Assembly: GCF_003024195.1 (NCBI RefSeq)
Contig: NZ_KZ679048.1
Location: forward strand, 248,001 to 312,000
Length of the DNA: 64,000 nt
Direction of reading: 5' to 3'
Source: Streptomyces dioscori
Lineage (GTDB): Bacteria; Actinomycetota; Actinomycetes; Streptomycetales; Streptomycetaceae
In this document: piece after piece, positions 1 through 64,000 of the stretch
Position numbering within the stretch: position 1 is the stretch's first letter
Layout of the letters: each line of letters opens with the position of its first letter
Notes under the pieces: generated by a model
The model's input: the letters and a program-made list of their open reading frames with translations, nothing else
What the model was told of the DNA's origin: nothing
Database searches by the model: none
Program-made: the position numbers and the translations under genes

Positions 1-591
1 GGCGGTGGCGGCGATCACCTCGCCGTTGGTGAGCAGCAGGTTGAGGCGTGAGCCGGGAGCCGCCGCCGCCACGTCGAGAACCGTGTCGGCGAGGGCCTGC
101 CCCTCCTCGTCACCGCCCCGCAGCCGGTTCAGGACCAGCGCCCAGACGAGCGCCGAGTCGCAGCGCGCCTCCATCGACAGCAGCTCCGCGGCGGGCAGCG
201 TCCCGGCCAGCGGCGCCAGTGAGCGCGGCCAGCCCGCGATCGCGCCGTTGTGGCTGAACAGCCAGGTGCCCGCGGTGAACGGCGCCGCCGCGGCCTCCCC
301 GTCCGCCCCCGCCAGGGTCGCGTCCCGCACCGCGGCGAGCAGCGCGCCCGAGCGCACCACCCGCGCGAGGTCGGCGAAGGACTGGTCGCCCCAGATCGGC
401 CCGGTACGCCGGTAGCGTCCGGGCACCGGGTCGCCCTGCGCGTACCAGCCGACGCCGAAACCGTCGGCGTTGACGGTCCCGTGCCGCTGGCGCCGGGGTG
501 CCCACGACTGGCGGTACAGGCTGTGGGCCGGGTCCACGAGGAGCCGCCCCAGCGGCTCCTCGGGCCCCAGGTATGCCAGATGACGGCACAT
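1..591 (-). CDS. egtC: EgtC, gamma-glutamyl-hercynylcysteine sulfoxide hydrolase (partial)
   Basis: Class II glutamine amidotransferase-fold hydrolase that removes the gamma-glutamyl group from the ergothioneine intermediate made by EgtB. The reading frame begins at ATG 589-591 and starts MCRHLAYLGP, so the N-terminal catalytic Cys follows the initiator Met as in Ntn hydrolases. Further on lie an NADGFGVGWY stretch and a FSHNG motif typical of the fold. 197 codons are visible; the family is about 250 aa, so the 3' end lies beyond position 1. Its start codon shares one base with the egtB stop (TGATG), indicating translational coupling. EgtD, the histidine methyltransferase, is expected just outside the window. 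The frame was read by hand. Confidence 0.93.
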   Translation of the reverse strand, partial: MCRHLAYLGPEEPLGRLLVDPAHSLYRQSWAPRRQRHGTVNADGFGVGWYAQGDPVPGRYRRTGPIWGDQSFADLARVVRSGALLAAVRDATLAGADGEAAAAPFTAGTWLFSHNGAIAGWPRSLAPLAGTLPAAELLSMEARCDSALVWALVLNRLRGGDEEGQALADTVLDVAAAAPGSRLNLLLTNGEVIAATA

Positions 592-1937
592 CAGACACTG
601 TCCGGACGGGCGTCCCGGGCGGTACGGAACCCGGAGAAGATCTGCCGCCGGACCGGGTAGTCCCAGTTGCGGAACGTCCCCCGGCACGCCACCGCGTCCA
701 CGGCGAACGAGCCGCCGCGCAGCACCTTGTGCTCGGACCCGAAGAACACCTCCGAGTACTCCTTGTACGGGAAGGCGTGGAAGCCCGGATAGGGGAGCAG
801 CTCGCTGGACGTCCACTCCCACACGTCACCGATCAACTGCCTTACGCCGAGCGGCGACTGGCCCGCCGGATAGCTGCCGGCCGGGGCGGGGCGCAGATGG
901 CGCTGGCCGAGGTTGGCGTGCTCGGGCGTGGGGTCGGCGTCGCCCCACGGATAGCGGGTCGAGCGGCCCGTCTCCGGGTCGTGCCGCGCGGCCTTCTCCC
1001 ACTCGGCCTCGCTGGGCAGGCGCCGCCCCGCCCAGCGCGCGTACGCGTCGGCCTCGTACCAGCTGACGTGCAGGACGGGCTCGTCAGCTGGTACGACCTC
1101 GGTGGCGCCGAAGCGCCGCCGCAGCCACTGCCCGCCGTCGCGGCGCCAGAACAGCGGCGCATCGATGGAGTGTTCCCGGATGTGGGCCCAGCCCTCCGGC
1201 GCCCACCAGCGCCGGTCGGTGTAGCCGCCGTCGGCGATGAACGCCTGGTACGCCTCGTTCGTCACCGGAGTGGTGTCGATGAAGAACGGCGGCACCAGCC
1301 GTGCGTGCGCCGGCCGTTCGTTGTCCAGCGCCCACGGCTCGGTGGACGTGCCCATGGTGAACGGGCCGCCCGGGACGAGCACTTCGGCCGGTCCGGTGAA
1401 CGCGGGTACGGGCATCGGGTCCGGAGCCGTCAGGGCCACCGGGCCCCGGCGGAGCTGATGGGTGATCAGCATGGTCTCGTCGTGCTGCTGTTCGTGCTGG
1501 GCGATCATGCCGAAGGCGAACCCGGCCTCGGTGAGCCGGGCGCCGGTTCCTTCGAACGCGGTGCTCTCCAGGATGTCGAGCGCCCGCCCGCGTACCTCGG
1601 CCGCGTAGTTACGGGCCTCCGCGGGCGGCAGCAGCGGAAGCGAGGGCCGCTCGGCGCGCGGGTGCTCGAACGCGTCGTACAGGCCGTCGATGTCGGGCCG
1701 CAGCGCGTCACGGCCGGCGACCGTCCGCAGCAGCCACAGCTCTTCCTGGTTGCCGATGTGCGCGAGATCCCACACCAGCGGGGACATCAACGGCGAGTGC
1801 TGCGCGGTCAGTTCGGGGTCCTCGACGCAGGAGGTCAGCAGTGCCGTGCGCTCGCGGGCCGTGAGCAGCGCCGCCAGCGCACGTTTCCTGAGCGCCTCCG
1901 GGTCGTCGAACGTGGTGCCGGTACCGGGGTCGGTCAT
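591..1937 (-). CDS. egtB: EgtB, iron-dependent hercynylcysteine sulfoxide synthase
   Basis: Non-haem iron enzyme that joins hercynine with gamma-glutamylcysteine, using O2, in ergothioneine biosynthesis. 448 aa. The N-terminal DinB-like domain (about residues 10-160) has an upstream His in DLAHIGNQEE and the HEQQHDE motif (HxxxHxE iron ligands). The C-terminal formylglycine-generating-enzyme/sulfatase-modifying fold carries VLRGGSFA and SGFRTAR. The start ATG overlaps the egtA stop by four bases (ATGA), which fixes the start. The middle gene of an egtABC operon; function is near certain from order plus motifs. Confidence 0.95.
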   Translation of the reverse strand: MTDPGTGTTFDDPEALRKRALAALLTARERTALLTSCVEDPELTAQHSPLMSPLVWDLAHIGNQEELWLLRTVAGRDALRPDIDGLYDAFEHPRAERPSLPLLPPAEARNYAAEVRGRALDILESTAFEGTGARLTEAGFAFGMIAQHEQQHDETMLITHQLRRGPVALTAPDPMPVPAFTGPAEVLVPGGPFTMGTSTEPWALDNERPAHARLVPPFFIDTTPVTNEAYQAFIADGGYTDRRWWAPEGWAHIREHSIDAPLFWRRDGGQWLRRRFGATEVVPADEPVLHVSWYEADAYARWAGRRLPSEAEWEKAARHDPETGRSTRYPWGDADPTPEHANLGQRHLRPAPAGSYPAGQSPLGVRQLIGDVWEWTSSELLPYPGFHAFPYKEYSEVFFGSEHKVLRGGSFAVDAVACRGTFRNWDYPVRRQIFSGFRTARDARPDSV

Positions 1938-3373
1938 GGGCGGAAGTCCTTCCCGCTGAGCAGGTGTTCTGTGCCGTGATCTGTGTCGGGTTCCATGCCT
2001 TGTTCCGTGCCGTCTTCCGGGCCGCGGCCGGTGATGCGTCCTGCGACCTGTTCGGCGCCCCGTCCTGCGCCCTGTCCTGCGCCGAGGAGCGTGCCGTGGT
2101 CCGGATGACCGGAGTCGGCGGCACGGTCGAGCAGGTCGTCGGCGGGGCACCGGCCCCGGGCGACATAGCGGTCGGTGAACTCCGCGACCGCCCGCTGCAC
2201 CTCTGTGCTCGCGCCGATCCTGGGCAGTGCGTCGGCGGCTGCCGCGAAGCAGGCCAGCGCCGCCTCCCGCAATTCGGGATCGGCCAGGCCCGAGCGGGCG
2301 GCGGTCGTCCACAGCGCGTTGAGCGGTGCGGGCAGCGAGCCGGCCCGTTCGGCGAGCGGTTTCACCGTCCGGTAGGCGGTCTCGGCGGCCTCCGGATCGT
2401 CGAACAGCGCCGTCGTCACGGCAAGCGGCACGATCCAGCCGTCGTCGCCCGGCTGCGCGTCGATCATGCGCAGCTCCAGATGCCCGCGCGGCCGCACCGG
2501 CGGGAACAGGGTCGTCTGGTGGTAGTCGAGATCCTCCCGGCCGGGCGGTGCGTCCGATCGGGTCCACTCCCGGAAACTCAGCCCCTCCGGTACGTCCCAG
2601 GGGCCGCTGGGCGCGCGCACGCACATCACCGGCGCGTCCAGGACGTGCTGTGCCCAGGCGGCCCGCGGGTCGCCGTCGAGGGGCGGGGCGCTGGTGCGGC
2701 CCGGATCCATCGCGGCCCACAGGGACTGCCGGGTGGAGCGCCAGCCCGTGGGCCGGCCCCGGGCCATCGGGGAATTGGCGAAGGCGCCCACCAGCAGCGC
2801 GCCCAGCTGATGGGCCAGCCACCAGCGCCGCCCGAGACCGAGCGGCCCCGGCTCCTCGTACCCGGCGTCCAGGCAGACCTGGACGGAGGCGGAGGAGCAC
2901 ATCATGGCGCGGCCCTCGGGGCCCGCACGGTCGAGACAGGTCTCCATGGCGTCGTAACGCGGCTCATGGAGGAAGCGGGTGGGTTCGTTCCAGGGGTCCT
3001 GGCCCAGTCCGTACAGGGCGAGACCCGCCTCACGCAGTACACCGCGTACGGCGTCGAGGTCGGCGGAGACAGAGGCGATGCACTCCATCAGGGAGGCGGC
3101 GGGTGCGGAGCTGAGCTCCAGCTGTCCGCCCGGTTCGACGGTGACCGCCGAACTCAGGGGCAGGGCCCGCACTGCGGCGTAGGCCGCTTCGCGACGTTCA
3201 GGTGGTACGGGGAGCCGCGGGGAGCGCGGCTCGTGGACGAGCCATTCGAGTTCCACACCGAGGAAGCGAGGCGGTCCGGTCTTGAAGCATATGCCTCGGA
3301 CCAGTGCCTCCACTTCGGCCTCGGTGACGGCGGAGCGGCGTGGCTCCGTACAGTCACTCACCGAATCGGACAT
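1934..3373 (-). CDS. egtA: EgtA, glutamate-cysteine ligase of the ergothioneine pathway
   Basis: ATP-dependent ligase that makes gamma-glutamylcysteine for EgtB. 479 aa. The GCS2-type core includes GVELEWLVH near residue 40 and a run of conserved Gly/Arg/Glu patches (for example EPGGQLELSS near residue 85). The ATG at 3373 was chosen because AGGAGG lies seven bases upstream; longer in-frame starts at 3397 and 3478 have no comparable ribosome site. First gene of the operon; its stop overlaps egtB by four bases. Note the His/Gly/Arg-rich low-complexity tail (about residues 430-475), unusual for the family core and probably disordered. Confidence 0.93.
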   Translation of the reverse strand: MSDSVSDCTEPRRSAVTEAEVEALVRGICFKTGPPRFLGVELEWLVHEPRSPRLPVPPERREAAYAAVRALPLSSAVTVEPGGQLELSSAPAASLMECIASVSADLDAVRGVLREAGLALYGLGQDPWNEPTRFLHEPRYDAMETCLDRAGPEGRAMMCSSASVQVCLDAGYEEPGPLGLGRRWWLAHQLGALLVGAFANSPMARGRPTGWRSTRQSLWAAMDPGRTSAPPLDGDPRAAWAQHVLDAPVMCVRAPSGPWDVPEGLSFREWTRSDAPPGREDLDYHQTTLFPPVRPRGHLELRMIDAQPGDDGWIVPLAVTTALFDDPEAAETAYRTVKPLAERAGSLPAPLNALWTTAARSGLADPELREAALACFAAAADALPRIGASTEVQRAVAEFTDRYVARGRCPADDLLDRAADSGHPDHGTLLGAGQGAGRGAEQVAGRITGRGPEDGTEQGMEPDTDHGTEHLLSGKDFRP

Positions 3374-3631
3374 GTCGGGATCCTCCTGAGATTCCATCCA
3401 TGCCGTCGGGTCCGGCTTCGGATGGGCCGGCCCGACAGACGCTCGTCCCACCCAAGACCCTTGAGTCGGTTCGCACAAGGGTGCGTATCGCCGCTTATGG
3501 GTGCGCGAAACTCTGTTGCGACTCCAGACCAGGATCGCTCACCATGCGTTCATGAGCACGACGGGGGATGCGACAGGGGTACCGGGGGAGATCGCGCGGG
3601 GCGCGAGCACGGCGCCTACAGGGGTGGCGCC

Positions 3632-4468
3632 ATGAGCGCACGGCTGCGTGCGATCGCACGGCGGACGGAGGAGATCGTCGCGGCGGGTTCGTACCGCGCG
3701 TCCGACGGGCGCGAGGTGTCGATCGCCGCGGCGGTGGCCGCCGCCCGGGAAGGCACCCGGATGTACGGCCCGGAGCCGCTGGGGACACCGCGCTCCCTCG
3801 GTTCCGTCGGCTCCACGCCCACGTTCTTCGAGGTCACGGGCGAGAGCAGCCTGGAAGCGGCCCGTCGGCTGACCGGTCGGGTCGCGGTGCTGAACTTCTC
3901 CTCGGCACGCAATCCCGGCGGGGGCTATCTGAACGGCGCGCAGGCCCAGGAGGAGGCTCTGTGCCGGGCCTCGGCGCTCTACACGTGTGTGGTGGGGGTC
4001 CGTGCGTTCTACGACCACCACCGGACGCACCGGGACACCTTCTACACCGATCGGGTGATCCACTCACCGGCGGTCCCGGTCTTCCGTGACGACCGGGGAG
4101 CGCTCCTCGACGAGCCGTACACCGCCGGCTTCCTCACGGCCGCCGCACCCAACGCCGGTGTGATCAAGCGCACCATGCCGGAGCGTGTGTCCGAGCTGCC
4201 GCGCGCCCTCGCCTCCCGCGCCGAGCGCGTCCTGGAGACGGCCGAGGCGCACGGCTACCGCAGGCTGGTGCTGGGCGCCTGGGGCTGCGGAGTGTTCCAG
4301 AACGACCCGGCGCAGGTGGCGAACACCTTCGCCACGCTCCTCGGGGACGGCGGACGCTTCTCCGGCACCTTCGAGCAGGTCGTCTTCGGGGTCCTGGACC
4401 GGACGAGGGGAGCGATGGTCAGGACGGCCTTCGAGCAGGCCTTCAGGCCCGTTCAGCGCCAGCCGTAG
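3632..4468 (+). CDS. Microbial-type PARG (TIGR02452/DUF2263) ADP-ribose hydrolase
   Basis: Predicted poly/mono-ADP-ribose glycohydrolase of the bacterial PARG macrodomain family, 278 aa, cytoplasmic. The catalytic signature is clear at about residues 95-110: NPGGGYLNGAQAQEE, i.e. GGG-x6-QEE, where the second Glu is the acid in characterised bacterial PARGs. C-terminal LGAWGCGVFQNDP is also typical of the fold. Start ATG 3632 precedes MSARLRAIARRTEEI, the usual N-terminus. Divergent from egtA and convergent with the PemK-like gene, whose 3' end it overlaps by 16 bp. Family assignment is firm; its cellular substrate is unknown. Confidence 0.9.
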   Translation: MSARLRAIARRTEEIVAAGSYRASDGREVSIAAAVAAAREGTRMYGPEPLGTPRSLGSVGSTPTFFEVTGESSLEAARRLTGRVAVLNFSSARNPGGGYLNGAQAQEEALCRASALYTCVVGVRAFYDHHRTHRDTFYTDRVIHSPAVPVFRDDRGALLDEPYTAGFLTAAAPNAGVIKRTMPERVSELPRALASRAERVLETAEAHGYRRLVLGAWGCGVFQNDPAQVANTFATLLGDGGRFSGTFEQVVFGVLDRTRGAMVRTAFEQAFRPVQRQP

Positions 4469-4899
4469 CGCTCCCGCAGCCGGTGCACCACCAGGTTGAA
4501 CCGCATCCGGTCCAGCGCGCACGCCTCCCGGCGCATCCCCTTCTCGTGCAGTCGCAGGACCCGGTCCACGTCGACCCACGAGTCGCGTCCGGACCGGTCC
4601 CAGGGCCCGCTGCCGATCGGCACCCAGTCCCGGTCGCCGCTGTGCCCCTTGCTGGACAACTGCACGGCGAGGAACGTGTCGGCACCCTCACGGGCGACCA
4701 CCAGGACCGGCCGGTCCTTGCCCCGCCCGTCGTTCTCCTCGTAGGGCACCCAAGTCCACACGATCTCGCCCGGGTCCGGGTCGCCGTCGTGCGCGGGGGA
4801 GTACTCGGTCCGCACGACCCCGACGCGCCGTGGATCGGCCTCGACGGTGGCGGAGGGCCCGAACCGCCCAGGAACATCTTGCTCGGCAGAAGCAGTCAC
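4453..4899 (-). CDS. PemK/MazF-like family protein
   Basis: About 148 aa with a PemK/MazF-type beta-barrel pattern. EIVWTWVPYEE and RGKDRPVLVVARE (residues about 45-75) match the GxxRPVLVV core of the toxin family, and LSSKGHSGDRDW corresponds to the later strand. Streptomyces carry a conserved chromosomal version without an obvious antitoxin, and none is encoded here, so an active toxin is uncertain. I choose GTG at 4899 (VTASAEQDVPG); AGGAGG lies rather far (about 18 bases) upstream, so the start is less sure than the family. Ends inside the convergent PARG gene. Confidence 0.78.
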   Translation of the reverse strand: MTASAEQDVPGRFGPSATVEADPRRVGVVRTEYSPAHDGDPDPGEIVWTWVPYEENDGRGKDRPVLVVAREGADTFLAVQLSSKGHSGDRDWVPIGSGPWDRSGRDSWVDVDRVLRLHEKGMRREACALDRMRFNLVVHRLRERYGWR

Positions 4900-4976
4900 A
4901 CCACACGTTAACCCGCGCCTCCTCTGACCAGGGACACGGGCAACGGCCTGCCTTCTGCTTCTGCCTGTTGCTTTCA

Positions 4977-4997
4977 AGGGGCGCGGGGAACTGCGCG
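4977..4997 (+). repeat. Streptomycete intergenic repeat, copy 1
   Basis: Contains GGGGCGCGGGGAACTGCGCG, which recurs on the opposite strand at 11259-11279. The motif continues here into a ccagccacgacggaccc tail. I recall very similar intergenic elements being common in Streptomyces chromosomes; role unknown. Confidence 0.7.
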
Positions 4998-5049
4998 CCC
5001 AGCCACGACGGACCCGCACCCGTCAACGATGACTCCCCCAACGCCGCCG

Positions 5050-6546
5050 CTACGACTCCCCGTCCACCACCACCTTCTGCGAACCCGGCGAAGCGCCCGG
5101 AGAAGTGAACCCGTTCACAGGAGAACCCTCCGACCCCACCCGCCCGTTCGCGTTCATGGACGCAAGCAACTGCCGGGCAAGCCCGAGCCCCGTCCCACCC
5201 ATGGTCAGCGCCTTCGTGAACATGTCCGACATCCCCTCGGCCCCGTTCAGCAGCACCATGTGCTCCACGTTCCCGAACGCCCCCGCACCGGCCTTGACGA
5301 TCTCCGGCCAGTTCTCCGCGAGTTGCTGCGCGACCACGGCCTCCTGGTTCTCGGCCAGGGCGGCGGCCCGCGCCGCGATGGCCTCCGCCTCCGCGAGCCC
5401 CTTCGCCCGCGTGGACTCGGCGATCGCCAGCCCCTTGGCCTGCGCGGCGGCGGCCTCCGCCTCACCCGTGGCCCGGGTCGCCGTCGCGGCGGCGGCGCCC
5501 CGCGCCTTCGTGGCCTCGGCCTCGGCGCCCGCGGCCGTCTTGACCCGGGTGGCCTCCGCCGCGGCGGCCAGCTCCGTCTCCTTCGCCTTGGCCTGCGCCG
5601 CGGAGATCCGCACATCGCGCTCCGCCTCGGCCAGCGTGCGCTTCTCGTACGCCTTCGCGTCCGCGGGCTTGCGGACGTCCGCCTGGAGCTGCTGTTCGCG
5701 CCGGTGCGCCTCCAGTTCGGCGACGCGCGTCTCCTGCACCACGACCTCCTGGCGGGCCCCCGCGTCGGCGAGCGGCCCTGCCTGTCGCGACTTGGCCGCC
5801 GCGTTGTCGCGCTCCGCCTGGTACCCGGCCTGGAGGATCTCGCTGTCCCGGGTCGCCTCCGCCATCCGCGCGGAGGCCTGCTGTTCGGCCTCGGTGGCCA
5901 GCCGGTTGGCCTCGGCCTGCGCGATCCTGGCGTCCCGCTGGACGGCCGCCGCGTGCGGCATGGCCAGGTTCTTGATGTACCCCGTCGGATCCTCGATCTC
6001 GTGGATCTGCAGCGAGTCGACGATCAGCCCCAGCTTCTCCATCTCCGTACCGCAAGCGGCACGGGTCTGCCCGGTCAGTTTGCCGCGGTCACGGATCATG
6101 TCCTCGACGGTCAACCCGCCGACGATGGACCGCAGATGACCGGCGAACACGTTGTGCACCCGCTCCGACATCAGCTTCTGCTGGTCGAGGAAGCGGCGCC
6201 CCGCGTTGGCGATCGACACGAAGTCGTCGCCCACCTTGAAGATGACCACGCCCCGCACCTTGAGCGGAATGCCCTGGTGGGTCACGCAGTCGACGGACAG
6301 CTCGGTCTCGTTGAGGTCGAGCGAGAGTTTGCGCACCGCCTGGACGCCCGGCAGCACGAGCGTGCCGCGTCCGGTGACGATACGGAAGCCCATGCCCTCC
6401 TCAAGGCCCTCCGTACGGTGCTTCGAACCGGAGATGATCAGCGCTTCGTTGGGCTCCGCGACCCGCCACATGAGCTTGAAGACCACCACGATGAAAACGA
6501 GCGCGAGGACCGCTGCCCCCGCCACGACGCCGACGATCATCGGCAT
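5050..6546 (-). CDS. SPFH/Band 7 (flotillin-like) membrane scaffold protein
   Basis: 498 aa. One N-terminal membrane helix (about residues 3-27, GVVAGAAVLALVFIVVVF) is followed by a PHB/SPFH domain (about 30-190), then a long Ala/Glu/Lys-rich coiled coil with repeated EAEA/AKGLAEAEA heptads (about 200-430) and a flotillin tail. Flotillins organise lipid domains in the bacterial membrane. The usual partner, a small NfeD-like OB-fold protein, is encoded immediately upstream, consistent with an nfeD-flotillin pair. GGGGGC precedes the ATG at 6546; a second ATG two codons later is possible. Confidence 0.9.
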   Translation of the reverse strand: MPMIVGVVAGAAVLALVFIVVVFKLMWRVAEPNEALIISGSKHRTEGLEEGMGFRIVTGRGTLVLPGVQAVRKLSLDLNETELSVDCVTHQGIPLKVRGVVIFKVGDDFVSIANAGRRFLDQQKLMSERVHNVFAGHLRSIVGGLTVEDMIRDRGKLTGQTRAACGTEMEKLGLIVDSLQIHEIEDPTGYIKNLAMPHAAAVQRDARIAQAEANRLATEAEQQASARMAEATRDSEILQAGYQAERDNAAAKSRQAGPLADAGARQEVVVQETRVAELEAHRREQQLQADVRKPADAKAYEKRTLAEAERDVRISAAQAKAKETELAAAAEATRVKTAAGAEAEATKARGAAAATATRATGEAEAAAAQAKGLAIAESTRAKGLAEAEAIAARAAALAENQEAVVAQQLAENWPEIVKAGAGAFGNVEHMVLLNGAEGMSDMFTKALTMGGTGLGLARQLLASMNANGRVGSEGSPVNGFTSPGASPGSQKVVVDGES

Positions 6547-6691
6547 TCGCCCCCTGTTGCCTGGTGCCCTGTCGGCACCGAACGAAGGGAGTGTGCGCCC
6601 GCGCGGACCTACGGGTACAGAGCCCGACGCGTCCTTGGGACATCCTTGATACGTACTACACGCTCACATGGTCGAAGCGCCCGCGCCGGCT

Positions 6692-6910
6692 TCAACTGTC
6701 GTACGCGGGCGACACGTAGACCGTGCGCGGCGGCAGGTACTCCACCACCATGACGACCGTGCCCGACTCGATGCGGTCCTTCGAGGAGGCGGCGTACGCG
6801 AGGAAGTGCTCGGCACCGCCCCGCACCCGGACGATCACCTCGCCGACGAGCCCGGGCCCCACCGTGCCGGTGACCCGTCCCATGAGCCCCACCATCGACG
6901 CGTCGTCCAT
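6692..6910 (-). CDS. Small NfeD-like OB-fold protein
   Basis: 72 aa, all beta-strand-like, with Gly-rich GRVTGTVGPGLVGEVIVRV and a terminal VMVVEYLPPRTVYVSPAY pattern. This resembles the C-terminal OB domain of NfeD proteins without their membrane part. NfeD partners flotillins, and a flotillin gene follows 145 bp downstream on the same strand, which supports the call. It starts 10 bp after the amidase stop, so it may be co-transcribed with both neighbours. Confidence 0.75.
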   Translation of the reverse strand: MDDASMVGLMGRVTGTVGPGLVGEVIVRVRGGAEHFLAYAASSKDRIESGTVVMVVEYLPPRTVYVSPAYDS

Positions 6911-6920
6911 GACGCCAAGC

Positions 6921-8399
6921 CTACGGGCCCGTGGCCTGCGGGCCGGTGTGCGGACCGAACTCCGTCGCGCCGCCGCCCGTTTCGCGGTCCGTCGCGCGGC
7001 CCGGCCACCGCTCGAACCACCGCTGGTCCGCCTCCAGTTGCGCGGCGAGCGAGACGAGGAGCGGCTCGCTGTGCGCGGGACCGAGGAGCTGGGCGCCCAC
7101 GGGCAGGGTGTCGTCGACGAACCCGGCGGGGACGTTCACCCCGGGCCAGCCCAGCACGTTCCACGGCCAGGCGTACGGACACGCGGCGATCATGGCCCGG
7201 TCGGTGCCGAAGCCGCTCAGCCCGTGCAGCGCGCCGATCCGCGGCGCGGGAGCGGCCGTCGTCGGCGCCAGGACCACGTCGTACGTCGTGAAGAGCGCGC
7301 CGATCCGCCGGTGCAGCCGTGCCTCGGCGCGCCGGGCGGCCCGCAGCGGGGCCCCGCCGAGCAGCCGGCCGAGCCGGGCCGCCTCACGGGTACGCCGGTC
7401 GAGCAGGGCGGGGTCGGGCACGTCCCGCACGCGCTCGGCGAGCCCTGCGGTGGCACGCGGCACGAACGCGAGACCGATCTGCCCGTACGCCGGATCGGCC
7501 TCCTCGACCTCGTGCCCGAGCGCGGTCAGCCGCTCCGCGAGGGCGACGACCCGGGCCCGTACGTCGGGGCGCAGGCGCGCGGGCACCGCCGTGAACGGAG
7601 GCTTCAGCGACAGCGCGATCCGCAGCCGCCCCGGATCCCGGCCCACCGCGTCCGTCGTACGCAGCGCGGGCGGGCGGTGCAGATCGTGTGCGTGGCTGCC
7701 GCTCGCCGCGTCCAGGAGCAGCGCCGCGTCCTCGACGGTACGGGCCAGCGTGCCGTTGACCGTGATGCCGTGGAAGGACTCGGGGCGCGGCCAGGTCGAG
7801 ATCCGGCCGCGCTGCGGTTTGATGCCGACCAGATGGGTCCAGGACGCGGGGATACGTACTGAGCCGGCCCCGTCCGAGCCCAGCGCGGCGGGAACGAGAC
7901 CCGCCGCGACGGCGGCGGCAGAACCGCCGGACGAACCGCCCGGGGTGTGACCGGTGTGCCACGGGTTGCGGGTGTCTCCGAAGGCCGGGCCCTCGGTGAA
8001 GGGCCACTGTCCCAGCTCGCAGGTGTTGGTCTTGCCGACGATCACGGCCCCGGCCGCGCGCAGCCGGCGTACCGCCTCGCCGTCCTCGGGGACCGGCGGG
8101 AACGCGCCGCGGCAGCCGAAGGCCGTCGGCTCGCCCGCCACGTCCATGTCGTCCTTGACCGCCACCGGCACTCCGAGCAGGGGCCGGTGACCGCCGGCCG
8201 CCAGTTCCGCGTCGGCGGCGTCGGCCTCGGCGAGCGCGGCCTCGGCGCGCACCAGCCGGAAGGCGTTCAGCGTGCCCTGGGTCGCCGCGACCTTGGCGAG
8301 GGCCTCCTCGACGAGCGCCCGCGAGGACACCGAGCCCTCGGCCAGGGCACGGGCGCGCTCCACGAGCCCCGCGGGACGGCCGGACGTCAGGGGAGTCAT
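6921..8399 (-). CDS. Amidase signature family enzyme
   Basis: 492 aa amidohydrolase of the Ser-cisSer-Lys family, hydrolysing a carboxamide of unknown identity. The catalytic Lys is in VPVAVKDD (about residue 85) and the Gly/Ser-rich signature with both serines is GGSSGGSAAAVAAG (about 155-170), followed by GSDGAGSVRIPA. Length is normal. No gatB/gatA partner is nearby, so it is not the GatCAB subunit. ATG 8399; next gene on the strand starts 10 bp after its stop. A second, unrelated amidase is at 41205-42539. Confidence 0.88.
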   Translation of the reverse strand: MTPLTSGRPAGLVERARALAEGSVSSRALVEEALAKVAATQGTLNAFRLVRAEAALAEADAADAELAAGGHRPLLGVPVAVKDDMDVAGEPTAFGCRGAFPPVPEDGEAVRRLRAAGAVIVGKTNTCELGQWPFTEGPAFGDTRNPWHTGHTPGGSSGGSAAAVAAGLVPAALGSDGAGSVRIPASWTHLVGIKPQRGRISTWPRPESFHGITVNGTLARTVEDAALLLDAASGSHAHDLHRPPALRTTDAVGRDPGRLRIALSLKPPFTAVPARLRPDVRARVVALAERLTALGHEVEEADPAYGQIGLAFVPRATAGLAERVRDVPDPALLDRRTREAARLGRLLGGAPLRAARRAEARLHRRIGALFTTYDVVLAPTTAAPAPRIGALHGLSGFGTDRAMIAACPYAWPWNVLGWPGVNVPAGFVDDTLPVGAQLLGPAHSEPLLVSLAAQLEADQRWFERWPGRATDRETGGGATEFGPHTGPQATGP

Positions 8400-8581
8400 A
8401 GGGGGCTGCCACCTCCGGGAGCTTCCGGGAGCACGATGTCTACCGAACGGTAACCTCCGGATGGCGTAGGCGGTACAAGGCGTGCAACTTCACCCGCGGG
8501 CAAGGCGGTTCGCGCAGGCGCCAAGCCTTTCCCGCCACGCCCCGGCTACTCGCGAGGCGTTTCGAACCGTCGCGTACGGCT

Positions 8582-8609
8582 GTGACGCGCGGCGAGGGCC
8601 GCGCGTCAC
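8582..8609 (-). terminator. Hairpin terminator of the FMN reductase gene
   Basis: Perfect 12-bp inverted repeat, GTGACGCGCGGC with a 4-base loop and its complement, 25 bp beyond the minus-strand FMN reductase stop. No long T-run, as is usual in Streptomyces. Confidence 0.75.
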
Positions 8610-8633
8610 CGGGAGAACTGCAGGTTGTGAGGG

Positions 8634-9197
8634 TCAGGCGGCGACGGGCGCGGTGGCCTCGCCGTGGATCCGGCCGATGACCTCGGTCAGCTGCGCGGCG
8701 ACCTCGGCGTCGTCGGAGGGGTGCGTCTCGGCGAAGCGGACGACCGAGCCGGCGATGGAGAGCTTGATGTCCTCAAGAACCTTGGCACCGGCGATACCGG
8801 CGGCCTTGCGGGCCTCGTCCTGCGCCCAGACGCCGCCGTACTGGCCGTAGGCGGTGCCGACCACGGCGAGGGGCTTGTCCTTGAGGCCGCTCGCACCGAA
8901 CGGGCGGGACAGCCAGTCGATGGCGTTCTTCAGGACGGCCGGGATGGTGCCGTTGTACTCGGGCGAGAAGAGCAGGATGGCGTCGGCGCTGCCCGCGGCC
9001 TCACGCAGCCGGGCGGCGGCGGCCGGGACGTCGCCCTCGACGTCGATGTCCTCGTTGTAGAAGGGGATGTCGGCCAGGCCCTCGAACAGGTCGACCTCCG
9101 CGCCCTCGGGCGCGAGCTTGACGGCGGCCTCGGCGAGCTGGCGGTTGTGCGAGCCGGCGCGAAGGCTGCCGACGAGCGCGAGGATACGAACAGTCAT
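8634..9197 (-). CDS. NADPH-dependent FMN reductase family protein
   Basis: 187 aa flavodoxin-fold quinone/azo-type reductase. LVGSLRAGSHNRQLAEA (about residues 8-24) is the FMN phosphate-binding loop, and FSPEYNGTIPAVLKNAIDW (about 75-95) is the second FMN-contact segment of the SsuE/ChrR-like family. ATG 9197 has GGAG six bases upstream; a TTG four codons earlier lacks one. Divergently transcribed from a TetR regulator across a region with strong dyads (9238-9284), so expression is probably repressed by that regulator until an inducer, perhaps a quinone-like electrophile, is bound. The substrate is not inferable. Confidence 0.88.
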   Translation of the reverse strand: MTVRILALVGSLRAGSHNRQLAEAAVKLAPEGAEVDLFEGLADIPFYNEDIDVEGDVPAAAARLREAAGSADAILLFSPEYNGTIPAVLKNAIDWLSRPFGASGLKDKPLAVVGTAYGQYGGVWAQDEARKAAGIAGAKVLEDIKLSIAGSVVRFAETHPSDDAEVAAQLTEVIGRIHGEATAPVAA

Positions 9198-9237
9198 GGG
9201 GGGCTCCAAGGAGGATGAAACATTGCCGTTACGATCC

Positions 9238-9284
9238 GGACCGGGGTCCGTTTAAAGTTCTACCAGTCAAACGGACCACGGTCC
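9238..9284. promoter_or_regulatory. Double TetR operator between FMN reductase and tetR
   Basis: Two short palindromes of form GGACC-NN-GGTCC lie at 9238-9249 and 9273-9284. Between them a larger inverted repeat pairs GGTCCGTTT (9245-9253) with AAACGGACC (9269-9277). The arrangement sits between divergent start codons and is the expected binding site of the adjacent TetR protein. Confidence 0.7.
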
Positions 9285-9315
9285 AGTTTTCTTCCCCCGG
9301 CGTTACGCTGTCTTC

Positions 9316-9978
9316 ATGTCCGCCTCCCTGCCGCCCTTTCCCAAGCCTCAGGAGCCGACCGGCGAGCCTGTTCTCCTGGAACTCACCACCGGTGAGGACG
9401 AGCCGTGCCTGCGCGCCGACGCGGCCCGCAACCGCGCCCGGCTGCTGGAGGCGGCCACCCGCCTGGTCGCGGAGCACGGTGCGGCCGGCGTCACGATGGA
9501 GGCGGTCGCCGTGGCCGCCGCGGTCGGCAAAGGAACCGTCTTCCGCCGCTTCGGCGACCGCACCGGCCTGCTCATGGCGCTCCTGGACCACTCCGCCAAG
9601 CAGCTCCAGGCGGCCTTCCTCAGCGGACCGCCGCCCCTGGGCCCCGGCGCACCGCCGGTCGAGCGGCTGGGGGCGTTCGGACGTGCCGTCCTGCGGCAGA
9701 CGGTCGAGCAGCTGGATCTGCAACTGGCCGCCCAGCCGGAGCCGGCCCGCCGCCACTCGTTCCCGCCCCAGCGTTTCCTGACCGGCCATGTCACCCTGCT
9801 GCTGCGCCAGGCGGCGCCGGACGCGGACTGCGTGCTCCTCGCCCAGACGCTGATGGGGTATCTCGACCCCGCCCTGGTCCACCACCTGACCAAGGAGTGC
9901 GGGATGCCGCTGGAGCGGCTGGAGGCGGGCTGGACCGACCTGGTCGCACGCCTGACCCGTACGGAGCCCAACGTCTGA
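9316..9978 (+). CDS. TetR-family regulator of the divergent FMN reductase
   Basis: 220 aa. A low-complexity N-terminus of about 35 residues precedes the DNA-binding domain: RARLLEAATRLVAEHG, then the helix-turn-helix VAVAAAVGKGTVFRRFGDRTGLL (about residues 60-82). The C-terminal half is all-helical and ligand-binding, ending in LTRTEPNV. It faces the FMN reductase gene and the operator between them, so it most likely controls both. Its last ten codons are part of a 23-bp tandem repeat that continues past the stop. Confidence 0.88.
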   Translation: MSASLPPFPKPQEPTGEPVLLELTTGEDEPCLRADAARNRARLLEAATRLVAEHGAAGVTMEAVAVAAAVGKGTVFRRFGDRTGLLMALLDHSAKQLQAAFLSGPPPLGPGAPPVERLGAFGRAVLRQTVEQLDLQLAAQPEPARRHSFPPQRFLTGHVTLLLRQAAPDADCVLLAQTLMGYLDPALVHHLTKECGMPLERLEAGWTDLVARLTRTEPNV

Positions 9979-10063
9979 CGCGTGCGGAGCCGACCGCCTG
10001 ACGCGCACGGAGACGATCGCCTGATCCGTACGGAGTCGCACGCCTGATCCGTACGGAACTGCC
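9949..10063 (+). repeat. Five-copy 23-bp tandem repeat at the tetR 3' end
   Basis: Units at 9949, 9972, 9995, 10018 and 10041, each exactly 23 bp. Each resembles CGCCTGA(C/T)CCGTACGGA followed by six variable bases. The first unit and the stop codon in the second are coding; the remaining copies are intergenic. Confidence 0.85.
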
Positions 10064-10136
10064 GTGGCAGGGAAGCGACTTGGGGCGCCCCCCGGCCCCG
10101 GGCCCGCGCGGGGCTTCTGCAAGGATGCCGTACCTC

Positions 10137-11171
10137 ATGGTGCAGATACCGAAGACATCCGCCCCTCCGCCGCCCGCGCAGCGCTCCGTGCCCACGAGTG
10201 CCGATGTGGCCCGTCTGGCCGGTGTGTCCCGCGCGACCGTCTCCTACGTCCTCAACAACACCAGCGCCGTACGGATCAGCGAGCCCACCCGCCGCCGTGT
10301 CCACCAGGCCGCCGAAGAACTCGGGTACGTGCCGCACGCCGCGGCCCGCAGTCTGCGCGCAGGGCACAGCCGCATGGTCCTGATGCCCGCGCCGGACGTG
10401 CCCGTGGGCCCGCTCTACAGCCAGTTCCTCAACGAACTCCAGTGGGCGCTCAGCCGCCTCGAATACACCGTCGTGCAGTACGGGGGACTGGGCCTGCGGG
10501 GCGACGAGGCGGCCCGCGCCTGGGCCGAGCTGCGGCCGGTCGCCGTACTGGCGCCCGGCGGTGGCCTCGGACCGCGCGGCGTGTCCGTGCTCAAACGCTC
10601 CGGTGCCCGGGCCGTGGTCACCCTCGGTCCCGAACGCATCGAGGGCGCGCACGCGCTCCTCATGGACCACCAGGAGGTCGGCCGCAGCGTCGGCGCACAC
10701 CTGCTCGCCCGTGGCTACCGGCGCGTCGGGGTACTGGTCCCCGAGGATCCCGGTCTGGAGATCTTCTCCAGGCCCCGGCTCGAAGGTGTACGGCAGGCCC
10801 TGGCCGGTACGGACGCCACACTGACCGAGGTGCCGCTCGCCTACGACGAAAAGGCCGCGGCCGATCTCGCGGGACGCTGGCGGTCGCTCGGCCTGGACGC
10901 CGTCTTCGCGTACAACGACGAGTTCGCGATGCTGATCATGCGTGCGCTGCTGGACGAGGGGATCGGCATCCCGGACGAGACGGCCGTCGTCGGCGCGGAC
11001 GATCTGATGCTCGGACGGCTGCTGCGGCCGCGGCTGAGCACGGTCCACATCGAGCTGCCGTCCGGGCGGGAACTGGCCGAGCTGGTGGACCGTGCGGTGC
11101 GGGAGCCTTCGGCGGAGCCGGAGGCTCGTGTGGTGCTGGGGGCCGAGGTCGTCCACCGGGAATCGAGCTGA
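10137..11171 (+). CDS. LacI/GalR-family transcriptional regulator
   Basis: About 344 aa. The N-terminal LacI helix-turn-helix is canonical: TSADVARLAGVSRATVSYVL with hinge region RRRVHQAAEELGYVPHAAARSLR. A periplasmic-binding-protein-like sensor domain follows, containing GYRRVGVLVPED and FAYNDEFAMLIMRALLDEG. Two ATGs are possible, 10125 and 10137; AAGGA at 10121-10125 is too close for the first and well placed for the second. No sugar gene is adjacent, so its target is unknown; the next gene is thioredoxin on the opposite strand. Confidence 0.9.
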   Translation: MVQIPKTSAPPPPAQRSVPTSADVARLAGVSRATVSYVLNNTSAVRISEPTRRRVHQAAEELGYVPHAAARSLRAGHSRMVLMPAPDVPVGPLYSQFLNELQWALSRLEYTVVQYGGLGLRGDEAARAWAELRPVAVLAPGGGLGPRGVSVLKRSGARAVVTLGPERIEGAHALLMDHQEVGRSVGAHLLARGYRRVGVLVPEDPGLEIFSRPRLEGVRQALAGTDATLTEVPLAYDEKAAADLAGRWRSLGLDAVFAYNDEFAMLIMRALLDEGIGIPDETAVVGADDLMLGRLLRPRLSTVHIELPSGRELAELVDRAVREPSAEPEARVVLGAEVVHRESS

Positions 11172-11258
11172 CGGTTCCCCGGCCGGCCGGGGGCAGCGCC
11201 CTGCGGGCTGCTGCCGCCGTACCGCCCGGATGTTCGTCCGCGGCGCGTGGGGGTTGCT

Positions 11259-11279
11259 CGCGCAGTTCCCCGCGCCCCT
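11259..11279 (-). repeat. Streptomycete intergenic repeat, copy 2
   Basis: Minus-strand copy of the GGGGCGCGGGGAACTGCGCG element found at 4977-4997, located just past the thioredoxin gene and partly overlapping its terminator hairpin. Confidence 0.7.
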
Positions 11280-11289
11280 GACGGGGCGC
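11272..11289 (-). terminator. Hairpin at the thioredoxin stop codon
   Basis: GCGCCCC, 4-base loop, GGGGCGC. It touches the minus-strand thioredoxin stop codon and could stop transcription from either side of the convergent lacI/thioredoxin pair. Confidence 0.6.
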
Positions 11290-11666
11290 TACTCGGCCTG
11301 CTTGGCCTGCTGTTCCGCCACCGACTTGCGGACCTCGTCCATGTCCAGCTTGCGGGCCTGGCCGATGACGTCCTCCAGGGCGGCCTCGGGCAGCGCGCCC
11401 GGCTGCGAGAAGATCGCGACCTGGTCGCGGATGATCATCAGGGTCGGGATCGACTGGATCTCGAAGGCCGCGGCCAGCTCCGGCTGGGCCTCCGTGTCCA
11501 CCTTGGCGAACACCAGGTCGGAATTGGCCTCCGCCGCCTTCTCGTAGACCGGGGCGAACTGCCGGCACGGGCCGCACCAGGACGCCCAGAAGTCGATCAG
11601 GACGAATTCGTTGTCCGTGACCGTCTGGTCGAAGTTCTCCTTGGTGAGCTCCACGGTGCTGCTCAT
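11289..11666 (-). CDS. trxA: Thioredoxin
   Basis: 125 aa disulfide reductase with the WCGPC active site (WASWCGPCRQFAPV at about residues 27-40) and the cis-Pro loop QSIPTLMII. The ATG at 11666 (MSSTVELTKENFD) has a GAGGGA ribosome site ten bases upstream; an upstream in-frame extension is not needed. A short Lys/Gln/Ala-rich tail follows the normal fold. Divergent from an FAD disulfide oxidoreductase, a redox-themed pair, but no thioredoxin reductase gene is present. Confidence 0.93.
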   Translation of the reverse strand: MSSTVELTKENFDQTVTDNEFVLIDFWASWCGPCRQFAPVYEKAAEANSDLVFAKVDTEAQPELAAAFEIQSIPTLMIIRDQVAIFSQPGALPEAALEDVIGQARKLDMDEVRKSVAEQQAKQAE

Positions 11667-11788
11667 GGCGTTGATTCCCTCTTCTCGGGGTCGGTGCGTG
11701 GCCGTTGTGCACAACGGCACCGACCGGCGCCGTATTCCGCGCGCATACCCGTGTGGCCACGACCCACACCAACGACCAGACTGACCCC

Positions 11789-13225
11789 ATGACGGAAACG
11801 GAAACCAACGTGTACGACGTCGTGGTGCTAGGGGCCGGGCCCGTGGGGGAGAACGTCGCCGACCGCGCCCGCGCGGCGGGCCTCTCCGCCGCGATCGTGG
11901 AGAGCGAACTGGTCGGCGGCGAGTGCTCGTACTGGGCCTGTATGCCCAGCAAGGCCCTGCTGCGCCCGGTGATCGCCCGCGCGGACGCCCGCAAGGTGCC
12001 AGGACTGCGCCAGGCCGTACAGGGCCCCCTCGACGCGGCGGAGGTCCTCGCCCACCGCAACTACTACACCTCGGACTGGAAGGACGACGGCCAGGTCCAG
12101 TGGCTCGAAGGCGTCGGCGTCGACCTCTACCGGGGACACGGCAGGCTCGACGGACCGCGCCGGGTCACCGTCGAGGGCCCCGACGGGGAACGGCACGTAC
12201 TGACCGCCCGGCACGCCGTGGCGGTCAGCACCGGCACCCGGGCCGTCCTGCCGGACCTGCCGGGCATCGACGAGGTCAAGCCCTGGACCAGCCGTGAGGC
12301 CACGAGCGCCCAGGCCGTCCCGGGCCGCCTCGTCGTCGTCGGCGGCGGAGTCGTGGGCGTCGAGATGGCCACCGCCTGGCAGGCACTCGGCTCCCAGGTC
12401 ACGATCCTCGTCCGCGGCAAGGGCCTGCTGCCCCGCATGGAGCCCTTCGCCGGCGAACTGGTCGCCGAGGCGCTCACCGAGGCGGGTGCGGACGTGCGCA
12501 CCGGCGCCTCGGTCGAGTCGGTGACACGGGAGGGCGGCACGGTCGTCGTCACCACCTCCACGGGCGACCGCATCGAGGCCGACGAGATCCTCTTCGCCAC
12601 CGGACGTGCCCCGCGCACCGACGACGTCGGCCTGGAGACGGTCGGCCTCACCCCCGGTTCGTGGCTGGAGGTCGACGACAGCCTCCGCGTCACGGGCACC
12701 GACTGGCTGTACGGGGTCGGCGACGTCAACCACCGTGCCCTGCTCACCCACCAGGGCAAGTACCAGGCCCGGATCGCGGGCGCGGCCATCGCCGCCCGCG
12801 CCGCCGGTGTGCCGCTCCTGGAGACCGACCCCTGGGGCGCGCACTCCGCGACCGCCGACAACGCCGCCGTTCCCCAGGTCGTCTTCACCGACCCGGAGGC
12901 CGGCTCCGTGGGCCTCTCCCTCGCCGAGGCCGAGCAGGCCGGCCACCACGTCAGGGCGGTCGACGTCGACCTCTCCACGGTCGCCGGCGCCGGTCTGTAC
13001 GCCGACGGCTACCGCGGCCGGGCCCGGATGATCGTCGACCTGGACACCGAGACCCTGCGCGGCGTCACCTTCGTCGGCCCCGGCGTCGGCGAACTGATCC
13101 ACTCCGCCACGGTCGCGGTCGTCGGAGAGGTCCCGGTGAACCGGCTGTGGCACGCGGTCCCGTCCTACCCGACGGTCAGCGAGGTGTGGCTGAGGCTGCT
13201 GGAGGCGTACCGCGACAGCAAGTAG
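11789..13225 (+). CDS. Class I pyridine nucleotide-disulfide oxidoreductase, atypical
   Basis: 478 aa, the size of lipoamide dehydrogenase or mycothione/mercuric reductase. FAD-binding VVVLGAGPVGENVADRA starts at about residue 10, the NAD(P) motif VVVGGGVVGVEMATAW lies near 180, and FATGRAP and YGVGDVN mark the second FAD contact. The redox pair is GGECSYWACMPSK: the CxxxxC spacing is kept but the intervening residues differ from the usual CLNVGC. The C-terminal motif is HAVPSYPTVSE rather than HAHPTxSE, so the catalytic His-Glu dyad may be altered. Start ATG 11789 precedes MTETETNVYDVVVLG. Substrate unknown. Confidence 0.85.
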   Translation: MTETETNVYDVVVLGAGPVGENVADRARAAGLSAAIVESELVGGECSYWACMPSKALLRPVIARADARKVPGLRQAVQGPLDAAEVLAHRNYYTSDWKDDGQVQWLEGVGVDLYRGHGRLDGPRRVTVEGPDGERHVLTARHAVAVSTGTRAVLPDLPGIDEVKPWTSREATSAQAVPGRLVVVGGGVVGVEMATAWQALGSQVTILVRGKGLLPRMEPFAGELVAEALTEAGADVRTGASVESVTREGGTVVVTTSTGDRIEADEILFATGRAPRTDDVGLETVGLTPGSWLEVDDSLRVTGTDWLYGVGDVNHRALLTHQGKYQARIAGAAIAARAAGVPLLETDPWGAHSATADNAAVPQVVFTDPEAGSVGLSLAEAEQAGHHVRAVDVDLSTVAGAGLYADGYRGRARMIVDLDTETLRGVTFVGPGVGELIHSATVAVVGEVPVNRLWHAVPSYPTVSEVWLRLLEAYRDSK

Positions 13226-13325
13226 CCCAGCCGGGCAGGGGAGTAGCCCGGCCCGGCGGGCAAGTGGTCGGGCCCGGCAGGGAAGTGGTCGGGCCCGGCG
13301 GAGAAGCAGCCGGGCCCGACCGTGC
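13221..13325 (+). repeat. Five-copy 21-bp tandem repeat after the oxidoreductase stop
   Basis: Units of exactly 21 bp at 13221, 13242, 13263, 13284 and 13305, built on AGTGGTCGGGCCCGGC with drift. The first unit contains the oxidoreductase stop codon; the array fills the gap to the convergent deformylase gene. Confidence 0.85.
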
Positions 13326-13336
13326 GGAAGTGCGCG

Positions 13337-13978
13337 CTACAGCTCGAAGCCCAGCCCCTTCGCCGCCTCCGCGGGGGTCGGCTGGGCCCACCACCGCCCC
13401 ATCGCCTCGTTGGAGGACAGCGAGCGCAGTTCGGCCCGGTCGAGATAGAGCGTGCCGTCCAGGTGGTCGGTCTCGTGCTGGACGATCCGGGCCGGCCAGC
13501 CCGTGAAGACCTCGTCCACCGGGTTCCCGTGCTCGTCCCGCGCCAGGAGCCGTACCTCCGCGGGCCGCGCCACCACCGCCTGCCAGCCCGGCACGCTCAG
13601 ACAGCCCTCGAAGAACGCGGCACGCGCGGAGCCCACGGGCTCGTACACCGGGTTGACCAGGACCCGGAAGGGCAGCGGTACCCGGCCGCGAACCTCGCGG
13701 ATCTCGTCCGGGACGGGTGCCGGGTCCTCGATCACCGCGATCCGCAGCGGGATGCCCACCTGGGGCGCGGCCAGCCCTACCCCCGGCGCCGCGTGCATGG
13801 TGTCGCGCAGGGCCGCTACGAAGCGCGCCAGGAGCGAAGGGTCCAGCTGGCCGTCGAACGGCTCGGCCGCGCCGCGCAGCACGGGGTCCCCGGCGGCGAC
13901 GATCGGCAACGGGCCCGTACGGGAGAGGAGTTCCTCCACTCGGTCGCTGAGGGGCGTGAGGTCATTGGATGATGCCAT
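13337..13978 (-). CDS. def: Peptide deformylase
   Basis: 213 aa metalloenzyme that removes the N-formyl group from new proteins. All three signature motifs are present: GVGLAAPQ (about residue 65), EGCLSVPG with the metal-binding Cys (about 125), and QHETDHLDG, the HExxH zinc/iron site (about 165). ATG 13978 gives MASSNDLTPLSDRVEELL; no strong ribosome site is visible, so the start is slightly uncertain. Streptomyces usually carry several deformylases; this is a stand-alone copy without fmt. Confidence 0.94.
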   Translation of the reverse strand: MASSNDLTPLSDRVEELLSRTGPLPIVAAGDPVLRGAAEPFDGQLDPSLLARFVAALRDTMHAAPGVGLAAPQVGIPLRIAVIEDPAPVPDEIREVRGRVPLPFRVLVNPVYEPVGSARAAFFEGCLSVPGWQAVVARPAEVRLLARDEHGNPVDEVFTGWPARIVQHETDHLDGTLYLDRAELRSLSSNEAMGRWWAQPTPAEAAKGLGFEL

Positions 13979-14153
13979 CGCGCCAGCATGCCAAGCGGAA
14001 CCCGGGCGTGCGAGGCGGCTCCCTGACGTACGAACAGGCGTGTGACCCACACCACAGGAATCTCCGGGAACTCGACGGGCCCGCCCACCGACTACTGCAC
14101 CGCACGGCCGAGTACGGCCCCGTCGTCCCCTGCCCGACCGGAGAAGCCAGCCG

Positions 14154-15602
14154 ATGTCCACCGCTCCCACGACCGAGACGGACGAGTCCCCGCAGTCCGC
14201 CACCCCCGTCACGCCCAAACGCGGCGGCTGGGCGCCGCTGCGCCCGCTGGTGCTGCGGCTGCACTTCTACGCCGGAGTGCTCGTCGCCCCGTTCCTGCTG
14301 GTCGCCGCCACGACCGGGTTCCTCTACGCGGCGTCGTTCCAGGCCGAGAAGATCCTCTACTCGCACGAGATGACCGTCCCGGTCGGCGACGAGAAGCTGC
14401 CGATCTCCGAGCAGGTCGCCGCCGCGCGCAAGGCCCACCCGGAGGGGACGGTCGCCGCGGTACGCCCCTCGCCCGAGGACGACGCGACGACCAGGGTGAT
14501 GCTGTCCGGCGTCTCCGGCATCGGCGAGACCCACACCCTCGCGGTGTTCGTCGACCCGTACACCGCGAAGGTGCGCGGCGCGCTCGAACAGTACGGATCC
14601 ACCGGAGCGTTGCCGCTGCGCACCTGGATCGACGAGTTCCACGCCAATCTGAAGCTCGGTGACGACGGCCGCCTCTACAGCGAACTCGCCGCCAGCTGGC
14701 TGTGGGTGATCGCCGGCGGCGGTCTGGTCCTCTGGTTCGGCCGACGTCGTACGCAGCGCAAGATACGCGGCACCAGCGGGCGCCGGCGCACCCTCGGGCT
14801 GCACGGTTCGGTCGGCGTCTGGGCCGCGGTCGGCTTCATCTTCCTCTCGGCGACGGGCCTGACCTGGTCGACGTACGCCGGAGCGAACATCGACGAACTG
14901 CGCACCTCGCTGCGCCAGGCGACCCCGTCGGTGTCGGCCGCCGCGGGAGGCGAACACGAGGGCCACGGCTCGGGGTCGGCCGAGGGCGGTGTCGAGCACG
15001 GTGTCGGCCTCGACAAGGTGCTGGCCGCAGCGCGGGCCGAGGGACTGGGCGACCCGGTGGAGATCGTGCCGCCCGCGGACGCCGAGTCTGCGTACAAGGT
15101 CAGCCAGGTCCAGCGCAGCTGGCCCACCAAGCAGGACGCGGTCGCGGTCGACCCGGCGACCGGCGAGGTGACCGACACCGTGCGGTTCGCCGACTACCCG
15201 GTCCTGGCGAAACTCACCCGCTGGGGCATCGACGCGCACACCGGTGTCCTCTTCGGCATCGTCAACCAACTGGTGCTGATGGCGCTGGCCCTCAGCCTCA
15301 TCCTGCTGATCCTGTGGGGCTACCGCATGTGGTGGCAGCGGGGCCGCGCCTCGGCCTTCGGCCGCCCCATCCCGCGCGGCGCCTGGCAGCAGGTGCCCGC
15401 GCACATCCTCGTCCCACTGATGGCGGGCATCGCCGTCCTCGGGTACTTCGTACCCCTGCTCGGCATCTCGCTGGCCGCCTTCATCGCGGTGGACGTGATC
15501 CTCGGCGAGATCGCCTACCGGCGGGGCAAACGCACGTACGGCCCCTCGAAGGAAGCCGTCAAGGGGACGCAGCGGGAGACCGAGAAGGAGTCGGCCAAGT
15601 AG
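14154..15602 (+). CDS. PepSY-associated transmembrane protein
   Basis: 482 aa integral membrane protein with the PepSY_TM layout. Membrane segment 1 is near residues 42-62, a first external PepSY-like domain runs about 65-175, membrane segments lie near 183-200 and 222-245, and a second PepSY-like domain (KVSQVQRSWPTKQDAVAVDPATG) is about 280-360. Three further helices and a Lys-rich tail follow. A His/Gly-rich linker (GGEHEGHGSGSAEGG) follows the third helix. Family members are linked to iron or copper uptake; no metal gene is adjacent. GGAG precedes ATG 14154. Confidence 0.85.
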   Translation: MSTAPTTETDESPQSATPVTPKRGGWAPLRPLVLRLHFYAGVLVAPFLLVAATTGFLYAASFQAEKILYSHEMTVPVGDEKLPISEQVAAARKAHPEGTVAAVRPSPEDDATTRVMLSGVSGIGETHTLAVFVDPYTAKVRGALEQYGSTGALPLRTWIDEFHANLKLGDDGRLYSELAASWLWVIAGGGLVLWFGRRRTQRKIRGTSGRRRTLGLHGSVGVWAAVGFIFLSATGLTWSTYAGANIDELRTSLRQATPSVSAAAGGEHEGHGSGSAEGGVEHGVGLDKVLAAARAEGLGDPVEIVPPADAESAYKVSQVQRSWPTKQDAVAVDPATGEVTDTVRFADYPVLAKLTRWGIDAHTGVLFGIVNQLVLMALALSLILLILWGYRMWWQRGRASAFGRPIPRGAWQQVPAHILVPLMAGIAVLGYFVPLLGISLAAFIAVDVILGEIAYRRGKRTYGPSKEAVKGTQRETEKESAK

Positions 15603-15612
15603 GGGACCGGGG

Positions 15613-15639
15613 CCCCGGGCGGCCAAGGGCCACCCGGGG
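15613..15639. terminator. Bidirectional terminator between PepSY and TPR genes
   Basis: CCCCGGGCGGCC, 3-base loop, GGCCACCCGGGG: a 12-bp stem with one mismatch, placed between the convergent stops at 15602 and 15648. Confidence 0.75.
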
Positions 15640-15647
15640 TGCTCCGC

Positions 15648-15995
15648 TCAGAGGGAGTCGAAATCTCCCGCGAGCGCGGAGGCGAGCCGCAGGTGCGACT
15701 CGGCCTCGTCGTCGCGGCCCTGACGCTGGAGCGTCCGGCCGAGCATGAGACGGGCGTAGTGCTCGACGGGGTCGTTCTCGACGAGGACGCGCAGTTCGGC
15801 CTCCGCCCGGCTCAGCTGCGCCGAGTGGTAGTACGCGCGGGCCAGCAGCAGGCGGAGGCCCGACTCCTGCGGCACCTCCTCGACCAGGGCGTCGAGGACG
15901 CGCGCCGAGGCGGCGTACTCCTTGGCGTCGAAGAACATCCGGGCGCGTTCCCAGCGCTCCGCGGCCGTCCCGTGGTCGTAATAGGTCGTGTCCAC
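15648..15995 (-). CDS. Tetratricopeptide-repeat protein
   Basis: 115 aa with about two and a half TPR units. They are visible as RARMFFDAKEYAASARVLDALVEE, LRLLLARAYYHSAQLSRAEAELR and YARLMLGRTLQRQGRDDEAE. Such proteins are interaction scaffolds; the partner is unknown. The GTG at 15995 is chosen because AGGAGG lies eight bases before it and the sequence VDTTYYDHGTAAERWERA reads as a natural N-terminus. Faces the pirin gene. Confidence 0.85.
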   Translation of the reverse strand: MDTTYYDHGTAAERWERARMFFDAKEYAASARVLDALVEEVPQESGLRLLLARAYYHSAQLSRAEAELRVLVENDPVEHYARLMLGRTLQRQGRDDEAESHLRLASALAGDFDSL

Positions 15996-16214
15996 GTCTG
16001 TGACCTCCTCTGTTTCTTTCGACGGCCAGAACCGCACGGTGTTGTTGAATATTCCACGACCTGTCCGGTGGTGACTCCGGTGGTGACTCCGGAGGTGAAT
16101 CAGGTGGCGAACCGGCGGCCTCCCCGGCGCGTGCGCCGGTTCTCGGTCAAGCGGCTGCCGGCCGGCGGGGGGACGGCATGACGGAGGGTCCTCCACGGGG
16201 CTAGGTTGTGGGCC

Positions 16215-17180
16215 ATGAGCAATCTTGATCGCGAAGCCGTTCCCGCTCTGTGCGGCGGCCGGGGTTTTGTGGTGGCGGAGCCGGTACGTGAACTCCTCAG
16301 CCCCCGCCGGGTCAAGCTCGGCGAGTCCAGCGAAGTCCGGCGCCTGCTGCCCAATCTGGGCCGGCGCATGGTGGGCGCCTGGTGCTTCGTCGATCACTAC
16401 GGCCCCGACGACATCGCCGAAGAGCCCGGCATGCAGGTACCGCCGCATCCGCACATGGGCCTGCAGACCGTCAGCTGGCTGCACGAGGGTGAGGTGCTGC
16501 ACCGCGACTCCACGGGCAGCCTGCAGACGATCCGCCCGCGCGAACTGGGCCTCATGACCTCCGGCCGGGCCATCAGCCACTCCGAGGAGAGCCCCAGGTC
16601 GCACGCCCGCTTCCTGCACGGCGCGCAGTTGTGGGTGGCCCTGCCCGACAGCGACCGCCACACCGACCCGCGCTTCGAACACCACAGCGAGCTGCCCGTC
16701 GTGACGGCGCCCGGCCTCAGGGCCACGATCGTCCTGGGCGGTGTCGACGGCGCCGCCTCGCCCGGCACGACGTACACGCCGATCGTCGGCGCCGATCTGG
16801 CCCTAGTCCAGGGCGCGGACGTACGCCTGCCGCTGGAGCCGGACTTCGAGTACGCCGTGCTGTCCATGTCCGGCGAGGCCCACGTGGACGGCGTACCGCT
16901 GCTCCCCGGCTCCATGCTCTACCTCGGCTGCGGCCGCACCGAACTGCCCCTGCGGGCCGAGTCGGACGCGGGCCTGATGCTCCTCGGCGGCGAGCCGTTC
17001 GACGAGGAGCTGGTCATGTGGTGGAACTTCATCGGACGGTCCAACGAGGATATCGCGCAGGCCCGTTCGGACTGGATGGAGAGTTCGCGCTTCGGTGAGG
17101 TGAAGGGCTATGACGGGAACCGGCTCGACGCCCCGAACTTGCCGCCTGGGCCGCTGAAAGCGCGGGGACGGGTGCGCTGA
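16215..17180 (+). CDS. Pirin family protein
   Basis: 321 aa bicupin. The N-terminal cupin has the pirin metal site VPPHPHMGLQTVSW (about residues 78-91) plus a later His in ISHSEESP, as in quercetinase-type or regulatory pirins. The C-terminal cupin is about 200-290. The role of bacterial pirins is varied (dioxygenase or metabolic regulator) and cannot be fixed here. ATG 16215 (MSNLDREAVPALC) is preferred over TTG 16206. It is the last undamaged gene before the insertion-sequence-rich region. Confidence 0.9.
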   Translation: MSNLDREAVPALCGGRGFVVAEPVRELLSPRRVKLGESSEVRRLLPNLGRRMVGAWCFVDHYGPDDIAEEPGMQVPPHPHMGLQTVSWLHEGEVLHRDSTGSLQTIRPRELGLMTSGRAISHSEESPRSHARFLHGAQLWVALPDSDRHTDPRFEHHSELPVVTAPGLRATIVLGGVDGAASPGTTYTPIVGADLALVQGADVRLPLEPDFEYAVLSMSGEAHVDGVPLLPGSMLYLGCGRTELPLRAESDAGLMLLGGEPFDEELVMWWNFIGRSNEDIAQARSDWMESSRFGEVKGYDGNRLDAPNLPPGPLKARGRVR

Positions 17181-17459
17181 GCAGTGCAGATGCTGCGACT
17201 GTTGTCGGCGTATGACGCGTAATCAGATGAGTCTGCTGATGATTGCCGTGATGTGCTGAGGGCGATCTCGGCTCGGTCCGGTAGGTGCTGCTGATGTTGG
17301 ACTGTGCAAGGCTCGTGTAACGAGGCCTGGCCATGTGATGTCGCCCTTCTGCTGCGCGTCAGCATCGCAGTCGTTTGTCGGGAGCGGACAGTTGTGGCAA
17401 CGAGGTTGTGACCGGCGATTTAGTGGTGTACGTCGCCGGCAAGATCCCATCGTCCAAAG
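17181..17459. other. Intergenic stretch before the IS4 remnant
   Basis: No supportable coding frame or RNA structure seen. It is less GC-rich than flanking genes, and its right edge is the terminal inverted repeat of the IS4-type element. Confidence 0.5.
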
Positions 17460-18612
17460 GCAATGCCGTTGCAATAGCTCGTGGGCGTACGCTGCTGTGC
17501 ATTGCTCCCGGGGGAGGTGCGGGTGTCTGCAGACGTCGGTGAGTTATCGGGCTTGGGCCTGCTGACCTGGGCGTATCCGTCCGGGTTGGTAGATCGTGTG
17601 GTGGCCGCGTGCGGTCGTGAGGACCAGCGCAGACGCTTGCTGCCGGCCCGGCGAACGAGGCTGCCTTCGGCCGCCCCGGCAACAGCCGCGGCCACGACAA
17701 GTCCGGCTTTCCCCAGGTGCGGATGGCCTGTCTGATCGAGGTGGGCACTCACCTCGTCCTGGACGCCGAGCCGGCCGGCTGCCGCACCGGTGAAGTCACC
17801 CTGGTCGGCCGCCTGCCCCGCTCCTGCGGCCCGGGCCAGCTCCTCCTGGCCGACCGGGAATTCCTCGGCGTGCAGTTGTGGCGGGCCTTCACCACCAGCG
17901 GCGCCGATCTGCTGTGGCGGGTGCCCGCCAACCGCGTCCTGCCCGTCGAGCGGCAGTTGAGGGACGGCTCCTGGATCTCCCGCATCCACGCTCAGACCGA
18001 TCGCGCTCACACCGATCCCGTCGTGGTGCGGGTGGTGGCCTACCAGCTCAACGGCACTGGCCGTGAGGGTGAGGACTACCGGCTGGCCACCAGCCTGCTC
18101 GACGCCCGCCGCTATCCCGCCCGCCAGTTGGCCGCGCTCTACCAAGAGCGCTGGGAGGCGAAAGCCGTCTTCACCGAGCTCAAGAACCATCAACGCGGGA
18201 CCCGCGTCGTCCTCAGCAGGAAAACCCCCGATGGCGTCCTGCAACAGATCCGGGCACATCTGCTGGTCCACCACGCGCTGCGCGAGCTGATGGTGAGAAC
18301 CGCCGCCACCCGCGGCCTGCTTGCCGACCGGATCTCCTTCACCGAGACCCTGTGCTCCGCCCGGCGCAGCGTGACCCTCACGCCTAGCAGTTTTCCCCCC
18401 TGACCTGCTGGTCCGAACACTCGTCGTGCTCCAGCAGGACCTGCTCGAACGTCTCCTGCCACGCGGACGCCTGCGCAGCCAGCCCCGCGTTGTCAAACGC
18501 AAGATGTCCAACTACTGGCTCAAACGGGCCGACCACCACACCTGGCCCCAGCCCACCCGCACCGGCACCCGAGCCATCCACATCAAACACACCCGTAAAG
18601 CAACGGCATTGC
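17460..18612 (+). mobile_element. Decayed IS4-family insertion sequence
   Basis: The ends are marked by an inverted repeat, GCAATGCCGTTGC at 17460-17472 and its complement at 18600-18612, giving an element of about 1.15 kb around a broken transposase gene. CAAAG sits directly outside the left end and three bases beyond the right end, a possible but weak target duplication. The element lies 10 bp beyond the stop of the neighbouring SDR gene without harming it. Confidence 0.85.
17517..18597 (+). pseudogene. IS4 transposase, inactivated
   Basis: The N-terminal IS4 domain reads LLTWAYPSGLVDRVVAACG up to LLPAR near 17650. It then jumps, with about 100 codons missing, to NEAAFGRPGNSRGHDKSGF, so the segment holding the first catalytic Asp is gone. 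The later DDE region continues in another frame (LLLADREFLG, YQERWEAKAVFTELK). In that last motif the position of the catalytic Glu in the Y-R-E-K signature is Lys. A run of six C at about 18395 shifts the frame again, and the tail (VVKRKMSNYWLKRADHHTW) is read from 18426 onward. Three independent lesions; certainly inactive. Confidence 0.85.
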
Positions 18613-18622
18613 GCTCAAAGGC

Positions 18623-19339
18623 TCACCTGGCGGGCGCAGGGCCGTACAGCTGTGCCGGGTCGCCGGCCAGGGCCGCCTTGACGAAGCGGCTGGGGTCGTC
18701 GACCAGCACTTCGAGGGAGTCGCTCTGCACACCGTCAAGGCTGGCACGTGCGACGTCGACGGGATCGATCTTGGGGGCGTTGCTGCCCGCCATCATGTCG
18801 GTGTCCGCTGCCCCCAGGTGGACACCCTGGACAAGGGTCTTCTGTCCGGCGAGCTCGACGCGTACGCCGTTGGTCATGTTCCACTCGGCGGCTTTGGCGA
18901 CGGAGTAGGAGCCCGAACCGTGGGGGGTGGCGACCCATGACAGTACGGAGAGGACGTTCACGATCGCTCCGCCGCCGTGGGTGGCCAGGACCGGAGCGAA
19001 GGCGCGGATGACGCGGAGCGTGCCGAAAAGATGCGTCTCCAGTTCCCGCCGGACGCCGTCCAGGTCGTCGGTCAGCAGGCTGGCTCCCGTGGCAATGCCA
19101 GCGTTGTTGACCAGCAGTGTCACATCCTGTGCGATGGCGGCCGCATCCGTGATCGACTTCTCGTCGAGGAGGTCCAGGTACAGCGGGCTGACGCGGGAGT
19201 CGGATGCGGTGATCGTCTCCGGGCTGCGGGCAGCCGCGTAGACCCTCTCGGCTCCGCGGGCCAGCAATTCGTCAACGAAGCGCCGGCCGATGCCCCGGTT
19301 GGCTCCGGTCACGAGCGCGGTGGAACCAGCGATGTCCAT
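18623..19339 (-). CDS. SDR-family oxidoreductase (MerR-linked)
   Basis: 238 aa classical short-chain dehydrogenase. NAD(P)-binding TGANRGIGR (about residue 10), NNAG near 80, and the Ser/Tyr/Lys catalytic set in LSVLSW...YSVAK (about 130-150). ATG 19339 follows AGG with good spacing; ATG 19345 is an alternative. Divergent from a MerR regulator with a perfect dyad between them, the usual arrangement for an effector-induced reductase. Substrate unknown. The broken IS4 element lies directly downstream. Confidence 0.88.
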   Translation of the reverse strand: MDIAGSTALVTGANRGIGRRFVDELLARGAERVYAAARSPETITASDSRVSPLYLDLLDEKSITDAAAIAQDVTLLVNNAGIATGASLLTDDLDGVRRELETHLFGTLRVIRAFAPVLATHGGGAIVNVLSVLSWVATPHGSGSYSVAKAAEWNMTNGVRVELAGQKTLVQGVHLGAADTDMMAGSNAPKIDPVDVARASLDGVQSDSLEVLVDDPSRFVKAALAGDPAQLYGPAPAR

Positions 19340-19401
19340 GATCATCCTTTCGTCGGGCGGAGGGCAGCGATTACTCCCGCCCTCCGCGCCTACGCTAGAA
19401 C

Positions 19402-19417
19402 TTGACGCCAACGTCAA
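19402..19417. promoter_or_regulatory. MerR operator in the SDR/merR divergent promoter
   Basis: TTGACG-CCAA-CGTCAA, a perfect dyad lying between the two start codons. Its TTGACG arms can also act as -35 boxes, matching the way MerR proteins bind between -35 and -10. Confidence 0.75.
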
Positions 19418-19455
19418 AGGCAAATCGGGCACCGCAGAGCAAGGAACGAGTCACA

Positions 19456-19854
19456 GTGCGTATCGGAGAGCTGGCCGACCGGGCCTGTGTCAGTACGCGC
19501 GCATTGCGCTACTACGAGGAGCAGGGTCTGCTGCATTCCTCGCGCACGGCAGGAGGACAGCGTGTCTACCCGCAGACGGCGGAGGACCGTGTACGGCTGA
19601 TCCGCGAGCTCTACGCAGCCGGGCTCACCAGCCGCATGATCGCCACACTCCTGCCGGCCATCGATGCACGCCACGTCGGTCCCGAGTTGCTGGGGCGCTT
19701 GCTCGAAGAACGTGCCCGCACGACGGCGAAGGTCGCCGAGTTGCAGGCGGCGGGCCAACGCCTCGACGTCTTGATCGCCCTCGCCACGCACCCGGACTCC
19801 GACTCGTGTCCAGCCACACTCGACCAGGCAGCCGCAACAAGTCCCGCCCCGTAG
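19456..19854 (+). CDS. MerR-family regulator
   Basis: 132 aa. The N-terminal winged helix is typical (VRIGELADRACVSTRALRYYEEQGLL, then GGQRVYPQTAEDRVRLI), followed by a coiled-coil helix (about residues 75-110) for dimerisation and a short tail without a Cys-rich metal site, so an organic effector is more likely than a metal. GTG 19456 gives the standard MerR N-terminus and has AAGGA upstream. Expected to control the divergent SDR gene and itself through the 19402-19417 dyad. Confidence 0.88.
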   Translation: MRIGELADRACVSTRALRYYEEQGLLHSSRTAGGQRVYPQTAEDRVRLIRELYAAGLTSRMIATLLPAIDARHVGPELLGRLLEERARTTAKVAELQAAGQRLDVLIALATHPDSDSCPATLDQAAATSPAP

Positions 19855-20011
19855 ACGTCCTTCTCATGCCAGGAAGCCATGCGGTCGACGGCGCGGGAGC
19901 CTCGTGCGTCGCGAGAGCCGATCCCGTCACCCGATCAGTGGCCACGCTGAGAACGCTCAGCGCCTGGTTCTATCCTCCGCTGAACGTCACGGATGAACTG
20001 GGAGTCAGGCT

Positions 20012-20419
20012 GTGCAGATCGCAGGGGTAGACCTGTATGTGAATCACCCGGTGATGGCGCTCGGTTCGACCGAGTGGATCCCCACCACACTGGCCCTCGA
20101 TGGTGCTCCTGCCGCTGCGTGCGACACGCACCTCATCGTTCGGGTGCAGGCCCAGGTTGCGCTGGTCAAGGTTCGAGTCTTTCAAGATCATGGTGACGCG
20201 GATGACCACGGAAGTGACAGAGAGCCTCTGACCACCGTGTTCGACGGGCATCTTCTGCTGAGTGACGGTCGGCTCGTAGTGGGGGATGTCGTGGGCGAGA
20301 GCCGATTCACCACTTCCCTGCTCGGGAAGCCAGGTAGGCGGCGGGTTCGGGTCTCGGTCGACGATCCGCATGGATGGGCTCGCGCGGTGGACGTCGTCAT
20401 CAGCGCCGAGACAGCGTGA
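20012..20419 (+). CDS. Hypothetical protein
   Basis: 135 aa, not recognised. It appears genuine: GTG 20012 has GGGAG seven bases upstream, codon use is normal, and the sequence is beta-rich with alternating hydrophobics (VDLYVNHPVMALG, HLIVRVQAQVALVKVRVF, RRRVRVSVDDPHGWARAVDV). No signal peptide or membrane helix. It ends about 70 bp before the hairpin and the broken transposase copy, so it may be cargo or an old neighbour of the mobile region. Confidence 0.6.
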   Translation: MQIAGVDLYVNHPVMALGSTEWIPTTLALDGAPAAACDTHLIVRVQAQVALVKVRVFQDHGDADDHGSDREPLTTVFDGHLLLSDGRLVVGDVVGESRFTTSLLGKPGRRRVRVSVDDPHGWARAVDVVISAETA

Positions 20420-20489
20420 CAGCGCCGTGTATCGGCTCGAATGATCTTCGAACCAGGTGGCTCACGGGTGGATTCGCCGGACGTGGGGG

Positions 20490-20547
20490 CGGCTTTCGTC
20501 TTGGTCATGTGCACCGACCAAGGTGCACATGACCAAGACGAAGGCCG
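20490..20547. repeat. Long near-perfect inverted repeat at the transposase start
   Basis: Arms 20495-20515 and 20522-20542 are 21 bp and perfectly complementary with a 6-base loop; pairing extends to 20490/20547 with one G-T. The right arm contains the transposase start codon (ATG 20529, MTKTKA), so the left arm is an inverted copy of the gene's own first codons. Confidence 0.9.
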
Positions 20548-22020
20548 TGAGGGTGAGTTTTCTGCCAGACACCGGTCCCGGGGAAGCGTTCGCGAGAGCG
20601 TCACGCTTCCGGGAGGACCTATTCGACTGCCTGACCGCGCGCGGGGACGAACTGTTCGACCTCGCCGACGCGTTGCTGCGCGGACGGTCCGGTGACGGCA
20701 CCGGTGGACCTGACGCTGGTGGCCGAGCACCGGCGCGGGCACGGCGCGATGTACGACGCGCTGAACAGCGGGAACATCGACGTGCCCCGGTTGCGGCAGG
20801 TACTGGCCGGCCTGCCGATGCCGCAGGCCGCCGACTGGCGCCTGGTCCCCGCGGTCGACGTGAGCAACTGGCTGCGCCCGGACGCCCCGACCAGCGCGGA
20901 GCGTCTGTTCTGCCATGTCTACGGCCGCAGCGGACGTCCTCTGACCAGTTCGTCCCCGGCTGGCCGTACTCCTTCGTCGCCGCGCTGGAGTCGGGCCGCA
21001 CGTCCTGGTGCCAGCTCCTGGACGCCGTCCGTCTCGGGCCCGAGGACGACGTCGCCGAGGTCGCCGCCGCGCGGGTCCGCCGGGTGGTCACCGACCTGAT
21101 CGAGATGGGCCGATGGCACGCGGCTGACCGCGACATCCTGGTCGTCTTCGACGCCGGATACGACGCCCCGCGCATGGCCCACTTCCTGGCCGGTCTCCGG
21201 TCGAGATCCTGGGGCGGATGCGCACGGACCGGGTCATGCGTCGCCCGGCACCCTCCCGCAAGGAGTACTACCTGGCCCATCCCCGCGGCGGCCACCCGCC
21301 CAAGCGCGGCGGGGAGTTCCGCTTCCCCAAGCCCGAGACCTGGGGCGAGCCCGACGCCGCGGCCACGCAGGTCACCGACCGGTACGGCACCGCCCGCGCG
21401 ACGGCCTGGGACCGCATCCACCCCCGCCTGACCACCCGCTCCGTATGGATCGACCACACCGGCGAGCTCTCCGTCATCGAGGGCACACTGATCCGCCTCC
21501 AGGTCGACCGCCTGCCCGGCGGAGGCGACCCGCTGCCCCTGTGACTGGGGTCGTCGGCCACCGCCCTGAGCGGCAAGGACGTCGATGTCCGCTGACAGGC
21601 GTTCCTGCGGCGCTTCGACCTGGAGCAGCACACCTTCCGGCTGATGAAGCAAACCCTGGGCTGGACTCGGCGGAAACTCCGTACCCCCGAGGCCGGTGAA
21701 TGCTGGACCTGGATCGTCACCGCCGACCACACCCAGCTCCGCCTCCTCCGCCATGCCGCCGTCGACTTGCGGGGACCGTGGGAGAAGCCGGCGAGCCCGG
21801 ACGGCTCACCCCGGTCCGGGTCCGCCGGGGGTTCAGAAACCTCCGCCCGCACCTGCTCTGTCCGGCCTGTGCGCCGAAACCCGCAACTCCCGTCCCTGGA
21901 GGGCCACTTGGCTCGAAGAACCGGCGACCCGACACCCACTACGACGTGGGCAAAACCGTGGAACGACCAGAAAGCATCACGGAACGAAACAGACCTGGAT
22001 AAACGCCAAGCTCAAGGGCT
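20529..22020 (+). mobile_element. Broken transposase copy 1 (putative DDE transposase)
   Basis: A transposase of the streptomycete family recognisable by EHRRGHGAMYDAL, VDVSNWLRPDA, VPGWPYSFVAALESGR, FDAGYDAPRMAHFLAGL and MKQTLGWTRRKL. The gene is spread over several frames: shifts near 20690, 20930 and 21200 and an in-frame TGA at 21542-21544. Its right end is AAACGCCAAGCTCAAGGGCT up to 22020, matching the end of copy 2. The matching left end is missing and replaced by the hairpin. Inactive. Confidence 0.85.
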
Positions 22021-22042
22021 GTCCGCAGGCACTCGCCGTACA

Positions 22043-22062
22043 GGTGTGACCAGAGTCACACC
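22043..22062. promoter_or_regulatory. Perfect 20-bp palindrome upstream of the cassette genes
   Basis: GGTGTGACCAGAGTCACACC, arms of 8 bp around CAGA, 23 bp inside the end of transposase copy 1 and 88 bp before the start of the 383-aa gene. Looks like an operator for a dimeric regulator. Confidence 0.55.
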
Positions 22063-22150
22063 CTCGGCGGCTAATTGTGTTGTCTCTTCAGGGGGTGTGG
22101 CGCCGCCGATAGGTGAAACCGTTTTTTGTCCATCGGGAGGAAAGTGCACC

Positions 22151-23302
22151 ATGTCCGGCAAGATCACTGCTCAAGTGCCACATCTGCCGTCTCGAAGCCG
22201 CACGCGCAGGCGGGACAACGTGCCAGCCCTCGCGGAGCCAAGGCGGACTCCGCGGGCACTCCGCTCCACCAGCCCCGACGTGCTGGAAAGCCTGACAAAG
22301 GCGCTCAAAAACCTTGCCGCTGGCAGAACCGTGCTCGTCGATCTATCAGAAGAGCAGGTTGTCAGGTACTCCGAAAGTCTGCTCGCCGACATGCTTTCGA
22401 CCGCGTTCCCCGGCGTGGAGGCATCGGAAGCGGTAGAAGGCCTCTCCTTCAAGAAGGTGCAGGTCGGGGTCTACGCCGTACGTGCCCGAGGCACTGTAAC
22501 GATCCACCCCTTCATGGACCTGCCAAACCTCCGGTCGGCGATGGCATCACATCTCAAGCACGTCGCCTTGAAGGTCGAGTTCGTCGCTCAGATGCGACTG
22601 ACGTCAGATGGCCGATCCCATGGGAACCTCTCGGTGGCCTGTATCCACTTCGACACCATCACAGCACTGAAAGCTCGTGAAGCGGCCATCCAAGGCAAGG
22701 TCGAGCCTGTAGCCGATCTTGCCTCTCTCGTGCTGGGGCTGCACCATTCAAAGCAGTGGACTGAAGCGCTGTCCACCGCCTTGCTGGGTAGCTGGACAGA
22801 GCCACTGCTGAGCGACACCGGCAACAGTCGTTCGGCCATGAAGCGTCTAAAGACAGAAGCCCGCATCATTCACTCGCAGCTCACTCCCTTATGGCGGCAT
22901 GAAACGAGCGGCTCGCGTCTTCTGCTGCTCGACGCACCCATGGGGAAATACACGTCTCTCTACGACCTGGTGGCCGTCGGCTCGGACGGGGAGCCCACCT
23001 CGTTCTACGACGGGCCTGATGACGCCCGGCTAGGCGCCCTCCTACGCGCCTTGCAGCCCGAGGAACGCGTCGTGATGCTGGCCCGCGCCTGCCCAGGGGT
23101 GGCTTCCTGGGAAGAGGCCGCTCTCCTGGCGGGCGCCACTGACCCAGTCGCCATGGGAAAGCGGGTACGTCGCAAGGTCGACCGCCTCAGAACCCGCCAA
23201 AAGGCCCGCGCCGCGGCGGCAGCTCGGCAACAGTCAGCAAGGGCCGCACACGACTCGCCTCGCCTGGCAAGTGGCCCTGAGTCGGGAGGACGAGGTGAAT
23301 AG
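22151..23302 (+). CDS. Unknown protein with a sigma-region-4-like C-terminus
   Basis: 383 aa, not recognised as a named family. Start ATG 22151 has GGAGGAAAG upstream. The first 45 residues are basic and Pro/Ser-rich. Residues about 50-280 form a mixed alpha/beta domain. At about 298-350, LLRALQPEERVVMLARACPG, SWEEAALLAGATDP and VRRKVDRLRTR resemble the helix-turn-helix of sigma-70 region 4, so DNA or RNA polymerase contact is plausible (inference). It contains one TTA codon at 22889, so translation may depend on the bldA tRNA. It overlaps the next small gene by 8 bp and the pair is bracketed by inverted transposase remnants. Confidence 0.8.
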   Translation: MSGKITAQVPHLPSRSRTRRRDNVPALAEPRRTPRALRSTSPDVLESLTKALKNLAAGRTVLVDLSEEQVVRYSESLLADMLSTAFPGVEASEAVEGLSFKKVQVGVYAVRARGTVTIHPFMDLPNLRSAMASHLKHVALKVEFVAQMRLTSDGRSHGNLSVACIHFDTITALKAREAAIQGKVEPVADLASLVLGLHHSKQWTEALSTALLGSWTEPLLSDTGNSRSAMKRLKTEARIIHSQLTPLWRHETSGSRLLLLDAPMGKYTSLYDLVAVGSDGEPTSFYDGPDDARLGALLRALQPEERVVMLARACPGVASWEEAALLAGATDPVAMGKRVRRKVDRLRTRQKARAAAAARQQSARAAHDSPRLASGPESGGRGE

Positions 23303-23447
23303 CGACCGACAGATCGGCGTGCGTACGGCCGTCCTGCTGCTGGCGGGTGCGATCACTGTCATTGTGGCTGTGCGAAAACCTGAGCTGGGCATGGCCATCG
23401 GGATAGGTATCGCCGTGGTCACCCTGCTGGACCTGCTGATGGAGTAG
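23295..23447 (+). CDS. Small two-helix membrane protein
   Basis: 50 aa. GTG 23295 has GGAGG about five bases upstream and overlaps the stop of the preceding gene by 8 bp, so the two are coupled. The sequence has two hydrophobic segments, VRTAVLLLAGAITVIVAV and MAIGIGIAVVTLLDLLM, separated by a short RKPELG turn, giving a membrane hairpin. No recognised family. The gene ends 10 bp before the end of transposase copy 2, which suggests it is the last cargo gene of the cassette. A membrane partner for the upstream protein is a reasonable guess. Confidence 0.7.
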   Translation: MNSDRQIGVRTAVLLLAGAITVIVAVRKPELGMAIGIGIAVVTLLDLLME

Positions 23448-23457
23448 CCAGGAAACG

Positions 23458-24522
23458 AGGCTGTGCCTGGCGTTTATGCAGCTCTGCTGCTCGCGATGGC
23501 TTCCGCGAGGTTCGGTTGGTCCTGTCTCCCGACGGGGTGCTCGCGTGCGCGGTGCTTGTTCTGCATCCCAATTGGCCGGCCGGGGCCCGCGGCGCTGGAT
23601 TTCGGTGCGCTGGTCGGCTGAGGTGCTTTCGCGTGTGGGCGGCGAAATCCTCGACGGACACGCGCGGGTGCGAGGCACTCTTGGCGGGCGGGCCGTTCCC
23701 ATGGGTCGCGGAGGTCTTCTGCGACGGGTCGGGCAAGGCGGAGCTGAGTGTGGGCTGCGATGACGACCCAGGTCCAGTGGTCGGCGCCGGCCGGCTCACG
23801 GAGTTTGGGAGCGGTCCACCCCAACGTCTGCTTGAGCATTCTGAAGGTGTGCTTCGAGGTCGAATCTGCGCAGGAATGCCCGCCAGAGCCTGTCCACGTC
23901 GTCGGCCGTGGCGGCGGTGCCTGACCACCACAGCCAGACCCGTCTGGGGCTGCGGTCTCCACGGAGGTGGTCGACCTGAAGATGCACGACGGTGCCTTCG
24001 ATGGCCGGCAGCTCTCCTTCGGGGTGGTCGGCCCAGGCCGAGCGCCGAACCAGTAGCGGGTGCAGGCGATCCCAGGCACTGGCAACCGCCCATAGTGGGT
24101 GGTGTCGGACACGGTGGTGGCCGACGGGGTCGGCTCAATGGCTGCGGCCTCCTGTGGCAGAACAGCCGGTTCGGGCTGGTATTCGCGTCCGGCCGCAGCC
24201 AGTTGCTCACGTCGACGGCCAGGACCAGCCGCCCCTCCGATGTGCGGGGAAGTGGCAACCCTGCCAGCGTTCTGCGCAGCCGTGCCACATCCGGATCGCC
24301 GCGGTTCAGGCCGCCGTACAAGGCGCCGTGCCCGCGCCGATGCTCGGGCTCCAACGACAACTCGGCCACCGTCCTCACCGGACCATCCGCGGAAAGCAGG
24401 GCGTCACTCAGACGGAGCACAGGATCAAGCGAAGGCCGCTCCTACGTCCGGAACTTAGGCAAAACCATCATCAAGTTCGAGGCCGTGTTCGACGGCAGAC
24501 CATAAACGTCAAGCCTAGGGCT
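23458..24522 (-). mobile_element. Broken transposase copy 2, inverted relative to copy 1
   Basis: Same family as the 20.5-22.0 kb copy but on the minus strand. It shows RLSDALLSADGPVRT, EHRRGHGALYGGLNRG, VDVSNWLRPDANTSPNRLFCH, then a large deletion, then frame-shifted pieces (LWRAFLRRFDLE, MLKQTLGWTAPKLRE, IAAHTQLRLARP). Both ends survive: ATAAACG-TCAAG at 24502-24522 and the related GCCTGGCGTTTAT at 23458-23477. The N-terminal 30-40 codons are also lost. At about 1065 bp it is well short of the roughly 1.5 kb expected. Confidence 0.82.
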
Positions 24523-25160
24523 CGCAGAGAATCAGCATGCTGATTTGGTCTGCGTGGGGCTGCTGTTCGCGAGGAACGCGGGGACGAGAGGACTTGGGCG
24601 AGCAGGTCTCGGGTGCCGAGTTCGCGCAGGTAGAGCACGGGGGCCAGGACTCTGTCAGCGGTGGTCAGCTTGTCCTTGGCCCCAGCGCCGCGAGCACAGA
24701 TGCGCTCACCTCCTCGATGCTGGTGTCGCCCTTGCTCGCGTAACTCATCGTGTCTAGTGGTGAGTTTGTCGACAAGCTCCTCCCATGCCGGGCTGCGGGG
24801 CGGGGGCGGCTGATCGCGGGTTCTTGGCCGCATCCCATCGGCTGTGGTGTCGAGAAGTCGAGGGTGAAGGGTGTAGTTCCAAGGACGTCGATGCGTCGAT
24901 CTTGTCGCGGTGGTTCGGCGAGCCTGGCCCGGTGAGCCGCGAAGTCGTATCCGTCCGCGTAGCGCTTGACAAGTTCGCGCAGGTAACCGAACCCGATGCG
25001 GAGGGGCCACCCGGCGTTCTCGTGGTCATCCGGGCTAGCGAGTCGCGCGGGCCCGAGCGCGCAGGCCTTCCACCGATGCCGGATCGTTCTGCGGAACGAA
25101 GTCGGTCACAGCCGTCGTGTGTTTGCTCATGAGAGGAGCCTTCAGACGCCATCGCATCGA
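24523..25160 (-). pseudogene. Remnant of another transposase
   Basis: Minus-strand reading gives transposase-like text in changing frames: GYLRELVKRYADGYDFAAHRARLAEP near 24960, PAWEELVDKLTTRHDELREQ near 24770, and DKLTTADRVLAPVLYLRELGTRDLLAQVL near 24640. The last resembles the helix-turn-helix entry of DDE transposases. No frame spans the region, so it is debris; I could not settle the family. Confidence 0.5.
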
Positions 25161-25277
25161 TCTGAATTTTCCTCTCGGCGGTGTCTTCGGAGACGAGGAA
25201 ACGCGCTGACCGGGACAGCCCTCAGGCGCGCGAGACCCGGCCTGACCTCGCGCGCCAGTCGGGCGCCGACGACAGGT

Positions 25278-26003
25278 TCAGGAATCGCTGAACTTGTCCG
25301 CCAGGCCCTTCTCCAGGTAGTCGTCCGGCAGGTCATGGATGACCAACTCGGCGTCGGTGCGCTCGGCGTGCAGCCGCCAGTACGCGTCGGCCATCGTCTC
25401 GGGCTGGGAGTCGTGGCCGCCCTGGCCGATGAAGGCGGCGATCGCCACATGCGCGGCGTAGACGCCGGTACCGGAGAGCGCAGCATGCAGATTGAGGATC
25501 CAGTTACGCATCCCACCGGTGGCGATCTGAACGTTTGCCACGTGTGGCGCGATCATCGGTCCCGAACCCGCGCCACTGCTGACCAGGACCGTTCCGGTGC
25601 CGCGTTCGAGCATGCCGGGCAGGACGTGCTGCACCGCTGCCACGCCACCGAGCAGGTAGAGATCCAGCTGGGCCAGAACCGCGTCGACGGTGACCTTCGT
25701 GGCTTCGACGAGCGGCGCCCGACGCAGGTCAGCCGGGGCCGGCGCGGGGGAGTACTCAAGCACGTCGATCGGCCCCAGGCGTTCCTCTGCGGCGGCCAGC
25801 GCCGCATGCAGGGCAGGCCGATCGGTTACGTCGGCCGGGAAGACCCCGACCCGGGTGCCCGTATCGGCCAGATCGTCGGCCACCTTCTGCAGCGTCGTAC
25901 GGTTGCGGGCGATCAGCGCCACGTCGAACCCCTCGGCGGCGAACCGCCGACTGATCGCCTGACCCAGTTGTGGGCCCGCTCCAACGACCGCGATCGTGCT
26001 CAA
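25278..26003 (-). CDS. SDR-fold protein lacking the catalytic Tyr motif
   Basis: 241 aa Rossmann-fold protein: VVGAGPQLGQAISRRFAAEG (dinucleotide loop, residues about 5-25), ARNRTTLQKVADDL, PADVTD. Where classical SDRs have YxxxK it reads VQIATGGMRNW, so the Tyr is absent and the Lys is missing. It may bind a cofactor without standard SDR chemistry. The TTG start at 26003 is supported by GAGGTG five bases upstream and the natural N-terminus STIAVVGAG. Divergent from an AraC regulator, as is often seen for such pairs. Confidence 0.82.
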   Translation of the reverse strand: MSTIAVVGAGPQLGQAISRRFAAEGFDVALIARNRTTLQKVADDLADTGTRVGVFPADVTDRPALHAALAAAEERLGPIDVLEYSPAPAPADLRRAPLVEATKVTVDAVLAQLDLYLLGGVAAVQHVLPGMLERGTGTVLVSSGAGSGPMIAPHVANVQIATGGMRNWILNLHAALSGTGVYAAHVAIAAFIGQGGHDSQPETMADAYWRLHAERTDAELVIHDLPDDYLEKGLADKFSDS

Positions 26004-26117
26004 TTCGCCACCTCGTTACCATCGTTCTTGTTCTGCTTCGCATGGCAACCATAGAAAGGGCTCCGTCCCGGCGGCTTGGACCGGCGCGACAGCCCGAACG
26101 GAAGATTCGCGACACCA

Positions 26118-27116
26118 ATGAACGGCAATTTGTCGGTGATCCTTAGCGGTGCGAACGCATTCAGCGACTTCGCACGTGAGTGGCAGACCCGGATGGGCGA
26201 GACCTTTGCTCTGGCATCCTTCGACAGGAGTACCGTCGCCGGCTTCGCGGTCAGATCGCGCGGTTTTCGAGTACGGGACGTGCTGTTCAACCGCTTCGAG
26301 AACGCGGCCGTACTGCGGACGGCGGGCCAGCGTGTCGGAACCGAAGATCACGTACGACTGTGGATTGTCCACCGGGGTGCCTGGCGGTTCGGAGAACCGG
26401 GAGGGATCGAGCACACGACACCGGCCGGCCGCTTACTGCTCCAGACGGGAGAGCTGTCCCACTTCTCTGCGGCGCCAGGCACCACGGGCCAGGTGCTCGT
26501 ACTGCCTGCCGCGGAGATTCGGCGCGGCCGGGGCCGGCCGGTCACTGGTTTGGCCGACACGGCCGAGGTACGGTTACTGACCGCACACGCCACCCTGGTG
26601 AGCCGCATGTTGGACGGTCTCGGCCCCGCCGGGATCAATGCCACCCGCGACACCCTGGCCGAGTTGGCCCGGGCTGCTGCCGGAGGCGGCCTGGATGACG
26701 TGGAGCCCCTGCTGTCGCCGGCACTGGCCCAGGCCGCTCGGGACCTAGCCGACCGGCGGCTCACCGACCCCGCTCTCTCCGCTGCGGCTCTCGCGCGGAA
26801 ACTGAACGTCTCCGCGCGTACCCTCCAGCGGGCCTTCGCCAATGAGGGCCAGTCACTGAGCGCCTACATCCGGGAGCGGCGACTCGACGAGGCGCGCCGC
26901 GCGCTCATCACACCGCACCGGCGTATGTCCATCACAGAGATCGCCGCCCGCTGGCAGTTTGCCGACAGTGGCCACTTTGCCCGTGCCTTCCGTAAGCGCT
27001 ACGACCAGACTCCAACCGACTACGCCGCGACCGTCACTTGTGAATCGGACGTCCCCGGTTTGAGGACTCGCGACCGCTCTGTGATGGAAAGGGCGACCAG
27101 AGCCTCGACCCCGTAG
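26118..27116 (+). CDS. AraC-family regulator with two TTA codons
   Basis: 332 aa. The N-terminal half is an AraC-type sensor resembling the AraC_binding_2 group (LWIVHRGAWRF, TPAGRLLLQTGELSHFS). The C-terminal DNA-binding domain has both helix-turn-helix units: LSAAALARKLNVSARTLQRAF (about residues 218-238) and ITEIAARWQFADSGHFARAF (about 270-290) followed by YDQTPTDY. TTA codons lie at 26433 and 26574, so in Streptomyces it would need the bldA leucyl tRNA. ATG 26118 is chosen; TTG 26076 is possible. Likely controls the divergent SDR-fold gene. Confidence 0.88.
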   Translation: MNGNLSVILSGANAFSDFAREWQTRMGETFALASFDRSTVAGFAVRSRGFRVRDVLFNRFENAAVLRTAGQRVGTEDHVRLWIVHRGAWRFGEPGGIEHTTPAGRLLLQTGELSHFSAAPGTTGQVLVLPAAEIRRGRGRPVTGLADTAEVRLLTAHATLVSRMLDGLGPAGINATRDTLAELARAAAGGGLDDVEPLLSPALAQAARDLADRRLTDPALSAAALARKLNVSARTLQRAFANEGQSLSAYIRERRLDEARRALITPHRRMSITEIAARWQFADSGHFARAFRKRYDQTPTDYAATVTCESDVPGLRTRDRSVMERATRASTP

Positions 27117-27130
27117 AGACGGGGCCGAGG
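27103..27130 (+). terminator. Hairpin terminator at the AraC gene end
   Basis: CCTCGACCCCGT, 4-base loop, ACGGGGCCGAGG: a 12-bp stem with one mismatch that spans the AraC stop codon. Confidence 0.75.
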
Positions 27131-27133
27131 TCT

Positions 27134-27317
27134 TCCGTGGGAGAAGCAAGTCAGTCCTTTCCGCGACCAGTTCGTAGGAGCGGGCCCGAGTCTTCGCATC
27201 CGTGATCGGCCTGCACGCCATGAGTACGCCGGAATCGAAGGAGTTGACCAGGTCTTTCAGCTGTGCCTGGATGGATTCCTGATTGCCCTGGATGCGGTAC
27301 TTACGTATTTCGCTCAC
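27134..27317 (-). pseudogene. Possible 3'-truncated small gene
   Basis: From GTG 27317 (AGGAAG eight bases upstream) the minus strand reads VSEIRKYRIQGNQESIQAQL, then KDLVNSFDSGVLMACRP and ITDAKTRARSYELVAERTD, text that looks coding. The frame then runs without a stop into the AraC terminator and gene, so the 3' end seems lost. Family not recognised. Confidence 0.35.
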
Positions 27318-28060
27318 GGCTGCTTCTTCCTCAGCTGTGAACACGTGGCCGGCTGCGGAGCGGACGTCGTGCCACGGCCCCTCACGCCTAACCTGTTCCC
27401 GAAATGCCCTGCTGGATCTGTAGGGGCCGTACCAGCGTCCCAGCGTCGGCATCGGTCTTCGCGCAGATGACTGCGCTGAACACCACATCGGGTGCCTGAC
27501 TCCATACGGCAGGACGGGAACACTCGCGGTAGAGGTCCACTGTCTCGAATCGCCCTGCGGCCAGATGCGGTAGGCGAATGCCGAGGTGAGTCCTAGAACG
27601 GCAGGCAGCGTTGCGCCCGCGATGCTGGAGGCAAGGAGCTACGGTTCAATGACAACATCCGAAGCACACGATGACTCCGAGGTCCAAGGCGAGGTCGTTC
27701 CCGAGACGACGTCGCCGACCGGAGGGATTGCATCGTGCAACAACTATCGAGGACGCTTCGTACGCGGATCGGACTGCGGGGGTTTTGGCTCGCCTCTCCG
27801 CCGCCGGCCTGACGACCAGCCCGATGAGGACCGGGCAGGCCAACGCTGGGTACGGTTCGTGCAACACGACCTTCTCGTCAACGCAACGTCTGTCGACGCC
27901 GACCTCCGCGGCCGAGATCGGCGTCGACTGCCTTGCTGACGAATACCCCGGTATCGCACGAGCCCCACGAGCTTGCGGAGCGGTTACGGGGCGCGCTCGT
28001 TGGTGGAGGAGGATGCGTCATGTCGTCCCGTCGTGTCGGCTCGCCAGGCCACGAATAAGG
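27318..28060. other. Non-coding or degraded stretch
   Basis: Several short overlapping frames on both strands but none with family similarity, ribosome site and consistent codon bias together. Base composition is lower in GC than the surroundings. I see no identifiable gene. Confidence 0.45.
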
Positions 28061-28861
28061 GAAACAAAATGGCGTGACGTGCGAGCTGTAGCTCATACCG
28101 TCGAAGCTGTTGATCAGTGACGACCCGTCAGTCATGGCTCGGCCCAGGACAGCCAGTTCCTCAGTGGAGAGCCCATCGTTCGCTCCGAGCACCGGTGTCA
28201 GGACGTCGACCCATGACGCGTGGGCGAATTCGCGGATGCGGCACACGGCAGTGCTCACGGCCTCGGCGTCCTTCTGCGGTCCCACGCTGATCGCCAGCAG
28301 AAGGCGAAGGTAGCCGTGCCGCTCGTCGAGAGAGGCACATGCGGGCCCCCTGAGTCGGTGACATGGACGCAGTGTGCGCCGTAGGACGCCATCAGCTTGG
28401 CCTGGCGGGAGAGTACGGCCGGTTCGCCATGAGAGACATCAAGAGGAAACCGGCGACATCCATGCCGAGCTGCCGTGCGGCCGTGATGTGCTGGGCGGCG
28501 ATGTCGGCCTCGGTGCAGTGGGTGGCCACCCGGACCGAACGGATGCCAGGTGTGTGGGCCTGTTGAGATGGTGGATGGTGCCAATGCCGGGCAGCAGGAG
28601 AGCGGTGGGGATCGCCCTGAGGGTGCCGTCCACGACTGCCTCGATCCACTCCCAGTCGGTGTGGGCCACGACACCGTAGTTGACACTTGACCCGGCGAGA
28701 CCATCGCCGTGGGCAATCTCGATGTCCGCAACGCCAGAGGCATCCAGCGCGGCGGCCATGGATCGGGCCTGGGCGATGGTGTAACGGCGGCGGACCGCAT
28801 GCATGCCGTCTCGCAGGGTCACGTCCCGTATGTACAGGGGAGGGGAGACGGTGGTGGTCAT
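28061..28861 (-). pseudogene. 4-hydroxy-2-oxovalerate aldolase (mhpE-like), broken
   Basis: Starts intact at ATG 28861 with [20 protein letters not shown], the first TIM-barrel strand with the catalytic Arg-Asp pair of the DmpG/MhpE family. The frame shifts after PGIGTIHHL (about 28570): the homologous text continues in a second frame as [20 protein letters not shown] and in a third as [21 protein letters not shown] (near 28350). Beyond that point (28061-28330) the coding-like text no longer resembles the aldolase, so the C-terminal half with the metal-binding HxH site is gone. It overlaps mhpF by four bases. It would have cleaved 4-hydroxy-2-oxoacids to pyruvate and an aldehyde. Confidence 0.8.
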
Positions 28862-29604
28862 CGCGCGGCCCCTTCCAACAGGGGGTGTGCTGCCATGCGC
28901 TCTGCGGTGCGCAACGCGGCCGAGGTCATGATGTCGAGGTTTCCGGCGTAGGCCGGAAGATAGTTGGCGGCGCCTTCGACCTCCAGGAACACGGATACCT
29001 TCAGTGCTTCGCCGGTGCAGTCCGGAGCCAGGGTGTGCAACGGTTCACCGGGCCTCTCGTCGATGTTGGCTCGGGTACCGGGACCCGCGGAGCGGGAAGA
29101 GACGGACGCGACGATCTCTCCGTAGTGGACCGGGGAGACCTGGTTGATCGCTCCGACCACAGGAATGGTGGCCCGCCCGCCGCAAGTGACCATGTTGACG
29201 TTCGGAACGTCGAGGTGACTGTCCCCGTTGACGGGGGAAACGACGTACGGACCGACCGCCGCAGGAGTCAGGTCGATCAGTGTGCGACCCAGCGGACGCA
29301 GTTCCTCGTCGTGGTGGCGCTGGGCGCCGGCCGACGTCGCAGCGAATACGTACTGGACGTCCGCGAACTCGTCCATCGCCATCAGCCCTTCGACACCCCG
29401 GTGTGTGGTGGCCACGTTCAGGCGGCGGGCCCTGGCCAGGCCGTCGGAGTCCGGGTCGACCCCGGCCATCGCGGCGATCTCCAGCGTCTCGGAGAGTCGA
29501 AGGATTTTGATCACGAGGTCGGTGCCGATGTTCCCGGACCCGATGACGGCGACCTTGGTACGGCGTTTAGGGACGTCGGTCGCTGCTCGTTGCTTCGGTC
29601 GCAT
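28858..29604 (-). CDS. Acetaldehyde dehydrogenase (acylating), internally deleted
   Basis: MhpF/BphJ-type enzyme that oxidises the aldehyde from the aldolase to acyl-CoA. NAD loop [18 protein letters not shown], the catalytic Cys motif [14 protein letters not shown] (about residue 130) and [15 protein letters not shown] are all present. After NIDE it jumps to [19 protein letters not shown] and then [21 protein letters not shown]; relatives have about 65 more residues between. The protein is 248 aa against about 310. The deletion is in frame, so the gene stays open but activity is doubtful. ATG 29604 overlaps the mhpD end by 38 bp; four-base overlap with the aldolase. Confidence 0.82.
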
Positions 29605-30412
29605 CCGGAGCGAAGCGGACGAGGACGCCGCCCAGGCCCGAAATGTCCGCCTCGAACGTGTCACCTGCCTGAGCGGGCACCATGGGGCCGAGCGCCCCGG
29701 TCAGTACGACGTCACCTGCCCGCAACGGATCGCCGAGCCCGGCGAGCACCGAGGCCAGCCAGACAGTAGCGTTGAGCGGGCTGCCGAGACAGGCGGCGCC
29801 AGTGCCCTCGGACACCACTGCGCCGTCCCGGGACATCGACATCTCCACAGCCCGTAGGTCCACCTGGGTCAGAGGTACGGGGGTGCCGCCCAGGACGTAC
29901 AGACCGCATGAGGCGTTGTCCGCGACAGTGTCGACGATCGAGATGTCCCAGTCGGCAATCCTGCTGTCCACGATCTCCAGGGCGGGCAGCGCGAAGTCGA
30001 CCGCACGCAGCACGTCGACGAGCGTGCACACGCGCTGCGGCAGGTCACGCCCAAGCACCAACGCGACCTCAGCTTCCACTTTCGGTTGAAGCAGCGCTCC
30101 GCTCGGTACCGTACCGCCCTGCGGCACTTCCATGTCGGCGAACAGTGCCCCGAAGTCCGGTTGATCCACGCCGAGTTGAGACTGCACCGCCGCCGAGGTC
30201 AGACCGATCTTGCGGCCGACAATCCGGCGGCCCGTGGCCTGGCCACGCTGGATGTTCAGGCGCTGGACGGCATACGCGCTCTCGATGTCGGTGTCACCGA
30301 GGAGCGAGCGCACCGGCGGGCAGGCGGCACCCGAGCGGGCGGCGTCGAGCAGCGCGTCTGCAGCCTTGACGATTTCTGCTGTAACGGCCTCGGCTGGTGC
30401 GGTTGATGACAC
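29567..30412 (-). CDS. mhpD: 2-keto-4-pentenoate hydratase (MhpD family)
   Basis: 281 aa, complete. It hydrates 2-hydroxypenta-2,4-dienoate to 4-hydroxy-2-oxovalerate in the lower meta-cleavage pathway of aromatic acids. Family marks include [52 protein letters not shown] (metal-binding Glu residues) and [18 protein letters not shown] 30412 has GGAGG six bases before it. First gene of the mhpD-F-E operon, divergent from an IclR regulator. It is the only member of the three that appears undamaged. Confidence 0.88.
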
Positions 30413-30518
30413 GGGTGTCCTCCACGGGGCTGCGAACGAGGGTCTCCCCGCGTTCTGCTACGTAACAGATAGTGAGCCAGGTATAGACACGAGACACCTG
30501 CGAGACAATCTTTGTTCC

Positions 30519-31271
30519 ATGACGCGGAACAGTGCGGGCGGGAATATGCTGGAAAAATCAGCTCTTATTCTGAATAGTTTTTTGCCCGATGGTGGTCCGT
30601 ACCGCCTCTCGGAACTAGTGGCGAGAACGGGCCTGTCCAAACCGACCGCACACCGGCTCACCGCGGACCTCACACGCCTCGGCTGGCTTGAGCGCACCGG
30701 TGCTCATTACCGGCTCGGTGCGAAACTCTTCGAACTGGGGGCGCTGGTGCCACGGCGCCGCGACCTGCGAGAGACTGCACTGCCCTTTCTGCAGGATCTC
30801 TTCGAAGCCACCCATGAGATTGTCCACCTGGGCGTTCGCGAGGGGCTCGACGTGGTCTACCTGGAACGCATCCACGGCCATAACGCCATATGGCTGCCCT
30901 CCCGCATCGGTGGCAGCCTCCCGCTGACTTGCACCGGTGTGGGCAAAGCCTTGCTCGCTTTTTCCGATGCCGAACTGACCGAGCGGGTGCTCTCCCAGCC
31001 ACTGCCAAGGCTCACCCCGTACACGATCACTGATCCGGAACAGCTGCGTACCTCCTTGGAGCAGACTCAGGTCTCCGGCCTCGCGTACGAGGAACAGGAG
31101 GCTGCCAAAGGCGTTAGCTGCATCGCCGCTCCGGTCTTCGTGGCTGGTACCGCGGTTGCTGCCCTGTCCGTGGCGGTCCCCAGGGCGAGGTTCCGCCCCG
31201 CCCAGCTGGCCCCGGCGGTACGAACGGCTGCACTGGGGCTCTCGCGCGCATTGCGTGGCGGGACGAGGTGA
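30519..31271 (+). CDS. IclR-family regulator of the meta-cleavage operon
   Basis: 250 aa. The N-terminal winged helix reads YRLSELVARTGLSKPTAHRLTADL (about residues 30-53). The IclR effector domain follows, with HLGVREGLDVVYLERI, LPLTCTGVGKALLAF and GVSCIAAPVF. Start ATG 30519 gives MTRNSAGGNMLEKSALIL, the usual IclR opening; ATG 30546 is possible. An inverted repeat, TGTTCC-N7-GGAACA at 30513-30531, overlaps the chosen start and could be an operator. It presumably controls the divergent mhpD operon. Confidence 0.88.
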   Translation: MTRNSAGGNMLEKSALILNSFLPDGGPYRLSELVARTGLSKPTAHRLTADLTRLGWLERTGAHYRLGAKLFELGALVPRRRDLRETALPFLQDLFEATHEIVHLGVREGLDVVYLERIHGHNAIWLPSRIGGSLPLTCTGVGKALLAFSDAELTERVLSQPLPRLTPYTITDPEQLRTSLEQTQVSGLAYEEQEAAKGVSCIAAPVFVAGTAVAALSVAVPRARFRPAQLAPAVRTAALGLSRALRGGTR

Positions 31272-31307
31272 TTCGCCTGGTCGACCTGCTGCGGCTTCTG
31301 TGGCAAC

Positions 31308-31360
31308 CCGGCGCCCTGTGATGCACCGCATCTGACGCCGCGCGCTGTTCCGTCGGGAAC
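31308..31360 (-). repeat. 53-bp dispersed intergenic element, copy A
   Basis: Read on the minus strand, 43 of 53 positions match 59981-60033. The shared core is AGCGCG-GGCGTC-GATGCGGTGC. Both copies are intergenic: this one is downstream of an iclR gene, the other upstream of an MHS transporter gene. Confidence 0.7.
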
Positions 31361-31734
31361 TACGGGGGAGCCCTTAGTCTTCTGAGCCCAAGAGCTCCGT
31401 AGGCAGATGCCGGTCCCGGCAAGCACGTGATGTCGGCGGAGGGCCTCGCCGCACGTGGGGGAACGACGCACAACTGCGTCGGCCGAACAGTCGCGGGCGA
31501 AGCGGGCGAGGCCATCGCCGATGTGGCAGCAGAGTTCCTGCACGCGCCGGGAACGAGTCGTTCGCCTGCGCGCTCAGCGGCATTCGGTTCGGCGGCGTTT
31601 TCCGTATAGTGGCGAATTGCCCCGGACTTGTTCCAGGAGTACGAGCATCTGGACGTTCCCCGGGTGCTCTTGTCGGATAGGGGCGATGATGCCGGCCGAG
31701 CCGTCGTCGCTCCAGACCGCGTCCCCCCTCTACG
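31361..31734. other. Stretch with no identifiable gene
   Basis: Fragments of open frame on both strands. The minus strand near 31620-31720 gives GIIAPIRQEHPGNVQMLVLL and EQVRGNSPLYGKRRR, which reads as a truncated C-terminus I cannot place. GAGCCCTTAG at 31368-31377 is repeated at 32503. Confidence 0.4.
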
Positions 31735-32500
31735 GGTGACTTGACCTGCTGTGACTTGGGCACCGGACGTAGCCCACGCCGGTCTCTTCCAGCATCCGCC
31801 GGAAGTGCCACCCCCGTCTGTAAGCGGCATCGGCGGTCACCCAGGCGATCGGCAGTGCAGAGTTCAGTGCCCGCCGGACCATGGCACGGGCAAGTTTCGG
31901 CTTGAACGCGAAAGACTTGCCCTCCGGGATCCGGGCGGCGCGACACCGATCGGCATCCTCTGTCCAGGACTTGGGCAGGTAGAGCTCGCGGTCCACCAGG
32001 GCCCGGCCCTTGGCAGAGGTGTAGGCGGCGAACACTGGCAGTTCTCCGTGCGGCCGGCGGTGCCGGAATACTGCCTCTGCACCCCGGCGGAAACGGTGCC
32101 TTTCTTGCGGAAGCCGGTGTCGTCCACGATCAGGACACCGTCCGGCTGCCCGAGCCGCTCCGTCACGTAGTCCCCCCAGCTGATCCGGGTCCTGCCGGCA
32201 CCACGACAGCAGTCGCTGCAGCCCATACAGGGTGTCATTGCCTACGCGCTCGGCTATCTGCCAGCTGTTCTTGCGGCCCACAGGGCCCAGCAGGCCACGC
32301 ACGTAGTCCCGCATCCGCCACCGCGGCTCGACGCGGCCGAACCGCTCGTCCACCCGCAGCAGCAACGATTCCAACTCGGCTTCCCACGAACCGACTTCGT
32401 TGTCGCTTTCCATGTCCACAACTGGTTCAACACGCCCCGATCGAGCGAGTCACGAACCACCACCACCGAGCTCGGCTACGGGAAGCAACAGCTTGTTCAT
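31735..32500 (-). mobile_element. IS701-family transposase remnant
   Basis: The minus strand carries most of an IS701 transposase in shifting frames: RFGRVEPRWRMRDYVRGLLG then [15 protein letters not shown] (from 32419), [15 protein letters not shown] and [18 protein letters not shown] in a second frame, then [37 protein letters not shown] and VPKSQQVKSPV. The remaining C-terminus is missing. At least three frameshifts; inactive. It abuts the 3' end of the following SDR pseudogene. Confidence 0.85.
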
Positions 32501-32508
32501 GTGAGCCC

Positions 32509-33333
32509 TTAGCGAGCCGTGGTGGGACCGTGGACATCACTGGCGTTGTCGAGGCCGGCCTTGCGGTTGAAGTTGCCGCTGAGGTGTGCCACTCGCTTGC
32601 GGGTCAAGACCCGTGACACGTAAGTGGTCGCGCGATCGGAGAAGCCTCCGGGGAAGGAGACCGTGCGTTAGCGTGTGAAGTCATCAAGCGACTTGGCAGC
32701 AATGCGCTCGGGGGTGACGGCCTTGGGGTTCATACCCGCCGTGGTGCCGTCGAAGAAGCCTGTCTTGACCGGGCCCGGGTGGACGGCCATCACACGCAGG
32801 TCGGTGTCGCGGAGTTCTTCGGCGAGGGCCTCGGTGAATGAGAGTACGAACGCCTTTGTCGCACCGTAACTGGCCTGGAAAGGCATCGGCTGGAAGCCGG
32901 CCACCGAGGAGATGTTGATGATCCCGCCGCGGCCCCGCTCAAGCATGCCGACGCCGATGCTGTGCACCAGGCCCATCAGCGTGGTGATGTTCAGGTCGAC
33001 GGAGTCGACATTGGGTCCGAGCGGTCGCGTGAGGAACGGGCCCACAGCACTCATGCCGGCATTGTTGATCAGCAGATCCACCTCGATGCCTCGTTTGGTC
33101 AGGGTGTCCGCTACAGCCTGCGGCGCACCGCGGTCGAGCAGGTCAGCGGCAACCACCTCTACACGGACGTTGTGGGCGGACCTCAGCTGCGACGCGAGCG
33201 CCTCAAGGACGCTCGCGGAGCGGGCGACCAGGACGAGGTCGGCGCCGCGCGATGCCAGCTGCTGGGCGTAGGAGGCTCCGATCCCTTTCGAAGCGCCGGT
33301 GACCAGAGCAGTAGTTCCGGTATAGGAGGTCAT
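32509..33333 (-). pseudogene. SDR-family dehydrogenase with an in-frame stop
   Basis: From ATG 33333 a normal SDR is read: ALVTGASKGIGASYAQQLA, NNAG, and the SSVAGF...YGATKAF catalytic set. It ends at a TAA at 32668-32670 after 221 codons, with DDFTR as the last residues. Reading straight through that stop in the same frame gives RTVSFPGGFSDRATTYVSRV, then LTRKRVAHLSGNFNRKAGLD, to TAA at 32509-32511. That is exactly the C-terminus expected for this SDR group (about 274 aa in total). So a single nonsense codon truncates the gene; either a pseudogene or, less likely, a readthrough product. Confidence 0.85.
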
Positions 33334-33357
33334 GGGATTTCGGGTCCTTTCATGCAG

Positions 33358-33850
33358 TCATGTACTTCTGCACTGTTTCCAGATCGAAAACAGGCCGGTC
33401 TTCGGAGCGGCCCGGTGAATCATGGGGAGCTGGCAGGAGAGCGCGATGAGCAGGTCGTGCCCTCGGGCGAACGCGGCGTTGAGCGGGTCGTGTGTGCCGC
33501 CGTCCATGTAGCGCCGACCGCAGATCCAGATGACCGGCAGTACGAGAGGGAGAGCGCAACTCGCCGCGACTGCGCGGGGCAGGGAAATTTCCGAGCCGCT
33601 GTCGAAGATGTGGATGTCACCCGAGTCGGCATGCGTGGCTGTACACGCGAAGGTGTCCGGCCAGTCGCTGCCCACTAAGCAGTGGAGGAGCGTGACCGTC
33701 TCCTCGGCGAACGTATTGTCGCCTTGGCCGCGAGAGCACCCAGGGCGCGGCTGGGCCTCTACCAGCGCGTCGAGGACCTTCGGTGTTACTCCCGAGCCTG
33801 GCGGCTGCATGAGCATGCAACGTCCTGACCACGTCCTCCGCTCCTCAGGC
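33358..33850 (-). pseudogene. Patatin-like phospholipase fragment
   Basis: Minus-strand frame ending at 33358 has the second half of a patatin-like lipase: LPRAVAASCALPLVLPVIW and YMDGGTHDPLNAAFARGHD, the latter holding the DG dyad. The N-terminal half with the oxyanion loop and GxSxG serine is absent; upstream text is in other frames and unlike the family. A 3' fragment of a former gene. Confidence 0.65.
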
Positions 33851-33879
33851 GGCGCACCACGCACCGGCGACCGAGCCTG

Positions 33880-34300
33880 AGATGGTGCCGATCACCAGTT
33901 CGCAAGGGAGAAGATCCGGACCGGACGAGAGGCCGGTCAGGCAGCACGCGCGCCGGACGGGTAAGCATGACGGCGTCGCGGCCGGGGGGTGTAGCGGGTT
34001 CAAAGTTTCGCGTGGTCACAGCTTTCGCAGTGACTTCAGCGGGCATGCCATTCGTCGTGAACGGGGCCGAGTTGGCGATGACCATCCGTGTGAGGGGCAC
34101 AGCGCCGGTCCTTGCCGGCGGTCATAGTGGTGACAATTCGATCCGCAGTGACAGTTCCGTCCACCGCCATGTCACTTTTGAGGCAGCCCGGAGCGACCAC
34201 GATCACCTCGACGCCCTGTAGTGCCAGTTCTCTCACGCCGCACCGGAGATCGCGGATGGGCGCCAGTTTGCGCGGCGGCCCGGCCCATCTCTCTGGAGGC
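33880..34300 (-). pseudogene. Remnant of an SDR gene facing tetR
   Basis: The minus strand contains only the second half of an SDR: RELALQGVEVIVVAPGCLKSDM near 34200. A frame shift follows, then PLTRMVIANSAPFTTNGMPA and EVTAKAVTTRNF, and an MLTRPARVLPDRPL tail near 33930. The cofactor loop and YxxxK are missing. It lies where the target gene of the divergent TetR regulator should start, so it was probably that target. Confidence 0.55.
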
Positions 34301-34340
34301 AAAAAACGACCATAACGCCCCTCGTTCCATCGGACTCACG

Positions 34341-34409
34341 TGACAACGTCATATGGCCGAGGCTAGAGATCTCATGTGACGATGTCAACCTAGTGGCGTG
34401 ACGCTGTCA
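34341..34409. promoter_or_regulatory. Three TGAC-N3-GTCA operators upstream of tetR
   Basis: TGACAACGTCA (34341-34351), TGACGATGTCA (34377-34387) and TGACGCTGTCA (34399-34409). All are dyads of the same form, the last ending 17 bp before the tetR start. Strong candidate autoregulatory sites. Confidence 0.8.
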
Positions 34410-34425
34410 CCTGTAACATGGAGGC

Positions 34426-35007
34426 ATGGTCAGTCGCGCAGAGTCCGCCGCCGCTACCCGCCGCGCCCTTCTGGACTCGGCCGCCGAACTGCTCGACGAG
34501 GGCGGCCCTGAGGCGGTGACCCTGCGGGACGTCGCCGCACGGGCGGGTGTGAGCCGGGGCGCCCCCTACGGGCACTTCGCCGACAAGGAGAGCTTGCTCG
34601 CCGCCGTCGCTGCAGAAGGCTGGGAGCGTCTCAGTAACGAGATCGCAGCACAGTCCGGCACCCCTTCCGAAAGAGTAAGGGGTGCCCTTGCTGCACTGGT
34701 CACGATCGGCCGTCGCCACCCCCATCACTACCGACGGATGCTTGGCCCACCGGCCGGCGAAGAACCCGGGAAGCTGATCAGCGCCTCTTGCCGCACCCAA
34801 GAGGAATTTCTGGCGATCGTTTCCGAACTCGTCGACGAATGCGACGTCCACCGATACGGGGGCCTGCTCTTCACCGGCGTCAGCGGAATCATCGCCGCGG
34901 AACTGAGCGGCCACTTTGAGACTGGGACTTGGCGTACCTCCGCCGACGAACTGGTCGACACCCTTGTGACAATCATCGCCGACGGACGGCTCCAGGCTGA
35001 GGGCTGA
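34426..35007 (+). CDS. TetR-family regulator
   Basis: 193 aa. The DNA-binding domain is ALLDSAAELLDEGGPEAVTL then RDVAARAGVSRGAPYGHFADKESLLAAV (about residues 12-62). The ligand-binding half resembles the TetR_C_13/WHG group. ATG 34426 sits only one base after GGAGG, so the message may be leaderless or start differently. Three matching dyads upstream (34341-34409) suggest autoregulation; the divergent SDR it probably repressed is now debris. Confidence 0.85.
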   Translation: MVSRAESAAATRRALLDSAAELLDEGGPEAVTLRDVAARAGVSRGAPYGHFADKESLLAAVAAEGWERLSNEIAAQSGTPSERVRGALAALVTIGRRHPHHYRRMLGPPAGEEPGKLISASCRTQEEFLAIVSELVDECDVHRYGGLLFTGVSGIIAAELSGHFETGTWRTSADELVDTLVTIIADGRLQAEG

Positions 35008-35329
35008 ACGGTGCCGGTACAAGGCAACTGAACTGCTGGCGGTGGTGGATATGCCAAGTCGCCGTCCGCTCCATCCTCGCCGGTTTCGCAACGGCCACTG
35101 CCGGAGTGCCGACGGTGCAGCCGAGATGATCGCCGCGTTCCGCTGACCGTTCCGTGTCAGCGGAGTTCGTCTTCATGGGGATGGATCCAGAGGGGGAGGC
35201 GGTGGCCCGGTTGGACTCACGTGTCGCGTGGCGGGGCTTCGCCATTTTTGAGGCGGCCGACGCATCTCTCGACGATGTCGCGGTGGTCGGGGTCCGGTCA
35301 AAGCTGTGTGACCTGTCGCCGTACGGGAC
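35008..35329. other. Intergenic stretch, no clear gene
   Basis: A plus-strand frame from GTG 35154 (SAEFVFMGMDPEGEAVARLD) is open but runs into the antisense of the PPOX gene and matches no family I know. I do not call it. Confidence 0.4.
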
Positions 35330-35761
35330 TCAGCTCGGGGCCTCGGTGAAGGCCGGACCGTCGTTCGCCACTTTCCAGCTGTGCCACCGCTCGACCTCGA
35401 TCCAGGCGCTGATGCGGAGGCGGACCCTGTCGGGGTAGGGGCTGCCCGTAATGTGAAGAGCCATACGGTCGATGTCGCGCAAGCCATCGTCCTCGTACAT
35501 CTCGGTGACACGGCCGATGAGGGTGAGATGTGTGTACCAGTCGTCACCGTCGAAAACGGTGAGTGTTACGCGGGGGTCGCGACGCAGGTGTTTTATGCGG
35601 ACCCGGCTCTCGTCGAGGCTGATCAGGATGCGGCCGCCCTCCCACATGTACCCAGTGGCGGTCGAGACGGGTGTGCCGTCCGGACGCAGAGTGGCCATGA
35701 CCGCTGGGTTCGCATGGCGCAGCATGTCCTGGGCTTCGGGCGGCAGGGGCGTCGTGGGCAT
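35330..35761 (-). CDS. PPOX-class F420-dependent oxidoreductase
   Basis: 143 aa split-barrel flavin/F420-binding protein of the pyridoxamine-phosphate-oxidase superfamily. The opening AVMATLRPDGTPVSTATGY and the strand ISLDESRVRIKHLRRDPRVTL are typical of the TIGR03618 group, which uses deazaflavin F420 in actinomycetes. Substrate unknown. ATG 35761. A strong dyad at 35869-35896 lies about 110 bp upstream and probably governs it, through the now broken TetR gene next door. Confidence 0.85.
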   Translation of the reverse strand: MPTTPLPPEAQDMLRHANPAVMATLRPDGTPVSTATGYMWEGGRILISLDESRVRIKHLRRDPRVTLTVFDGDDWYTHLTLIGRVTEMYEDDGLRDIDRMALHITGSPYPDRVRLRISAWIEVERWHSWKVANDGPAFTEAPS

Positions 35762-35868
35762 ACGGATAGCTCCTTCTGCGGCCTCTCAGGGATCGCGCAC
35801 CTTCCTCGCGACTCCTCGCCCCACCGGCTCAGGGGGTTGTGGCTGACTACCTGATCCGACGGAGACTC

Positions 35869-35896
35869 TAATGAGACCAAACGTTCTGTCTCGTTA
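35869..35896. promoter_or_regulatory. TetR-type operator upstream of the PPOX gene
   Basis: A 28-bp dyad: TAATGAGACC on the left and GTCTCGTTA on the right around a central AACGTT; 11 of 14 positions pair. The form is typical of TetR-family operators. Confidence 0.7.
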
Positions 35897-36055
35897 ATCA
35901 TCAGCTCTTTACGCAGCTCCTGTCAACGCGGTCGTTCCGCCCGTCTCGGATGACAGGGCAAGCTAGAACGTTCGGCCTTTATGCATGCCGGTGGCGTGAC
36001 TACCGTTAACTCGGTGTAGTGAATATTCCGCTTGTGGGAGGTCTGTCGGGCTAGC

Positions 36056-36643
36056 TCACGAGAGACGGGCTTCCCAGTCGGCAAGGGTGTGAGTGAAGAA
36101 GCTGACCAGCAGCAAAGAGCGTTGCCGGCGCAGGGGTTCGGGCAACTGCTACAGGTTGCGCAGGGTGCACCGCTCCACTTCGAACGCGCCGCTGGTCCAG
36201 GGGCTGGCCGATTGGTAGCCGACCGCCTCGGCCAGTTGCGGACCAGTGGCCGTCCGGGTGGGGGAGCGGGCGTGCCGGCGCGGCCGGCCCGGTTCGCCGA
36301 GAAGCGCGGCCAGCGGAAGCATCAGCGCCTCCACCGGCGTGCGTGGGTCCGTGTCGTGTCCGACCGCGTCCGCTTCTGTAATCGTCCCCTAGCGGAGCGT
36401 GTTGGCGTGGCGCATCCGGTGTTCGAAGACCGCCGACGGTAGACCGGCCTTGGAGCCGAAGTGATAGCGCACGGCGCCGGTGTTCCGCTGCCCCGCGACA
36501 ACGCTGATCTCCCGCAGCGAGGCGCCGTTCACCCCGCGCTCGGCATGCAGCCGTTCGGCGCACTTGACGACGGCCAGGCGAGTTCTGTCGGCACGGGGAG
36601 GTGAAGTCGGCCGGGTGCGCTGCTCCAGAGCGGACGACGTCAT
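36056..36643 (-). pseudogene. TetR-family regulator, frameshifted
   Basis: From ATG 36643 the minus strand reads a good TetR N-terminus: LAVVKCAERLHAERGVNGAS, then LREISVVAGQRNTGAVRYHFGSK. It stops after 84 codons at 36389. TetR C-terminal text continues in another frame (VEALMLPLAALLGEPGRPRR near 36320) and then FFTHTLADWEARLS near 36070. At least one frameshift separates the halves, so the ligand-binding domain is lost. It lies between the PPOX operator and the divergent MFS gene. Confidence 0.72.
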
Positions 36644-36745
36644 GTGCGAATCATGGCAGTCGCCCGGGGTCGTCCGGAAGTCGCGCCGAGCCCGAGGTCG
36701 CATGAGGACACAGAGCTGCAACATTGCATACATGGACCGCATCTG

Positions 36746-36757
36746 ACCCAAGTGGGT
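36746..36757. promoter_or_regulatory. Short dyad in the tetR-pseudogene/MFS divergent promoter
   Basis: ACCCA-AG-TGGGT, lying about 60 bp before the MFS start and 100 bp before the TetR pseudogene start. A possible operator for the regulator that has been lost. Confidence 0.4.
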
Positions 36758-36815
36758 TAATCGAGGGACGGGGTGGCCGCCGTCCCGACCGTCGACGAAA
36801 TCAGGAGTTCTGCAG

Positions 36816-38309
36816 ATGACCACTTCCGACGAGTCCCGGCTCCGGCAGCTGGGCATCCTCGCCGTGCTTGTCCTGCTCACCGAGACGGCTCCGCTGGAAC
36901 TGAGTCTGGTGTATCCGGCGGCTCGCTCTCTCGCCGAGTCTTTCGGCAGCGCGGGCGCCGACGCTGTCACGGGCGCGGTGAGCCTGGCGGCGGTGGCGTG
37001 CATTCCCCTGTTGGGAAGAGTCGCTGATGTGGTGGGCAAGAAGAGAGTGCTCTTGTGGTCGGGGGCGGTCTTCGCGGTCGGGTCGCTGCTGTGTGCGACG
37101 GCCGGATCGCTGCCGTTGGTTTTGCTCGGCCGGGTCCTGCAGGGTGCCGTCGGCGGAGCTCTGGCGGTGGCTTATGCGATCGTCCGGGACACCTTCCCTC
37201 GGCACAGGGTGCCGGTTGCTTTGGGCGTGGTGTCCAGCGGGATCGGGATCAGCGGGATCACGGCGCCCTTCCTGGGCGGCGTACTGGTCGACCGCTACGG
37301 CTACCGCGGTGTCTTCTGGTTCCTGTTCGCACTGAGCGTGCTGGTGCTGCCGCTCGCGGCGGCGGCACTGCCTGAAGATCGGCATCCGAGCTGCGGAACG
37401 GCTGCTCGACGTCGACAGCTAGATGTCCCCGGGGGACTCCTGCTGGGCATGGCCGCCGCATCATTGGTCTGGGGCCTCAGCGCCGGGGTGCGGTCGGGTT
37501 GGGCGGCGCCGGGCGCGCTAGCAGCGTTGCCGACGGCACTACTTCTGGCCGTCGGCTTCTGGCGACGTGAGCGCGGCAGATCCGACCCGGCGATCGATCT
37601 CGGTCTGCTCGCCACTCCGGCGGTACGGGCCACCCTGCTTACCGCCGCACTCACCACGGCAGGCACCTCAACCGTGGCCTACCTGCTGCCCCAGCTGCTG
37701 CAGACCCCGCGCCAGGAAGGACTCGGCTACGCTTTCGGGCTGACCGCGCTGGCCGCGGCGGGCTGGACCTTCACCCAGGGGATCGGGTCGCTCGCAGGAG
37801 GCCCCATCGGCGGACTTCTGGCCCGGCGGCGAGGCCCGCGCCGTACGGCACTGGCGGCACAGGCGCTGGTCGCAATCGGGGCGCTCGGCTTCACGGCACT
37901 GCCTGGGCAACGCGGTGTCGTCCTGCTCCTCGGGTTGGTCTTCGGCTTCGGTACCGGGCTTGCCTACGTCGCCTTCGCCAACCTCATCACAGAGGCCGTA
38001 CCCGACGAACGCGCCGCTACAGGTACCGCGTTGATCGCGGTCACCAACCAACTCGGTGCGGCCGCCGGGGCCTCGGTTCTGGCCTCGGTGCGCACTTCCT
38101 ACCCGGTGGGCCCGAACGGAACGGTCTTCGCCGGTACCGGCTACCAACTGGCTTTCGCTTGCGCCGCGGTCGCCGCGGTGCTGGCCTTGCTGACCACGCT
38201 GCGCATGCGGCACGGTCGCACCCCCGCAACCGGCGGCGCTGCCACCCGTCACGCCAGCTCATCCGCGACCGCACACGCGGAAAGCGGAACCACCAAGGAG
38301 ATGATCTGA
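36816..38309 (+). CDS. MFS transporter, drug-exporter type
   Basis: 497 aa polytopic membrane protein, most likely 14 helices as in the DHA2/EmrB group. Motif A is GRVADVVGKKRVLLW (about residues 67-81). RVLQGAVGGALAVAYAIVRD corresponds to the helix 4 Arg-containing motif B, and GVVSSGIGISGITAPFLGG to antiporter motif C. A Thr/Ala/Ser-rich cytoplasmic tail closes the protein. AGGAG precedes ATG 36816. Followed by a dioxygenase gene one base after its stop, so export and modification of one compound are probably linked. Confidence 0.88.
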   Translation: MTTSDESRLRQLGILAVLVLLTETAPLELSLVYPAARSLAESFGSAGADAVTGAVSLAAVACIPLLGRVADVVGKKRVLLWSGAVFAVGSLLCATAGSLPLVLLGRVLQGAVGGALAVAYAIVRDTFPRHRVPVALGVVSSGIGISGITAPFLGGVLVDRYGYRGVFWFLFALSVLVLPLAAAALPEDRHPSCGTAARRRQLDVPGGLLLGMAAASLVWGLSAGVRSGWAAPGALAALPTALLLAVGFWRRERGRSDPAIDLGLLATPAVRATLLTAALTTAGTSTVAYLLPQLLQTPRQEGLGYAFGLTALAAAGWTFTQGIGSLAGGPIGGLLARRRGPRRTALAAQALVAIGALGFTALPGQRGVVLLLGLVFGFGTGLAYVAFANLITEAVPDERAATGTALIAVTNQLGAAAGASVLASVRTSYPVGPNGTVFAGTGYQLAFACAAVAAVLALLTTLRMRHGRTPATGGAATRHASSSATAHAESGTTKEMI

Positions 38310-38310
38310 T

Positions 38311-39243
38311 TTGACCACCCAGACTGAGCAGCTCGGAGCGGCCTCTTCCGTTCCGTCCTCGCGGTTGATCCGTCCGACCTTGCTCACACGGCAGTTCCGA
38401 GCCGACCACGCCGGCGGGCCGTACCAGCACCTTGAGCTAATTCCGCGCTCCCGCTTGATCGGCGCCGAGGTTCGGGGCGTCGACCTAGCCCGGGAACCGG
38501 CTCCGGAAGTGCTCGCCGAACTCAAGCGTGCGCTGCTGGAGTGGAAGGTGTTGTTCTTCCACGGTCAGCAGCTCACAGCTCGTGAACATGCCAGCTTGGC
38601 CCGGCACTGGGGTGAACTGGAGGACCACCCTTTCCTGCCCAAGGCCGAGATCCCCGAGGTGGTCCGGCTCGAACACGACGCGTCACGCCCCGGAACCGAG
38701 AACATCTGGCACAGTGACGTCAGCTTCAGTGTGACCCCACCCATGGGCTCCGTACTGCGCGCTATCAAGGTTCCCGAACTCGGCGGTGACACGTTGTGGG
38801 CTGACATGTCCGCGGCCTACGAGGGGCTTCCTGTGGAAGTCAGGGATCGTATCGACGGGTTGACCGCGATCCACGAGATTCCGCTGTTGTCCGACGAAGC
38901 TGATGGCGAAGTGGCGCAGAACATACGCGCGGCGCGGGCCCGGAGTCGGCCCGTGGAGCACCCAGTGGTGCGCACCCACCCTGAGACCGGTAAGAAACTC
39001 CTCTACGTGAATGCGGTGTTTACCAGCTCCATCGTCGGTCTCACGGAGAAGGACAGCAGGGACCTGCTCGACCTGCTCTTCCGCCAGGCGGCGCACCCCG
39101 AGTACCAGATCCGTTTCCGATGGGAGCCCGGGGCTGTCGCCTTCTGGGACAACCGGGCCACACAGCACTACGCGGTCAGTGACTACTACCCCGACTTCCG
39201 GCTCATGGAAAGGGTCACCATCATCGGCGACCGCCCGTACTAG
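38311..39243 (+). CDS. TauD/TfdA-family 2-oxoglutarate dioxygenase
   Basis: 310 aa Fe(II)/2-oxoglutarate oxygenase, as in taurine or 2,4-D dioxygenase. Iron ligands: HxD in WHSDVSFSVTPPMG (about residue 134) and the distal His in ATQHYAV (about 287); the oxoglutarate-binding Arg is in RLMERVTI (about 302). The TTG start at 38311 follows the MFS stop by one base and is served by AAGGAG at the MFS gene end, so the two are translationally coupled. Substrate unknown; taurine transport genes are absent. Confidence 0.88.
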   Translation: MTTQTEQLGAASSVPSSRLIRPTLLTRQFRADHAGGPYQHLELIPRSRLIGAEVRGVDLAREPAPEVLAELKRALLEWKVLFFHGQQLTAREHASLARHWGELEDHPFLPKAEIPEVVRLEHDASRPGTENIWHSDVSFSVTPPMGSVLRAIKVPELGGDTLWADMSAAYEGLPVEVRDRIDGLTAIHEIPLLSDEADGEVAQNIRAARARSRPVEHPVVRTHPETGKKLLYVNAVFTSSIVGLTEKDSRDLLDLLFRQAAHPEYQIRFRWEPGAVAFWDNRATQHYAVSDYYPDFRLMERVTIIGDRPY

Positions 39244-39277
39244 GGTCCATTGCCGGCTGACACCCGCTCTGGCCCGA

Positions 39278-39772
39278 TCAACGGGTTTCGTACGATCCCG
39301 GAGTCCCCTCCGCTGACGGGGCGGGCGGTAGGCGGCGGGGGTGCGTGAGGCGCATACGCGCGCGCACGCGCCACCCCGTGCGGTGTCTGTGGATGCGCAG
39401 GTCGTGAGTGACGGCGTCGACGATGGCCAGCCCACGGCCGTACTCGTCCGGGTCACTGCGTGAGGCGGAAGCGGTGGCCGTGCCGTGGTCGACAACTGTG
39501 ATCTCCAGCAGGCGCCCCGTGACAGCGATGGCCAGGGTCATCTCATCACGCCCGTGAACGGCAGCATTGCTGAGCAGTTCACTGGTCACGAGTTCCGCCG
39601 TACTCAGTTCGTCCTCGCTCGTTGTGCACGTCGCGAGCAGAGAGGAAGCCTGCTTCCTGAGGTGCCGCGCGGAGGCGGCCTGGGCCGGTGCCGTGACGCA
39701 GATGCTGGAAGCTCCGGTCAGGGCTGAGTCGGGGTGCGGGGGTGACTCGGGGGAGATGTCGTCGAAGTACAT
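39278..39772 (-). CDS. RsbW-like ATP-binding protein
   Basis: 164 aa protein with the GHKL ATPase fold of anti-sigma/serine-kinase regulators. The N box is ELVTSELLSNAAVHG (about residues 60-74), the G1 box DHGTA (about 95) and the G2 box EYGRGLAIVDAV (about 110). Streptomyces encode dozens of these; most lack a known partner and no sigma factor or antagonist is adjacent here. ATG 39772. Convergent with the dioxygenase gene, 34 bp apart. Confidence 0.85.
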   Translation of the reverse strand: MYFDDISPESPPHPDSALTGASSICVTAPAQAASARHLRKQASSLLATCTTSEDELSTAELVTSELLSNAAVHGRDEMTLAIAVTGRLLEITVVDHGTATASASRSDPDEYGRGLAIVDAVTHDLRIHRHRTGWRVRARMRLTHPRRLPPAPSAEGTPGSYETR

Positions 39773-39918
39773 GACTGGGTTCCAGACGTCGGTTTGCCGA
39801 CCGGCCAGCAGTACGCCGTCAATGACGTCGCGTGAGCTGATGAAGCCTTTTCTGGTGCATGCTCCGAGGGGAGAGGGCGTTTCCTTCGGGCAGGCATCCT
39901 ATCCACTATCCCGTAATT

Positions 39919-39929
39919 CTATAGTATAG
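39919..39929. promoter_or_regulatory. CTATAGTATAG element, site 1
   Basis: Identical 11-mer to the one at 42573. It lies just beside the IS5 fragment, about 150 bp upstream of the minus-strand RsbW-like gene, and includes a TATAGT box. Confidence 0.55.
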
Positions 39930-39949
39930 CGTACTGGTCCCATGATTTC

Positions 39950-40365
39950 TCTGCAAGCCACCAGCGGGTGCGGTCGGTGGTGTCGTCGCCGCTAAGGACG
40001 ATCCCGAGGGGCGGCCGCGACCGTCGCACGCCGGATGGACTCTGGTGCTCAGCCCTCCGCGGGATCGAGCGTGGTGATCACTCGCTTCGTCCCGGTCGGC
40101 TGTCCCCTTTTTTTGCCGCCTGTGACGTGCTGACGAGCCCGCACGATCGTGGAGTCGACCGACACCGGCCAGTCGATGTCCCCGGCCACGTCCTTCTGCG
40201 CCTGGATCGCCTGCAGCATGCGCGAGAACGTGCCGCCTACCGCCCACCTGCGGAGATGGGTGTAGACGGTCCGCCAGGAGCCGTACCGCTGCGGCACATC
40301 ACGCCAGGCCGAACCGGTGCGCAGCTTCCACGCAATCCCGTTCAGCGCCACGCTGTCACCCGGCC
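39950..40365 (-). mobile_element. IS5-family transposase fragment
   Basis: Minus-strand N-terminal half of an IS5 transposase: GIAWKLRTGSAWRDVPQRYG, VYTHLRRWAVGGTFSRMLQA, and DIDWPVSVDSTIVRARQH with the first catalytic Asp. The frame then changes (SRGGLSTRVHPACDGRGRP) and the remaining catalytic residues are missing. It stops eight bases beyond the gntR gene end. Confidence 0.82.
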
Positions 40366-40372
40366 GGTACGG

Positions 40373-41041
40373 TCAAACTTCTTCCCCGTCGTGCTTCACC
40401 AGTGCACGCTCGGACGCGGCTCTGACGTGGGAGAGCATCGCCTCCGCGGCGGCGGAGGGGTCACCTGAGGCAAGTGCGTCCAAGATGCCTTGGTGCTCGT
40501 CCGCCGCCTGCCCTGCATACGCGTGCCCGGCCTTCATGAACAACCGGAACCGCTGTACGTGGCCGCTGAGAGCGTGGAAGGCGCCTTCTAGGAAGAGGTT
40601 GTCGGCCTGAGCCGCGATCAGGTTGTGGAAGCGGGCGTCAGAGGTCCAGTACAGACGAAACGCGTCGGAATCGGTGTCGGCGCTCACGCCCGAACGGGAG
40701 AGTTCATCGATGGTGACGGCGAGATCCGCCAGGAACTCCGGGGTGCGCCGCAATGCGCTCTCGGCGGCGATCGCCGGCTCGATCAGTTCACGGGCGGCGG
40801 CGAGTTTGGTCATTTCACGTTTTGTGAACACGGGCGCCACGAAATAGCCACGTAGCGCCTCGCGCTGCACGAGCCCCGAGTGCTCCAGGCGGGCGAGGGC
40901 TTCGCGAAGGGGGGTCTGGCTGACCTCCAGCTCACGGCTGAGCGCTCCGATGTTGAGCGGCTCTCCCGGTTTCCGCCTGCCGTCCATCAGCTGTGTGAGC
41001 AGTACCTCGTACATTTGGTCTGCCAGGGGGAGCTTCGGCAA
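40373..41041 (-). CDS. GntR-family (FCD domain) regulator of the catabolic cluster
   Basis: 222 aa. The N-terminal winged helix reads PLNIGALSRELEVSQTPLRE then ALARLEHSGLVQREALRGYF (about residues 28-68). The FCD sensor domain has the metal/ligand residues of the FadR-C group: Asp and His in DARFHNLIAA (about 135-144), His in AADEHQGILDAL (about 182) and His in AMLSHVR (about 204). TTG 41041 has GGAG seven bases before it. A perfect 9-bp dyad (41133-41154) lies in its upstream region. It is adjacent and divergent to the sugar-acid cluster and probably represses it until a pathway acid binds. Confidence 0.88.
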   Translation of the reverse strand: MPKLPLADQMYEVLLTQLMDGRRKPGEPLNIGALSRELEVSQTPLREALARLEHSGLVQREALRGYFVAPVFTKREMTKLAAARELIEPAIAAESALRRTPEFLADLAVTIDELSRSGVSADTDSDAFRLYWTSDARFHNLIAAQADNLFLEGAFHALSGHVQRFRLFMKAGHAYAGQAADEHQGILDALASGDPSAAAEAMLSHVRAASERALVKHDGEEV

Positions 41042-41132
41042 GGCGTTTCTCCAGCGGTATCGTCGACGAACTCATGGAGTGACCCTGCTCGGCTCGCGGG
41101 TGACGCTGCGACAGTGCAGGGCACACACCAGA

Positions 41133-41154
41133 ACTATATGATGCCTCATATAGT
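41133..41154. promoter_or_regulatory. Palindrome upstream of gntR
   Basis: ACTATATGA, TGCC, TCATATAGT: a perfect 9-bp inverted repeat 92 bp before the gntR start. Each arm contains CTATA/TATAG, the half-site of the 11-bp element shared by the other cluster promoters. Confidence 0.7.
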
Positions 41155-41204
41155 ACGTAGCCCCATGGGGGCGGCATACGAATTCGGGCAGTCTCCTTTG
41201 TGTA

Positions 41205-42539
41205 TCAGCCACCAAGCGTGTCGGAGACGGCAGCGGCGGTGGCCAGGAGCGCCCCGTCCCGCCCGGGGCTGGAGAACAGCTGGATGCCCCAAGGAGCGGG
41301 GCCGTCCTGTCCTCCGGGCAACGAGATCGCGGGTGCGCCGAGCAGGTTCTGCAGTCGCGTGTTGCGCATGAGCATGCGCCTCACATCGGGCAGCGCCCCC
41401 TCCTCGGTGCTCGGCCCGGTGATCGGGATCGTCGCGTTCACCAGAGCGTCGAAGGGGTCAGCCAGTGCCGACATCTGCTCGCGCACCCTGTCTACCTCGC
41501 GCCAAGCCTCCTCGTACCGCTCGCGCGGGATGCGTGCGCCGTCTTCGAGGCGTTCGCGCACGTCGCTACCGAGAAGCTCGGGGACCTTCTCCAGCCTCTC
41601 CCGATTCACGCGGTACGCCTCGTAGGCCATGATCGTGGTGGATACGTCCATGACGTCGAAGCCGCCCGGCGGCGTGACGGACTCGATCTGCCATCCGCCG
41701 TCCGACAGCGCGTCGAGGGCGCTCCTGAGCGCCGTCGCGATCGCCGGATCGACAGTCAGACCGGGCTCGTCGAAGACGGCGAGGCGGCGTGTGGTGCTGA
41801 CCCCTTCCGGCGCGAGCGGGATGTGGGCGAACACGTTCATCGCGATACGCAGATCCTGCACCGTGGAGGTCAGGAATCCGAGGTGATCGAGCGTCGGGGC
41901 GGTGGGATGAACGCCCTCAGTCGGAAGAAGCCCGTAGCTTGGCTTGAATCCGACGATCCCGCACAGGGTTGCGGGCGCCCGGATGGAGCCTCCGGTGTCG
42001 GAGCCGAAAGCTATCGGTGACAAGCCCGCCGCGACGGCTGCCGCGGATCCACTGCTGGAGCCCCCTGGGATGATCCCAGGAAAGCGCGGGTTGCGGGCGC
42101 CGCCATCGAAGTCGTTCAGTCCCGACGGGCCGTACGCCAACTCATGCATGCGAGTCGTGCCGAGGACGATCCCGCCGGCGGCGCGCAGCTGCGAAATGAT
42201 CGGCGCGTCGGACCCGGGGACGATGTCGACGGCACGCGACCCGGCCGACATCTTCTGTCCGCCGATGCCGATGATGTCCTTCACCGCGAAGGGGATGCCG
42301 TCGATGGGCGAGAGAGCCCGGCCGGTCCGACGCCGTTCGTCGCTCTCTTCCGCCTGTTGGCGAGCGTCGGAACGGAAGACCTGGACGAACGCGCGGACCG
42401 AGTCGACCGTCGCGTCGATCTCACGGAGATAGTGCTCCACCAACTCGACCGCCGAGTATCGGCGGTCTGCGAGGCCGTTGCTCAGCTCTCGTACGGTGTG
42501 CGGCGCGGATGGGTCCGAGAGGTTGCTGAATGATTTCAC
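41205..42539 (-). CDS. Amidase signature family enzyme of the GntR cluster
   Basis: 444 aa Ser-cisSer-Lys amidohydrolase. The catalytic Lys is in GIPFAVKDIIGIGG (about residue 86), and the signature GGSSSGSAAAVAAGLSPIAFG (about 160-180) is followed by SDTGGSIRAPA. GTG 42539 gives VKSFSNLSDP; AGGAGG is about 24 bases off, so the start is provisional. Divergent from the catabolic operon with 48 bp between, sharing a promoter region that holds the CTATAGTATAG element. It probably releases the pathway substrate from an amide or supplies the first step. Confidence 0.87.
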   Translation of the reverse strand: MKSFSNLSDPSAPHTVRELSNGLADRRYSAVELVEHYLREIDATVDSVRAFVQVFRSDARQQAEESDERRRTGRALSPIDGIPFAVKDIIGIGGQKMSAGSRAVDIVPGSDAPIISQLRAAGGIVLGTTRMHELAYGPSGLNDFDGGARNPRFPGIIPGGSSSGSAAAVAAGLSPIAFGSDTGGSIRAPATLCGIVGFKPSYGLLPTEGVHPTAPTLDHLGFLTSTVQDLRIAMNVFAHIPLAPEGVSTTRRLAVFDEPGLTVDPAIATALRSALDALSDGGWQIESVTPPGGFDVMDVSTTIMAYEAYRVNRERLEKVPELLGSDVRERLEDGARIPRERYEEAWREVDRVREQMSALADPFDALVNATIPITGPSTEEGALPDVRRMLMRNTRLQNLLGAPAISLPGGQDGPAPWGIQLFSSPGRDGALLATAAAVSDTLGG

Positions 42540-42572
42540 GATCGAGAAGGTACTACACCAGAGCCCCTCCTG

Positions 42573-42583
42573 CTATAGTATAG
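42573..42583. promoter_or_regulatory. CTATAGTATAG element, site 2, in the divergent cluster promoter
   Basis: Lies 4 bp before the HD-gene ATG. It contains TATAGT on the plus strand and TATACT on the minus strand, both good -10 boxes, so one element can serve both divergent promoters. Confidence 0.7.
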
Positions 42584-42587
42584 AATC

Positions 42588-43199
42588 ATGGCTGACATCG
42601 AAGACCTCCGTTCCGGCGTTCGGGCGAGCCTGCCCGAACTGGCGGACTTCACCGACCAGGACCTAGCCGCGAAGATCGTGGATGCGTGGGCCCTCTCCTT
42701 GAGCGAAACCGAATTCGAATCCATCGAGGACATGCCGGGCTCACCCAATCCGGATTCCCCCTCACTGCGTGATGGGACGCAGGCCACTCACGTTCGCGGA
42801 GTGGGACTGCTGACCGTTGCCCTGGGAGAGGAACTGCAGAGGGTGCTCGGCCCGTTGGGTCTGGACCGCGACATCCTCTACGCCGCGGGAGTGCTGCACG
42901 ACCTCGGCAAACCGTTCGAAAACAGTCCGGCCAACCAGGCCCGGTGGAAGAAGGACCCCGGCAAGGCCGGCTTCCCCTCGATCCGTCACTCCGTGTACGG
43001 AGTGCACATCGCGTTGACCGTTGGACTGCCCGAGGAACTCGCGCATGTCTGCGGTACGCATTCGGGGGAGGGGCAACTCGTCTACCGGAGCACGTTGAAC
43101 AGCATCGTGCACCACGCCGATCACGCGTTCTGGGCGGCGGCGGAGAAGGGCGGGCTCCTTGACATGGACCCGGCCGACCGATGGACGAAGAAAGGCTGA
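42588..43199 (+). CDS. HD-domain protein, first gene of the sugar-acid operon
   Basis: 203 aa metal-dependent HD-superfamily protein. Metal ligands: His in GTQATHVRGVG (about residue 67), His-Asp in AAGVLHDLGKPFE (about 105), His in SIRHSVYGVH (about 132) and the later VHHADHAF. Such proteins hydrolyse phosphate esters or act as oxygenases; the reaction here is unknown. No ribosome site is present before ATG 42588 and a TATAGT box lies 8 bp upstream, which suggests a leaderless transcript. 89 bp before ridA. Confidence 0.82.
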   Translation: MADIEDLRSGVRASLPELADFTDQDLAAKIVDAWALSLSETEFESIEDMPGSPNPDSPSLRDGTQATHVRGVGLLTVALGEELQRVLGPLGLDRDILYAAGVLHDLGKPFENSPANQARWKKDPGKAGFPSIRHSVYGVHIALTVGLPEELAHVCGTHSGEGQLVYRSTLNSIVHHADHAFWAAAEKGGLLDMDPADRWTKKG

Positions 43200-43288
43200 T
43201 CTTCGTCTCGACAGCAGGATCAGGTCTCCAGGGGCCGATCTTGCACGACGCACAACCACTCACCACTCACACATGGGAGCAACCCAGC

Positions 43289-43675
43289 ATGATCGAGGAA
43301 ATCGCCACCAAGAACATCGCGCCGCTCGAAGTCCCGCTCACCCATGTGGTGCGCGCCGGTGACTTCGTCTACCTCTCCGGTCAGATCGCGGTACGTGCTG
43401 ACGGAACCCTGGTCACCAACGACTTCGCTGCGGAGACGCGCGCGGTGCTGGACAACATCAAGGCTGGCGTCGAAGCCGCCGGAGGCACGCTCGCAGACGT
43501 GTCCAAGACCACGGTGTTCCTGCTCAACGCCACTCTGTTCGAGCCGATGAACGTGGTCTACCGCGAGTACTTCTCCAAGCCGTTCCCCGCTCGCTCGACG
43601 ATCGTAGCTCCGCTGTCCAACCCTGACCTGCGCATCGAGATCGAAGCTGTCGCCTACATCCCGCGAAACGGCTGA
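43289..43675 (+). CDS. RidA/YjgF family enamine/imine deaminase
   Basis: 128 aa trimeric RidA-fold protein that hydrolyses reactive enamines or imines to ketones and ammonia, or a close relative such as an aminoacrylate/ketone hydratase. Seen: FVYLSGQIAVRADG, AGGTLADVSKTTVFLLNA and the terminal FPARSTIVAPLSNPDLRIEIEAVAYI with the substrate-binding Arg and Glu. ATG 43289 has GGAG nine bases upstream. Between the HD protein and the hydrolase in the operon, its presence implies a nitrogenous intermediate. Confidence 0.88.
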   Translation: MIEEIATKNIAPLEVPLTHVVRAGDFVYLSGQIAVRADGTLVTNDFAAETRAVLDNIKAGVEAAGGTLADVSKTTVFLLNATLFEPMNVVYREYFSKPFPARSTIVAPLSNPDLRIEIEAVAYIPRNG

Positions 43676-43677
43676 TC

Positions 43678-44613
43678 ATGGCCCATACCGAGAAGGGCGT
43701 GGCCGGGTCGTCGAGTCGTCGACCCGGCCACGCCGGCGCCACACCGCGTCATCGCACGGTCTCGGCGAGCGGCCTTCGCTGGCACGTCATCGAGGCGGGG
43801 AGCGGTCCGACCGTCGTGCTCGTCGCCGGATTCCCGCAGAACGTCCATGCGTGGCGACATGTGATCCCGCTGCTCGCCCAGGACTGGCACGTCGTCGCAG
43901 TCGACCTGCCCGGTCAGGGTGACTCCGAAAAGCCGCTGGACGGATACGACACTTGGACGACCGCCGAGCGGCTCCACGGTCTGCTCGCCGAACTCGGACA
44001 TGAGCGGTATCTGCTCGTGGGACACGACATCGGCTCGTGGGTCAGCTATCCGTTCGCTCACCGCTACCCCGATTCCCTCACCGGTGTCGTCTTCATCGAC
44101 GGCAACATCGCCGGGCTCTCACTTCCCGAAACTGTCCCGGTGGGCCCGGATGGGTGGCGCAGCTGGCACTTCCTCTTCAACGCGATTCCCGACCTTCCCG
44201 AGGCACTCGTATCGGGCCGGGAGCGCATCCTCATCGAATGGTTCTTCCAACGGAAGACTGCCAGCTGGCGCGAGACGTTCACGACCGAGGACATCGCGGA
44301 GTACGCACGCACCCTGGAAGCCCCCGGCGGCCTGCGGGGGAGTCTCGGGTACTACCGCGCCGTGAACGAGAACACCGACCGGAACAAGGAGCTGCGAAAA
44401 GCTCTGATCAAGGTGCCGGTACTGGCCATCGGCGGTGAGTTCGGCTCCGCTCCGGCACTGCACGACGACATGCGCTCACTCGGTGTCGACGTCAGCGGGA
44501 CAACCATCCGCGACACCGGTCACTACATCCCGGAGGAGAAGCCCGACGAACTGGTCGACCAGATCAACCTGTTCGCCGAGCGGCGCCTGACTCACGACAC
44601 AGAGCCCGGATAG
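43678..44613 (+). CDS. Alpha/beta hydrolase, epoxide-hydrolase/dehalogenase type
   Basis: 311 aa. The nucleophile elbow is LLVGHDIGSWVSY (about residues 110-122), with Asp as nucleophile as in epoxide hydrolases and fluoroacetate dehalogenases, not Ser. The oxyanion loop VAGFPQNVHAWRHV (about 49-62), VDLPGQGDSEKP and the catalytic His in DTGHYIPEE (about 282) are in the usual order. The first 25 residues are Ser/Arg-rich and extra. Starts 2 bp after ridA, no clear ribosome site, so probably coupled. Might also hydrolyse a lactone; the Asp nucleophile favours a C-O or C-halogen bond. Confidence 0.85.
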   Translation: MAHTEKGVAGSSSRRPGHAGATPRHRTVSASGLRWHVIEAGSGPTVVLVAGFPQNVHAWRHVIPLLAQDWHVVAVDLPGQGDSEKPLDGYDTWTTAERLHGLLAELGHERYLLVGHDIGSWVSYPFAHRYPDSLTGVVFIDGNIAGLSLPETVPVGPDGWRSWHFLFNAIPDLPEALVSGRERILIEWFFQRKTASWRETFTTEDIAEYARTLEAPGGLRGSLGYYRAVNENTDRNKELRKALIKVPVLAIGGEFGSAPALHDDMRSLGVDVSGTTIRDTGHYIPEEKPDELVDQINLFAERRLTHDTEPG

Positions 44614-44640
44614 CGACAAGACACGTACGAGGAGGGCGAG

Positions 44641-45681
44641 TTGAGTCACAACCGAGTGCTGATCACGACATCGTGGCTGAGTGAAGGGGATCACGTGCAT
44701 CGCGTGCTCACCGAGGCGGGATGCGATGTCGTGTTCGGGCGACCGACTGATCTTGAGCGCCAGGGGCGATCGCTGGAGGACTCCGTGGGTGACATCGACG
44801 CGATCATCGCCGGTGTCGAACCGTGCGGTGCGCGCGTGCTGCACGCCGCGCCGCGCTTGAAGGTCGTCGCTCGTACCGGTGTCGGCTACGACAACGTCGA
44901 CGTGGCCACCGCGAACACGCTGGGCGTCGCTGTCTGTGTGACGCCGAGTGTGAACCGCCGGTCGGTGGCCGAATTCACGCTCGCCGCTCTTCTCAACCTC
45001 GTGCGCGGCATCCCCCAGGCCAGTGCGCTGCTGCAGGAAGGGGACTGGGCACAAGTCAGCGGACGGGAGTTGTACGGCAAGACGCTCGGCGTCGTCGGTT
45101 TTGGAGAGATCGGCCGAAGCGTCGCCGTCCTGGGCCAGGCCCTCGGCATGACTGTCCTGGCGTGCGACCCCTACAGCGACGGCGCACTCGTCGAACAGGC
45201 CGGGGCGTCGCTCGTGGAGTTGCCCGAACTCCTCGCTCGTTCCGACGCCATCACGCTGCATGTCGGTCTCACCGACGATACGCGCCACCTGATCGACGCT
45301 GACGCGATCGGCCGGATGAAGCACACAGCCGTTCTCGTCAATGCCGCCCGTGGCGGGGTTGTCGATGAGAAGGCGCTGGTCGAAGCGCTGCGTGCGGGCA
45401 GGATCGCCGCTGCGGCGGTCGACACCTTCGAACACGAACCGCTGCCCCCGGACAGCGCGCTTCGAGGCGTCACGAACCTCCTCCTCACTCCGCACATCGC
45501 CGGAGCGACGGTCGAGGGACGCGCGCGCTCGGCGACATCGGCGGCGCGATCCGTCGTGGCGGCTCTCGCCGGCAAGACACCCCGGGCCGTCGTGAACGGC
45601 GACGCCATCGCACATCGCGCTCGTCTCATGGCCGTAAGCAGACGCCCCGCCGAGCGGGGCGTCTGCGACCCGACTAGCTAG
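44641..45681 (+). CDS. D-isomer-specific 2-hydroxyacid dehydrogenase
   Basis: 346 aa, SerA/PGDH-like. NAD loop GVVGFGEIGRSVAVLG (about residues 144-160). The catalytic triad of the family is present: Arg in VNAARGGVVDE (about 234), Glu in DTFEHEPLPP (about 263) and His in LTPHIAGAT (about 284). TTG 44641 has AGGAGG six bases upstream. Its genomic setting suggests it oxidises C2 of a sugar acid, supplying the keto acid for the OtnI-like isomerase. The C-terminal codons form a strong hairpin (45638-45666). Confidence 0.88.
   Translation: MSHNRVLITTSWLSEGDHVHRVLTEAGCDVVFGRPTDLERQGRSLEDSVGDIDAIIAGVEPCGARVLHAAPRLKVVARTGVGYDNVDVATANTLGVAVCVTPSVNRRSVAEFTLAALLNLVRGIPQASALLQEGDWAQVSGRELYGKTLGVVGFGEIGRSVAVLGQALGMTVLACDPYSDGALVEQAGASLVELPELLARSDAITLHVGLTDDTRHLIDADAIGRMKHTAVLVNAARGGVVDEKALVEALRAGRIAAAAVDTFEHEPLPPDSALRGVTNLLLTPHIAGATVEGRARSATSAARSVVAALAGKTPRAVVNGDAIAHRARLMAVSRRPAERGVCDPTS
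45638..45666 (+). terminator. Hairpin inside the last codons of the dehydrogenase gene
   Basis: GCAGACGCCCCGC, CGA, GCGGGGCGTCTGC: a perfect 13-bp stem ending 15 bp before the stop codon and 25 bp before the next gene. Could attenuate transcription or protect the upstream message. Confidence 0.6.
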
Positions 45682-45690
45682 GAGAACACC

Positions 45691-46401
45691 ATGCCTGATC
45701 GATCCATTGTCATGATGAGCGGCTTGGCAACTCGCAAGGCGTTCGACGACCACCTCTTCGCCGCGTTCACCGAACGCACCGGAGTCGAGGTCACCCCCAT
45801 CTATGACCCCACCGTCCAACTGCTCCGCCGCCTCGACGCCGGGGAGCACTTCGACGTGATGATCGCGGCTACTCCGTCGTTCGACGCCCTGATCGCGAAC
45901 GGTGTCGTCGCCCAAGGGCCGCAGCCGATCGTGCGCAGCGGTATCGGGCTCGCCGTGCCGCGCGGTGCCGCACATCCCGCGATCGCGACGGCGGGCGAAC
46001 TGATAGCGACGCTCACCGCCGCCCGCTCGGTCGCGTACTCGCGAACGGGCCAGAGCGGCATCTACTTCGTCGACCTGGTGAAGCGTCTCGGTATCGAGGA
46101 CGTGGTGCTTCCCAAGGCGACCGTGCTGGAGAAGGGCTTCACCGGGACCGCGCTGGAAAGCGGCGCGGCCGACCTCGCCGTCCAGCAGTTGAGCGAGCTC
46201 CTGTTCGTATCGGGAGCCGAGATCGTCGGGCCTCTGCCAGAGGAACTGCAGAAGTGGACCGAGTTCTCGGCCGGGACGGCCACCGTTTCGACGCGGAACC
46301 CAGATGTCGCGGCGTTTGTCGAATTCATCAGCGGCCCCGAAGCAGCCAGGGCATACCATCTCACTGCCCTTGAGCCGGTGCCCTCGGGGCTTCTGTCGTG
46401 A
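45691..46401 (+). CDS. Substrate-binding-fold protein without signal peptide
   Basis: 236 aa protein of the ModA-like extracellular solute-binding fold: IVMMSGLATRKAFDDHLFAA, FTERTGVEVTPIYDPTVQLL, FDVMIAATPSFDALIANGVV, GIGLAVPRGAAHP. The N-terminus is MPDRSIVMMSGLATRK, with no signal peptide or lipobox, and no ABC permease or ATPase gene is near. It may therefore be cytoplasmic, as a sensor, carrier or enzyme. ATG 45691 has GGAG six bases upstream and starts 9 bp after the dehydrogenase. Confidence 0.8.
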   Translation: MPDRSIVMMSGLATRKAFDDHLFAAFTERTGVEVTPIYDPTVQLLRRLDAGEHFDVMIAATPSFDALIANGVVAQGPQPIVRSGIGLAVPRGAAHPAIATAGELIATLTAARSVAYSRTGQSGIYFVDLVKRLGIEDVVLPKATVLEKGFTGTALESGAADLAVQQLSELLFVSGAEIVGPLPEELQKWTEFSAGTATVSTRNPDVAAFVEFISGPEAARAYHLTALEPVPSGLLS

Positions 46402-47186
46402 CGCGCCTTCGATTCGACGCGAACCTCAAATGGCTCTTCACCGACATGCCCTTCGTGGAGCGATTCGACGCCGCGGCCCGTGCTGGCTTCGCCGCAGTCG
46501 AGTACGCGTCTCCGTACGCGTACGAAGCACGGCATCTGCGTGCGCTGCTCGACAACGCCGGACTTGAGCAGATCCTGATCAACACCCCGATGGGGCCCGC
46601 GGGATCACCCACACGATCCGGCTGCGCGTGCTTTCCTGATCTGGTCGACGAGTACCGTGACGGCGTGCTCAGTGGGCTGGAGTACGCAGCCGCCCTGGAC
46701 GCGAAGTTTCTGCACGTGGTGGGCGGAATCGTTCCGAAGGGCGTGAGTGCCGATCGCGCCTTCGCGCGCTATGTGGCCAACATCGCCTGGGCGGCCGAGC
46801 AGGCCCGCGGTACCGGTATCCGGCTACTGCTGGAAGCGCAGAACAAGCGGGACGCCCCGGGCTTCCTGCTCGCCTCGCAAGCGCAGGCCGCCGCGGTCGT
46901 GGAGGCCGTCGGCGACGACGTGGTGGGCCTCCTGCTGGACTTCTACCACGTACAGATCGGTGAGGGTGATCTCGTCCGTACGTTCGAGAAGTATCAGGAC
47001 ATCACACTGCACCTGCAGATCGCCGACGTACCCGACCGTCACGAACCCGGCACTGGCGAGATCGCGTACAGCACCCTGTTCCGGACCGTCGAGTCCTCGG
47101 GGTACGACGGATGGATCGGATGCGAGTATCAGCCCGCCACCGACACCGTGGCCGGGCTCACCTGGATGAAGGAGCTCGCCGTATGA
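46398..47186 (+). CDS. otnI: OtnI/hydroxypyruvate-isomerase-like TIM barrel
   Basis: 262 aa AP-endonuclease-2-fold isomerase. Metal-binding residues of the family: Glu in RLLLEAQN (about residue 142), Asp-His in LLLDFYHVQ (about 180), a His near DVPDRHEPGTGE (about 210) and Glu in IGCEYQP (about 245). In four-carbon acid sugar pathways OtnI converts 2-keto-tetronates to 3-keto-tetronates. GTG 46398 overlaps the previous stop by four bases. The symbol is by context and family; hydroxypyruvate isomerase proper cannot be excluded. Confidence 0.82.
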   Translation: MTRLRFDANLKWLFTDMPFVERFDAAARAGFAAVEYASPYAYEARHLRALLDNAGLEQILINTPMGPAGSPTRSGCACFPDLVDEYRDGVLSGLEYAAALDAKFLHVVGGIVPKGVSADRAFARYVANIAWAAEQARGTGIRLLLEAQNKRDAPGFLLASQAQAAAVVEAVGDDVVGLLLDFYHVQIGEGDLVRTFEKYQDITLHLQIADVPDRHEPGTGEIAYSTLFRTVESSGYDGWIGCEYQPATDTVAGLTWMKELAV

Positions 47187-47857
47187 GCACCGCCCCGAAG
47201 ATAGCGTTGATCAGCGCCGTGCCGACGGCCATCCCGGTCGCGCGTACCGCGCTGTATGACGTACTGCCCGACGCAGTCGTGTGGAACGTCCTCGATGACC
47301 GGCTCCTCGTCGATGCGGACAGCCGCGGGGGCCTGGACGCTGGCCTGCGCCGACGCATGCAGCGCCTGATCGAGCATGCTCTCGCGGAGGACGCCGACGG
47401 GGTGCTGCTCACCTGCTCCCTGTACGGTCCGGTCGCGCGGGGAACCCACGCCTCCGTCCCGGTGATGGCGGCCGACGAGTCCGCCTTCACCGATATCGCC
47501 GAGGCCGGCTACACGTCGGTGCTCGTCCTGGCCTCCCTCGACGCCGCGCGCGACGACTCGGTGGAGCGCCTCGAAACGGCTCTGCGCGATGCCGGGGCGA
47601 ACAGCCGCGTCGTCGGACGCACCGTGCCCGGTGCCACGGCCGCGGCGAAAGCGGAAGATCATGACGGTTTGGTCGCCGCGCTCGTGGACGCGTGCGCGGA
47701 CCTGCCCGCCGACGTTGAGGCCGTTTTCCTGGCCCAGTACTCCCTCGCGCCCGCGGGAGACGCACTGCGGAAGGCAGTGGGTATTCCGGTCGTCTCAGGG
47801 CCGGCGAGCGCGGCGGCCGCGCTGCTCCGGCTGCTCTCAGACAGGAACGACCGATGA
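47183..47857 (+). CDS. Asp/Glu-racemase-superfamily protein
   Basis: 224 aa two-domain protein of the Asp/Glu/hydantoin racemase and maleate isomerase superfamily. The first catalytic Cys is in GVLLTCSLYGPVARG (about residue 77). The second half has VFLAQYSLAPAG (about 187) where a second Cys is normally found, so only one Cys remains; this resembles decarboxylase-type or unassigned members. ATG 47183 overlaps the OtnI stop by four bases. Reaction unknown; it could epimerise or isomerise a sugar-acid intermediate. Confidence 0.78.
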   Translation: MSTAPKIALISAVPTAIPVARTALYDVLPDAVVWNVLDDRLLVDADSRGGLDAGLRRRMQRLIEHALAEDADGVLLTCSLYGPVARGTHASVPVMAADESAFTDIAEAGYTSVLVLASLDAARDDSVERLETALRDAGANSRVVGRTVPGATAAAKAEDHDGLVAALVDACADLPADVEAVFLAQYSLAPAGDALRKAVGIPVVSGPASAAAALLRLLSDRNDR

Positions 47858-49101
47858 TCGGTGTCATCGCCGACGACGTCACCGGCGCTACCGACGTCGC
47901 CGTGGCGTTCCGCCGTACCGGGCTGCGCTGCGGCGTCTACTTCGGTACTCCCGACGCGTCCGGCGTGGAGCCAGGCCTCGACGTTGTGGTCATCGCCCTC
48001 AAGTCCCGGACCATCCCTGCGCCTGACGCGGTGAAGCAGTCGCTCGCTGCTGCGGAGACACTGCAGACGCTCGGCGCGCGGCAACTCTTCTTCAAGTACT
48101 GCTCCACGTTCGACTCCACGGCGGAAGGGAACATCGGGCCGGTCCTCGATGCCCTCGTCGAACTGGTCCGGACCGACGCGGTGGTGACCACACCGGCCTC
48201 ACCGGAGCATCGGCGTACGACGTTCAACGGCCATCTCTTCGTCAACGAGGAGCTGTTGTCGGAGTCCTCCATGCGCAACCATCCGCTGACTCCTATGCGC
48301 GATTCCTCGCTCACTCGTCTCATGGACGCCCAATCCGATGGTGGCAGCGTCGTCATCGGCCACGAGGTCGTCGGACGTGGTCCGGACGCGGTCAGCAGCC
48401 ATGTGGAGTCGGCCCGCCACGACGCGCGCTATCTGTTCCCCGATGCGGCGACGGAGGACGACCTTTTCTCGATCGCACAAGCCGTCCTGGAGGAACCGCT
48501 CGTCGCCGGTGCCGCAGGGCTCGCGGGGGCGATCGGACGCGCGCACGGCTCGAAAAGCGCCGCGCCACGTGCATATGAGAGAGAGAACGCGCCGAGCGGG
48601 CGGGCGATCGTCCTCGCGGGAAGCTGCTCGCGACGCACCCTTGAGCAGATTGACCGGATGCTGAGCGCGTTGCGTCCGGCACACCGCCTGGACGCGCTCG
48701 GGTCGGACGATCCGGAGAGCCTCGCCCGAGGCGCACTCGACTGGTACGACGCGCTTCCGGCCGGTCCGGCGCCGCTGATCTACTCGTCGCTGCCTCCGGC
48801 CGAACGCCGCGTGGTGCAGGACGCGCTCGGAGTCGAGCGATCGGCGGAGATCCTCGAATCCGCCATCGCGCTCATAGCGCGGGGACTGCGCGAACGCGGG
48901 GTCACCCGCTTCGTCGCCGCCGGCGGGGAAACGTCGGGTTCCCTGGTGGCCGCCCTGGGCATCCGAGGTGGTGTCGTCGGACTGGAGGCCGCCCGGGGAG
49001 TGCCGTGGATCCGCACCGACCAAGGTCTCGACGTGCTGCTCAAGTCGGGGAACTTCGGCGAAGCGGACCTCCTGCTGACCGCTTCGGAACGGAGTGCGTG
49101 A
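47854..49101 (+). CDS. otnK: Four-carbon acid sugar kinase (DUF1537, OtnK-like)
   Basis: 415 aa. The N-terminal domain opens with GVIADDVTGATDVAVAF and has FFKYCSTFDSTAEGNIGPV (about residues 77-95), the substrate site of the family. The C-terminal nucleotide-binding domain has FVAAGGETSGSLVAALGI and the closing DVLLKSGNFGEADLL. Members phosphorylate 3-keto-tetronates or tetronates at C4. ATG 47854 overlaps the previous stop by four bases and the stop shares one base with the aldolase start, so the whole module is coupled. Confidence 0.9.
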   Translation: MIGVIADDVTGATDVAVAFRRTGLRCGVYFGTPDASGVEPGLDVVVIALKSRTIPAPDAVKQSLAAAETLQTLGARQLFFKYCSTFDSTAEGNIGPVLDALVELVRTDAVVTTPASPEHRRTTFNGHLFVNEELLSESSMRNHPLTPMRDSSLTRLMDAQSDGGSVVIGHEVVGRGPDAVSSHVESARHDARYLFPDAATEDDLFSIAQAVLEEPLVAGAAGLAGAIGRAHGSKSAAPRAYERENAPSGRAIVLAGSCSRRTLEQIDRMLSALRPAHRLDALGSDDPESLARGALDWYDALPAGPAPLIYSSLPPAERRVVQDALGVERSAEILESAIALIARGLRERGVTRFVAAGGETSGSLVAALGIRGGVVGLEAARGVPWIRTDQGLDVLLKSGNFGEADLLLTASERSA

Positions 49102-49733
49102 TGGCAGCCGAGGAACAGCGCGCCGCCGACGACATCGTCCGCGCCGCCCGATCCGTCTTCACCCGCGGGCTGACCCACGGCAGGACAGGCAACATCTCCG
49201 TCCGTACGGCCGGCGGCATTCTCGTCACACCCACGGGTTCGAGCCTCGGCACCGTCGTGGCGGGCGACCTCTCGCTCATCGACGACCGTGGTGTGCACCT
49301 TTCCGGGCCGAAGCCGTCGAAGGAGGCGTTCCTGCACGCCGCAGTGTTGCGTGCCCGCCCGAGTGCGCACGCGGTCGTGCACACGCACTCCCTCTACAGC
49401 GCCGCCGTGTCCTGCCTGAGCGGCCTCGACACGGACAATGTCCTGCCTCCTCTGACCGCGTACTACGCCATGCGGGTCGGACGCCTTCCTCTTCTCCCGT
49501 ACCACGCTCCTGGTGACACGGGGTTGAGGGATCTCGCGGAGGCTACCGCCGTACGACGGCACGCCATGTTGCTGAGCAATCACGGACCGGTTGTCGCCGG
49601 GACGAGCCTCGCCGAGGCGCTGGACGCCCTGGAAGAACTGGAGGAGACAGCGAAGCTCTACTTCGTTCTTCGTGGACTGCCGGTGAATCCGCTCACCGAC
49701 GAGCAGGCCGCCGCACTCGCTCCTTCCGGCTGA
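49101..49733 (+). CDS. otnC: Class II aldolase/decarboxylase (OtnC-like)
   Basis: 210 aa zinc enzyme of the AraD/FucA class. Motifs in order: LTHGRTGNISVRTAGG (phosphate site), TPTGSSLG, GPKPSKEAFLH with the catalytic Glu, AVVHTHSLYSAA with two zinc His (about residues 90-95), and LLSNHGPVVAG with the third His (about 153). In tetronate pathways OtnC decarboxylates 3-keto-tetronate 4-phosphate to dihydroxyacetone phosphate. ATG 49101 overlaps the kinase stop by one base. Last gene of the operon; a strong terminator follows 47 bp later. Confidence 0.88.
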   Translation: MAAEEQRAADDIVRAARSVFTRGLTHGRTGNISVRTAGGILVTPTGSSLGTVVAGDLSLIDDRGVHLSGPKPSKEAFLHAAVLRARPSAHAVVHTHSLYSAAVSCLSGLDTDNVLPPLTAYYAMRVGRLPLLPYHAPGDTGLRDLAEATAVRRHAMLLSNHGPVVAGTSLAEALDALEELEETAKLYFVLRGLPVNPLTDEQAAALAPSG

Positions 49734-49779
49734 GCCGGTACGGAACCACGGAGACGGTCTCCACCGTGCTCGTCACGTA

Positions 49780-49814
49780 GGCCGGTGCCCCGGGCGGCCC
49801 CCGGGGCACCGGCC
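49780..49814 (+). terminator. Strong terminator of the catabolic operon
   Basis: GGCCGGTGCCCCGGG, 5-base loop, CCCGGGGCACCGGCC: a perfect 15-bp stem 47 bp after the otnC stop. Confidence 0.85.
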
Positions 49815-50322
49815 GTACAGTCCCAGCGTCGCCGGGCCGGATCGGCCGACGCCACCGGCGCGCCAGGGCCACGGCGCGGCCCGCCGACCCCACCGGTCCG
49901 CCTCCGCCCTGTGCCTGCGCCTGCGCCTGCGCCAACGATGTGCCGCCGTTCGAACCGGCGGGCGGGCTGCGCCGGGCCACCTGAGCTGAAGCGGTGCCAC
50001 ACTGGGGAGACAACGCGTCGTCGATCCCCGCACCTGCCGGGTTGAGCACGTCGCACAGTGAGCGGGCGATCCGCCACCGCGGTGGGCGCCGCCTGGTTTC
50101 GCCTCGTCCGCTGGGCACCCCGTATCGGGCGGCGCACCATGCATTGGTTGTCCCGTACGGGCATGGCACCGCGGCTGATCTCCGGGCCCGTACCGGCTGA
50201 TCCGGAGGGCGGGCAGCCGCCTGGCGTCCTTGCCGCGATGAGGGGTGCGTCAAGGCCAGGGACGGGAGGGCCACTCAAAATAATCGAGCGATATTAAATC
50301 GGCCATAGCATTCAAGTGAACA
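49815..50322. other. Long leader/intergenic region before the MHS transporter
   Basis: No convincing gene. A frame at 50058-50297 (GTG start, VSGRSATAVGAAWFRLVRWA) is open on the plus strand but has no clear ribosome site or family. A short CCTGCG hexamer repeat is near 49912-49932. The last 60 bp turn AT-rich, as expected of a promoter. Confidence 0.45.
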
Positions 50323-50332
50323 CTATACTATC
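50323..50332. promoter_or_regulatory. CTATAGTATAG element, site 3, at the MHS transporter promoter
   Basis: On the plus strand CTATACTATC; its complement GATAGTATAG matches 10 of the 11 bases. TATACT at 50325-50330 is a good -10 box for the transporter gene 65 bp downstream. Confidence 0.6.
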
Positions 50333-50394
50333 ATCCGAGCGCGGATCCTCGCGCAAAGGCGCGCCGGACGCACCATCACCGAAAGGATCCGGTA

Positions 50395-51711
50395 GTGAAA
50401 TCTGCTGAATCCACAGAACCGCTCAGCACCTCCTCGTCGGCCGAGACCCGCAAGGTGACCACAGCGGGAGCGATCGGTTTCTTCGTCGAGAACTACGACA
50501 ACTCGGTCTACGGCTTCCTTGCCGGCATCATCGCCATCGTCTTCTTCCCGGACGGGGCGGAAGCGCTCGCTCTGATCTTCACGTTCGGCATCTTCGCCGT
50601 GTCCTTCGTCTTTCGCCCCGTCGGCGGCGTGCTGCTGGGGATGATGTCCGACCGGGTCGGCCGACGCCCGGCCATGGTGCTCGCGCTGACGCTGATGGCG
50701 GGAGCGACGGCCGGCATCGGGCTGCTGCCCGGCTACTCGTCGTGGGGCATCGGCTCCGTGCTGCTCCTGCTCTTCCTGCGCATGATCCAGGGCGTCTCCG
50801 TGGGCGGCGAGGTGTCCGCCGCCATGTCGTTCGTGGGCGAGCACGCCCCGCCGAGTCGCCGGGCCTTCCTCATGTCGTTCCCCCAGGCGGGCAGCACCCT
50901 CGCGAACCTTGTCGGCAACGGATCGGCGTTCCTCCTGACGTCGACACTTCCGCAAGAGGCCATGGAGAGCTGGGGCTGGCGCATTCCGTTCCTCGTCGCG
51001 GCGCCCATGGGCGTCATCGGCTTCTACATCCGTCGGAAGCTCGAAGACACCCCCGCCTTCCTCGCCCTCCAGGAGGAAGGCAAGGTCGCCAGCAACCCGT
51101 TGCGTGACGTGTTCTCCCGTGAGAATCGCCGGCAGCTGTCTCTCGCGTTCGTCCTGCCGATGCTGAACAGCGCGGGGTTCTTCGTGCTCTTCGTCTTCAT
51201 GCCGACCTACCTGGACAGCCAGCTCGACTACTCACGCTCCGAGGGCCTCATCGTGAGCGCTTGTGCTCTGGCGTGTGCGACCGTCGCGATCCCGCTCTTC
51301 GCGCGTGTCTCGGATCGCGTCGGGCGCCGCCCGGTGATGCTCACCTCTTGTATCGCCATCATCGTGCTGGCGGTGCCGGGTTACCTGCTGCTCAAGACCG
51401 GCGACATGGTGCTCGCGGCCCTGGCCGGCGCGGTGCTCGGCGTCGCTTTCGCGGGCAACTACTCGGTCATCCACCCGATGATGCTCGAACTCTTCCCCTC
51501 GCACATGCGCACGACCGCCTATTCCCTGGGGTACAACGTCACGACCGCTGTGCTCGGAGGAGCGGCACCCCTCATCCTCAGCGCTCTCTACGTCGCGACG
51601 AACAATGTCCTCCTGCCGGCGTTCTTCGTCGCCCTGTCCGCGGTCGGGACTGCGATAGCGGCCTACCTCAACAAGGAAACCGCCGGCCGGTCGCTCACGA
51701 AGTTCGTCTGA
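50395..51711 (+). CDS. MHS-family (metabolite:H+ symporter) MFS transporter
   Basis: 438 aa, 12 membrane helices expected. The MHS group marks are AGAIGFFVENYDNSVYGFLA (helix 1 with acidic residues), FRPVGGVLLGMMSDRVGRRP (motif A) and GVSVGGEVSAAMSFVGEHAP (helix 4). These importers take up organic acids or betaines with protons. GTG 50395 has AAAGGA eight bases upstream. The promoter shares the CTATAGTATAG element with the catabolic operon, so it is probably its uptake system. Confidence 0.88.
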   Translation: MKSAESTEPLSTSSSAETRKVTTAGAIGFFVENYDNSVYGFLAGIIAIVFFPDGAEALALIFTFGIFAVSFVFRPVGGVLLGMMSDRVGRRPAMVLALTLMAGATAGIGLLPGYSSWGIGSVLLLLFLRMIQGVSVGGEVSAAMSFVGEHAPPSRRAFLMSFPQAGSTLANLVGNGSAFLLTSTLPQEAMESWGWRIPFLVAAPMGVIGFYIRRKLEDTPAFLALQEEGKVASNPLRDVFSRENRRQLSLAFVLPMLNSAGFFVLFVFMPTYLDSQLDYSRSEGLIVSACALACATVAIPLFARVSDRVGRRPVMLTSCIAIIVLAVPGYLLLKTGDMVLAALAGAVLGVAFAGNYSVIHPMMLELFPSHMRTTAYSLGYNVTTAVLGGAAPLILSALYVATNNVLLPAFFVALSAVGTAIAAYLNKETAGRSLTKFV

Positions 51712-51929
51712 AGCCGCTCAGGGGCTTACCAGCCGGTCGACGACCGCCGGCCGAGGTCCGGCACCCGCACCAGGTGACCTCTCCTCCTGCTGCGCCGGTC
51801 TGACCGCACGCCGTTCTCGGGAACCTGCCGGAACGCAGGCGTGCCACCGGAACGCCGCCGCACTAGAACGGCGGGCCGGGCGTCGATCTACACGGGCGGA
51901 GGCCGCTGTGCCGTCGCCTCAAGGAGTGA

Positions 51930-52819
51930 CACGTCTACGTGTCCGGATCGGCGATGGCGGATTCGGGTGCCGCCCGGAGCCGCGCCGCGTTGTCCGCGTT
52001 GAAGATGCGCGGATCCGGCCGCAGGGGGCACCGGGGCCGTGGAGGGCACCGTTGGTCAGCTCGTCGGCCGGTGCCGTGGCGAGTCTTACCAGGCGTCGGG
52101 CCGACGTCTCCGGGCTGATCAGGAACGGCGCGCAGCGGAAGGCGAAGCGCATCGCCGTGTCGTGACCGATGTCGGTCCGGACCGGACCGGGGTGCAGGCT
52201 GAGACTCAGTATGTCGGGCCGGCGCCGAGCTGCCTCCATCGGCAAGAGCACGTTGACCGCTTTGGAGGTCTGTCAGGCGGCGACACTGCCTAGAACGTCG
52301 CGCGTCACGGTTCGACTGGTCCGGATCGCCCCGCACGTTGGGGCCGGGGGCGCACCGAGGTGTTCACGATCCGGTTCTCGGGCAGTCTTTCCCGCAGCAG
52401 CTTGCTGAGGAGAAAGAGTCCCAGATGGTGGGCCTGAGTGGTGGCCTCGTGGCCGTCCACGGTGTGCCGGTAGGACGTCGCGATAGTGCGGGCGTCGTTC
52501 GCCCGCACGGCGATCTCGGATATGTGGACAGCAGATGATCCGCGAGTGCCCGTACGTCGGCCAATCGTTCGAAGTCGGCCTGAGGGTAGCCCGGTTCGGA
52601 CCCGCGCCCGACCGCCCGGAGCCGATCGACGGCGGTCGCCGGACGGCGCTCATCACGGCCGACCAGGACGCCCCGGTTTCCCTGTGCGGCGATCTGCTCG
52701 GCGGCGGCGAGCCCGATACCCGAGCTTGCGCCGGTGAGCACGATCGTGCGTGGTTCCGTCGTACGGGATGTTCCTCCCAGGTTCGCGCCGTCGTCGCGGC
52801 ACGGGCGCTGTGGACTCAT
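51930..52819 (-). pseudogene. SDR oxidoreductase in several frames
   Basis: From about 52819 the minus strand reads TIVLTGASSGIGLAAAEQIA and ALADHLLSTYP, then continues in a second frame with TVDGHEATTQAHHLGLFLLS and KLLRERLPENRIVNTS. A third frame gives LLPMEAARRRPDILSLSLHP and GPVRTDIGHDTAM, and the tail ELTNGALHGPG near 52050. This is a retinol-dehydrogenase-like SDR with two or more frameshifts and a lost middle (the YxxxK segment is missing). Confidence 0.78.
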
Positions 52820-52857
52820 CCGTAATCGAGCGACCGGACGTGGCTTCGGCGTCGCGC

Positions 52858-53270
52858 CCATGTTCGCGCTCCTCGGCTGCAACTGGTGGGAGGCGTGTCA
52901 CCTGTTGGCCGAGCGCTACTACCAGGGCGCGGGCGGCATCCGGCTCTACGGCTACTGGGTGTGGGCGAACCTTGCGTGCACGGTCCTCATCGCCGGCATC
53001 GCGACGGCGGCAGGGCTCCAGCGGGCCGGCGGCGCGCTGCTCGGGCCGCTGTATCGCCGCGGGTTCAGGGGCTCGGCGTCGGCGGCTCACGGGCCGGCCG
53101 TCAGGTCCTCGGAAGCGGCCGCCGGCTCCGCGTGGCTGCCGACTGCTGAGTGCAGGCTCGTCGTGCTGGTGCTGGGCGGTTTACTCGCCCTGCTGGTCGC
53201 CGACCTGTCCAGGATGAGCAAGGCCGAGACGGAACGCATCTGGCTGCCCTTCGCGGACGGTGAGGCGGCG
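52858..53270 (+). pseudogene. Membrane-protein fragment
   Basis: The plus strand keeps the C-terminal part of an integral membrane protein: MFALLGCNWWEACHLLAERY, YWVWANLACTVLIAGIATAA, then RLVVLVLGGLLALLVADLSR and MSKAETERIWLPFA. The last phrase is typical of a streptomycete membrane protein that goes on with more helices; here the homology ends and a repeat array starts. N- and C-terminal parts are missing. Confidence 0.6.
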
Positions 53271-53317
53271 GGGTGGGTCTCGCGCGGGGTGTGCTCGGCG
53301 AGAGCCAAGGGGATCGG

Positions 53318-53432
53318 CGCTACGAGCATCAGCGCCAGGAGTCTCAGCGCTACGAGCGGCAGTGCCATGAGACTTACCGGTACGAGGCGTCAGTGCCGCA
53401 AGACTCATTGCTGCGAGAATCAGCGACACGAT
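53318..53432 (+). repeat. Degenerate 15-bp repeat array
   Basis: About seven units of CGCTACGAGCATCAG type with much drift. In one frame it reads RYEHQ-RQESQ-RYERQ, a five-residue repeat, but no gene start for that frame is evident. Confidence 0.5.
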
Positions 53433-53440
53433 GATAAAAA

Positions 53441-53455
53441 TCTACGTAGTGTAGA
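53441..53455. promoter_or_regulatory. Candidate TetR operator of the SDR-tetR operon
   Basis: TCTAC-GTAGT-GTAGA in an AT-rich patch 54 bp before the SDR start. The only regulator nearby is the TetR gene at the end of this operon. Confidence 0.6.
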
Positions 53456-53508
53456 GTTTGAGTGTGAGGGGGCAACCAGGCTCCTTCCGGGTCCTGGCTG
53501 GAGGAGCA

Positions 53509-54357
53509 ATGCAGGAACAGACGTGGCTCATCACAGGCGTCAGCACGGGCTTGGGCCGTGCCTTCGCCCAGGCAGCCCTGACCGCCGGACACACCGTCGT
53601 CGGCACGGTCCGCTCGGAGAAGGACTTGCGTGCCTTCGAAGAGCTCAAGCCCGGGTACGCGCACGGCCGCATCCTGGACGTGACGGACGACGACGCCGCC
53701 TCGAAGGTGATCGCCGAGGTGGAGCAGAGCGTCGGTGCCCTGGACGTCGTCATCGCCAACGCCGGCTACGGCCTGGAGGGCACTTTCGAGGAGACCTCGC
53801 TGGCCGAGGTGCGACGGCAGCTCGAGGTCAACGTGTTCGGGGTGGTGGCCACCCTGCGGGCGGCGCTGCCCCACATGCGCAAGCGCCGCCGCGGACACCT
53901 CATGGCCGTCACCTCCATGGGCGGGCTCATGGCCGTGCCCGGCATGTCCGCCTACTGCGGCAGCAAATTCGCGGTGGAAGGCATCCTGGAGTCACTGGGT
54001 AAGGAGGTCGCGCAGTTCGGAATCCATGTGACCGCGATCGAGCCCGGCTCTTTCCGGACCGACTGGGCCGGACGGTCCATGACGCGCAGCGCGCGGTCCG
54101 TCGACGACTACGACGACCTGTTCATCCCCATCCGTGAAGCGAGGCAGAAGGCGAGCGGGAACCAGCTGGGCAACCCGGCGAAGGCAGGGGAGGCCCTCCT
54201 GCACATCACGTCGGTGGACCAGCCCCCGGCCCACCTCATCCTGGGCTCGGACGCGCTGCGGTTGGTCGGTGCCGCGCGTACGGCCGTGGACGAGGATATC
54301 CGCGCATGGGAGACGCTCTCTCGTACGACCGATTTCGCCGAGGGTGCTCAGCTCTGA
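53509..54357 (+). CDS. SDR-family oxidoreductase
   Basis: 282 aa classical SDR. Cofactor loop LITGVSTGLGRAFAQAAL (about residues 6-23), ILDVTDDDA, IANAGYGLEG, and the catalytic set VTSMGG...YCGSKFAVEG (about 140-163). The group acts on ketones or aldehydes; substrate unknown. ATG 53509 has GGAGGA just before; the longer frame from 53458 lacks a site. The stop shares a base with the tetR start (TGATG), so the regulator is made together with the enzyme. Confidence 0.9.
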   Translation: MQEQTWLITGVSTGLGRAFAQAALTAGHTVVGTVRSEKDLRAFEELKPGYAHGRILDVTDDDAASKVIAEVEQSVGALDVVIANAGYGLEGTFEETSLAEVRRQLEVNVFGVVATLRAALPHMRKRRRGHLMAVTSMGGLMAVPGMSAYCGSKFAVEGILESLGKEVAQFGIHVTAIEPGSFRTDWAGRSMTRSARSVDDYDDLFIPIREARQKASGNQLGNPAKAGEALLHITSVDQPPAHLILGSDALRLVGAARTAVDEDIRAWETLSRTTDFAEGAQL

Positions 54358-54971
54358 TGTCCAGCCACCAACCCACGCGAAGCCGGCGCACCACCGAACG
54401 CAAGGGCGATGTCCGGGAGCGGGCCATCCTGGACACCTGCGAAGCTCTGCTGGCGGAGAAGGGCTACGAAGCCATGACCGTCGGCGACATCGCCCAGGGC
54501 GCCGGCATCACACGTGGCGCTCTGTACTTCTACTTCGGCTCCAAGCAAGAAGTGGTCACGGCGCTGGTGGCCCGGACCGTGGAGCACCTGTGGGAGCGGT
54601 CCCGGGCCGCCGCGCGGACCGATGAGCCGCGCGAGGCCATCGCAGCGGCCATGCGGCGTACGGTCGAGTTGTGGACCGAGCACGGCCTGGTCATGCGTAC
54701 GGCCATCGATCTGTCACTGACCGTGCCCGAGATCGGCGAGCTGTGGAGTCGTACGGCTGACGCGTTCACCACAGCCATCACCGCTGTCCTGGAACGGGCC
54801 GGCGTTCAGCCCGGCACCGAACCGGACCAGGCGTCGCCGATGGCACGCGCCCTGTGCTGGATGATCGAGCGGAGTTTCTACCACGCCTCGCAGCAGTCCC
54901 GCGAGGATTTGCGAAAGGCATCCTCGACCTGCGAACACATCTGGAAGGTCAGCGCCGGTCTGACCGCCTGA
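54357..54971 (+). CDS. TetR-family regulator, cotranscribed with SDR
   Basis: 204 aa. DNA-binding domain ILDTCEALLAEKGYEAMTV, then GDIAQGAGITRGALYFYFGSKQEVVTALVA (about residues 22-70), close in form to the EthR group. The ligand domain contains RTAIDLSLTVPEIGELWSR. It begins on the last base of the SDR stop and probably represses its own operon through the 53441-53455 dyad, which lies in front of the SDR gene. Confidence 0.88.
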   Translation: MSSHQPTRSRRTTERKGDVRERAILDTCEALLAEKGYEAMTVGDIAQGAGITRGALYFYFGSKQEVVTALVARTVEHLWERSRAAARTDEPREAIAAAMRRTVELWTEHGLVMRTAIDLSLTVPEIGELWSRTADAFTTAITAVLERAGVQPGTEPDQASPMARALCWMIERSFYHASQQSREDLRKASSTCEHIWKVSAGLTA

Positions 54972-55113
54972 CGCATCGACCACGTGCGTGGCCGAGCGCC
55001 GTTGACGGTTGCGCGACGTTGGTGGCGAACGGGTGAGCCGGGGGGGTGCCCCTATCTCTTTGGTCAAGGGAAAAGGGGCTGCGTTGGGTCGGGTAGGCGG
55101 GCAGCAGGGCGGT

Positions 55114-55712
55114 GTGGTTGATCTGTTGTGGGGCGACGTGAGCTGTTTCTTCGATGCGGATCTGATGGGTCGTTGCCGGATGTGCGTGTCCCGGATGCTT
55201 CGGTGGAGGCTTGGCAGTCCGTTCTCGATCTTGTCGTTGAGCGGGGCCGGGAGTGTCAGTACTCCGAAGCCGCGACGGCGCTTCCGGGGCCGCGGGCGGA
55301 GGCTGTGCTGGCCCGCTCTGCGGATCCGGAGTACGCGGACCCGCGGGTTTGGCTGATGACTGCTGATGTGTTGGCGATCTTCCGTTTCCATGCCGATGAC
55401 GAGATCGACTTCGACCTCGATCTACGGGAGTTGCAGCGTCAGGAGCAACTGGATGTGTTCTGTGGCTTGCTCCGGGATATTGGGCGGCACTTGGGCAAGC
55501 CGGTGCTGATGGATCCGGCAGGCGACTCTGGCCATCCGGTGCTTGGGTTCGACGTTATCGAGGGCACCATCCGGATGGTGATCGACGGCCGCGAACACCT
55601 GCTGGACGCCGGTGACACCGTGTACTACGCCGCCACCGTGCCGCACCAGTGGTTCAACTACAGCGACGACCCCGCCAGGTTTCTGTTCACGAGTTCGCCG
55701 CCCGGCTTCTGA
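55114..55712 (+). pseudogene. Frameshifted chimera ending in a cupin half-domain
   Basis: Read from GTG 55114, VVDLLWGDVSCFFDADLMG is in one frame and SLPDVRVPDASVEAWQSVLD in the next, so about one base has been lost near 55170. Residues up to RDIGRHLGKPVLMDPAG and HPVLGFDV resemble a streptomycete protein of unknown function. From about 55560 the text changes to EGTIRMVIDGREHLLDAGDT and VYYAATVPHQWFNYSDDPARF, the second half of a Cupin_2 barrel. This looks like a recombination joint between two unrelated genes, on top of a frameshift. Confidence 0.55.
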
Positions 55713-55817
55713 CCCGGCCGGTGACGAGTCGCCGCGTGACAGTGACCCGTGCCATCGATCCCGAGCGGCCGGTCCACGCCTGGTGGTGTCCGAGACAGTC
55801 GACTGGTTGCTCGGGCG

Positions 55818-56213
55818 CTACTGCCGCGACGGCCGGGCATCGTATTCGTGCTGTGCCGACATGACCTCGTCGCTGTGCTCGATCGTCCATTCGTGCAGGC
55901 GCGTGAAGGGACCGCGGAAGGACTCACCGAGAGGTGTGAGGGAGTACTCCATGCCCAGCGGGGAGGTCTCCAGCACCCGGCGCCGGACCATGCCGTTGCG
56001 TTCGAGTCTGCGCAGCGTCTGGGTCAGTACCCGCTGCGTGACACCCTCCAGCTGCCGTTTGATCTCGTTGAACCGCGTCGGTCGCTCCAGGACCGTCAGG
56101 ACCATCATCGACCACTTGTCGGCGATCTGATCCAGGATGGGCCGGCTCGGGCAGTCGGCACTGAACCGCGGAGCGCCACGGGGCGGCAGGGGCGAGGGGG
56201 TGGTATCCATCAT
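55818..56213 (-). CDS. HxlR-family regulator
   Basis: 131 aa winged-helix protein of the HxlR/DUF24 type. CPSRPILDQIADKWSMMVLT (Cys near residue 21), RFNEIKRQLEGVTQRVLTQT and MEYSLTPLGESF are characteristic. The single Cys near the N-terminus is where redox- or electrophile-sensing members react. ATG 56213 or 56210 after AAGGA. Divergent from an enoyl-CoA hydratase with a perfect TTGTCGACAA palindrome between them. Confidence 0.88.
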   Translation of the reverse strand: MMDTTPSPLPPRGAPRFSADCPSRPILDQIADKWSMMVLTVLERPTRFNEIKRQLEGVTQRVLTQTLRRLERNGMVRRRVLETSPLGMEYSLTPLGESFRGPFTRLHEWTIEHSDEVMSAQHEYDARPSRQ

Positions 56214-56222
56214 GATCCTTAG

Positions 56223-56232
56223 TTGTCGACAA
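56223..56232. promoter_or_regulatory. TTGTCGACAA palindrome in the hxlR promoter
   Basis: Perfect 10-bp dyad 10 bp before the hxlR start and 86 bp before the hydratase start; candidate operator for the HxlR protein. Confidence 0.6.
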
Positions 56233-56317
56233 GTGCGTTATTGACCGTTCGCGACACAGGTTCCAGGGTTGGTATGCATCACAAACCTACGTGCTCACCG
56301 CAAACCTTGGACCATTT

Positions 56318-57178
56318 ATGAACCTGGACCGCTACACGACCCTGCGCGTCGGCCTGGACGACGGAGTCGCGCGGATCATCTTGGACAACCCCCCTGTCAA
56401 CGTGCTCTCCGGAACCCTGATCCGCGAACTGCACGACGCTCTCGCGACGCTTCGGGACGACGGCTTGGTCCGTGTCATCGTGTTCTCCAGCGCCCATCCC
56501 GAGTTCTTCATCGCGCACGTCGACATCCACATCCTCGACGAGATGGACGAGCTGCGGGAGATCGCGGGCCGCAACCCGGACGCCAATCTCTTCCAGGGGG
56601 TCGGAGAGCTGCTGCGCCACCAGCCACAGGTGACGATCGTCAAGCTGGCGGGCAAGGCACGAGCCGGCGGCGCCGAGTTCGTCGCGGCGGCGGACATGAC
56701 CTTCGCCGCGCGGGAGACCGCGGGCATCGGCCAGAGCGAGGTGCTGATGGGCATCGTTCCGGGCGGCGGAGGCACGCAGTACCTGCGCGAACGGGTCGGG
56801 CGCAACCGGGCGCTGGAGCTGCTGCTCACCGGCGATCTGGTGGACGCGGAGACCGCTGCCGCCTACGGGTGGATCAACCGCGCGGTGCCGGCGGCCGAGT
56901 TGGACGCGTTCGTCGACGGGGTGGCGCAGAAGATCGCCGGGCTGTCCCCGGAGCTCATCGCCGCTGCCAAGCGGTTGGTTCCTCCGGCGGACCTGACCGA
57001 TGGCCTGCGGGCGGAGGACGACGCCTGGGCCGAGCTGGTGCGCGGGGAACTGCCGGCCCGACTCATGACCGAGGCTCTGAAACACGGCGTGCAGACCCCG
57101 GCGGGCGAGCGCGATCTGGAGTCGGTCATGCGAGACATCGCCGCCACCATCGGGAAGGCGGTACTCGACCTGCGCTGA
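56318..57178 (+). CDS. Enoyl-CoA hydratase/isomerase family protein
   Basis: 286 aa crotonase. Both catalytic Glu positions of hydratases are kept: RAGGAEFVAAADM (first Glu) and GQSEVLMGIVPGGGGTQYL (second). The usual HxAxGAD oxyanion segment reads IAHVDIHIL and is atypical, so the substrate pocket differs from beta-oxidation enzymes. ATG 56318 is preferred over GTG 56291. Divergent from the HxlR regulator, probably its target; no other acyl-CoA gene follows on this strand. Confidence 0.85.
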   Translation: MNLDRYTTLRVGLDDGVARIILDNPPVNVLSGTLIRELHDALATLRDDGLVRVIVFSSAHPEFFIAHVDIHILDEMDELREIAGRNPDANLFQGVGELLRHQPQVTIVKLAGKARAGGAEFVAAADMTFAARETAGIGQSEVLMGIVPGGGGTQYLRERVGRNRALELLLTGDLVDAETAAAYGWINRAVPAAELDAFVDGVAQKIAGLSPELIAAAKRLVPPADLTDGLRAEDDAWAELVRGELPARLMTEALKHGVQTPAGERDLESVMRDIAATIGKAVLDLR

Positions 57179-57371
57179 TCAGCCCGTCCGCGACTTTGCG
57201 ACGGAGTACCCGGCCCTTATCGGCCAGGCCACCGACCCGGGTGTATCCGATGCACACGTGCTGCCGGGGGGGATCAGGGGCGTCAGTCTGCCGAGACCGC
57301 ACCTCGAAGGTCGGTGGGCCTTCTCGACCTTGGACGGGCAGCCTCCCCCTCCCGGGCCCGTACACCCGACA

Positions 57372-58271
57372 TCACCAGTCCACGTTCAGCAGCCAGGCGC
57401 AGAATGCGCTGAGAGCCGGCGGCTGGGGCCTTCTGGTGGACCATACGAAGTAATAGGTGTGCTTTCCGCAATCGAGCTCGAACGGAATCGGTGTGACGAG
57501 GGTTCCGTCCGCCAGTTCTTTCGCGACGAGGGATTTCTGCGCGATGGCAACGCCGTGGCCTTCGATTGCCGCCTGATACGCCAGGAGTGAAGTCTCGTAT
57601 TTCATTCCGCTGTAGGCCCGTGCCGTGTCGAGGCCGACCGCTTCGAACCACAGGGCCCAGTCATCGGGGCGGGCCATCGTGTGCAGCAGAACCTCTTGCT
57701 GCAACTGTTCGGACCGAACGAGTTGCGTAGCCCTCTGATACGAAGGGGAGGTCACCGGAACCAGCAGATTGGCGATGAGTTGTTGGCTGTGTGTCTCGGG
57801 CCAGGAGCCGTCGCCCAACTGGACGCCCGCGTCCACGTCCTCGTGTTTCAAGTCCAGTGGAGCCGACGAGGTGCTCAGCTGCACCTCGATGGTGGGGTTG
57901 GCCTGGTGGAACCCGGCGAGACGAGGTATGAGCCAGCGGACCGCGAAGGTGGCCGGAGACCGAATGCGTAGCAGCGCGCGGTTTCCGATGCTGGACTGAA
58001 CAGATCTGGTTGCCGCGAGGAGAGCCGCGAACAGCGGAGTGATGTCGGCCAGGTACCTGGCTCCGGCGGGAGTGAGTTCCAGGCGCCCGTGAATGCGATT
58101 GAAGAGTTTGACGTCGAGAAATACCTCCAAGGCACGTACTTGGCGGCTGACTGCCGCAGGAGTCACGCACAGTTCGTCTGCCGCTTTGGTGACGCTGAGG
58201 AGCCGACCGGTCGCCTCGAACACCCTTGTCGGGTTGAGCGGAGGCAGCTGATCGCGGCGGGACAATGCCAT
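57372..58271 (-). CDS. LysR-family regulator (GcvA type)
   Basis: 299 aa. The N-terminal winged helix is TGRLLSVTKAADELCVTPAAVSRQVRALE (about residues 21-49). The substrate-binding domain has RIRSPATFAVRWLIPRLAGF and EDVDAGVQLGDGSW, as in the GcvA/AmpR branch. ATG 58271 (MALSRRDQLPPLNPTRVFEA). It is downstream of the MHS transporter on the same strand, separated by a terminator, and probably governs the acyl-CoA module at 58.5-63.0 kb. Confidence 0.9.
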   Translation of the reverse strand: MALSRRDQLPPLNPTRVFEATGRLLSVTKAADELCVTPAAVSRQVRALEVFLDVKLFNRIHGRLELTPAGARYLADITPLFAALLAATRSVQSSIGNRALLRIRSPATFAVRWLIPRLAGFHQANPTIEVQLSTSSAPLDLKHEDVDAGVQLGDGSWPETHSQQLIANLLVPVTSPSYQRATQLVRSEQLQQEVLLHTMARPDDWALWFEAVGLDTARAYSGMKYETSLLAYQAAIEGHGVAIAQKSLVAKELADGTLVTPIPFELDCGKHTYYFVWSTRRPQPPALSAFCAWLLNVDW

Positions 58272-58416
58272 GGTTTTATGCTAGTGCACTCTCTGCACGG
58301 AAGAAGTGGTGCGGTCACGGGCATTTCTTTGGTGCTGTGGCTCCTCATGCGCAATGGGCGCCGAGCAGTGTCCCGCCGAGCCTGACGAGGGGACACGGAT
58401 GGTGGGACACGGACAG

Positions 58417-58439
58417 GCCCGGCCTTTCGGAGGCCGGGC
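58417..58439 (-). terminator. Terminator between the MHS transporter and lysR
   Basis: GCCCGGCCT, TTCGG, AGGCCGGGC: a perfect 9-bp stem 120 bp past the transporter stop. Confidence 0.7.
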
Positions 58440-58561
58440 GGCCGTCATCGGACCGGGTTCCTGAAGGAGCGGGTACCGATGGGCGGCGCGTCGTCGACGG
58501 TTCTCCATCGGTACCCGGACAGCCCTTAGGGTGCGCGGAAGACCTGCCCGCGCTTCGGGTG

Positions 58562-59920
58562 TCACCGCACGGCGTAGCCCGGTGACGACTCCGGTTGTGG
58601 TGCGGTCGCGGCAGGCTGGTCCTGCTTCAGGCCCCAGACCAGGGTCACCACGAGGCAGGGAACGAGCGAGGCGATCGAGTAGGCGACGCCGGCCAGTTGG
58701 TTGCCGGTGAGGTTGACCAGGGAAAGGCTTATCAGGGGCAGGAAACCGCCGAACAGGATGTTCCCGAGTTGCTGCGCGATGCCGAACCCCGTGGTGCGCG
58801 TCTGTGGGGGAAAGCGTTCGGAGATGAAGGCGGGCAGCGGGGCCATGATCATGGCGGTGAGAACGGCGAGCACGGTGATCAGAGCGGAGACCGCTGTCCA
58901 CGTGCCGTTCAAGGCCGCGGAACGGATGCCCGCGAACGCGGGGTAGGCGACGCACATCCAGATGACGATCCCGATGGCCATCACGCGGGCCCTGCCGATG
59001 TGGTCGGAAAGCCGTCCGAAGACCGGATAGAACGGCGCCGCGATCAGGATGCCCACGGCCAGACACACGTTCGCGGTGTTGGCGTCGATCTGCACGACGT
59101 CGTGCAGGAAGTACAGCATGTAGACGATCGACGTGTAGAGCGCCACGGACGTGGCGCCCTGGGCGCCGAAGGTCGCCAGCAGGATCGACTTCCAGGCGTC
59201 CCAGCCCTTGATCGCGGTGGCCAGCGGCCGTTCGGCCAGTTCACCCGCCTTTTTCATCTCAAGAAACGCCGGCGTCTCCTTCATGTTCATGCGAATCACG
59301 GTGGCGACGGCGACGATCGGCGCCGAGACGAGGAAGGGGATACGCCAGCCCCAGGAGTTGAAGGCATCGACGGAGAGCGTGACTTTCAACAGTGTGGAGA
59401 GCGCCAAGGCGAGCAGAAGACCGAGGCTGGCCGTGCTCTGCAGCACGCTGGTGATCATTCCGCGTTTCTTCCTGGGCGAGTGCTCGACCAGATACACCAC
59501 CGCGGAAGCGTACTCACCGCCGAGAGCGACGCCTTGGACGATGCGCAGAGTCAGCAGAAGGACAGGTGCCAGGATGCCGATGGAATCGAAGGTGGGAAGA
59601 CACCCGATCGCCACGGTGGCCGTGCCCATCACTGCCAGGGTGACCACGAACGTCTTCTTCCTGCCGATCCGGTCGGACAGAGGCGAGAAGATGACGGTTC
59701 CCAGGGGCCGGGCCAGGTAGGAGACGCCGAAGGTCGCCGCGCTCAGCAGCGTGGCCACGACCTTGTCCTCGGTAGGAAGGAAGAGGTGGGTGAGCGTGGC
59801 TGTCAGGGCCACATAGACGAAGAAGTCGTAGTACTCAAGCATGGTGCCGATGCCGGAGGTGGCAATGATCTTCGCCAGGCTCCGGTCGCCGGACGCTGCC
59901 GTCCCGTTCGCATGTTTCAC
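58562..59920 (-). CDS. MHS-family MFS transporter
   Basis: 452 aa, 12 helices. IATSGIGTMLEYYDFFVYVA (helix 1 with the Glu-Tyr-Tyr-Asp-Phe signature of the group), ARPLGTVIFSPLSDRIGRKK (motif A) and GVALGGEYASAVVYLVEHSP (helix 4) identify a proton-coupled organic acid or betaine importer. GTG 59920 has AAGGAG six bases before. Follows the crotonase genes on the strand with 250 bp between; likely uptake for the same pathway. Confidence 0.9.
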   Translation of the reverse strand: MKHANGTAASGDRSLAKIIATSGIGTMLEYYDFFVYVALTATLTHLFLPTEDKVVATLLSAATFGVSYLARPLGTVIFSPLSDRIGRKKTFVVTLAVMGTATVAIGCLPTFDSIGILAPVLLLTLRIVQGVALGGEYASAVVYLVEHSPRKKRGMITSVLQSTASLGLLLALALSTLLKVTLSVDAFNSWGWRIPFLVSAPIVAVATVIRMNMKETPAFLEMKKAGELAERPLATAIKGWDAWKSILLATFGAQGATSVALYTSIVYMLYFLHDVVQIDANTANVCLAVGILIAAPFYPVFGRLSDHIGRARVMAIGIVIWMCVAYPAFAGIRSAALNGTWTAVSALITVLAVLTAMIMAPLPAFISERFPPQTRTTGFGIAQQLGNILFGGFLPLISLSLVNLTGNQLAGVAYSIASLVPCLVVTLVWGLKQDQPAATAPQPESSPGYAVR

Positions 59921-59980
59921 GGCGATCTCCTTATTGCAGTGTCGCGTTTCCTGCGTCGTGTGGCCAAGGGCTGTCCCGTG

Positions 59981-60033
59981 ATTCCCGGTGGATCAGCGCG
60001 TGGCGTCGGATGCGGTGCGTCGCAAGGCACCGG
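59981..60033 (+). repeat. 53-bp dispersed intergenic element, copy B
   Basis: Matches 43 of 53 positions of the minus strand at 31308-31360. Located about 60 bp upstream of the MHS transporter start, on the opposite strand. Confidence 0.7.
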
Positions 60034-60169
60034 CGTGTCTTCGTCTCTGGGCGTATGCGGGCGATCCGGCACGCCGTGACGTGCTGGCCGGTCGTGGTGC
60101 GCCCGACGGCGATACGGGGAGGCCCCCTGGCGGCTCACGGCCATGGCGCGGCGGCGCGGACGGACACCC

Positions 60170-60982
60170 TCAGCGGGTCTGGTCGCGGCGCCGTGCGGTC
60201 TGGTCGGCGAGGAACTGGCGAACGAGTGCCTTGTGCTCGTCGCCGCAGAGGAGCATCGCCTGGAGGCCCGCGGCCAGCTCCAGAGCAGCAGGAAGCGAAA
60301 GTTCGGCGGACTGGCGTACCAGCTGAGTGGCCATCCGGGCGGCTGTGGGGGGTGCGGCGGCGATCTGCTCGCTCAGGGCACGCGCCGCGTCATCCAGTTG
60401 ATCGGCGGCGACAACTTGGGAGACGATGCCGAGCTCCAAAGCCGTGCGGGCGTCGAAGAACTCGCTCGTCAGCGTCAATTCCATGGCTTTGGCCGGCCCC
60501 ACCAGCCGGGTGAGGAACCATGCGCCGCCGATCCCCGACACCAGTCCGAGCCGCAGGAAGCTTTCGGCGAACCGTGCGTTCTCGCCGGCGATTCTCAGGT
60601 CACACATGAGTGAGACGTCGAATCCGGCTCCTACCGCCGCGCCGTTGACGGCAGCGATCGACGGTACTTCCAGAGCTCTCAGCGCGCGGGTGATGCGATG
60701 CAGACCCAATCGCAGTCGGTCGCGAACTTCTGCGACGGTGCCGCTCATGAGATCCGAGCCGTCGTCCATGTCCTTGACGTTGCCGCCGGTGCAGAAGTGG
60801 CGGCTGGTGGAGCGTAGGAGGACACATCGCAGGCCGGGGATGGTGTTGGCATGTTCCACGGCGTCGGCCAGGGCCTGGGTCATGGCCAGGTCCAGGGCGT
60901 TGCCCGTCTTTGGCGCGTTGAGGCTGAGAGTGAGTACCCCCTCGGCGAGCTCTTCTTGGATGAGCGAGTTCTTGGTGTCCAT
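60170..60982 (-). CDS. Crotonase family protein, PaaG-like
   Basis: 270 aa. The oxyanion pocket HFCTGGNVKDM and GAAVGAGFDVSLMCDLRIA are in place, but the first catalytic Glu is Asp (GFDV) and the second region reads FAESFLRLGLVSG, without the usual QPE. An isomerase or hydrolase is therefore more likely than a hydratase, as in PaaG-type enzymes. ATG 60982 with GGAGAGAGG upstream, 34 bp after the other crotonase gene. Part of the CoA-transferase operon. Confidence 0.84.
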   Translation of the reverse strand: MDTKNSLIQEELAEGVLTLSLNAPKTGNALDLAMTQALADAVEHANTIPGLRCVLLRSTSRHFCTGGNVKDMDDGSDLMSGTVAEVRDRLRLGLHRITRALRALEVPSIAAVNGAAVGAGFDVSLMCDLRIAGENARFAESFLRLGLVSGIGGAWFLTRLVGPAKAMELTLTSEFFDARTALELGIVSQVVAADQLDDAARALSEQIAAAPPTAARMATQLVRQSAELSLPAALELAAGLQAMLLCGDEHKALVRQFLADQTARRRDQTR

Positions 60983-61016
60983 GTTCCTCTCTCCGTCTGC
61001 GGAAGGGGCGGAGCGC

Positions 61017-61793
61017 CTACTCGTCCGCGAACGACGGGGCGCGTCGCTCGGTGAACGCTGTGATGCCTTCCTTCTGGTCGCGCAGAGCGAAGCCGGCCTG
61101 GAAGAGGCGGCGTTCGAAGAGCAACCCCTCCCCGAGGGCGCCCTCGAAGGAGCGGTTCACGGCCTCCTTGATGGCCGTGACGACAGGCAAGGAGTGCCGG
61201 GCGATCGCCTGAGCGGTGTCTCGCGCGGCGGCGAGCACGTCCTCGTCGGGCACGATCTGTGAAACGAGGCCGGCTGCCTGTGCTTCGGAGGCCGTGATCG
61301 GCTCTCCCGTCAAACACATTCGCATGGCCAGTGACTTTCCCACTGCCCTCGGCAAGCGCTGGGTGCCGCCTGCGCCGGGGATGATGCCGAGCAGCACCTC
61401 CGGTTGACCGAAGGTGGCGGTGTCTCCTGCCACGACGATGTCGCACATCATCGCGAGCTCGCAGCCGCCGCCGAGCGCGTACCCCCGGACGGCTGCGATC
61501 AGCGGCTTGCGCACCCGTTGGATGGCATCCCAGTTGCGTCCTATGTAGTTCTGCTGGAAGGCATCGCCGAAACTGAGCGGAACCATGGCCTTCACATCGG
61601 CTCCGGCAGCGAAGGCCCTCTCGGAACCGGTGATCACAACGACGCGGACCTCCGGGTTGGCGTCGGCGCGGGCCAGTGAGGCGACCAGGGCGTCGACGAC
61701 GACGTCGGTGAGCGGGTTGAGCGGGTTGTCCGACGCCAGTTGGATCACAACGACGCCGTCCCTGAGTTCTTCCTTCACCGGGCTGTGGCTCAT
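61017..61793 (-). CDS. Enoyl-CoA hydratase
   Basis: 258 aa with all hydratase features: AFAAGADVKAMV (oxyanion), GYALGGGCELAMMCDIVVAG (first Glu) and FGQPEVLLGIIPGAGGTQRL (second Glu). It hydrates 2,3-enoyl-CoA. ATG 61793 has GGGAGAG upstream and overlaps the CoA-transferase stop by four bases, so the two are coupled. With CaiB-type transfer and a transporter nearby it could act on crotonobetaine-like or aryl-acrylate substrates; this is not resolved by sequence. Confidence 0.9.
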   Translation of the reverse strand: MSHSPVKEELRDGVVVIQLASDNPLNPLTDVVVDALVASLARADANPEVRVVVITGSERAFAAGADVKAMVPLSFGDAFQQNYIGRNWDAIQRVRKPLIAAVRGYALGGGCELAMMCDIVVAGDTATFGQPEVLLGIIPGAGGTQRLPRAVGKSLAMRMCLTGEPITASEAQAAGLVSQIVPDEDVLAAARDTAQAIARHSLPVVTAIKEAVNRSFEGALGEGLLFERRLFQAGFALRDQKEGITAFTERRAPSFADE

Positions 61794-63034
61794 GGCTGAC
61801 TCTCCCTGTTCCGAGGTGTGCTCGGCACGGGGCAAGCGGGCGTGGCCACAACCCCGTGCCGCAGCAGATCGTCCAATTCCCCCTGGCTGAACCCGTACTC
61901 GGTCAGTACGTTCAGGGAGTGCTCGCCAACCATGGGTGGCGGGGCGTCGGGCCGGTCCGGTGGCGGTTGTGAGGGGCCGAGGACGAATCCGGGCAACCGG
62001 ACGCTGCCGGCGATGGGATGTTCGAAGGCCGTCTCGATCCGGCTGTCGGTGTATTCGGCCGATGCCACGACCTCGCTGTAGCTGGAGACGGGCGCGCAGA
62101 GGATGTCTCGCTCAGGGAGTACGGACAGCCAGTCCTCAGTGGGGCGCTGTTCGAACAGCACGCTGAGTAGTTCCCGCAGTTCGGATCGGTTGGCGACCCT
62201 GTCGGTGTTCGTCAGGAAGCGAGTGTCCGAAGTGAGGCCGGTGTCACCGAGGAGTTCACACAGGGCGGACCAGCGGTCCGGGTCGTAGGCGGCCACCATG
62301 ATCCAGCCGTCCTTGGTAGGAAAAGCCTCGTTCGGTGCCGCATAGGGTGCGGCGCTGCCGATCTTCTTGGCGTCCGCGCCCGTGGCGAAGAAGGAGGCGT
62401 ATCCGAGTTGCTGCAGCATGATGGTGGCGTTGTAGAGGCTGACGTCCAAGTGCTGGCCGCCGCGCCCGTCACGTGCCTGGTGCATCGCGCTGAGCACGGA
62501 GATGGCCGCCAGGTAGCCCGTCACCATGTCGGCAACCGGGATCTGTACTTTCGCCGGTCCCGACAGCGGTTCCCCCAATGTGCTCATCAGGCCGGAAACG
62601 GCTTGCATGATGCCGTCCACGCCGGGGCGATCGCGAAATTTCCCCTCGTGTCCGAAGGCCGAGATCGAACAGTAGATCAGCGCAGGATTCTCGCGAGAGA
62701 GCGACGCATAGTCCAGACAGAATTTCTGCATCACTCCTGGCCGAAAGCTTTCGACCACGACATCGGCGCGCCGTACTATTCTTTTGATGGCCTCAATTCC
62801 TGCCTCGGTTTTCAGATCTACGGCCAGGCTGCGTTTGTTCCGATTGAAGCTGAGAGAGACCACGCTTTCACCGTTCAGCCACGGCGGTCCGATCCGGCGG
62901 CCCTGCTCGCCCTTGAGTGGTTCGACCTTCACCACGTCGGCACCAAGATCGGCGAGTGTCATGGTGCACACAGGCCCCGCGACGATGTGAGTGAAGTCAA
63001 TGACGCGCACTCCGCGCAAACTTTCCTGCGGCAT
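61790..63034 (-). CDS. CaiB/BaiF class III CoA-transferase
   Basis: 414 aa. FTHIVAGPVCTMTLADLGAD and VVKVEPLKGEQGR open the fold; the catalytic Asp is in RPGVDGIMQAVSGLM (about residue 146); PVADMVTGYLAAISVL and GGQHLDVSLYNATIML follow. It moves CoA from an acyl-CoA donor to a carboxylic acid. ATG 63034. First gene of a minus-strand module with two crotonases and an MHS transporter: uptake, CoA activation, then hydration/isomerisation of an unsaturated acid. Confidence 0.9.
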   Translation of the reverse strand: MPQESLRGVRVIDFTHIVAGPVCTMTLADLGADVVKVEPLKGEQGRRIGPPWLNGESVVSLSFNRNKRSLAVDLKTEAGIEAIKRIVRRADVVVESFRPGVMQKFCLDYASLSRENPALIYCSISAFGHEGKFRDRPGVDGIMQAVSGLMSTLGEPLSGPAKVQIPVADMVTGYLAAISVLSAMHQARDGRGGQHLDVSLYNATIMLQQLGYASFFATGADAKKIGSAAPYAAPNEAFPTKDGWIMVAAYDPDRWSALCELLGDTGLTSDTRFLTNTDRVANRSELRELLSVLFEQRPTEDWLSVLPERDILCAPVSSYSEVVASAEYTDSRIETAFEHPIAGSVRLPGFVLGPSQPPPDRPDAPPPMVGEHSLNVLTEYGFSQGELDDLLRHGVVATPACPVPSTPRNRESQP

Positions 63035-63407
63035 GTTCGCACCCCTTTATCTCGTGTTCTCGCGAGAAGCTAAACCCAGGGGGCAATCCCTGTTTCCAGC
63101 AGGTTAACGGCGCACCCTCAAGCCCGGCAATCGACATTATTTAAACGACGATTGACTTTTTGTTAACGCATTTCTGATTCTCCGGGGTGGGTAATGGGCG
63201 GGGAAAATTCCCCAAGCTGTCGAGCTGGGGGCCTCACGGCAGCCGGCGGACCGACCACGGGGACCCGAGAGCGTCGGCCGTAGTCCGTGCGGATGCGCGA
63301 TCCTCGTCCGCGACGACGGGCCCGAGGGCGACGGCTCGCCGGGAACGTCCGGCTCCCGTCCGTCCGCGTCGGACGTCGTTGTGCCAGGGTGCGGCCAACG
63401 ACAACGA

Positions 63408-63558
63408 TGGCATCGGCATGAACTACTGCGAGGTACCGACCGGTTGCCGGGCCACGACGAAGGGAGGGATCACCTGGGAGGGCCCGGGGTGGTACAAGAT
63501 CAGTTCCGCTGAGACTGTGACCCTCAATGGCTACAGCTGTTCCGGCGGCGGTGCGTAA
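63408..63558 (+). pseudogene. C-terminal fragment of a small Cys-containing protein
   Basis: The last 46 codons before TAA 63556-63558 (NDNDGIGMNYCEVPTGCRAT, then TKGGITWEGPGWYKISSAET and VTLNGYSCSGGGA) look like a small secreted or extracellular protein, with three Cys. The upstream part of the frame reads as noise, so the N-terminus seems lost. Family unknown. Confidence 0.3.
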
Positions 63559-63635
63559 GGCCTGTGACGAAACGAGCTGATGCCGACCGCTTACCGGCGG
63601 GGACAGTGGCCGCGGCGTGACGGACGCACTGGTGA

Positions 63636-64000
63636 GTGAGGCCGGCGGTGAGCGCCGCCCCGGGTCGGTGGCCTCGGCCAGATCGGACCCTGACCAGGGA
63701 AGCCCACCTCTCCGCCAGTACGCTCGCGGAGGCCGCCAAGGGAGATCGGCTGCCCACGCTTGAGGTGACACTTGCCTACGTACGGGCGTGTGGCGGTGAC
63801 GTCAGAGAGCGGAAGCGGCGCTGGCTCGCGGTGGAGAAGGCGCTCGCCGAGTGGTCGTCGGGAAGCGATGAGGCCGAGGCCGTTACAGCGCCCGGTCCTT
63901 ATCCTGAGCTGGCCCCGTACGAAGAGAACGACGCGGAGCAATTCCTCGGCCGTGCCGAGGCGGCCGGTCACGTGTGTGCAACGGTGGTCGTGGAAGGGCC
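63636..64000 (+). CDS. nSTAND/WD40-type regulator, 5' part
   Basis: Read from GTG 63636 (or 63648) to the window edge. A short N-terminus leads to LTREAHLSASTLAEAAKGDR, then LPTLEVTLAYVRACGGDVRE, the helix-turn-helix-like head found before nSTAND NTPase or WD40 domains in Streptomyces. It continues to PYPELAPYEENDAEQFLGRA, where the NTPase domain normally begins. The usual first helix before the head is missing, so the gene may be truncated or the start misplaced. Continues beyond 64000. Confidence 0.55.
   Translation, partial: MRPAVSAAPGRWPRPDRTLTREAHLSASTLAEAAKGDRLPTLEVTLAYVRACGGDVRERKRRWLAVEKALAEWSSGSDEAEAVTAPGPYPELAPYEENDAEQFLGRAEAAGHVCATVVVEG

Follow-up and report, generated by a model that had tools for sequence, protein, structure and literature searches.

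A sigma-like protein and an overlapping small membrane protein as a recurring accessory gene pair in Streptomyces

The gene pair and its flanking insertion sequences

The window analysed here is a stretch of 64,000 nucleotides from Streptomyces dioscori (assembly GCF_003024195.1, contig NZ_KZ679048.1, positions 248,001 to 312,000; host genome 10.2 Mb), and all coordinates below refer to it. Within this window an intact pair of genes is found between the remnants of two insertion sequences (IS): the first gene encodes a 383-aa sigma-like protein and the second a 50-aa two-helix membrane protein, with both reading frames open and both provided with good ribosome sites. The cassette extends from 22011 to 23465, its bounds being set by the facing IS ends, and its features and neighbours are as follows:

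18623-19432, strand not given: SDR gene, open reading frame with Pfam match
19402-19854, strand not given: MerR gene, open reading frame with Pfam match
20490..20547, no strand: 26-nt inverted repeat beside the copy 1 transposase start, partly common to relatives of the element in genomes G019 and G024
20523..22010, plus strand: IS copy 1, NF041680/DDE_5 transposase pseudogene using frames 1, 2 and 3, with internal stops
22011..22150, plus strand: leader from the end of IS copy 1 to the start codon of the 383-aa gene, containing the Shine-Dalgarno sequence GGGAGGAAAG
22151..23302, plus strand: gene of the 383-aa sigma-like protein, Shine-Dalgarno sequence GGGAGGAAAG
23295..23447, plus strand: gene of the 50-aa two-helix membrane protein, GTG start at 23295, Shine-Dalgarno sequence GGGAGGACGAG
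23466..24513, minus strand: IS copy 2, NF041680/DDE_5 remnant with broken frames, both terminal repeats recognisable
25278-26003, strand not given: SDR gene, open reading frame with Pfam match
26076-27116, strand not given: AraC-type gene, open reading frame with Pfam match

The 50-aa gene overlaps the upstream 383-aa gene by 8 nt, and a scan for sigma-70 consensus promoters upstream of the 383-aa gene found none. In base composition the 383-aa gene stands apart from its surroundings: its GC content is 63.5% over the whole gene and 71% at third codon positions, compared with 74% and 86–94%, respectively, in the transposase remnants next to it. A search of 61 related genomes turned up no close relative of the cassette at the DNA level. 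The first-pass annotation had described an intact two-gene cassette with good ribosome sites, the lengths and overlap of both genes and the two inverted, dead transposase copies around them, all of which is borne out by our analysis. Its further statement that everything around the pair is decayed does not hold: the MerR, AraC-type and two SDR genes nearby are open and match Pfam, and thus the region is not uniformly decayed. These genes make up two divergent regulator/SDR pairs on either side of the cassette, one with MerR (18623-19854) and one with the AraC-type regulator (25278-27116).

The transposase matches on the two flanks of the cassette are both to NF041680/DDE_5 and face opposite ways; translated comparison reveals frame changes in both copies, and internal stops. 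The positions of the IS ends were inferred from near-identical, intact relatives of the element in other genomes, which measure approximately 1.59 kb, run from CTTG...CAAG and are bordered by 5-bp target duplications of the form CTNAG. On this basis the inner ends lie at 22010 and 23466, close to the 22020 and 23458 given previously but not identical to them, and leave 140 bp up to the start codon of the 383-aa gene on one side and 18 bp from the stop codon of the 50-aa gene on the other, a spacing known from this single instance. Copy 2 has been reduced to 1,048 bp (outer end at 24513), whilst for copy 1 comparison with the intact relatives did not reveal an outer terminal repeat. The 5-mers beside the three recognised ends are CTCAA, CTGTG and CCTAG, and display no target duplication. 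Identity between the two copies amounts to 67–73%, counted over the alignable stretches only, which indicates that they are not recent sisters. Elsewhere, on one contig of another genome (G025, C3), two copies of the same IS (loci L120 and L121) lie approximately 23 kb apart in opposite orientation with 99.7% identity, and their flanking 5-mers are exchanged (CTCAG/CTAAG and CTAAG/CTCAG), as expected for an inversion by recombination between the two copies.

Similarity of the 383-aa protein to sigma factors

The 383-aa protein matches no entry in Pfam, NCBIfam, PHROGs or PADLOC. It is laid out as a variable N-terminus (aa 1-160), a helical domain (aa 161-250), a sigma-finger-like motif, LLLLDAPMGKYTSLYDLVA, at about aa 256-276, and a helix bundle resembling sigma region 4 (aa 290-357). 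In the AlphaFold model, confidence is high for the core (about aa 166-250 and 290-365) but low for the N-terminus. Structural matches to this model are mostly sigma factors, the best being region 4 of M. tuberculosis SigD (61 residues, 2.4 Å) with a Z-score of 6.3, a range (Z < 8) in which a common helical arrangement can be responsible for the match; Foldseek alone returned no significant match for either the full model or that of the helical domain. In a profile-profile comparison with the group 1–3 sigma factors of the same genome, finger and region 4 align in register over 89 columns with 27% identity, the E-value of 4e-4 applying to one comparison. In this alignment the motif LLLLDxPLGxGLTLYDLVA coincides with the sigma finger, and the alignment runs on through region 4. 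The best matches of a profile search of the PDB are to SigA over finger plus region 4, at an E-value of only 0.2. The Pfam sigma models did not match the 383-aa protein, Sigma70_r4 matches one of 23 homologues weakly, and a comparison with ECF sigma factors yielded no match at the profile level. When the helical domain was modelled alone, its top five structural matches were sigma region 2, at weak scores (Z 3.6–4.0) and with no sequence-level match.

Taken at these modest scores, the 383-aa protein is most likely a divergent member of the sigma70 superfamily. A helix-turn-helix fold of the region 4 type is supported by both the predicted structure and the profiles, in line with the sigma-region-4-like C-terminus proposed in the first-pass annotation; judged from the alignment, the finger motif is likely a sigma finger, and the model suggests that the helical domain is possibly region-2-like.

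Distribution of the family and its membrane partners

Homologues of the 383-aa protein were drawn from genome searches and from a plasmid collection. Protein searches gave relatives in 21 of 199 Streptomyces genomes and in 46 plasmid records, whilst a profile built from 19 cores places the family in 63 of 393 Streptomyces genomes, some of which contain partial matches only. Several copies per genome occur, and plasmid-borne members can adjoin ParA/ParB genes. Phage records gave no match to the family, and a sample across the phylum outside Streptomyces only weak profile matches, one of which (E 9e-5) proved on inspection to be an ordinary ECF sigma factor. The regulators range from approximately 260 to 500 aa, and their core (aa 161-365) exhibits W, P, W, D, G and RRK residues that are invariant or nearly so, all of which are kept in the 383-aa protein. 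Clustering of the genes around the homologues revealed no strongly recurrent neighbours except the family itself and transposase-like ORFs.

Two loci stand at the margins of this picture. The Streptomyces protein at L183 (G067:C1:2985763) has approximately 500 aa and combines a related end resembling sigma region 4 with a long N-terminus of a different kind; similar matches occur in four further genomes (G119, G130, G171 and G239), with only the L183 sequence having been read, and such proteins possibly form a wider superfamily with the 383-aa family. At L110 (G091), a family member exhibits a Cys/His-rich, HNH-like N-terminus and is followed, with a 4-nt overlap, by a gene for a membrane protein of approximately 300 aa in place of a small one.

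A small membrane gene (30–135 aa with a membrane segment) lies within 10 nt of the stop codon in 28 of 50 family genes compared with 4 of 174 control ORFs (Fisher p 6e-18, which is optimistic given that the rows are related). Most of these genes overlap by 4 nt (ATGA or GTGA) and most partners comprise 40–115 aa; since the second gene usually overlaps the first, the partners are probably translationally coupled. This recurring gene order together with the sigma-like fold agrees with the earlier suggestion of a membrane-linked regulatory pair. In 20 of the 50 family genes no small membrane ORF is present between -45 and +40 nt, several of these being gene fragments or inner members of a tandem array. 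Plasmids can carry two or three sigma-like genes in tandem ahead of a single small membrane gene. Such an arrangement is seen at L003, L086 and L192, where a tandem of two or three sigma-like paralogs is followed by one small two-helix membrane gene of a YRHP type.

The partners, grouped by eye, fall into a two-helix HPxxG type (the 50-aa protein, its counterparts at L083 and L103 with 40% and 48% identity, and others), a PEFLG type with a single helix and a basic tail, an SPLVWP type and some further types. On the tree of the cores the partner type changes at least 11 times, the least possible number being 3 and shuffled labels giving 18.5; types are thus more clustered than in shuffled data, and the pattern fits inheritance with repeated exchange of partners. 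The PEFLG partner is not confined to loci with a sigma-like gene, with short-profile matches above about E 1e-5 being mostly chance: at L155 (G149) and L158 (G062) the PEFLG segment heads proteins of 117–128 aa that have no sigma-like gene beside them and carry a C-terminal domain of approximately 70 aa (RYTLL...RAGTVI...GPERFELT).

Neither the 50-aa protein nor nine other partners matched an anti-sigma domain in Pfam or NCBIfam, searches that very short anti-sigma peptides may escape. Ahead of its first membrane helix the 50-aa protein has no more than about 10 residues, and its soluble part is too short to hold an anti-sigma domain of the classical kind; the small size of the partner argues against one.

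Origin and possible role of the module

The position of the pair between two inverted, related IS, whose facing ends come so close to the genes, had led to its description as composite-transposon cargo kept by selection. Bracketing of this kind is shared with IS composite transposons, but the cassette differs from them in its divergent copies, in the missing outer end of copy 1 and in homologous copies that are not bracketed: an NF041680/DDE_5 element on both sides was found at none of 44 homologous loci (within 2.5 kb). Moreover, the transposases are dead and the flanking 5-mers do not match. The locus lacks the near-identical IS, the complete pair of outer ends and the enclosing target duplication of a composite transposon; we consider cargo status highly improbable. 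In view of the divergent copies, the lack of a duplication and the unbracketed homologous loci, the bracket most likely stems from two independent insertions beside a module that they did not carry. The first-pass annotation had named a fixed core pair in genomes free of flanking transposases as the finding that would speak against cargo: the same pair does occur at L083 and L103, where the scanned neighbours include no transposase, but the family is sporadic rather than a fixed core. That the gene pair recurs without these IS indicates a free-standing accessory module rather than transposon cargo. The cassette thus appears to belong to an undescribed Streptomyces family of accessory modules with two genes each, which probably moves laterally by way of plasmids and accessory regions; a description of a sigma-like protein paired with a membrane peptide was not found in the open-access literature.

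As for its role, we favour, at a tentative probability of roughly 45%, an accessory module in which a sigma-like regulator is coupled to an exchangeable membrane peptide for tethering or sensing, which has spread laterally and beside which the IS landed independently. The first gene would supply a divergent sigma70-superfamily protein with variable N-terminus, conserved helical domain, sigma-finger-like linker and region 4, and the second a small membrane protein of one of several unrelated types. In the most likely mechanism the latter would tether the sigma-like protein to the membrane or act as its sensor; upon release, the sigma-like protein would act on RNA polymerase or DNA, with its own promoter and perhaps others as targets. 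By analogy, gene order and the sigma-like domain suit a sigma/anti-sigma pair. ECF sigma factors with membrane anti-sigma factors (such as SigE/RseA and CnrH/CnrY) share the order of sigma gene and membrane partner, the overlapping start and stop and the C-terminal region 4-like domain. The pair here differs from them in a partner with no recognisable soluble anti-sigma domain and exchangeable in type, and in a 383-aa protein that exhibits a long variable N-terminus, a finger linker of the group 1–3 kind and no region 2 at the sequence level. A combination of actinobacterial sigma factors with transmembrane segments is also known from ECF groups with fused membrane extensions (ECF52, SCO4117), but in these the C-terminus itself carries the membrane part, together with a zinc-finger domain, in place of a separate tiny protein (PMC8999054).

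Partner exchange and plasmid distribution suit a conflict module. In a toxin-antitoxin or abortive-defence system, the small hydrophobic protein would be a membrane-damaging effector that the sigma-like protein represses or restrains until triggered, and the sporadic occurrence, the plasmid locations, including those beside ParA/ParB genes, the several copies per genome, the exchange of unrelated small partners and the overlapping order with the regulator first all point in this direction. Type II toxin-antitoxin operons likewise have a DNA-binding-type protein first and a small coupled protein second, and are sporadic and plasmid-borne. Antitoxins, however, are normally far smaller than the sigma-like protein, which across the family is a regulator with a sigma-like domain and whose partner is only putatively toxic; in addition, PADLOC gave no match and the homologues lack a recurring defence neighbourhood. 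This reading appears possible rather than probable. That the module, moving laterally, serves in conflict or stress response as a system of a type not described, in which the sigma-like part senses or restrains and an interchangeable small membrane effector executes, is in our view possible but less likely than not. An ordinary helix-turn-helix regulator beside a small ORF that is no functional partner could account for the family genes without a membrane ORF, although several of these are fragments or inner tandem copies; it conflicts with the enrichment over control ORFs and with partner sequences that are conserved across divergent loci, and is hence quite improbable.

An unannotated, widespread sigma-like family whose members are each coupled to a swappable membrane peptide would represent a new arrangement in bacterial signalling or self-limitation, and would give a function to many genes now annotated as hypothetical proteins on the linear plasmids of Streptomyces.
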